NCBI GenBank assembly: GCA_030747075.1
Contig: JASLLL010000030.1
Location: 1-29,086 of the forward strand
Direction of reading: 5' to 3'
Length of the DNA: 29,086 bases
Source: Gemmatimonadota bacterium
GTDB lineage: Bacteria > ARS69
Position 1 is the first letter of the stretch; every line of letters begins with the position of its first letter. Under the pieces are notes generated by a model that saw nothing but the letters and a program-made list of their open reading frames with translations, had not been told where the DNA came from and did no database searches. Positions 1-29,086 of this stretch are shown piece by piece. A program made the translations under genes and the position numbers.

Positions 1-1708
1 CGTCTGTCACCGCACTGCTCAGAAGATCCGTGCGATCCCGGTAGTGCGTGAGGCGGCCGATGGCAGAGGTCCGGACTTCTCCGTCCAGGAAGCGCCTTTC
101 CAGCGACATCTCGCCGGTCCAGGTGAGTCGCGGACGCCCCGCGAGGCGTGTGCCGGTTTCACGCAGGTTCGCATCGGTGGCGGTGGCGGAGGTTTCGGCG
201 CGAAACTCCCCGAACCACGGAAGCGGGCAGGGGTGAACCCGGAGCCAGAGTGTCCCGCCCGCAATCTCACCGGTTCCCTCGGGATCCGCCGTCACGGGGA
301 GCCGGGAGCGAAGGTCGTTGAAGTTCTGCCCCGGCCGCATCCGGTCGATGACGGTCCCGAACAGCGTGCCTCCGGCTTCCACCGGCCCGGCGTCGTACCT
401 TCCGCCCAGGCGCGCGCCGCGTGAGACCTCGGTCGCCGGATCGGCCGCGCCCGGGCCGGGAGGGCGTTCACTTCGCGACGCAATCCCGAACGCCGTCCAG
501 CGTCCCCGCGTCCATTCCGACTCCAGCCGCGCGTGGAATACACCGCGACGCCGCTCCTCCAGATCTCCGCGCACCGTCGCCGTGACACGGGCTCCGGGCG
601 ACGGCACCATGCTCCCGCGCAAGGCGGCCGCACCCGTCCAGCCGACCTGGGCGGAAGTGCTGTCCTCCGGCGTCCACTCCCGTCGCGCCGTCTCGACCCG
701 CCCCGTCCAGTCCGCCCCCGCAAGACGCGGCAGATCTCCCGTCACCGTGATCGACGGCACACGAAGCGTCCGCGTCCCGGTCCACGCCCAGGCGACCCGC
801 TCCACCTTCGCCCGGGTGAGTGCCAGTTCGACCAGCGCGCCCTTCCCTTCGCCAGCGGGCCGGAAAAGCGTGGCCACCAGGTCGGTGCGCTTCGTTCGGA
901 CCGTTGCGAGGTCGTTGTCCACCAGATCGAAGTACTCCCCGTCCCCCTCGAACTCGCGCCAGGACACGGAGGTCTCCATCCCCCCGGGAAGCGCGCGCCG
1001 GTATTCGCCGCTGAGAAACCGGTCCACTTCCTTCGTCCCGGCGAAGAAACCGTCCATGCGACGCCCCTCCGTGGACACGAAGAGCGCCCCGCTCGACCCG
1101 ACGCGACGCGCCAGCCGGAAACCGGCCCGTTCGTAACCGTCCACGCCCTCCTCACCGACGGCTCGGGAGAGGGGTTCATCCTGGACGGGAAAACTCCGCT
1201 CCGCGAGAACGGCTCCGGACGCGGCATTCGGTCCGAAGAGCGCCGCCGCTCCTCCCGGCAGGAGAAGGAGGCGGCCGACTTCGGAAAGTGCCAGTTCGTG
1301 CGTGTACGGTCCTGACATCCCGTGGTTGCGGAGGCTCCGTCCGGCAAGACGCAGATCCGACCGCCCGGAACCGGTCCCTTCGAAGCCGAAGGACTCCACC
1401 GTCGGTCCCTGCGAGAGCTGCCGGAGACGGTAGGGGGAATGCAGACGCAAGAGGTCTCCCACGGTGTGGAATCCAACGGGTGAATCGGGATCGTCCGGCG
1501 ATCCAAAAGCGATGCGGGACACATCCGCCGACCAGTCGATCCGGAAGCGCGCCAGCTTCCCGGGTAGCTCGGAGGGCGTGAACATGGGCGCGACAGCGGT
1601 CGAAGTATCCGGTGGCGCGACAGCGGTCGAAGTATCCGGCGGCGCGGGGACGGGCGCGGCCAGAACCCCTCCGGCCAGAAGAAGCGGCGCGAAGACGGCG
1701 GCTCTCAC
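1..1708 (-). CDS. TonB-dependent receptor-like outer-membrane protein (3' end cut by window)
   Basis: The frame is open from a GTG at 1708 to the window edge, giving 569 codons without a stop. The N-terminus is a short signal peptide (VFAPLLLAGGVLAAP), then a proline/threonine-rich segment with a 9-residue tandem repeat. Next comes a plug-like region (VGDLLRLHSP, then RLLLLPGGAAALFGPNAASG). Its end matches the family pattern in which the plug closes with a GP-x-S-x-LYG-x-x-A-x-GG-like stretch. The remainder is rich in alternating aromatic/polar residues and arginines, as in beta-barrel strands (for example GDGEYFDLVDNDL, LTHYRDRTDLL). The GTG overlaps the TGA of the upstream membrane gene (GTGA), so the two are probably translated together. 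Inference: an outer-membrane transporter for the ligand handled by that ECF-type component. I see no clear TonB box. The C-terminal part of the barrel lies outside the window. Confidence 0.72.
   Translation of the reverse strand, partial: MRAAVFAPLLLAGGVLAAPVPAPPDTSTAVAPPDTSTAVAPMFTPSELPGKLARFRIDWSADVSRIAFGSPDDPDSPVGFHTVGDLLRLHSPYRLRQLSQGPTVESFGFEGTGSGRSDLRLAGRSLRNHGMSGPYTHELALSEVGRLLLLPGGAAALFGPNAASGAVLAERSFPVQDEPLSRAVGEEGVDGYERAGFRLARRVGSSGALFVSTEGRRMDGFFAGTKEVDRFLSGEYRRALPGGMETSVSWREFEGDGEYFDLVDNDLATVRTKRTDLVATLFRPAGEGKGALVELALTRAKVERVAWAWTGTRTLRVPSITVTGDLPRLAGADWTGRVETARREWTPEDSTSAQVGWTGAAALRGSMVPSPGARVTATVRGDLEERRRGVFHARLESEWTRGRWTAFGIASRSERPPGPGAADPATEVSRGARLGGRYDAGPVEAGGTLFGTVIDRMRPGQNFNDLRSRLPVTADPEGTGEIAGGTLWLRVHPCPLPWFGEFRAETSATATDANLRETGTRLAGRPRLTWTGEMSLERRFLDGEVRTSAIGRLTHYRDRTDLLSSAVTD
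1587..1640. repeat. 27-bp tandem duplication in the receptor leader region
   Basis: Two adjacent 27-base copies (1587-1613 and 1614-1640) differ only in the last base, and a further 6 bases continue the pattern. Being a multiple of three, the repeat encodes APPDTSTAV twice, just after the signal peptide of the TonB-receptor-like protein on the minus strand. It probably arose by slippage in a flexible linker and could vary in copy number between strains. Confidence 0.9.
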
Positions 1709-2244
1709 GCCCCGCTCCCGAAGCGTGCGTGGAGCGCGGAGAACACGGACGGCCCCGCCACGGCGAAGATCACCGTATTCGACACAAGATGCCCCACGCT
1801 GAAGAGAAGTCCGCCAGCAAGCACGGCACCGGGGCGCGACAGGGTTCCCATGGATGCGGCCACTCCCAGGTTCGTCAGGACATCATAGATCAGCGTGAGA
1901 AGGAACCCCGCCCCTCCGGCTATGCACGCACCGAACCACCCCCCGGCCCGGACTACGAACACACCGATTCCTCCTCCCGCGGCGCCGAATACAGCCATCC
2001 CCGCCACCTGCGCGACAAACACAGGAGGCAACGGCGGACCGTAGGGATTCAAGCCCGAATAGAGGCTCATGGCGAGTCCGGAAGAGAGTGCTCCGAATCC
2101 CGGACCCAGCAGCAGTCCGCTCACGAACGCCGACAGCCCCATCAACTCCACATTGGGAACGCCGGACAGAGCAAACCCGAGCCCGGCCGTCCAGGCGGTG
2201 AAAAGAGCGGTGCGCGCGGTGGCGGCTCGCGGGAATCGGGGCAT
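1705..2244 (-). CDS. ECF-type transporter S component-like membrane protein
   Basis: A 179-residue, very hydrophobic protein with about five to six predicted membrane segments, rich in Gly/Ala/Val. The order (short N-terminal basic stretch, a helix with GLGFALSGVPNVELMGL, then GLLLGPGFGALSSGLAMSLYSGLNPYGPP) resembles S components of energy-coupling-factor vitamin/metal importers. The ATG at 2244 is preferred over longer in-frame starts because GGAG lies 5 bases upstream and a promoter ends 34 bases before it. Its stop overlaps the GTG of the TonB-receptor-like gene. No ECF ATPase or T component is in the window; shared-module ECF systems often encode these elsewhere. Substrate is not readable from sequence; cobalamin or another vitamin is a guess from the receptor pairing. 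Confidence 0.7.
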   Translation of the reverse strand: MPRFPRAATARTALFTAWTAGLGFALSGVPNVELMGLSAFVSGLLLGPGFGALSSGLAMSLYSGLNPYGPPLPPVFVAQVAGMAVFGAAGGGIGVFVVRAGGWFGACIAGGAGFLLTLIYDVLTNLGVAASMGTLSRPGAVLAGGLLFSVGHLVSNTVIFAVAGPSVFSALHARFGSGA

Positions 2245-2278
2245 GATCTCCGGCGGGAACGAGAATAGGCCGGAGCAG

Positions 2279-2307
2279 AGGTTAGCCCCCGATCCGCGCA
2301 GCGTCAA
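2279..2307 (-). promoter_or_regulatory. Sigma70-like promoter for the S component/receptor pair
   Basis: On the minus strand, TTGACG (2302-2307), a 17-base spacer and TAACCT (2279-2284) lie 34 bases before the ATG at 2244. The same -35 and spacing recur upstream of hutU, which supports it as a genuine housekeeping promoter. It separates this pair from the upstream TPR gene. Confidence 0.7.
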
Positions 2308-2320
2308 CGCGGAGGGAGCG

Positions 2321-3592
2321 CTACTCCGGATTCCCGACGAGTCTCGACAGGCGGGCCCGGGCGTCGCGGAAGCCGGGATCCGTTTCCAGAATCCGCTGGA
2401 ACTGGGCGATGGCCTCACTCTCCCGCTCCGTGACTCCGTAGGCGATCCCCAGATTGTAGAGGACGCCGAGGCGGTCGCGTTCGTCGTGTCCGGGGAACTC
2501 CAGCCCCTTCTCGAACTCGCGAATCGCCACCGTCATCTTCCCGGTCCGGAGGAAGCAGGTGCCGAGCATCTCCTGACTTGCCAGCGCGAAAGGCACGCCG
2601 CGCGCGGACAGCTCGAACTCGGAGACGGCTTCATCGAACAGTTCCATCTCCAGATAGGTCATTCCGAGATCGTAGTGCGACTGGTAGTCATCCATGTCGA
2701 GGATGTCGAGGGTGGCGTCGCGGAAATCGGCCACAATGGACGCGACCTCCCCGTCTTCGCCGATGATCTGCACCTCGTCGCCGGTGATCGTCCCCCGTTC
2801 CTGCCGGACGGCGGGCGAATCGGGAGGTGCCGCGAGCGTCTCCGGCTCCGCCGCATCATCCGAAAGCGGGGGCGGCGGTGGGAGCTCCGGGTGTTCCCCG
2901 GCGTGGAATGCCGCCCACGGCTCCGGGGTGTCGGCATCCAGCGGACGCGGCGCCAGAGGGTCGGCGACAGGGAGCGTACGGCGTGACGCATCCCCGCCGT
3001 CAGCCTCGGCTTTCGCGGCAAGCGCCTCCGCCTCCTTCGCGAGATCGGCCCGGCCCCGGGCGGTCTGCGCGAACGCGGCCTTCCGGAAGCAGGCGGCCGC
3101 TTCCGCGAAGTGATCCACGCGCAGGTTCACCCCGGCATGCGCAAGATGGAACTCCGGGAACGCCTCCAGATGCGTGGCGGCCTCGTCGAAACGCTCCAGC
3201 ACTTCGTGGAAGCGTCCGGCTTCGTCCTGAAGCCGGGCATACTCGTTCAGTGAGTTCACGCAGTCCATCTCAAGCCCCTGTCGCGCCAGAAGGACCCCGA
3301 GAACCGCATGGGCTTCCACGCAATGCGCGTCCAGGCGAAGAACCTTGCGTACGACAGCCACGGCGTTGTGAAACAGGCCCTCCTCCGCATACGCATCCGC
3401 AGCCCGAAGATAGCTCGCAAGGCCTGTTGCGGATTCGCCTTGCTTGAACTGAAGGTCCCCGATCAGGTTCAGCATCGCCGGGTTCAAAGTCCGCGACGAT
3501 TCCAGAAGACGGGAGCACTCGGCCACCGCTTCGTCGTACCGGCCCTTCCGCACGAGTTCGGAAGCGCGACGCTTGATCTCAGCTTCGGTCAT
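2321..3592 (-). CDS. Tetratricopeptide-repeat (TPR) protein
   Basis: A 423-residue soluble protein with no signal peptide. TPR-like helical pairs fill residues about 1-215 (for example GRYDEAVAECSRLLESS, LFHNAVAVVRKVLRLDAHCVEAHAVLG). A proline/acid-rich linker follows at about 215-280, and then more TPRs to the C-terminus (LGMTYLEMELFDEAVSEFELS; LGIAYGVTERESEAIAQFQRIL). The ATG at 3592 is supported by GGAGG eight bases upstream. TPR arrays bind other proteins, so this is probably a scaffold or assembly factor; the partner is unknown. It stands first on the minus strand, 76 bases before the S-component gene, which has its own promoter. The two-lobed TPR layout with a disordered linker is reminiscent of secretion or motility scaffolds, but nothing nearby confirms this. 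Confidence 0.8.
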   Translation of the reverse strand: MTEAEIKRRASELVRKGRYDEAVAECSRLLESSRTLNPAMLNLIGDLQFKQGESATGLASYLRAADAYAEEGLFHNAVAVVRKVLRLDAHCVEAHAVLGVLLARQGLEMDCVNSLNEYARLQDEAGRFHEVLERFDEAATHLEAFPEFHLAHAGVNLRVDHFAEAAACFRKAAFAQTARGRADLAKEAEALAAKAEADGGDASRRTLPVADPLAPRPLDADTPEPWAAFHAGEHPELPPPPPLSDDAAEPETLAAPPDSPAVRQERGTITGDEVQIIGEDGEVASIVADFRDATLDILDMDDYQSHYDLGMTYLEMELFDEAVSEFELSARGVPFALASQEMLGTCFLRTGKMTVAIREFEKGLEFPGHDERDRLGVLYNLGIAYGVTERESEAIAQFQRILETDPGFRDARARLSRLVGNPE

Positions 3593-3743
3593 CTGGAGTG
3601 CCTCCCCGGGAGAGTCCCGCTCCTCCCTGCATCGGCCCCGGTGTCGGGGTGCTTGAGACGCTTGACGCGAAGCACCGGCTTCGCAGACGCTCCCCGTGCC
3701 CGGCCTTCACTCCCACCAAGAGGCACACGCCCGCCATGTTGAA
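3593..3743. promoter_or_regulatory. Divergent intergenic region with two hairpin-forming inverted repeats
   Basis: This region separates the divergent TPR and SCO genes. It holds a perfect 7-base inverted repeat with a 4-base loop at 3667-3684 (GCGAAGC, ACCG, GCTTCGC) and a 5-base one at 3636-3649 (CCCCG, GTGT, CGGGG). A TTGACG at 3662-3667 touches the larger repeat and could be a -35 element. However, the whole 151-base region has no TA dinucleotide, so no TANNNT -10 box can be assigned on either strand. The repeats could be an operator or an RNA structure; direction and regulator are unknown. Confidence 0.4.
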
Positions 3744-4388
3744 GTGAACTCCGCCCCCCGCAAGTCCCCCCTCTCGCGTCTTGCCATCGGTGTGGCGGTC
3801 GTGGCCGTGGTGGCATGGGCCGTCTGGAGAGCGGGCGGGTTTGGAGGCGCGCCACCCCGGGGGGAGCTGGCAATCCTCGCGGAGGTGCCGCCTTTTGAAC
3901 TGGTGAACCAGTCGGGCGATGCGTTCGGCTCGAAACAGCTCGCCGGAAGCGTCTGGATTGCGAACTTCATCTTCACGCGGTGCCCGACCGTCTGCCCCGA
4001 GCTGTCCCGGAGGATGGCGGATCTCCGCGACCGGCTTCGCGACAACCCGGGCGTCCACCTCGTGTCCTTCAGCGTGGACCCCGAGTACGACTCGCCCGAA
4101 GTCCTGGCGAAGTACGCCGCGGAATATGCCGCCGACGCGAACCGGTGGTCCTTCCTGACCGGGTCGTGGGAGTCCATGCGGGAGGCGGTGGAGACCGGAC
4201 TCCTGACGAGCACGGGAACCGACGGTGGGGAGATCGATGTGAACAGCGTCCTGCACGGAACGCGTTTCGTGCTGGTCGACTCCCGGCTACGAATCCGCGA
4301 CTACTGCGACGTGTCCGAACCGGACGCGTTCGAAGGGCTGATCGCCGATGCGCGACAGCTCTCAGCGATCCTGCCTCCCACTCGCTAG
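3744..4388 (+). CDS. SCO1/SenC-family copper chaperone for cytochrome oxidase
   Basis: A 214-residue, membrane-anchored thioredoxin-fold protein. An N-terminal hydrophobic segment (AIGVAVVAVVAWAV) is followed by the SCO core PPFELVNQSG, the copper-binding pair C80-P-T-V-C84 within FTRCPTVCPEL, SFSVDPEYDSPE, and the distal histidine in VLHGTRFVLVD. These are the Cu ligands of the family, which delivers copper to the CuA site of oxidase subunit II in the periplasm. It lies just upstream of the oxidase cluster, followed 22 bases later by a DUF420 gene. The start is uncertain. GTG at 3744 gives a sensible N-terminus but lacks a good ribosome site; a GTG at 3696 would add 16 poorly family-like residues. 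The GTG at 3744 overlaps the stop of a four-codon ATG reading frame at 3736, which may be chance. Confidence 0.88.
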   Translation: MNSAPRKSPLSRLAIGVAVVAVVAWAVWRAGGFGGAPPRGELAILAEVPPFELVNQSGDAFGSKQLAGSVWIANFIFTRCPTVCPELSRRMADLRDRLRDNPGVHLVSFSVDPEYDSPEVLAKYAAEYAADANRWSFLTGSWESMREAVETGLLTSTGTDGGEIDVNSVLHGTRFVLVDSRLRIRDYCDVSEPDAFEGLIADARQLSAILPPTR

Positions 4389-4410
4389 GAGCATCCGAAG
4401 GAGACCCGTC

Positions 4411-4863
4411 ATGGACCTGTCGTTTCTGGCTCCCTTGAACGCTGCGATCAATGCGCTCGCCGCGGTTTTTCTCGTGCTGGGAAGGCGGCGAATCTCACAA
4501 GGCCGCATGGACGCGCACCGGAGCGCCATGCTCACGGCCTTCTCGCTGTCGGTGCTGTTTCTGGCGCTCTATGTCGCGAGGAAAGCAAGCGCGGGATTTG
4601 AGTCGCTTCATTTTCACGCCGGGGGCGCGGCGAGGATCGCGTATCTGGCACTTCTCGGCGCACACCTGATCCTCGCACCGGTGGTTCCCGTCATGGCGAT
4701 CCTCCTCATCGTGTGGGCAGTGCGCGGGCGACTTGACCTCCACCGCCGACTCGCGCGGATCGCATGGCCGATCTGGATGTTTGTCTCTGTCTCGGGAATC
4801 GTGATCTACCTGCTCGTCTATCCTCTGAATCCGGTTCCCGGACCGCCCCCCATTCCCGAGTAA
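4411..4863 (+). CDS. DUF420 membrane protein (CtaM/YozB-like oxidase maturation factor)
   Basis: A 150-residue protein with four predicted membrane helices and the histidines typical of DUF420: MDAHRSAML, SLHFHAGG, GAHLILAP and DLHRRLARI. Members of this family (YozB in Bacillus, CtaM in Staphylococcus) are encoded beside aa3-type oxidases and are linked to oxidase maturation. Its place between SCO and the cox genes fits that role. The ATG at 4411 is chosen over an upstream in-frame start because AAGGAG lies about 8 bases before it and the protein then begins with the first helix (FLAPLNAAINALAAVF). The exact biochemical step is unknown. Confidence 0.85.
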   Translation: MDLSFLAPLNAAINALAAVFLVLGRRRISQGRMDAHRSAMLTAFSLSVLFLALYVARKASAGFESLHFHAGGAARIAYLALLGAHLILAPVVPVMAILLIVWAVRGRLDLHRRLARIAWPIWMFVSVSGIVIYLLVYPLNPVPGPPPIPE

Positions 4864-4877
4864 CAGGTCCTTTACTC
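4858..4877 (+). terminator. Weak hairpin at the end of the DUF420 gene
   Basis: GAGTAA and TTACTC form a 6-base stem around an 8-base loop. The hairpin overlaps the stop codon and is followed by a T-rich stretch (TCTTGTTGTCT). It is short, so termination would be partial at best, but it sits just before a candidate promoter for the oxidase operon. Confidence 0.3.
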
Positions 4878-4903
4878 TCTTGTTGTCTGGACCTTCTTTC
4901 CAC

Positions 4904-4934
4904 TTGACGGGTCCCCCTCCCGATTGGCTACCCT
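4904..4934 (+). promoter_or_regulatory. Candidate promoter for the cytochrome c/cox operon
   Basis: TTGACG (4904-4909) and TACCCT (4929-4934) are separated by 19 bases, longer than the 17 bases seen at the other promoters here. It lies 79 bases before the ATG of the diheme cytochrome. If active, it would drive the run of genes from 5014 to 9975, all in one direction with small gaps or overlaps. Confidence 0.45.
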
Positions 4935-5013
4935 CCGCTCCGTCTTGTGATCCCCCGGCAGACGCCACCTGGAGCGGGGATTTGAGAAAACACACGCTTT
5001 GAGCGGAGAGAGC

Positions 5014-5655
5014 ATGCCGGGAAGTCGAATCTGTTACATTGCACTTGCTTGCTGTCTCACGCTGGCCGCCCCGACACCCTCGTCCGCGTCCGATGCTGAG
5101 AGGGGCGCTGCCCTCTTCCCGTTCTGCACCACCTGCCACGGAGCGGATGGCGGGGGTAATCGCGACTACGCCGCGCCTTCCATCGCCGGCCTTTCCGCCT
5201 GGTATGTGGAAGCGCAACTGACGAAGTTCCGCAACGGGCAACGCGGGCTCCATCCGGATGATGCGAACGGACTTCGGATGTATCCCATGTCGCTCCATCT
5301 GAAAACCGACGAGGAGGTCCGAGCGGTTGCGGAGTACATTGCGTCGCTTCCGCCTGCCGCTCCCGCCCCCGAACTTGAAGGAGGAGACGCCGCGGCGGGC
5401 GCCGCCTGGTACGCCACCTGCACCGCCTGTCACGGACAGGACGCGCAGGGGATGGAGCTCCTGAAGGGCGCCCCTCTCAGCCTGTCGAGCGACTGGTATC
5501 TCCTGAGCAGTCTGCGGAAGTTCCGTGAGGGCGTTCGCGGCGCGGCGGCGGGAGACTCCTCCGGAGCGGTGATGCGTCCGATGGCGCAGATTCTCCCCGA
5601 TGAGCAGGCCATGAAGGATGTCATCGCTCACATCATGTCACTCCGCGAGGAGTAG
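5014..5655 (+). CDS. Diheme class I cytochrome c (cytochrome c4-like)
   Basis: A 213-residue exported protein. The signal peptide (RICYIALACCLTLAAPTPSSA) is followed by two homologous cytochrome c domains: C38-T-T-C-H with a distal methionine in MYPMSLHL, and C136-T-A-C-H with the distal methionine in MRPMAQIL. This two-domain layout matches cytochrome c4, a periplasmic electron carrier to terminal oxidases. The CoxB encoded downstream has no fused heme c domain, so this protein is a natural direct donor to it. The ATG at 5014 is preferred over a TTG at 4999 because GGAGAG lies directly upstream and the signal peptide is complete. It is the first gene of the cox run, after the 4904-4934 promoter. 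Confidence 0.9.
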   Translation: MPGSRICYIALACCLTLAAPTPSSASDAERGAALFPFCTTCHGADGGGNRDYAAPSIAGLSAWYVEAQLTKFRNGQRGLHPDDANGLRMYPMSLHLKTDEEVRAVAEYIASLPPAAPAPELEGGDAAAGAAWYATCTACHGQDAQGMELLKGAPLSLSSDWYLLSSLRKFREGVRGAAAGDSSGAVMRPMAQILPDEQAMKDVIAHIMSLREE

Positions 5656-5669
5656 GACGGAGATCCCGG

Positions 5670-5774
5670 ATGGCCCCTGCACCCGACGCGGAGAAACTCG
5701 CGCGACGCATCTTCTTCTTCACGGCAGGCGGCCTTGTGGCCTTCGTCGCGGCCGTGATCCTGTTCGTTCTCTAG
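5670..5774 (+). CDS. 34-residue single-helix membrane peptide in the cox operon
   Basis: A short frame, ATG at 5670 to TAG at 5774, lies in the gap between the diheme cytochrome and coxB. GGAG lies about six bases before the start. The peptide has a charged N-terminus (APDAEKLARR) followed by one membrane helix (IFFFTAGGLVAFVAAVILFVL) ending at the C-terminus. It starts 15 bases after the cytochrome gene and ends 11 bases before coxB, so the tight operon spacing supports translation. Many heme-copper oxidases and bc complexes have such single-helix accessory subunits; I do not recognise this one. Inference: a small oxidase subunit or assembly factor. Confidence 0.65.
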   Translation: MAPAPDAEKLARRIFFFTAGGLVAFVAAVILFVL

Positions 5775-5784
5775 AGGGAAAGCC

Positions 5785-6492
5785 ATGATCGAGCATCTCA
5801 TCCCGGCTGCGTCCACTTATGCCACCGACATCGACGGCCTGATCACGCTGATCGCCGTACTCGTCGGGTTCTGGTTCATTGCGGCGGAGGTTGTGTTCTT
5901 CTGGCTGCTCTTCCGGTTCCGAAAGAAGGAGGGGCGCGGCGGACAGTACATCACCGGAGAAGAGAAGAGACAGAAGCGGTGGATCACCATTCCTCACCTT
6001 CTGGTGCTCGTCTGCGACATCTTCATTATCGTGGGCGCGGTGCGTGTCTGGTATGTGGTGAAGCAGGACTTCCCCGAGGCTCAGGAGACCGTGCGGATCA
6101 CCGCACAGCAGTGGGCCTGGACCTTCGAACACCCCGGTCCGGACGGCGTCCTCGATACGGCGGACGACATCACAACGATGAACGAGCTGCATCTCCAGAA
6201 GGACCGCACCTACCACTTTGAACTCGCCGCGAAGGATGTGGTGCATTCGTTCTCGGTGCCCGCCTTCCGCCTCAAGCAGGACGCGGTTCCCGGGCGAATC
6301 ATCAAGGGCTGGTTCCAGCCGACGCTCACGGGCGACTTCGGCATTCAGTGCGCGGAAATCTGCGGCGTGGGACATGCGCTGATGGGCGCGCGCCTCTTCG
6401 TGGAGAATCCGGCCGAGCACGCCGCCTGGATGAACCCGCATTCCACACTTACGCTGGCGGCCGCCGATCCGGCCCCGGCCTTGGAGGAGTAG
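5785..6492 (+). CDS. coxB: Cytochrome c oxidase subunit II (CuA subunit)
   Basis: A 235-residue protein with two N-terminal membrane helices (about residues 18-43 and 68-90) and a periplasmic cupredoxin domain. The CuA ligands are all present: H154 (VVHSF), C189, E191, C193, H197 and M200 in CAEICGVGHALM. It accepts electrons from cytochrome c and passes them to heme a in CoxA. There is no CXXCH, so unlike classical caa3 subunit II it has no fused cytochrome c domain; the diheme cytochrome upstream may substitute. Residues 118-129 (GPDGVLDTADDI) form an acidic insertion after the aromatic electron-entry region (QQWAWTF). It is followed two bases later by coxA. Confidence 0.96.
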   Translation: MIEHLIPAASTYATDIDGLITLIAVLVGFWFIAAEVVFFWLLFRFRKKEGRGGQYITGEEKRQKRWITIPHLLVLVCDIFIIVGAVRVWYVVKQDFPEAQETVRITAQQWAWTFEHPGPDGVLDTADDITTMNELHLQKDRTYHFELAAKDVVHSFSVPAFRLKQDAVPGRIIKGWFQPTLTGDFGIQCAEICGVGHALMGARLFVENPAEHAAWMNPHSTLTLAAADPAPALEE

Positions 6493-6494
6493 CC

Positions 6495-8174
6495 ATGTCC
6501 GGAGGGACCGCCCATCACGCGGAGCCGGGATTCCTCGGCCGGTTCGTCTTCCCGACGGACCACAAGATGATTGCCAGACAGTATCTGTTCACGGGGATGG
6601 CCATGGCCCTCCTCGGCGGCCTCATGACCTATGTGTTCCGAACGCAACTGGCCTTCCCCGGCGCCAGCGTCCCCGGATTTGGAGTGGTCTCCCCCGCGGA
6701 CTACAACACGCTGGTCACGAACCACGGCACCATCATGATCTTCTGGGTTGCCATGCCCGTACTGATCGCCGCGTTCGGGAACTTCCTGATCCCGTTGATG
6801 ATCGGCGCGGACGATATGGCCTTCCCGCGCATCAATCGATTGAGCTTTCAGGTCTTCTTCCTCAGCACGGTAGTGATCCTCCTTTCGCTCATCGTGGAAG
6901 GTGGAGGCTTCGGCGGGGCATGGACCGCGTATCCGCCTCTCTCCGCCATGGGCAAGTACAACATGACCCCCATCGCATCCGCGATGTGGCTGGGGGCGGT
7001 CGCGCTGGAGTTTGTGGCGTTCCTGCTGGGCGGGATCAACTTCATCACGACCATGCTGAACTCCCGGGCCCCCGGCATGAAAATGCTGGATATCCCGATG
7101 GTCGTCTGGATGATCGTGGTCGCAAGCGTCATCTTCATGCTTTCGGTGGGGCCTCTGGTCGCCGGCGGCGTCATGCTGTTGATGGACCAGACCATCGGCA
7201 CGGGGTTCTACGACCCGGCCCGCGGCGGCGACCCTCTTCTCTGGCAGCACCTCTTCTGGTTCTTCGGACATCCGGAAGTCTATGTGGTTCTCCTGCCGGC
7301 CGTCGGGATTGTGCTGGAGATCATCTCCGTCTTCGCACGGAAGAGGATCTTCGCGTACAAGACCATTCTCTACACCGCCATCGCGACGGGACTCGTCAGC
7401 TTTACGGTGTGGGCGCATCACCAGTTTGTCGCGGGAATCGATCCACGCATGGCCCATGTGTTCACCGCCACGACGCTGCTCATCTCCATTCCGCTGGCAG
7501 AGATGATGTTCGCATCCATCGCGACGCTCTACGGGGGGTCCATCACCTTCTCCACGCCCATGTTATGGGCTCTGGCGTTCATCGCCGAGTTCCTGCTCGG
7601 AGGCGTGACGGGGATCTTCCTGGGATCAAGCGGGTCGGACATTTACTTCCACGACACCTACTTTGTGCTGGCCCACTTCCACTACACCTTCTTCCCGATC
7701 GCCATCATCGCGGCATTCGCCGGGCTCACTTACTGGTTCCCGAAGATCTTCGGGCGGATGATGTGTGAAAAGCTGGGCAAGATTCACTTCTGGCTGACGA
7801 TCCTCTCGTTCAACGCGATCTTCATCCCGCTGTTCATTCTGGGAGCTGCCGGGCAGCACCGGAGGATCTACGACTACTCGCACTTCCCCGAGCTCTCGAC
7901 GCCGTTCTTCCAGGACTTGCGCATCATCGCGACGGTGGCGCTCTTTGTGATGCTCGCGGCGCAGGCGGTGTTCCTCTTCAACTTCGTGAAGAGCCTCGTC
8001 CGCGGACCGGCCGCTCCGAAGAACCCCTGGAAGTCGAACACGCTGGAGTGGACGACCGACTCCCCTCCGCCGCACGGAAACTGGGCGGAGCTCCCGACTG
8101 TCCACCGCGGCCCGTATGAGTACAGCGTCCCCGGACGCGACACGGACTACTGGCCACAGAACGAACCGGCCTAG
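6495..8174 (+). CDS. coxA: Cytochrome c oxidase subunit I (heme-copper oxidase, A1-like)
   Basis: A 559-residue, about 12-helix protein that reduces O2 to water and pumps protons. Low-spin heme ligands are in NHGTIMIF and in HDTYFVLAHFHYTF, which also carries the high-spin heme histidine. CuB ligands are H259 of HPEVY (with cross-linked Y263) and VWAHHQF. The D-channel is intact: FGNFL, D107 in ADDMAFPR, the asparagine of PRIN, and E261 of HPEVY, so it is A1-like. The K-channel is not canonical. The family pattern PTGVK reads PLAEM (333-337), placing Leu at the usual Thr, Met at the usual Lys, and a Glu (E336) next door. The ATG at 6495 follows GGAGGAG; longer upstream frames overlap coxB. 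The C-terminal tail past residue about 520 is hydrophilic. Confidence 0.97.
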   Translation: MSGGTAHHAEPGFLGRFVFPTDHKMIARQYLFTGMAMALLGGLMTYVFRTQLAFPGASVPGFGVVSPADYNTLVTNHGTIMIFWVAMPVLIAAFGNFLIPLMIGADDMAFPRINRLSFQVFFLSTVVILLSLIVEGGGFGGAWTAYPPLSAMGKYNMTPIASAMWLGAVALEFVAFLLGGINFITTMLNSRAPGMKMLDIPMVVWMIVVASVIFMLSVGPLVAGGVMLLMDQTIGTGFYDPARGGDPLLWQHLFWFFGHPEVYVVLLPAVGIVLEIISVFARKRIFAYKTILYTAIATGLVSFTVWAHHQFVAGIDPRMAHVFTATTLLISIPLAEMMFASIATLYGGSITFSTPMLWALAFIAEFLLGGVTGIFLGSSGSDIYFHDTYFVLAHFHYTFFPIAIIAAFAGLTYWFPKIFGRMMCEKLGKIHFWLTILSFNAIFIPLFILGAAGQHRRIYDYSHFPELSTPFFQDLRIIATVALFVMLAAQAVFLFNFVKSLVRGPAAPKNPWKSNTLEWTTDSPPPHGNWAELPTVHRGPYEYSVPGRDTDYWPQNEPA

Positions 8175-8189
8175 GCCCGGAGGAGAACG

Positions 8190-8771
8190 ATGACCGCTGA
8201 AGCGCGCCCCATCGCCAACACCCGCAGCACGGCGGGAATGCCCACCGGCCGTCTGGCGGTCTGGTGGGTGATCGCTTCGGAGATCGTGATCTTCGGAGGG
8301 CTGATCGCGTCGTATGTCATGTACCGGCTTGCGCACGACGCATGGACCGCGCAAGCCGCGCACACCAACACGTGGATCGGCGCGTTCAACACCTTCGTGC
8401 TGCTGACATCCAGCCTCTTCGCGGTCCTTGCACACAAGGCCGCGGACGCCGGTGACGGGAAGAAGGCGGCCCGAATGCTGGTCCTGACGGCAGCGGGCGG
8501 GGTGCTGTTCCTCGTGGTGAAGTCGATCGAGTGGACGATCGAAATCACGCACGGCTACACGCTGCTGTCCAACACCTTCTGGTCGTTCTACTACACCGCG
8601 GCCGGTCTGCACGCGCTGCATGTGCTGGCCGGAGTGATCATTATGCTGTTTGTCGCAGCCGACGCGGCGAAGGGCCGGGAACTCCCGCGTGTCGAATACA
8701 CGGGTCTCTACTGGCACTTCGTCGACATCGTCTGGATCTTCCTGTTCCCGCTGCTCTATATCGCCAAGTAG
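8190..8771 (+). CDS. coxC: Cytochrome c oxidase subunit III (first copy)
   Basis: A 193-residue protein with five predicted helices, the short bacterial form of subunit III. Family signatures include LAVWWVIASEIVIFGG, the buried glutamate in VKSIEWT, GLHALHVLAG, and WHFVDIVWIFLFPLLY near the C-terminus. Subunit III stabilises the D-channel side of CoxA and prevents turnover inactivation. The ATG at 8190 has AGGAG just upstream, 15 bases after coxA. A second, diverged subunit III gene follows coxD. Confidence 0.95.
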   Translation: MTAEARPIANTRSTAGMPTGRLAVWWVIASEIVIFGGLIASYVMYRLAHDAWTAQAAHTNTWIGAFNTFVLLTSSLFAVLAHKAADAGDGKKAARMLVLTAAGGVLFLVVKSIEWTIEITHGYTLLSNTFWSFYYTAAGLHALHVLAGVIIMLFVAADAAKGRELPRVEYTGLYWHFVDIVWIFLFPLLYIAK

Positions 8772-8780
8772 GGAGAGCCC

Positions 8781-9149
8781 ATGTCTGCGGAATCTACGCA
8801 CCATCCGAACTATGTGGCCGTGTGGGGCGTCCTTCTCGTGCTCCTGATCGTCAGTGTCCTCGGCCCGATGGTCGGCCTGCGTGCGGTCACCATTCTGACC
8901 GCCTTCGGGATCGCCCTGGTGAAGGCCTGGCTCGTGGCGCGGAAGTTCATGCATATCAGCGTGGCGAAGCCTTTCGTCCTCTACCTGATGGTGATCAGCC
9001 TCCTCTTCATGGTGGTGCTCTTCTTCGGAATCGCGCCGGATGTCATGAAAGACGGCGGCCAGCACTGGCACAAGACGGAAGTCTGGACGAGCCATTCGGA
9101 AGTGACCGCTGCTCCTCACGGTGGCGACGACGAAGGCAGCCACCCTTGA
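8781..9149 (+). CDS. coxD: Cytochrome c oxidase subunit IV (caa3-type, prokaryotic)
   Basis: A 122-residue protein with three hydrophobic helices (VAVWGVLLVLLIVSVLGPM; VTILTAFGIALVKAWLV; FVLYLMVISLLFMVVLFF) and a histidine-rich tail (GGQHWHKTEVWTSHSE). The length, the KAWLVARKFMH segment after helix two and the position after coxC match the caa3-type subunit IV family, a small accessory subunit beside subunits I and III. GGAGAG precedes the ATG by 4 bases. Its TGA overlaps the TTG start of the next gene (TTGA). Confidence 0.9.
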   Translation: MSAESTHHPNYVAVWGVLLVLLIVSVLGPMVGLRAVTILTAFGIALVKAWLVARKFMHISVAKPFVLYLMVISLLFMVVLFFGIAPDVMKDGGQHWHKTEVWTSHSEVTAAPHGGDDEGSHP

Positions 9150-9739
9150 GCACCGCGACGCTTTCGGACGCGCCCGGCACCACGCCTTCCGGGCGAAGGT
9201 CTCCGGCCATCCCGAGTGAAGTCATCGGGATCTTCCTCTTCGTGTTCACCGAACTGATGCTCTTCGCGGGTCTCATCAGTGCCTTTCGGATTGCGCAGGC
9301 CTCCGCGGCTGTCTGGCCGCCCATGGGCCAGCCTCGCCTCCCGATCGAAGCGACCGCGCTGAACACGGCGGCCCTTCTCGCCAGCGGGCTGGTGCTGTTC
9401 TTCTCGCGGCGCGCCGTGCGCCGGGATCCGGCGGGAACCACCACCCGGATGCTGACATGTCTGTGCCTCGGCGCCGCTTTCGTGCTCCTCCAGGGATCCG
9501 AGTGGGTCGCGCTTCTCCGCGAAGGCCTGACCATCCGTTCCAGCATCCTCGGGAGCTTCTTCTACCTGATCATCGGCCTTCACGCAGTGCACGCGGTTGC
9601 GGGACTCGGGGCACTCCTTCGCACATGGAGGAGATTCGTCTCCGGAACAGGCTCCCCGGGAAGTCTGGCTGCTGCGGAGATCTTCTGGCTCTTTGTGGTC
9701 GGCCTCTGGCCCGTACTGTATCTGACGGTCTATCGCTGA
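9146..9739 (+). CDS. Second cytochrome oxidase subunit III-like protein
   Basis: A 197-residue, five-helix protein paralogous to CoxC. It shares IGIFLFVFTELMLFAGL, the glutamate of QGSEWVALL and GLHAVHAVAG. The C-terminal WHFVD of the first copy is replaced by IFWLFVVGLWPVLYLTVY, so that histidine and aspartate are lost. The best start is TTG at 9146, overlapping the coxD stop, with GAAGG about 9 bases upstream; no ATG lies near the N-terminus, and a longer frame through coxC/coxD reads those genes out of frame. It may be an alternative or additional subunit III. Its own stop overlaps the next ATG (TGATG), so translation is probably coupled at both ends. Confidence 0.85.
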   Translation: MSTATLSDAPGTTPSGRRSPAIPSEVIGIFLFVFTELMLFAGLISAFRIAQASAAVWPPMGQPRLPIEATALNTAALLASGLVLFFSRRAVRRDPAGTTTRMLTCLCLGAAFVLLQGSEWVALLREGLTIRSSILGSFFYLIIGLHAVHAVAGLGALLRTWRRFVSGTGSPGSLAAAEIFWLFVVGLWPVLYLTVYR

Positions 9740-9975
9740 TGCCGCCACTGCGTAAGTCCACGCGCACGGTCCTTCTCGCGCTCCTCGTGTCGGCGGCGGG
9801 AACTCCTTCGTCCGCCTGCCCCGGCTGCGGAGGAGGCGGCAATGAACGGAACCGCGGTGCCTTCACCGCATCCACGCTTCTCCTGACCGGGCTGCCGCTG
9901 GCGATGATCGGTGGAAGCGCACTCTGGCTGCGACGACGGCTCGACGACGGCGAAGACGAGACTCCCGCCCGCTGA
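9739..9975 (+). CDS. 78-residue CPGC membrane protein at the end of the cox operon
   Basis: The ATG overlaps the preceding TGA. The signal-peptide-like N-terminus (RTVLLALLVSAAGTPSSA) is followed directly by C27-P-G-C30 and a glycine run, then one membrane helix (TLLLTGLPLAMIGGSALWL) and a charged tail. Small CPxC-plus-helix proteins with a proline-containing helix are seen near oxidase genes in other phyla; I recall the pattern but cannot name the family. The CxxC next to the membrane on the outer side suggests metal (copper) or thiol handling during CuA/CuB assembly; this is inference. It is the last gene of the run and converges on hutI, with 9 bases between stops. Confidence 0.72.
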   Translation: MPPLRKSTRTVLLALLVSAAGTPSSACPGCGGGGNERNRGAFTASTLLLTGLPLAMIGGSALWLRRRLDDGEDETPAR

Positions 9976-9984
9976 CAGCGCTCG

Positions 9985-11271
9985 CTAGACCCTTCGCCCC
10001 CCGCGCACGACGACGCTTCCGCTCTTCACGACATCCCGCACGAGGTTCGTGCCGAAGCGGTACGGCACGCAACGATAGTCGGGGGTGTCCAGCACAAGCA
10101 GATCCGCCTGCTTCCCCGGTGCCATGCTGCCGATCCGGTCCGCGCGGTCCAGCGCATACGCCGCGTTCACGGTGGCTGCCGAGAAGGCCTCGGACGGCGT
10201 CATCCCGAGATGCAGGCAGGCCAGCCCGATCACGACACCCATCGAATCCACGGCGCAACTCCCCGGGTTGAGATCGGTGGCAATGGCCAGCGCCACGCCT
10301 TCGTCGATCAGGCGCCGGGCATCGGCTCCGGGAATCCGCAGCGAGAAGGTGGTCCCGGGAAGGACCGTGCCGACCGTATCCGATCCGGCAAGCGCCCGAA
10401 CGCCCGCGTCCGAGACCGCGCTCAGGTGATCGGCGGACTTCGCGCCCAGTTCCACCGCCAGTTCCGCCGCGCCTGACGGAGCGAACTCATCCGCGTGAAT
10501 GCGCGGCTTCATCCCGTGCGCGGCGGCGGCCTGCATCACGCGCCGGGCCTGATCGACGGTGTAGACACCCTCCTCGCAGAAGACATCCGCGTACTCCGCA
10601 AGCCCGGATTCGGCCACGGCGGGGATCATCTCTTCCATGAGAAGGCGAACATAGGCTTCGTGATCCTTCGCGAACTCCTCGGGAAACTCATGCGCTCCGA
10701 GGAAGGTGGCCACCGTGTCCACCGGGTGCCCCGCCGACGCCCGGCTCAAGGCGCGGAGCTGCTTGAGCTCGTGTTCGGTGGACAGTCCGTACCCGCTCTT
10801 GCACTCCACGGTCGTCGTGCCGTGCAGCAGCAGAAGGTCGAGTCGTCTGGTGGCAATGCGGACCAGTTCGTCTTCGGATGCGGCTCGGGTATGCCGGACT
10901 GACGACCGGATCCCTCCGCCGGCGGCGGCGATCTCGAGGTAGCTCTGCCCGAGCAGGCGCCGCTCAAACTCGTCGTGGCGGGAACCTCCGAACGCCAGAT
11001 GCGTATGGGAATCCACGAACCCGGGAGTCACCGTGCACCCGGATGCGTCGATCCGGGTCGCGCCGGGCGAAACCTCCACCGCGCCCTCCAGATCCCCCGC
11101 CGGACCCGCCCAGAGGATCTCCCCCGCCGCGCAGGCCACCGACGCTTCCCTCACGGAACCGACGCGTCGCAGGTCTTCTCTGCGTCGCGGAACGGTGGCG
11201 CCGGCCTCCTCCAGCGTCAGGACTTCGGCCGCGTTCTCGATGACGAGATCGGCGTTTGCCGTCCCCCTCAC
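9985..11271 (-). CDS. hutI: Imidazolonepropionase (HutI)
   Basis: A 428-residue amidohydrolase that hydrolyses imidazolone-5-propionate to N-formimidoyl-L-glutamate in histidine degradation. Diagnostic segments are the metal-binding [46 protein letters not shown] and ATDLNPGS, ending with [11 protein letters not shown]. The length is typical. The start is GTG at 11271, which overlaps the TGA of hutU (GTGA), so the two are translationally coupled. The first ~40 residues include an extra arginine-rich stretch ([11 protein letters not shown]) before the metal-binding region. HutH and the later formimidoylglutamate enzymes are not in the window. Confidence 0.97.
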
Positions 11272-12935
11272 GAGGTGATCCCCGGCAGATCGATCCCCTT
11301 CTCGCGGGCGACAGCGACCGCGTCTTCGTATCCGGCATCCGCGTGGCGCATCACCCCGGTCCCCGGATCGGAAGTGAGCACGCGCTCAAGCCGCGCGGCA
11401 GCCTCCTGGGTTCCGTCCGCCACAATCACCATCCCCGCGTGGAGGGAGTTGCCGATCCCCACGCCGCCACCGTGATGGAAGCTGACCCAGGTCGCGCCGC
11501 ACGCCGTATTGAGCAGCGCGTTCAGGATGGGCCAGTCGGCGATGGCATCGCTTCCGTCCGCCATGCCCTCGGTCTCCCGGTAGGGAGACGCCACGGACCC
11601 GCAGTCCAGATGATCGCGGCCGATGACAATCGGTGCCGAAACGCGCCCCGAAGCCACCAGTTCGTTGAAGATGAGACCCGCCTTCGCACGGTCGCCGTAA
11701 CCCAGCCAGCAGATGCGGCATGGCAACCCCTGAAAGGCGACACGCTCCGCAGCAATGGGAAGCCAGCGCGCCAGCACGCGATCCTCGGGGAAGGCTTCGA
11801 GAAGTGCTTCGTCGGTGGCGGCAATGTCGGCCGGATCGCCGGACAGGGCGCACCATCGGAAGGGGCCTTTGCCTTCGCAGAAGAGAGGGCGGATGAACGC
11901 CGGAACGAAGCCGGGATAGGCGTAAGCGTCCTCCATCCCGCCTTCCTCCGCAGCCCCGCGAAGGTTGTTCCCATAGTCGAAGACCACCACGCCGCGTGTC
12001 TGGAAGTCGCGCATGGCCGTCACATGGCGCACGGCCGTCTCACGCGCGCGGCGGACATATTCCCGCGGGTCCGACTTCCGGAGATCCAGCGCGTCCGGGT
12101 AGGGAATCCCGGCGGGAACATATCCGTCGAGGAGGTCGTGGGCGGAGGTCTGGTCCGTCACGAGATCCGGCGCGGGACCGTTGGCGAGGACGGTCTCGAA
12201 CAGGTCCGCCGCGTTCGCGTGGACGCCGATCGACAGAGGCTCCTTCCGCTCCAGCGCCTCCCGGGCCAGGGCCGCCGCCTCTTCCGCGGTCTCGGCCACG
12301 CGGTCGAGATAGCGTGTCTCGACCCGGCGTCGAATCCGGTCCGCATCCACTTCCGCGACGAGTGCTACGCCGCCCGCCATCGTCACGGCCAGTGGCTGCG
12401 CGCCGCCCATTCCGCCAAGGCCCGCGGTCAGCACAAGCCGCCCGTGCAGATCACCGCCAAAGTGCTTCTCCGCGGCAGACATGAAGGTCTCGTAGGTGCC
12501 CTGGAGAATCCCCTGCGTGCCGATGTAGATCCAGCTTCCGGCAGTCATCTGGCCGAACATGGTGAGGCCCTTCCGCTCCATCTCGCGGAAGTGATCCCAG
12601 TTTGCCCAGCGGCCGACCAGGTTGGCGTTGGCGATGAGGATTCTCGGAGCGTCGGGGCCGGTCTTGAACACACCCACCGGCTTCCCCGACTGCACGAGAA
12701 GCGTTTCGTCATCGCCGAGCCGGCGGAGCGTCGCCACGATGTCGTCAAACGCCTTCCAGCTGCGAGCCGCTTTTCCCGAGCCTCCGTAAACGATGAGCTG
12801 ATCGGGAAGTTCGGCCACTTCCGGGTCCAGGTTGTTCATGAGCATGCGAAGCGCGGCCTCCGTCTGCCAGGACCGGCAGGACATTTCCGCACCCCGCGGA
12901 GCGCGCACCACGCGCGCTGAACTGGTGGATTCCAT
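11268..12935 (-). CDS. hutU: Urocanate hydratase (HutU)
   Basis: A 555-residue cytosolic NAD+-dependent enzyme that converts urocanate to 4-imidazolone-5-propionate, the step before HutI. Family landmarks are visible: [14 protein letters not shown] near the N-terminus, [18 protein letters not shown] (here GSWIYIG), the nucleotide-binding [13 protein letters not shown], the catalytic cysteine in [13 protein letters not shown], and [19 protein letters not shown] near the C-terminus. Length is the usual ~555. The ATG at 12935 has GGAGGG about 8 bases upstream and a strong promoter 30 bases upstream. It is the first gene of a hutUI pair on the strand opposite to the surrounding respiratory genes. 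Confidence 0.98.
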
Positions 12936-12964
12936 GAGAGCCCTCCGGAAACGCGTTTCGGGCC

Positions 12965-12993
12965 AGCCTAGAGGAGCGGCGGGCCCGCGTCAA
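12965..12993 (-). promoter_or_regulatory. Promoter of the hutUI operon
   Basis: On the minus strand TTGACG (12988-12993), a 17-base spacer and TAGGCT (12965-12970) end 29 bases before the hutU start. It matches the 2279-2307 promoter in -35 sequence and spacing. I see no clear HutC operator palindrome overlapping it. Confidence 0.75.
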
Positions 12994-13105
12994 CGCACGC
13001 CCTCCGGGGGGAGGTCCAGAAAAGCCCAAAGTCCTCCGGAGCTGCTGCCGAAACAGACCATGAAGCCCGGAACCGGGCACATCGACCCTTGGGAGCCACT
13101 GGAAC

Positions 13106-13735
13106 ATGATCCGATCGTCCCGTCCGTCAGACCGGCGCTCGTCCGTGCGTGGAGTCCTGCTCTGCGGGGTTCTCCTGAGCATCCTGTCTCTCGCGCCCGC
13201 CGCGGCAAGCATGGCGCCGTGCCTCTCCGCCGACTCCGCAGCGGAGTACCAGGAGTCCGGCGTGTATACGGACTACTGGAAATACACGATCCAGATCTCG
13301 TGGACCTGCGCCTGCGACGAAGTGACAAAGCTCATTCTGGATCTGGGGACCGATCCGTGCAACTGCGCCTGCGACGAGGGCGTTCTCTTCGACCTCCTCC
13401 CGGGGGCCACCACCGGCACGCCTCCTCAGTGCACCAGCTACTACGACGCCGAGGTTCTCTGCGCGGGGGACAGCAGCAATCCCTGGCAGAGCGGACCCGC
13501 ACTGGCGTGGACGCCTGACGGGGCCTCCTGTGCGCCCGGATCGGTGGGTTCCGGTACGCTCACCTTCTTCTCGCTCCTGCCCCCGGCCCCGGCAACGGGC
13601 GAGGCCAACTTCTTCGTGGAGTTCGGGGAACCGCTCGGATGGGGGGTCGTCAGCGGGAACCTGCCGGATTGCACGAGTTGCAATACCGGCCTCCAGGAAG
13701 CCTCCTGGGGCCGCGTAAAGTCGTTCTACCGCTAG
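13106..13735 (+). CDS. Secreted cysteine-rich protein of unknown function
   Basis: A 209-residue protein with a basic N-terminus and a signal peptide (VLLCGVLLSILSLAPAAAS). The mature part has 11 cysteines, several in the repeated patterns WTCACDE and CNCACDEG, then CTSYYDAEVLC, SCAPGS and DCTSCN. It lacks CXXCH, so it is not a heme c protein, and no enzyme motif is recognisable. The many cysteines in an exported protein suggest disulfide-stabilised extracellular or periplasmic folds, or metal binding. GGAG precedes the ATG at 13106. It lies alone between divergent hutU and the multiheme cytochrome, with no convincing promoter box upstream. I do not recognise the family. Confidence 0.65.
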   Translation: MIRSSRPSDRRSSVRGVLLCGVLLSILSLAPAAASMAPCLSADSAAEYQESGVYTDYWKYTIQISWTCACDEVTKLILDLGTDPCNCACDEGVLFDLLPGATTGTPPQCTSYYDAEVLCAGDSSNPWQSGPALAWTPDGASCAPGSVGSGTLTFFSLLPPAPATGEANFFVEFGEPLGWGVVSGNLPDCTSCNTGLQEASWGRVKSFYR

Positions 13736-13794
13736 TTCCGCGTCGGCGCGCGGCCGGGAACACCCGCCCGTCCCCCTCCTTCCAGGCATGATCG

Positions 13795-13824
13795 TTGGCC
13801 GAATCGACCGGCTCCCCGCATATT
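13795..13824 (+). promoter_or_regulatory. Candidate promoter of the multiheme cytochrome gene
   Basis: TTGGCC (13795-13800) and CATATT (13819-13824) are 18 bases apart; a TATTGT two bases further on would give a spacer of 20. The -10 region ends about 42 bases before the GTG at 13867. The -35 also reads as a TTG in frame with the gene, but a start there would put a long unlikely segment before the signal peptide. Confidence 0.4.
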
Positions 13825-13866
13825 GTGGAGTTCCTGGTCGGCTTTGTCCCTGGAGGGCTATTCCCC

Positions 13867-16665
13867 GTGGCAACTCGCGTTCTTCCGTCCCCGCACTGTC
13901 TTCTCCCGGCGCTGCTTCTGTTTCTCCTGCTTTTCCCCTCTTCGGCTTCTTCCCAGACCAACGAAGACTGCCTTGACTGTCACGACGATCCCGAACTGAC
14001 CACCGAGCGCGCCGGTCAGGAAGTCCTGCTCCATGTGGAGCCGGGGGATTACTCCACCAGCATTCACGGCGACATGGATTGCGTGGACTGCCACGAGTCC
14101 CTCTTCGATGTGGAGCTTCCGCACGAAGAAGAGGTGGAGCCGGTCGAATGCTCCACCTGTCACGATGACGAGGCCGAGGCGCACGCAGCCAGCCTGCACG
14201 GGAAGGCGGCGGCTCGCGGGGATGAGTTTGCGCCGGAGTGCCGGGACTGTCACGGAACGCACAATGTCCTTCCAGACACCGACCCCGCCTCCCCCACCTC
14301 GACGCTCAACATCCCGCTCACCTGCGGAAAGTGCCACCACGAAGGCTCCTCCGTATCCATAACCCACGACATCCCGCAAGACCGCATTCTGGAGAACTAC
14401 TCGCTGTCCATCCACGGACGGGGCCTCTTCGAAAAGGGACTCACCGTGACGGCGGTCTGTACCTCCTGCCATACCGCACACGACATCCTCCCCCACACGG
14501 ACCCCGCCTCCAGCATTCACGCGGACCGGGTCGCCGAAACCTGTCTGGCCTGCCACTCGCGGATCGAAGAGGTTCACCGGAAGGTCATCGATGGGGAACT
14601 CTGGCGGGAGGCGCCGGGACGGATTCCGGCCTGTGTGGACTGCCACGCCCCGCACAAGATCCGAACGGTGCGTTATCCGCAGGGAATGTCCACGGCGGAC
14701 TGCCTCACCTGCCACGCTTCCCCCAGACTCGCGTCCGATGCGGACGGGGCGGCCGCGCCCCTGGTCGATGAGCATGTCTACCTCGCCTCCAGCCATGGCG
14801 GGCTCGGTTGCGCTCAGTGCCACACGGGAGTCTCCACCTCCAGCGAGCGCGCCTGCGAGACGGAGACGGAACCGGTCCACTGTGCCATCTGCCACGCGGA
14901 GGAGGTGGACCAGTACTCAACGAGCACGCACGGAACGCTCCGCGCCGCCGGAGACCCGGACGCGCCCTCCTGCATGGACTGCCACGATCCCCACGCGACG
15001 CTGGACCGCCGGAACCCGGCCTCGAACACTTTCCCGAAGAATGTCCCTGAACTCTGCGCCCGCTGCCATCGGGCCGGAGAAGATGCGGCCGTGCGCATCG
15101 ACTCGGAGATCTCGGATATCGTGGAGAGCTACTCCATGAGTATCCACGGAAAGGGCCTTTTCGAGAGCGGGCTGCTGGTGACCGCCACCTGCACGGGTTG
15201 CCATACGGCGCACGGTGTCCTGCCGCCGGATGACCCCGGCTCCACCATCCACCGGGACCGGGTGGCGGAGACTTGCGGGAGCTGTCACCACGGCATTCGG
15301 GAGACATTCCGCAACAGCATCCACTCCCCGTTGGGAAACCCGGAGGCGAACACGGCGGACCTTCCCTCCTGCGAAGACTGTCACTCTTCCCACACGATCA
15401 CCCGGACGGACAACGACGACTTCCGTCTTCGGATGATGGACCAGTGCGGTCGCTGTCATGAGGATGAAGCCCACACCTTCTTCGACACCTTCCACGGAAA
15501 GGTGTCCCGCCTTGGCGCTGCCGGGGCCGCGAAGTGTTACGACTGTCACGGAACGCACGGCATCCTCCCGGTGGAGCATGTCGAATCCTCGCTCAGTCGG
15601 ACGAACATCGTGGGAACCTGCGGGCAGTGCCACGAGGGGTCCCACCGGCGCTTCGCCGGATACCTCACGCACGCGACCCACCACGACCCGGAGAAGTACC
15701 CGTATCTCTTCTGGGCTTTCTGGGCGATGACCGGGCTCCTGGTCGGCACGCTGACCTTCGCCATTCTGCACACGCTGGCGTGGCTCTTCCGGCTCTGGCG
15801 CACCCGCAGCGAATGGCAACCCGTAAAGAGAGCCACCGGCGAGAAGTTCTATCGCCGGTTCACCAAGCGCCAGCGAACGATGCACCTGTTCATGATCCTC
15901 AGTTTCTTCACGCTCTCCGCAACGGGCATGAGCCTCAAGTTCTCGTATGCAAGCTGGGCACAGAACTTTGCCGCGGCATTGGGCGGGTTCGCAGTCACCG
16001 GATTCCTGCACCGCGTGGGTGCGGTGGTTCTCTTTGCCGTCTTCGCCGTTCATCTCTTCGAAGTCGCGAAAGACCGAAGGAAATCCGGGAAGGGATGGGG
16101 TTCCTACATTACCGGCCCCGATTCCATGCTGTTCAATCGGACGGATCTCCTCGAACTCATCGAATCGGTGAAGTGGTTCCTCGGCCGTGGCCCCCGACCG
16201 GACTACGGTCGATTCACCTACTGGGAGAAGTTCGATTACTTCGCGGTGTTCTGGGGAGTCGCCATCATCGGCATGACCGGGCTTGCGCTCTGGTTCCCGG
16301 AGTTCTTCACACGCTTCATCCCCGGATGGTCGATCAATGTCGCCACGATCATCCACAGCGATGAAGCACTTCTCGCCGTCGGCTTCATCTTCACCGTGCA
16401 CTTCTTCAACACTCACTTCCGCCCCGACAAGTTCCCGATGGACCCGGTCATCTTCCACGGGCGCGTTCCCCTGTCGGAGTTCAAGCACGACAAGCCGCGC
16501 GAGTACCGGGAGAGAGCCGAGAGCGGGACACTGGACGATCATCTGGTCGGGCCCGTTCCCCCATGGACAGAGCGGATCTTCCGTGGGTTCGGGTTCCTCT
16601 TCCTCGCCATCGGACTGCTGATCATCGGGCTCATTGTGGCCACGATGGTCTTCCAGTACCGGTAG
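13867..16665 (+). CDS. 19-heme cytochrome c fused to a cytochrome b membrane domain
   Basis: A 932-residue protein. A signal peptide (LLPALLLFLLLFPSSASS) leads to a periplasmic region with 19 CXXCH motifs, the first at residue 35 and the last at 585. From about residue 612 there are five to six membrane helices. Candidate b-heme histidines are in RTMHLFMILSFF, FLHRVGAVVLFAVFAVHLFE, IIHSDEALLAVGFIFTVHFFNTHF. The pattern resembles the cytochrome b561/HupC/FdnI-type subunits that exchange electrons with quinones. Inferred role: quinol dehydrogenase passing electrons into a long c-heme wire, or the reverse. The GTG at 13867 is chosen because GGAGGG (13852-13857) lies 9 bases upstream and gives a normal signal peptide. 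It is transcribed alone, between a candidate promoter and a strong hairpin at 16684. No catalytic reductase domain is visible. Confidence 0.9.
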   Translation: MATRVLPSPHCLLPALLLFLLLFPSSASSQTNEDCLDCHDDPELTTERAGQEVLLHVEPGDYSTSIHGDMDCVDCHESLFDVELPHEEEVEPVECSTCHDDEAEAHAASLHGKAAARGDEFAPECRDCHGTHNVLPDTDPASPTSTLNIPLTCGKCHHEGSSVSITHDIPQDRILENYSLSIHGRGLFEKGLTVTAVCTSCHTAHDILPHTDPASSIHADRVAETCLACHSRIEEVHRKVIDGELWREAPGRIPACVDCHAPHKIRTVRYPQGMSTADCLTCHASPRLASDADGAAAPLVDEHVYLASSHGGLGCAQCHTGVSTSSERACETETEPVHCAICHAEEVDQYSTSTHGTLRAAGDPDAPSCMDCHDPHATLDRRNPASNTFPKNVPELCARCHRAGEDAAVRIDSEISDIVESYSMSIHGKGLFESGLLVTATCTGCHTAHGVLPPDDPGSTIHRDRVAETCGSCHHGIRETFRNSIHSPLGNPEANTADLPSCEDCHSSHTITRTDNDDFRLRMMDQCGRCHEDEAHTFFDTFHGKVSRLGAAGAAKCYDCHGTHGILPVEHVESSLSRTNIVGTCGQCHEGSHRRFAGYLTHATHHDPEKYPYLFWAFWAMTGLLVGTLTFAILHTLAWLFRLWRTRSEWQPVKRATGEKFYRRFTKRQRTMHLFMILSFFTLSATGMSLKFSYASWAQNFAAALGGFAVTGFLHRVGAVVLFAVFAVHLFEVAKDRRKSGKGWGSYITGPDSMLFNRTDLLELIESVKWFLGRGPRPDYGRFTYWEKFDYFAVFWGVAIIGMTGLALWFPEFFTRFIPGWSINVATIIHSDEALLAVGFIFTVHFFNTHFRPDKFPMDPVIFHGRVPLSEFKHDKPREYRERAESGTLDDHLVGPVPPWTERIFRGFGFLFLAIGLLIIGLIVATMVFQYR
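13969..15633 (+). repeat. Duplicated eight-heme module within the multiheme cytochrome
   Basis: Hemes 1-8 (13969-14700) and 9-16 (14701-15444) align one to one: CLDCHDDPEL with CLTCHASPRL, CRDCHGTHN with CMDCHDPHA, CTSCHTAHDIL with CTGCHTAHGVL, and DRVAETCLACH with DRVAETCGSCH. The segment YSLSIHGRGLFEKGL recurs as YSMSIHGKGLFESGL. Hemes 17-19 (15445-15633) resemble hemes 3-5 (FHGKVSRLG with LHGKAAARG; CYDCHGTHGIL with CRDCHGTHNVL), i.e. a partial third copy. The repeat is seen in the protein; the DNA copies have diverged. Confidence 0.85.
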
Positions 16666-16683
16666 GCCGGACGCGGAGTCCCG

Positions 16684-16711
16684 GGGGTGGGCAGTTTGTT
16701 CTGTCCACCCC
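16684..16711 (+). terminator. Strong hairpin after the multiheme cytochrome gene
   Basis: An 11-base stem (GGGGTGGGCAG with CTGTCCACCCC, one G-T wobble) encloses a 6-base loop TTTGTT and starts 18 bases after the stop at 16665. No T-run follows, so it may be a factor-assisted terminator or a transcript-end stabiliser. It separates the cytochrome from the tricorn gene. Confidence 0.6.
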
Positions 16712-16796
16712 TCCCGCGGTCGGGCTACGCTGTCTGGCGCGAGGCCGCCGATTGAGGCTTCCGCCGCCACTCCCCTGAACGCTTCCGGAGGTAACC

Positions 16797-19700
16797 ATGC
16801 GTCGAGTTTCCGCGGCCCGGGTTTTGAGCGCGGGTGTCATCGCCCTGGGGTTTGGACTGCCCTGGCTGGCGTCGTCTGACGCCGCGGAGGGTTATCTGCG
16901 CACGCCCGATCTCCACGGCAATGCTGTCGTCTTCTCGGCGGAAGGAGATCTCTGGACAGCGCCGGTCACGGGCGGGAAAGCCCGTCGCATCACTTCCCAC
17001 GATGGCGCCGAGTACTTCCCGCGATTCTCGCCGGACGGACAGACGCTGGCCTTCACGGGAGAGTACGACGGAAACCGCGATGTGTTTGTCATGCCCGCGG
17101 ACGGGGGCGAACCCCGCCGCATCACCTGGCACCCCGGGTCGGATGAAGTGCTCGGGTGGACGCCGGACGGTTCCGACATCCTCTTCCGAAGCCGACGCCA
17201 CCACCCGCACGGAGACTGGGAGATCTTCACGGCACCCACCGGCGGAGGGGACGCCGAAGTCCTCCCCATCGGCCGGGCGTCTCGCGTGGCGATGGATCCC
17301 GAAAGCGGACTGTGGGCGTTCAATCGACTCAACCGCGAGCGGCGCACCTGGAAGCGCTACCGGGGAGGTTCGAACCAGGATCTGTGGGTCGGGCACCCGG
17401 ACCGGGCGGACTTTCGGCGGGTGACGGATTTCACCGGCACGGACGCCATGCCGATGTGGCGGGACGGGCGCGTGTGGTTCGTCAGCGACGAGGGCGGCAC
17501 CGGCAACCTCTGGTCGATGACCCCCGACGGCGGAGACCGAACCCGCCATACCAATGAAGACGGGTGGGACATCCGCTGGCCATCGATGGCTCCGGATGGG
17601 CGGATCGTGTTCATGCTGGCGGGAGGGGTGTCACTCTTCGACCCGTCCGACGGTTCGGAGCGGACGCTTTCGATCGACCTTCCCTCCGAGCGCAAGCTCA
17701 CGCGGCACCGGTACGCGGATGCGAAGGCCACGCTCACCTGGTTCGACCTCTCCCCGGATGGCGAACGCCTGGCCGTGACCACGCGGGGCGAGGTTTTCTC
17801 CGTTCCGGTGGAAGAAGGCGTCACACTTCCGGTCACGCGGGGCAGCGGCGCGCGAGAAAGCTGGGCAAGCTATGGATCGGACGGGGAGACCGTCCTCTAT
17901 GTCAGCGACGAGGGCGGCGAAGAGTCCATTCGCTCCCGCGACGCATGGGGCCGGGGCGAGGAAACCGTGCTGCAACCCGCAGGGGAAAAGGGGTGGCACT
18001 TCCCGCCCCGGCCGTCTCCCGATGGAGAGTGGGTAGCCTGGTCCGACGAGACGCAGACGCTTTTCGTCGCGCCTTTGAAGGGCGGACGCGCGCGCACCGT
18101 GGATCACTCCGAACAGGAGGAGATTCGCGACTACGCGTGGAGTCCTGACGGGCGCTGGCTGGCCTATGTGAAGGTTCCCTTTACGGACTTTCGCTCCGTC
18201 TTCCTCTACGACACACGGGATGATGAGACCCGGCGCGTCACGCCGACCACCACCGACGACTTCGCGCCCGCCTGGGATCCGGACGGCCGCTACCTTCACT
18301 TTCTGAGCAATCGGACCATGAACCCGGTGCTCGGCGGCCGGGACTTCCGCGATGTCGAACTGAAGATGACCAGACCGTACCTCTTCCTCCTTCGCCCGGA
18401 TGTGGAGAATCCCTTCGCGCCGAAGACGGGACTGCCCGGCGATGAAGATGAAGAAGAGGACGCGGATGATGACAACAAGAGCGACGAAGACGACGGGGAC
18501 AAGGACGATAAGCCGGACCCCGTGGAGATCGACTTCGAAGGGCTGGAGAATCGGTTTGTCGTACTGGATGTGCCCGCCGGGATCTACAGCGACCTCGCCG
18601 CAACCGGCGAACGCGTCTTCTACCTGTCCCGGCCCATCCGGGGAATGGCCGAGCGGTCCTCCGGAAAGAGCGGGCCGCCCTCTTCGCTGATGGCATTCCA
18701 TCTCGAGGAGGAAGAGGCGGAGGTGTTCCTGGGCGGCGTGTCGGACTTCGATCTGGAGGCGGGAGCGGAGAAGATCGCCATTCGGAAGAAGCGCGGAGAG
18801 TACTTCGTGGTGGATGCCGGATCGCCGCCGGGCGAGGACCTGGAGGACGCCGCCGTCTCGCTGGACGACATCGTGATCGAACTGGACCCACGGGAAGAGT
18901 GGCGACAGATCTACCTGGAGGGGTGGCGCCACATGCGGGACTTCCACTGGGACGCCGGCCTGTCCGGCGTGGACTGGAAGGCCACGCGCGACCAGTACGC
19001 GACACTGCTGGAGAGAGTCTCCACCCGCGACGACCTGCGTGACCTCATGGGGGAGGTCATCGGGGAACTGGCCACTTCGCACACCTATGTGTGGGGCGGA
19101 GACCGCGGGGTTCGCGTGAAGCGCGTGTCCACCGGTCTTCTCGGCGCGGACTTCGCGCGGGACGGGGACACCTTCCGCGTGGAGAAGATCTATCGGGGCG
19201 ACGCGGCGGATGAAGATCGCTCGCCGCTGGTCGAGCCGGAGGTGAGTGTTCGCGAGGGCGACCATCTCCTCGCGGTGAACCATGTTCCGTTCCGCGAAGA
19301 CCAGCCGCTGCACGCCGCCTTCGAGAATCTCGCGGGACGGGAAGTGCTGCTCACGGTAGCGGAGAATGCTCGCGGAAAGAACTCGCGGGAAGTCGCCGTC
19401 ACGACGCTGGGCGGTGAGCGACGCCTCCGTTACATCGACTGGGTGCGGAAGAACCGCGAGACCGTCGCCGAGATGACGGACGGTCGGATCGGCTACATCC
19501 ATGTGCCGAACATGGGCACGCAAGGGCTGGTGGAGTTCCACCGATGGTTCTACCCGCAGCTGGACCGCGAGGGAATGATCGTGGACTGCCGGTGGAACGG
19601 CGGCGGCTTCGTCTCGCAACTGCTGCTGGAACGCTTCCGCCGGACGCTCGTGAGCTTCGACCGTTCCCGAGGCGGCGGGGTCTGGACCTATCCGTACCGG

Positions 19701-20117
19701 ATGCTGAACGGGCCGTTCGTGGTTCTGACCAACGAGCGGGCGGGCTCCGACGGCGACATCTTCCCGATGGCCGTACAGCTCGACGGACTGGCGCCGGTGA
19801 TCGGGCAGCGTTCGTGGGGAGGCGTGGTCGGCATCCGAGCGGACAAGCGACTGGTGGACGGCGGTGGCCTCACGCAGCCGGAGTACGCATGGTGGGATCC
19901 GGTTCAGGGATGGTCGCTGGAGAACCGGGGCGTGATCCCCGACATCGAAGTGGTAAATCCACCCGCGGATGTCGCCGCAGGGCGGGACCCCCAGCTGGCC
20001 AGAGCGATCGAAGAGGTGCTGCGACTCCACGCGGAGCACCCCCCGGTCGAAGCGAAGTTCGGGCCGGCGCCGGTGAAGTCGCGGCGTGCGTTCCAAGACA
20101 GAGAGCCCGGACGCTGA
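16797..20117 (+). CDS. Secreted tricorn protease homologue (S41 family)
   Basis: A 1106-residue serine peptidase. A signal peptide (VLSAGVIALGFGLPWLASSDA) is followed by propeller repeats with DPD-G/SPDG turns (FSPDGQTLAF; LSPDGERLAV; WSPDGRWLAY). A helical/PDZ region comes next and then the C-terminal catalytic domain. Catalytic residues are readable: H762 (TSHTYVW), nucleophile S984 with D985 (AGSDGDIF) and E1042 (ENRGVIPD). The S-to-E distance of 58 equals that in Thermoplasma tricorn (S965, E1023). Tricorn-type enzymes cut peptides into small fragments; the signal peptide places this one in the periplasm or outside. Residues about 548-575 form a highly acidic insert (DEDEEEDADDD). GGAGG precedes the ATG at 16797. 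The heme A synthase gene starts one base after its stop. Confidence 0.93.
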   Translation: MRRVSAARVLSAGVIALGFGLPWLASSDAAEGYLRTPDLHGNAVVFSAEGDLWTAPVTGGKARRITSHDGAEYFPRFSPDGQTLAFTGEYDGNRDVFVMPADGGEPRRITWHPGSDEVLGWTPDGSDILFRSRRHHPHGDWEIFTAPTGGGDAEVLPIGRASRVAMDPESGLWAFNRLNRERRTWKRYRGGSNQDLWVGHPDRADFRRVTDFTGTDAMPMWRDGRVWFVSDEGGTGNLWSMTPDGGDRTRHTNEDGWDIRWPSMAPDGRIVFMLAGGVSLFDPSDGSERTLSIDLPSERKLTRHRYADAKATLTWFDLSPDGERLAVTTRGEVFSVPVEEGVTLPVTRGSGARESWASYGSDGETVLYVSDEGGEESIRSRDAWGRGEETVLQPAGEKGWHFPPRPSPDGEWVAWSDETQTLFVAPLKGGRARTVDHSEQEEIRDYAWSPDGRWLAYVKVPFTDFRSVFLYDTRDDETRRVTPTTTDDFAPAWDPDGRYLHFLSNRTMNPVLGGRDFRDVELKMTRPYLFLLRPDVENPFAPKTGLPGDEDEEEDADDDNKSDEDDGDKDDKPDPVEIDFEGLENRFVVLDVPAGIYSDLAATGERVFYLSRPIRGMAERSSGKSGPPSSLMAFHLEEEEAEVFLGGVSDFDLEAGAEKIAIRKKRGEYFVVDAGSPPGEDLEDAAVSLDDIVIELDPREEWRQIYLEGWRHMRDFHWDAGLSGVDWKATRDQYATLLERVSTRDDLRDLMGEVIGELATSHTYVWGGDRGVRVKRVSTGLLGADFARDGDTFRVEKIYRGDAADEDRSPLVEPEVSVREGDHLLAVNHVPFREDQPLHAAFENLAGREVLLTVAENARGKNSREVAVTTLGGERRLRYIDWVRKNRETVAEMTDGRIGYIHVPNMGTQGLVEFHRWFYPQLDREGMIVDCRWNGGGFVSQLLLERFRRTLVSFDRSRGGGVWTYPYRMLNGPFVVLTNERAGSDGDIFPMAVQLDGLAPVIGQRSWGGVVGIRADKRLVDGGGLTQPEYAWWDPVQGWSLENRGVIPDIEVVNPPADVAAGRDPQLARAIEEVLRLHAEHPPVEAKFGPAPVKSRRAFQDREPGR

Positions 20118-20118
20118 C

Positions 20119-21384
20119 ATGGGCGCGCTGGTTGCAGGACTCGGGATCACGGTTGCGCTGGCGGGGACGGGCTTCCTGTTCCGAATCCCCCCCGCCACTC
20201 TCCCCGGGCCAGCTCTCCTCGGGGTCCTTGCCGCGCTGGTGGTCGTCGGAGGAGGGTTTGCGGCCCGGGCATCCGGCGACGGCATCCGCGCCGGGATGGC
20301 CGCCGGGTTCTCAACTTCGGTGTGGAGCCTGCTCCTTCTCGGGGGAGTTCTCGGTGGCGCCTCCCCGAACAGCATGGCTGCGGACCGCATTCTCTGGATC
20401 CCCGGCTTTCTCGGAACCTGCACGCTGCTCGGGGGAATCGGAGCGCTTCCCGTGCGCCGGGCGACGGGCACCCGCCCCGACTGGCTGGCACTCCACGCAC
20501 GGGTCACGGTGGCGGCCACGGGCTTTCTTGTTCTCATCGGCGGTCTCGTCACCACCCACGGCGCCGGACTGGCTGTCACCGACTGGCCGAACTCCTTCGG
20601 CTACAGCATGTTCCTCTACCCCTTCTCGCGGATGGTCGGGGGGATCTTCTACGAGCACTCGCACCGGGTGTTCGGCTCCCTTGTAGGACTGGCGACGCTG
20701 ACCCTGGCCATTCACGCATTCCGGGCGGATTCCAGGCGCGGGGTTCGGATTGCGGGGGTGGCTGCGCTGGGGTTTGTGATCCTCCAGGGCATCCTTGGAG
20801 GGCTCCGCGTGACGGGGCACTTCACCTGGAGCGCGTCGCCGGAGGAAACCGCCCCGAACCTCCTGCTGGCCGTACTGCACGGGGTTTCCGGGCAGGTGTT
20901 CTTCGCCTTCATGGCGGTGTTCGCCGCAGTGACCTCCCGCGCGTGGAAGACGCTTCCCTCCCCCGGCGAGAGTCGCCCGACGGCATGGGCGAAGACCCTG
21001 CCCGCGCTGGCCGTACTCACGCTGCTCCTTCAGATCGCCCTCGGGGCAAGAGTCCGGCATACCGGACAGGGGCTGATCGAGCACTTTGCGTTTGCCGCAG
21101 TGGCGGCCGGGTTCGCGGTGGCCACCGGCGCACACTCACTGAAGACAACCCGCGACCCGCGTTCGGCCCGATCCGTATGGGCAGGCGCGCTGGTGGGGCT
21201 GATCGGCATACAGATTCTCCTCGGCTTCGGAATCTTGCGCGGGTGGGGCTGGGGCGCGGCGGAAGCTCTCCCCTTCCGGGTCCGCGCTCTGGTGGAAACG
21301 GCCCACCAGACAGTCGGGGCGCTGCTTCTGGGAAGCGCGGCACTGCTGGCCGCCTGGGGGCGAAGGCGGCCGCCGGAAGCCTGA
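20119..21384 (+). CDS. ctaA: Heme A synthase (CtaA/COX15) with extra N-terminal membrane region
   Basis: A 421-residue membrane protein that oxidises heme O to heme A, the cofactor of the CoxA encoded in this window. The CtaA core starts near residue 120: LALHARVTVAATGFLVLIGGLVTTHGAGLAV-type helix, DWPNSFGYSMFLYP, the conserved EHSHRVFGS, LHGVSGQVFF, and a late AHQTVGALLL histidine. Residues 1-120 add about four hydrophobic helices rich in Gly/Ala (ALLGVLAALVVVGGGF; VWSLLLLGGVLGGA) that are not part of the usual eight-helix enzyme. The ATG at 20119 is one base after the tricorn stop; a longer frame would overlap that gene. Heme O synthase (ctaB) is not in the window. Confidence 0.88.
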   Translation: MGALVAGLGITVALAGTGFLFRIPPATLPGPALLGVLAALVVVGGGFAARASGDGIRAGMAAGFSTSVWSLLLLGGVLGGASPNSMAADRILWIPGFLGTCTLLGGIGALPVRRATGTRPDWLALHARVTVAATGFLVLIGGLVTTHGAGLAVTDWPNSFGYSMFLYPFSRMVGGIFYEHSHRVFGSLVGLATLTLAIHAFRADSRRGVRIAGVAALGFVILQGILGGLRVTGHFTWSASPEETAPNLLLAVLHGVSGQVFFAFMAVFAAVTSRAWKTLPSPGESRPTAWAKTLPALAVLTLLLQIALGARVRHTGQGLIEHFAFAAVAAGFAVATGAHSLKTTRDPRSARSVWAGALVGLIGIQILLGFGILRGWGWGAAEALPFRVRALVETAHQTVGALLLGSAALLAAWGRRRPPEA

Positions 21385-21424
21385 TCGTCGAGAAACACCG
21401 GACAACACCATCCGATTTTCACGC

Positions 21425-21453
21425 TTGCGCACCGCAACCCAAGTGTCTAGAGT
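21425..21453 (+). promoter_or_regulatory. Promoter of the act (ACIII) operon
   Basis: TTGCGC (21425-21430), a 17-base spacer and TAGAGT (21448-21453) lie about 130 bases before the actA start. The spacing and TANNNT form match the hutU and S-component promoters. The leader from 21454 to 21584 has a small hairpin (GCGCT, then AGCGC, near 21497-21513) but no riboswitch I can recognise. Confidence 0.65.
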
Positions 21454-21584
21454 CCTCGCGGTTCATGTCCTAAGTTCCACACCACCCCAGGTGGCGCTCG
21501 GGAAAAGCGCGGAGCCGACAGGCTTCCCGGAGCGTTCTTCCCGGCCGCTCGCCTCGTGGGCGATTCTCCGAACGGAAAGTCCTC

Positions 21585-22247
21585 GTGCACGAAGATCGAC
21601 GAACGCAGCTTCTGCCCTCCTGGGTGGATGGCGCCCTCAAGATCGGGGGGGTGCTTCTCGTACCCGGGCTGATCTACGCCGTGGCGCTGGCGTATTACGG
21701 GACCAGTCCGCAGACGATGGACATCGGATACGAACCGCCGCAACCCGTCCCCTACAGCCATGCACTCCATGCGGGAGAACTGGAGATTGACTGCCGGTAC
21801 TGCCACGACACCGTGGAACGGGCAGCCCACGCGGCCATCCCCCCGACGGAGACCTGCATGAACTGCCACTCCACCATTCGCACCGAGAGCGAAAAACTGG
21901 CGGTCGTCCGGGAGAGCCACGCCACGGGAATGCCCATTGAGTGGCTGCGAGTCCATGATCTTCCGGACTTTGTCTATTTCGACCACAGCGCCCATGTGCG
22001 GCGTGGTGTCGGTTGCGAAGAGTGCCACGGCCCGGTCGACCAGATGGAAACGGTGTACCAGTACGCCCCGCTCAGCATGAGCTGGTGCCTGAAGTGCCAC
22101 CGAGACCCGACCGAACGCCTTCGTTCTCCGGAACTGGCGACGACCATGAGTTGGGACCCCGGGGAGGACCGCGCGGCTCTCGGCGCGGCGCTGGCCCGTG
22201 AAAACAACATTCACCCCTCGACGGACTGCTCCACATGCCATCGATGA
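21585..22247 (+). CDS. actA: Alternative complex III subunit A, pentaheme cytochrome c
   Basis: A 220-residue protein with one N-terminal membrane helix (GVLLVPGLIYAVALAYYG) and five CXXCH sites: CRYCH (residue 70), CMNCH, CEECH, CLKCH and CSTCH at the very C-terminus. This is the ActA pattern; it carries electrons from the iron-sulfur subunit to periplasmic cytochromes or directly to the oxidase. Characteristic segments include PQPVPYSHALHAGELEIDC and HDLPDFVYFDHSAHV. The start is GTG at 21585 with GGAAAG five bases upstream. It is first in the act operon and its TGA overlaps the actB ATG. Confidence 0.95.
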   Translation: MHEDRRTQLLPSWVDGALKIGGVLLVPGLIYAVALAYYGTSPQTMDIGYEPPQPVPYSHALHAGELEIDCRYCHDTVERAAHAAIPPTETCMNCHSTIRTESEKLAVVRESHATGMPIEWLRVHDLPDFVYFDHSAHVRRGVGCEECHGPVDQMETVYQYAPLSMSWCLKCHRDPTERLRSPELATTMSWDPGEDRAALGAALARENNIHPSTDCSTCHR

Positions 22248-25200
22248 ACACCGGAGCCAGCCGGACCTGGCGCACGCTGGAGGAATACGCGGGAACCCCC
22301 GAGTTCCAGGATCTCGTGGAACGGGAGTTTCCGAGCCTCTTGCCGGAAACCCATTCGCCCGCGTCCCGAAGGCAGTTCCTCAAGGTCATGGGCGCGTCTG
22401 TGGCGCTGGCGGGTATGGCGGGGTGTCGCTGGCCCCAGGAGACGATCGTCCCCTTCGCCAGCCGTCCGAAAGGACTCACGCCGGGGGTGCCGCAGCACTT
22501 TGCCACGGCGATGGACCTCTCCGGTGCAGCCCGTCCGCTGATTGCGACAAGCTACGACGGCCGCCCGGTCAAGCTGGAGGGGAACCCGGAACATCCCGCC
22601 AGCCTGGGCGGCGCGGATCTCCTGTCGCAAGCGGCCATTCTGGGACTTTACGACCCGGAGCGAAGCCGACATCCGATCCTTCGCGACGGAGGCGGAACCG
22701 GTTCCTCCCGCACGGTGGAGGACTTTCTTCAGGAAGCCCGTGCGCATTTTCGCACACTCGGCGCAAGCGGCGGACAGGGTCTTCGGGTCCTCTCGGAAGC
22801 CTCGTCCTCGCAAACACTGGCCCGGATGAAGCGGGAGTTCCTGCACGCCTTCCCGAAGGCGGTCTGGCACGAGTACGATCCCCTCTCCAGAGATGCCGAG
22901 CGCGAAGGCACCCGGACGGCTTTCGGTACCCCGTATCGTCCCCACTACTCGATGGATGCGGCAGAGGTCATTGTCTCGCTCGGCGCGGACCTACTGGGAT
23001 CACACCCGGAATCGGTGAGAAACGCCCGGGACTTCGCCTCCCGGCGGCGTGCCGCCGACGGCACGATGAACCGGCTGTATGTGACCGAGAGCCGATTCAC
23101 GATCACCGGCGGGCAGGCGGACCATCGTCTCCCGGTGACGGAGGCGCGGATTGCGTCCCTTGCGTGGGCGGTTGCGAACGGTGTCTTCTCGTCGGGAGAG
23201 GTGTCGATTCCGGCGGCCGCCTCGGCTCTTCGCGATCGGATCGGAAGCGTTCATGTCGCCGACTCCGAGGCGAAGGTTGTGGCGGGAATGGTCCGGGACC
23301 TTCTCGCGCATCGGGGACACGGGATGGTCGCGGCCGGGCCGGGACAGGGCGCGGATGTTCACGCGCTGGCGCATCTGCTGAATGTCGCGCTTGGGAATGC
23401 CGGCGGCCCGGTGACCTACACCGCGGACCCGGACCCGGATCGCGAGACCCATGTCGCGTCCATCGGGTCGTTGGCCACCGCCGCCGCCTCGGGGCAGGTG
23501 GAGACGCTGGTCATCCTGGGCGGGAACCCGGCTTATGACGCCCCCGCGGACCACCGTTTCGCGGACGCGCTGACCCGGGTACCCCACGCCATCCACCTCT
23601 CGCTGTACGATGACGAGACCTCGCGCGCCTGCCGGTGGCATCTTCCGCGCACGCACTTCCTCGAAAGCTGGGACGACGCCGCCACATGGGATGGAACCGC
23701 CTCGGTGGTTCAGCCGCTGATCGCCCCGCTCTACGGCGGGTGGACTCCGGCGGAGCTGATCGCGTTCCTCGCAACCGGAGAATCGGCCCGCGGACACGAC
23801 CTCGTCCGTCAGACTTGGCGCGACGCTTCAGAGGGAGACGCCGCCTTCGATCAGCATTGGCGCCGCGTTCTCCACGACGGCTTCGCGGCGGATCGCAGGC
23901 GGGAGAGCATGGTCCCGTCAGTGACGGGTGGTTCGTGGGATGCCGTGAAGAGCCCGGACACCGCTCCGGGGATCGGGATGGAGGTCGTCTTCGCGGGAGA
24001 TGCGTGCCTCCACGACGGCCGGTTTGCGAACAACGGGTGGCTGCAGGAACTCCCGGATCCTTCCACGAAGCTCACCTGGGGCAATGCGGCGCTCATCGCT
24101 CCGTCGGATGCCGGTGGACTCCGCACCGGAGATGTGGTCCGCCTCTCCCGGGGAGGCCGGTCGATGGAGATCCCGGCCATGATCCTCCCGGGACAGGCGA
24201 AGGGTTCGGTGGCCGTGGCGCTGGGGTACGGCCGAACCCGTGGAGGGCAGGTTGCGGAAGGGGTCGGGGCCGACGGCTATGCGTTCCGCACTTCCGATCT
24301 CCAGGGGTACGCGAGCGGCGTTCTCATGGAAAAGACCGGACGCCGTGCGAAGCTCGCGGTCACGCAGGAACACCACATCCTGGACGATACCACCCAGGGA
24401 CGCGGTGAGGCCGCCCGCCTCCCGACCCTCTATCGGCAGGGAACACTGAGCGAGTTCCGCCACGACCCCGCCTTCGCCCGGCACATGGACCATCACCCGC
24501 CGCTCAAGTCGCTGTGGAAGGAGCACTCCTTCGACGGGCATCTGTGGGGCATGAGCATCGACCTCACCGCGTGCAACGGATGCAGCGCGTGCGTCGTGGC
24601 GTGTCAGGCAGAGAACAACATCCCGGTGGTCGGGCCACGAGAGGTGGCCAACGGGCGGGAGATGCACTGGCTGCGCGTGGACCGCTACTTCACCGGCGAC
24701 CCGGATGACCCGGAAGTGGGGCATCTGCCCGTACCGTGCCAGCAGTGCGAGAATGCGCCGTGCGAGCAGGTCTGCCCGGTGGCCGCCACGACGCACACGG
24801 AAGAGGGCCTGAACGACATGGTCTACAACCGGTGCATCGGCACGCGGTACTGCCTGAACAACTGCCCGTACAAGGTGAGACGGTACAACTGGTTCCACAA
24901 CACGAAGGACCAGGAGGGCGTCCGGCAGATGGCCAACAACCCGGAGGTCACGGTCCGCACGCGCGGAGTGATGGAGAAGTGCACCTACTGCGTGCAGCGC
25001 ATCACGGCAGTCCGCATTCAGGCGAAGAATGACGGGCGGCCGATCACCGACGGGGAGATCACTCCGGCATGCGCACAGACATGCCCGGCCAAGGCCATCG
25101 TCTTCGGAGACCTCTCGGATCCGGACAGTCGCGTGCAGAGTCTTCGCGAGGACGGCCGCTCCTATGTCCTCCTGGAGGAACTGAACATTCGACCCAGAAC

Positions 25201-25285
25201 CAGTTACCTGGCGCGCCTTCGGAATCCCGGAGACGGCCAATCCGCGGCGTCCGGAGATCACGGGCACCAGGACCATCGGGGCTGA
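22244..25285 (+). CDS. actB: Alternative complex III subunit B, molybdopterin-like/iron-sulfur protein
   Basis: A 1013-residue Tat-exported protein. The twin-arginine motif SRRQFLKVMG and hydrophobic stretch end in MAGC, which could be a lipobox. The first ~700 residues resemble a molybdopterin oxidoreductase (GRPVKLEGNPEHP; ITGGQADHRLPV) without a recognisable cofactor-binding cysteine set, as in other ActB. The C-terminal part carries four ferredoxin-type sites: CNGCSACVVAC, CQQCENAPCEQVC, CIGTRYCLNNC (three cysteines) and CTYCV...CAQTC, fitting three [4Fe-4S] and one [3Fe-4S]. It moves electrons from quinol oxidised at ActC to ActA. The start at 22244 gives an ATGA overlap with actA; an ATG at 22235 is also possible, and neither has a clear ribosome site. 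Confidence 0.95.
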   Translation: MNTGASRTWRTLEEYAGTPEFQDLVEREFPSLLPETHSPASRRQFLKVMGASVALAGMAGCRWPQETIVPFASRPKGLTPGVPQHFATAMDLSGAARPLIATSYDGRPVKLEGNPEHPASLGGADLLSQAAILGLYDPERSRHPILRDGGGTGSSRTVEDFLQEARAHFRTLGASGGQGLRVLSEASSSQTLARMKREFLHAFPKAVWHEYDPLSRDAEREGTRTAFGTPYRPHYSMDAAEVIVSLGADLLGSHPESVRNARDFASRRRAADGTMNRLYVTESRFTITGGQADHRLPVTEARIASLAWAVANGVFSSGEVSIPAAASALRDRIGSVHVADSEAKVVAGMVRDLLAHRGHGMVAAGPGQGADVHALAHLLNVALGNAGGPVTYTADPDPDRETHVASIGSLATAAASGQVETLVILGGNPAYDAPADHRFADALTRVPHAIHLSLYDDETSRACRWHLPRTHFLESWDDAATWDGTASVVQPLIAPLYGGWTPAELIAFLATGESARGHDLVRQTWRDASEGDAAFDQHWRRVLHDGFAADRRRESMVPSVTGGSWDAVKSPDTAPGIGMEVVFAGDACLHDGRFANNGWLQELPDPSTKLTWGNAALIAPSDAGGLRTGDVVRLSRGGRSMEIPAMILPGQAKGSVAVALGYGRTRGGQVAEGVGADGYAFRTSDLQGYASGVLMEKTGRRAKLAVTQEHHILDDTTQGRGEAARLPTLYRQGTLSEFRHDPAFARHMDHHPPLKSLWKEHSFDGHLWGMSIDLTACNGCSACVVACQAENNIPVVGPREVANGREMHWLRVDRYFTGDPDDPEVGHLPVPCQQCENAPCEQVCPVAATTHTEEGLNDMVYNRCIGTRYCLNNCPYKVRRYNWFHNTKDQEGVRQMANNPEVTVRTRGVMEKCTYCVQRITAVRIQAKNDGRPITDGEITPACAQTCPAKAIVFGDLSDPDSRVQSLREDGRSYVLLEELNIRPRTSYLARLRNPGDGQSAASGDHGHQDHRG

Positions 25286-25288
25286 TCC

Positions 25289-26734
25289 ATGACGACGATG
25301 CTCAATCGCATTCCGGACAACACCTCGGACGATCCGCAACACCGCCCGGATCTCGTCCTTGGCGGCCACGGCTTCATGTCGTTGACCGACAAGGTCTGCG
25401 GAATCGTGGAGAACCGGAAGACCCCGCGCGCATGGTGGGTGCTCTTCGGCATCTCGCTGTCGCTGACCGGGCTACTGGGCGCAATGATCGCGTACCTGTT
25501 CATCAAGGGAGTCGGCATCTGGGGAGTCAACAACCCGGCGGGTTGGGGCTTCGCCATCGTCAACTTCGTCTTCTGGGTCGGCATCGGGCATGCGGGCACG
25601 CTGATCTCCGCAATCCTCTACCTCTTCCGCCAGAAATGGCGAACGGGGATCAATCGATTCGCCGAAGCCATGACGATCTTCGCGGTGATCTGCGCCGGGA
25701 TCTTCCCGGGGATCCATGTCGGACGCGTATGGCTGATCTTCTTCATCTTCCCGTACCCGGACCAGATGCTGAACATGTGGCCGAACTTCCGGAGCCCACT
25801 GCTCTGGGATGTGTTTGCCGTGGGCACATACTTCACGGTTTCGCTGCTCTTCTGGTACATGGGCATGATCCCGGACATCGCGACGCTCCGGGACCGCGCA
25901 ACGACCCGCACGCGGGAACTCGCGTACGGACTACTGGCGCTGGGCTGGCGAGGATCCAACCGGCACTGGCAACGATACGAGCGCGCCTATCTGTATCTGG
26001 CCGCGCTGGCTGCCCCGCTGGTGCTGAGCGTACACTCGGTGGTTTCGTTCGACTTCGCGGTCTCGCTGATCCCGGGGTGGCATACAACCATTTTCCCGCC
26101 CTACTTCGTGGCGGGCGCCATCTTCAGCGGATTCGCCATGGTCGTGACGCTGATCATCCCGGCAAGGAAGTTCTTCGGGCTGGAGGAAATCGTCACGCTC
26201 CATCATCTGGAGAACATGAACAAGATCATCCTGGCGACGGGCTCTATCGTCGGGTACGCCTACTCCATCGAGTTCTTTATCGCGTGGTATGGCGGGAATC
26301 CATACGAGTCATTCATCTTCCTGAACCGCGCATTCGGTCCGTACGGATGGGCCTACTGGATCATGGTCTCCTGCAATGTGCTCGTCCCGCAGGTGTTCTG
26401 GTCGAAGCGCGCACGCACCAGCATCCCCGTCATGCTGAGTGTCGCCATCCTCGTCAATGTGGGGATGTGGTTCGAGAGGTTTGTGATTGTGATCTCTTCG
26501 CTGACGGCGGACTTCCTGCCGTCCAGTTGGGGGCTGTTCGTTCCGACACCGGTGGACATCCTCACCTTCCTCGGGAGCTTCGGCCTTTTCTGCACGCTGT
26601 TCCTTCTGTTCGTTCGATTCCTGCCGATGATCGCCATGGCGGAGGTCAAGGGCGTCATGCCCCAGTCCCACGCGCACGGCCACGACCACGAAGTCGGTGA
26701 GAAACAGATGGCGGAAGCTCGGGGAGATTCCTGA
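25289..26734 (+). CDS. actC: Alternative complex III subunit C, NrfD-like quinol-binding membrane protein
   Basis: A 481-residue integral membrane protein with about ten helices, of the NrfD/PsrC fold. Typical features are the N-terminal amphipathic segment, [30 protein letters not shown] (a conserved histidine region near the quinol site), [28 protein letters not shown] and [21 protein letters not shown]. It binds no heme and provides the menaquinol-oxidising site and possibly proton paths. It starts 3 bases after actB, and its TGA overlaps the actD ATG (TGATG). A histidine-rich C-terminal tail (SHAHGHDHE) is present. Confidence 0.96.
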
Positions 26735-27294
26735 TGGCCGCCCGTCACTCCTCTGGTAGCGAAGACACCCGTCTGTCCGGGTACCTCGTCGAGTTTGAAA
26801 CGCCCGGCGGACTGCTTCGCGCGTGCGAGGAAGTCCGTGACCATGGCTTCTCCCGGTGGGACGCGCACTCGCCGTTCCCGGTGCATGGACTGGACGCAGC
26901 CATGGGGCTCAAGCCGACGATCCTCCCGTGGGTCGTGGCCGGTGGTGGTGCCACAGGCTGCGGCCTGGGGCTTCTCCTCCAATGGTGGACGAACGCGCAC
27001 GACTATCCCTTCCTGATCAGCGGGAAGCCGTTCTTCGGCATCCCGGCCGTGATCCCGGTGACCTTTGAGTTGACCATTCTGCTGTCTGCATTCGGCGCAT
27101 TCTTCGGAATGCTTCTCCTGAACGGATTTCCACGGTTTCACCACGCCGTCTTCTCCAGCCAGCGGTTCCGGCGAGTGACGCAGGATCGCTTCTTCATCAG
27201 CGTGGAAGCACGAGATCCCAAGTTTGATGCGAACGGGACCAAGGCGTTCCTCAGCACCCTGGGCGGAACCCGGGTCGAAAGACTGGAGGGCTGA
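26734..27294 (+). CDS. actD: Alternative complex III subunit D (DUF3341)
   Basis: A 186-residue protein with an N-terminal soluble domain (LVEFETPGGLLRACEEVRDHGFSRWDAHSPFPVHGLD), two membrane helices (WVVAGGGATGCGLGLLLQWW; VTFELTILLSAFGAFFGML) and a C-terminal soluble part with DRFFISVEARDP. This matches the DUF3341 family, the ActD scaffold subunit, which carries no cofactor. The segment after helix one (YPFLISGKPFFGIPAVIPVTFELT) is characteristic. Start and stop are set by overlap with actC and the 4-base gap to actE. Confidence 0.95.
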   Translation: MAARHSSGSEDTRLSGYLVEFETPGGLLRACEEVRDHGFSRWDAHSPFPVHGLDAAMGLKPTILPWVVAGGGATGCGLGLLLQWWTNAHDYPFLISGKPFFGIPAVIPVTFELTILLSAFGAFFGMLLLNGFPRFHHAVFSSQRFRRVTQDRFFISVEARDPKFDANGTKAFLSTLGGTRVERLEG

Positions 27295-27298
27295 CGCC

Positions 27299-27907
27299 AT
27301 GCCGAAATGGATCCCGCCTGCCGTGATCGTGTTGATCGCTGTGTCACTGGTTCCGGCGGCTCTCATCAAGCGAGCCCGCTCCACGCACTCGCCGGTGCCG
27401 CGCATCAACATCATCCCGGACATGGACAGCCAGCCGAGCTTCCGGGCGCAGTCCGCCAACGGAATGTTCGCGGACGGACGCGGCATGCGTGCGCCGGTCG
27501 AGGGGACCGTTGCGCGGGGAATGCTGGAAGCGGACGATCACTTCCACCGGGGCATCGTGGCCGATGACTGGGCGGACCAGATTCCCGAAGACGCGGGGGT
27601 GGACCTCGCCGAGCGCGGACGGGAGCGGTACGGAATCTACTGCACGCCCTGCCATGGAGCGCAGGGGAACGGCGACGGACCGGTGGCACTGCGAGCGGAC
27701 AAGTTGGCAGAGGGCACCTGGACGCCGCCGACCTCCCTCCACGACAGCCTTGTGAGAGACCGCCCGGAGGGACACATCTTCAACACGATTACCCGCGGGA
27801 TCCGAAGCATGCCCTCCTACGGCGTGCAGATCCCAGCGGCGGATCGCTGGGCAATCGTGGCCCATGTTCGGGCACTTCAGGCCGAAGGTCAGGAGTCCAT
27901 TCGATGA
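27299..27907 (+). CDS. actE: Alternative complex III subunit E, monoheme cytochrome c
   Basis: A 202-residue protein with a short N-terminal hydrophobic anchor (WIPPAVIVLIAVSLVPAALI) and one heme c site, C115-T-P-C-H119 within YGIYCTPCHGAQGNGDG. The likely distal methionine is in GIRSMPSYG. INIIPDMDSQPSFRAQS is typical of ActE. It is one of the c-type electron exits of ACIII. There is no lipobox cysteine after the hydrophobic segment, so it is probably anchored by the helix rather than by lipid, unlike some homologues. The ATG at 27299 is chosen because GGAGG lies upstream and it follows actD by 4 bases. Confidence 0.93.
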   Translation: MPKWIPPAVIVLIAVSLVPAALIKRARSTHSPVPRINIIPDMDSQPSFRAQSANGMFADGRGMRAPVEGTVARGMLEADDHFHRGIVADDWADQIPEDAGVDLAERGRERYGIYCTPCHGAQGNGDGPVALRADKLAEGTWTPPTSLHDSLVRDRPEGHIFNTITRGIRSMPSYGVQIPAADRWAIVAHVRALQAEGQESIR

Positions 27908-27920
27908 GGAGCGTGCCATC

Positions 27921-29086
27921 GTGAGTCAGACGGAACCAACGGTCGACCTCTCCCACGAGGTGCTGCGCCTCCCGGCGGTTGCCACGCGTGTCACACGAAT
28001 CGCGGCAGGCGTGGGTGGTGCGGGCCTGATCGCCAGTCTCCTTCTGGGATTCTCGGACGGCGGCCTTACGCCTCGTTTCTTCTCTTCGTATCTCGTGAAC
28101 TTCTCCTACTTCCTGAGCCTGACGCTGGGAGCTCTCTTCTTCGTGCTGATCCAGCATGTCACGCTGGCCGGGTGGAGCGTCGCTGTTCGGCGGTTTGCGG
28201 AAGTCGTCGCGGCCACGGCACCCCAGCTCGCGCTGCTTTCCATCCCGCTCTTTCTCGGTCTTGACAAGCTCTACCCGTGGGCGGTCCCCGGCGCGGCCGA
28301 CCACGACGCATTGCTTGCCCACAAAGCCGGCTTTCTGAACCCGGCATTCTTCGCGATCCGACTGGCGCTCTGCTTTATCATCTGGACTGTCATCTCGCGG
28401 TACTTCCTCAACCGATCCACCGATCAGGACGCTTCCGGAGATCCCGGATTGACTCAGCGCCTCCAGCGACTGGCGGCACCCGCGCTGTACGCCTATGCGC
28501 TGACGATCACTTTCTCTGCATTCGACCTGTTGATGTCGCTGGACCCGCACTGGTACAGCACCATCTTCGGCGTCTACTACTTCTCCGGCGGCATCCTCGG
28601 GTTCTTTGCGCTCCTGCCGGTCATGACCGCCGCCGTCCAGCGGTCCGGGTATCTCGTCCGGATTATCACTACCGAGCACTATCACGACATGGGGAAATTG
28701 GTCTTCGCGTTCACGGTCTTTTGGGCCTATATCGCATTCTCTCAGTATCTGCTGATCTGGTACGCGGACATTCCTGAGGAGACCACCTGGTATCTCCGCA
28801 GGATCACCGGATCCTGGACGAACCTCTCCTGGTTCCTCCTGTTCGGACACTTCATGCTCCCATTTGTCGGGCTGCTCTCACGAGTTCCCAAGCGGCGCCG
28901 GGGCGCCCTGGTGTTGGGTTCGGTCTGGATTCTGGCTGTCCACTGGATCGACCTGTACTGGATCGTGATGCCGGAAATGGGCGGGCACGGACACCTTGCG
29001 GAGCTCTCGTTCGATGTGCTGGATCTGACCTGCTTCCTGGGCGTGGGGGGGATGTTTGTGGCTGCGGTGGGGAATAAGCTGCGAAC
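27921..29086 (+). CDS. actF: Alternative complex III subunit F, NrfD-like membrane protein (3' end cut)
   Basis: The frame runs from GTG at 27921 (GAGGAG nine bases upstream) to the window edge, 388 codons, so the C-terminus is missing. About ten helices are visible, with ActF landmarks SYFLSLTLGALFFVLIQHVT, FSAFDLLMSLDPHWYSTIFGVYYFSGG, YHDMGKLVFAFTVFWAYIAFSQYLLIWY-type segments, and DLYWIVMPEMG. It is a paralogue of ActC with no heme and lies next to it in the complex, possibly taking part in proton translocation. It begins 13 bases after actE. Genes after it, possibly further act or cytochrome genes, lie outside the window. Confidence 0.93.
   Translation, partial: MSQTEPTVDLSHEVLRLPAVATRVTRIAAGVGGAGLIASLLLGFSDGGLTPRFFSSYLVNFSYFLSLTLGALFFVLIQHVTLAGWSVAVRRFAEVVAATAPQLALLSIPLFLGLDKLYPWAVPGAADHDALLAHKAGFLNPAFFAIRLALCFIIWTVISRYFLNRSTDQDASGDPGLTQRLQRLAAPALYAYALTITFSAFDLLMSLDPHWYSTIFGVYYFSGGILGFFALLPVMTAAVQRSGYLVRIITTEHYHDMGKLVFAFTVFWAYIAFSQYLLIWYADIPEETTWYLRRITGSWTNLSWFLLFGHFMLPFVGLLSRVPKRRRGALVLGSVWILAVHWIDLYWIVMPEMGGHGHLAELSFDVLDLTCFLGVGGMFVAAVGNKLR

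Follow-up and report, generated by a model that had tools for sequence, protein, structure and literature searches.

A 19-heme cytochrome c fused to a membrane cytochrome b domain in a Gemmatimonadota genome: a probable quinol:cytochrome oxidoreductase from a long-armed branch of the CbcL/MtrH/MtoC family

The gene and its surroundings

The window analysed here, a stretch of 29,086 nucleotides, is contig C30 of a Gemmatimonadota genome of 2.67 Mb rated 100% complete; the host phylum is represented by five genomes in our genome set. Positions 13867..16665 of its plus strand hold an open reading frame of 932 amino acids that begins with GTG, has a Shine-Dalgarno-like GGAGGG (13852..13857, plus strand) 9 nt 5' of the start codon, and has full-length homologues at 44-62% identity. 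The first 30 residues (13867..13956, plus strand) form a hydrophobic, signal-peptide-like N-terminus with a hydropathy peak at residues 5-23. Exactly 19 CXXCH motifs span residues 35-589, against a mean of 0.11 and a maximum of 2 in 2000 shuffles of the protein, and no CXXCK or other odd heme motif was seen in it. Pfam returned multiheme c domains together with a weak match to Ni_hydr_CYTB (PF01292), while the NCBIfam matches, to a decaheme model and to formate dehydrogenase gamma (TIGR01583), were both weak.

Because full-length homologues exist, this cytochrome c/cytochrome b fusion is, judged from its sequence, a genuine single gene. An origin of the fusion in a frameshift or an assembly joint can be ruled out: it is intact in most of the best 80 species, and the two split cases (L057 and L082) are separate adjacent genes, with c parts of 669 and 672 aa that carry 19 hemes and b parts of 297 and 279 aa, respectively, an arrangement that fits two cooperating domains. 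The initial annotation of this DNA had described 19 CXXCH sites in one polypeptide with a C-terminal multi-helix part containing membrane histidines, and had named a frameshift between the c and b parts in related genomes as grounds for abandoning that description. The open frame, the motif count, six modelled helices and a match to FdnI (see below) bear the description out, and no such frameshift was found, the two parts being fused in nearly all relatives.

Upstream of the fusion gene, urocanase and imidazolonepropionase-like amidohydrolase genes of histidine degradation (9985-12935, minus strand) are followed by a gene for a 209-aa, secreted-looking Cys-rich protein (13106-13735, plus strand), which matches no Pfam family and lacks homologues near other 19-heme genes. 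Directly downstream lies a Tricorn-type S41 peptidase with a PD40 propeller (16797-20117, plus strand), which was not found next to the 19-heme gene in the best 80 relatives. A CtaA-like protein (20086-21384) precedes the ACIII genes actA-actE (21585-27907, plus strand), which encode a 5-heme c, an Fe-S/molybdopterin-like, an NrfD, an ActD and a mono-heme c protein and lie 5 kb downstream of the 19-heme gene. ACIII as a conserved partner was ruled out: L072 is the one locus of the 80 to match actC, and its actB-like match is weak; the other actB matches are generic Fe-S proteins. No carrier gene adjoins the 19-heme gene in the window.

The heme arm and the membrane domain

The c domain is composed of two parts. 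An 11-heme core (residues ~275-605; 14689..15681, plus strand), delimited by alignment and BLAST, is shared with 11-heme relatives, and its last hemes are also shared with CbcL-type proteins. Ahead of it stands an 8-heme unit (residues ~31-272; 13957..14682, plus strand), a tandem copy of the core's first eight hemes with 43.5% identity to the core over 239 aa; across ten proteins the mean identity between the unit and these eight hemes is 37%. The two 8-heme units resemble each other as closely as either resembles the 11-heme sister proteins, and the simplest reading of these alignments is that one tandem duplication turned 11 hemes into 19 (11 + 8).

In an alignment of 81 sequences, all 19 CXXCH histidines are invariant, and the c domain holds, outside the motifs, eighteen histidines with a conservation of at least 0.9 in addition to the invariant H602 and H605. 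By these counts, there is a conserved candidate for the distal histidine of each c-heme, which argues for a c domain that would serve as an electron-transfer wire rather than as a carrier of catalytic c-hemes. The best PDB profile match, which covers part of the c domain, is MtrA (6r2q_A; E 6.3e-11). MtrA differs in that it has ten hemes, lacks a b domain and is seated in an outer-membrane porin. None of the matches listed by VIA-align spans the N-terminal 8-heme unit.

Residues 612-932 (15700..16662, plus strand) make up a membrane cytochrome b domain of six helices with the FdnI fold, as recognized by AlphaFold, Foldseek, VIA-align and hhalign and by the weak PF01292 and TIGR01583 matches. 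The AlphaFold model, built on 56 sequences (mean pLDDT 79.7, pTM 0.50, with weak stretches at residues 230-274), places long C-terminal helices at residues 612-645, 667-691, 708-740, 785-809, 820-850 and 899-930. Its top Foldseek match is E. coli FdnI (1kqf_C; E 2.5e-4, TM 0.78 on target), to which VIA-align superposes 205 residues with Z 14.3 and an rmsd of 3.0 A. In the hhalign profile alignment, H673, H715, H830 and H845 fall on FdnI H18, H57, H155 and H169, which are reportedly the heme b ligands of that protein. All four are conserved at 0.99-1.0 in the 81 sequences. By conservation and profile alignment, His673 (15883..15885) and His845 (16399..16401) are the predicted heme b ligands on the cytoplasmic side, and His715 (16009..16011) and His830 (16354..16356) those on the periplasmic side, all on the plus strand. 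The charges of the loops point to the same topology, with an external c domain and the H673/H845 heme towards the cytoplasm. FdnI, the gamma subunit of formate dehydrogenase-N, thus shares the fold and all four ligand positions of the b domain; it differs in being a separate four-helix subunit docked on an Fe-S protein, whereas the 19-heme protein has extra helices at both ends and fused c-hemes.

Relatives and gene neighbourhoods

The relatives considered here are the best 80 from a scan of one genome per species, and essentially the whole query is covered in them. They carry 19 CXXCH motifs in 67 cases, 21 in six, 23 in three, 20 in one and 18 in one, two more being cut by contig ends. The window gene is therefore not a one-off heme expansion, and the suggestion in the initial annotation that a fusion with so many c hemes would be exceptional does not hold, given 67 of the 80 with exactly 19. 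These proteins come from about 20 phylum-level groups: Acidobacteriota, Gemmatimonadota, Woeseiaceae and Thiotrichales, Zixiibacteriota, Omnitrophota, Bacteroidota, Planctomycetota, Myxococcales, Ignavibacteria/Chlorobi, Hydrogenedentota, KSB1, Neomarinimicrobiota, Krumholzibacteriia, Calditrichota, Elusimicrobia, Eisenbacteria, Desulfobacterales, Aminicenantes, Latescibacterota and one Actinomycetota bin. The groups were read from record titles, mostly of metagenome-assembled genomes, so that single assignments may be wrong. Two named strains, Maribellus sp. YY47 and Draconibacterium aestuarii, are among the carriers. A search of a plasmid collection with the protein gave no match.

According to the survey by Zhong and Shi (2018, PMC6295460), homologues of CbcL, MtrH and MtoC occur in 15 phyla, are 416-1034 aa long with 3-23 CX2CH motifs, and mostly have six transmembrane helices and conserved b-domain histidines. 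The window protein combines a multiheme c and a membrane b domain in one chain, has six transmembrane helices and a HydC/FdnI-type b domain with conserved histidines, and is homologous to CbcL-type proteins across both its c and b parts; its 932 aa and 19 CXXCH motifs fall inside all the ranges given in the survey. Geobacter sulfurreducens CbcL, a menaquinol:cytochrome oxidoreductase of low-potential respiration, has the same plan, a multiheme c N-terminus joined to a diheme b domain of the HydC/FdnI type with six helices; its c-hemes are bis-His, where the 19-heme protein has, by count, one conserved candidate distal histidine per heme. It differs in having nine c-hemes instead of 19 and in lacking both the N-terminal 8-heme unit and the lengthened core. 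In the tree described below, the window protein falls beside the 9-heme clade and outside it. As stand-ins for Geobacter CbcL we used CbcL-type 9-heme proteins from a Desulfobacterota sample, chosen by architecture and not by name, which are strongly similar in the last three hemes and the b domain. Identity to 27 such nine-heme fusions is 35-39% over ~600 aa and rises to at most 47% when the comparison is restricted to the b domain and the three hemes preceding it, and all four b-domain histidines are shared. The Mco system of ANME archaea (PMC9012536) is comparable in that a cytochrome b is paired with a 7-11-heme c protein and oxidises a membrane electron carrier; by its description it differs in being archaeal, in consisting of two genes and in its VhtC-type b.

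A midpoint-rooted tree was built from the b domain together with the last three hemes. In it, the 43 proteins sampled from the 19-heme branch fall into a single clade (support 0.70) adjoining 11/12-heme and 9-heme CbcL-type proteins, while the 11/13-heme proteins that often neighbour the 19-heme gene form a second deep clade. On these alignments the 932-aa protein is a member of the known CbcL/MtrH/MtoC family, within a long-armed, very widespread and previously unnamed 19-heme branch. The available survey text (PMC6295460) makes no separate mention of a 19-heme clade, and our search of the openly readable literature met no account of a 19-heme c-b fusion and found neither this branch as a named or studied clade nor a description of its usual neighbourhood; the clade and its neighbourhood may be a new description. 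Nor did the search yield a characterised 19-heme family, the other finding that the initial annotation had named as a refutation.

The neighbourhood of the gene is rich in cytochromes in most relatives. Where at least 3 kb of sequence flanks the gene on either side (46 loci), another open reading frame with at least three CXXCH motifs lies within 3 kb in 38 cases. An 11/13-heme c-b paralogue recurs in 34 loci, and 27 loci encode a protein of ~500 aa that has 5-6 hemes and a NapC/NrfH-like portion; further recurring companions are a cytochrome b/Rieske/9-heme set and a c554-like protein with four hemes. The statement in the initial annotation that no partner lies beside the gene is thus accurate for this window and does not extend to relatives in general. 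In G013 a single same-strand run comprises genes for an MtrA-like protein (257.7 bits, cut-off 192.2), MtrB/PioB (312.3 bits, cut-off 240.05), Rieske, cytochrome b, 9-heme and NapC-like proteins, the 19-heme gene and an 11-heme c-b gene; in L093 a GSU2203-type decaheme and an MtrB-like porin lie directly upstream of the 19-heme gene. In two Gemmatimonadota loci, L026 and L036, the 19-heme gene is followed directly downstream by a porin-like beta protein and then a 16-heme cytochrome (13600-16439 and 12876-15727, respectively). The porin-like protein, which in L026 has no Pfam or NCBIfam match, gave a low-confidence all-beta model for which almost all listed matches are outer-membrane barrels, making the two genes a candidate porin-cytochrome pair. 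Since a confident MtrB match was obtained in 2 of 15 searched genomes, most of them carrying the 19-heme gene, MtrB-type exits are a minority feature of the 19-heme carriers.

Two other arrangements were observed. In the Bacteroidota/Prolixibacteraceae loci L088, L095-L098, L102 and L103, genes for a lipoprotein-like 6-heme protein, a 1-heme protein, a DUF5777 beta-barrel, a 7-heme protein and a NapC-like protein precede the 19-heme gene, which looks like a separate conserved export cassette. In L162 (G002:C262, 8018-11209), from the same family, a peptidyl-prolyl isomerase gene is followed by doubled-CXXCH cytochromes with 22 and 16 hemes, which are oriented divergently from the 19-heme gene and possibly represent a different export route.

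Electron flow and the role of the branch

We consider the window protein to be probably an inner-membrane quinol:periplasmic multiheme cytochrome oxidoreductase, one of the CbcL/MtrH/MtoC kind whose arm in the periplasm is enlarged. The FdnI-like diheme domain presumably binds quinone; quinol would dock near its inner heme b, and electrons would traverse the membrane via the two b hemes, held by H673/H845 and then H715/H830. They would then enter the 11-heme core and pass to the extra 8-heme unit, which may extend the arm further into the periplasm, and leave it for periplasmic multiheme carriers and, in some lineages, onward to an outer-membrane porin-cytochrome conduit. Because the multiheme c domain is fused to an FdnI-type, quinone-reactive b domain, such a putative route from the quinone pool to the periplasm would have no need of ACIII, and the proposal of the initial annotation that electrons bypass that complex gains support. 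Genetic evidence shows that low-potential extracellular respiration depends on CbcL, which hands its electrons to PpcA-type carriers (PMC9129911, PMC12307469), and by this analogy we infer that in the host, too, flow would be outward along the arm to periplasmic carriers.

The reverse direction, in which electrons from periplasmic or external donors (Fe(II), other cells or other cytochromes) reduce quinone at the inner heme b, as proposed for MtoC and as in FdnI with formate, is a less probable alternative. The inner, cytoplasmic-side heme b of FdnI serves quinone reduction and conserves energy, and the FdnI-like layout of the window protein puts its inner heme b on that same side; outward flow would be expected to cost membrane potential and inward flow to conserve it. 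Rieske/cytochrome b genes adjoin the 19-heme gene in several loci, Woeseiaceae and Gemmatimonadota are among the relatives, and MtrH/MtoC relatives are present in Fe(II) oxidisers, as reported in the survey (PMC6295460). The survey identified no sequence feature by which family members that oxidise quinol can be told from those that reduce quinone (Zhong and Shi, PMC6295460). Against the reverse direction, CbcL, the relative that has been studied best, oxidises quinol, and the window has no gene for a donor-oxidising enzyme beside the 19-heme gene.

Quinol oxidation towards periplasmic carriers, our preferred reading, has also to be squared with what the host retains. The partners known from other loci are scattered in its genome, with an intact Rieske/cytochrome b/9-heme set on contig C2 and an intact 4-heme c554-like gene on C6; the CXXCH pattern search of this genome covered contigs C1 to C18, and the remaining contigs were covered by a PF14522 search. 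An outer-membrane exit cannot be assumed in the host, since MtrB matches are as rare as noted above and no PF11854 match to an MtrB/PioB-type porin occurs in its genome. An 11-heme-type c-b paralogue survives on contig C4 (L157, G000:C4, 6723-7253) as a truncated piece of its b domain with ~62% identity to relatives; no c domain was found beside this fragment, which is likely a pseudogene. The genome further encodes, on contig C10 (L160, G000:C10, 2272-4359), a 695-aa protein in which an N-terminal membrane part (weak DUF4405) is fused to four c554-like c-hemes, a small c-b-like fusion without a name. That the 19-heme gene is itself a remnant, of little function, from an electron-export pathway that has since been lost would accord with the truncated paralogue, the scattered neighbours and the absent MtrB match, but we think it very improbable with the gene, the C2 set and the C6 gene all intact.

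Equally improbable is a terminal reductase that passes quinol electrons to a soluble substrate such as nitrite or sulfur compounds on the c domain, the initial annotation's second proposal (a reductase with an undescribed substrate): weak VIA-align matches to HAO-type enzymes and weak profile matches to NrfB and NrfA could be cited for it, but such a role is unlikely given that a conserved candidate for the second histidine is present at every c-heme, odd heme motifs are lacking, the top PDB profile match is a wire, MtrA, and middling Z values are common.

The window gene is one case of a conserved 19-heme architecture that recurs in many phyla, with at least two named isolates among its carriers. 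A broader and more tentative proposal is that the 19-heme branch constitutes a distinct respiratory module of single origin over about 20 phyla, usually accompanied by Rieske/cytochrome b/9-heme, NapC-like and 11/13-heme c-b genes, which might connect the quinone pool with the exterior over a long reach, possibly in either direction. It would do so in bacteria that are not regarded as electron exporters, among them lineages that lack MtrB-type conduits. If this is true, quinone-linked electron exchange with the periplasm or the exterior would be encoded in many Acidobacteriota, Gemmatimonadota, Zixibacteria, Calditrichota and Bacteroidota that are rarely discussed as electroactive. The internal 8-heme duplication raises the clear question whether a longer arm alters reach or midpoint potentials, and the cultured Draconibacterium and Maribellus carriers make this question of arm length testable.
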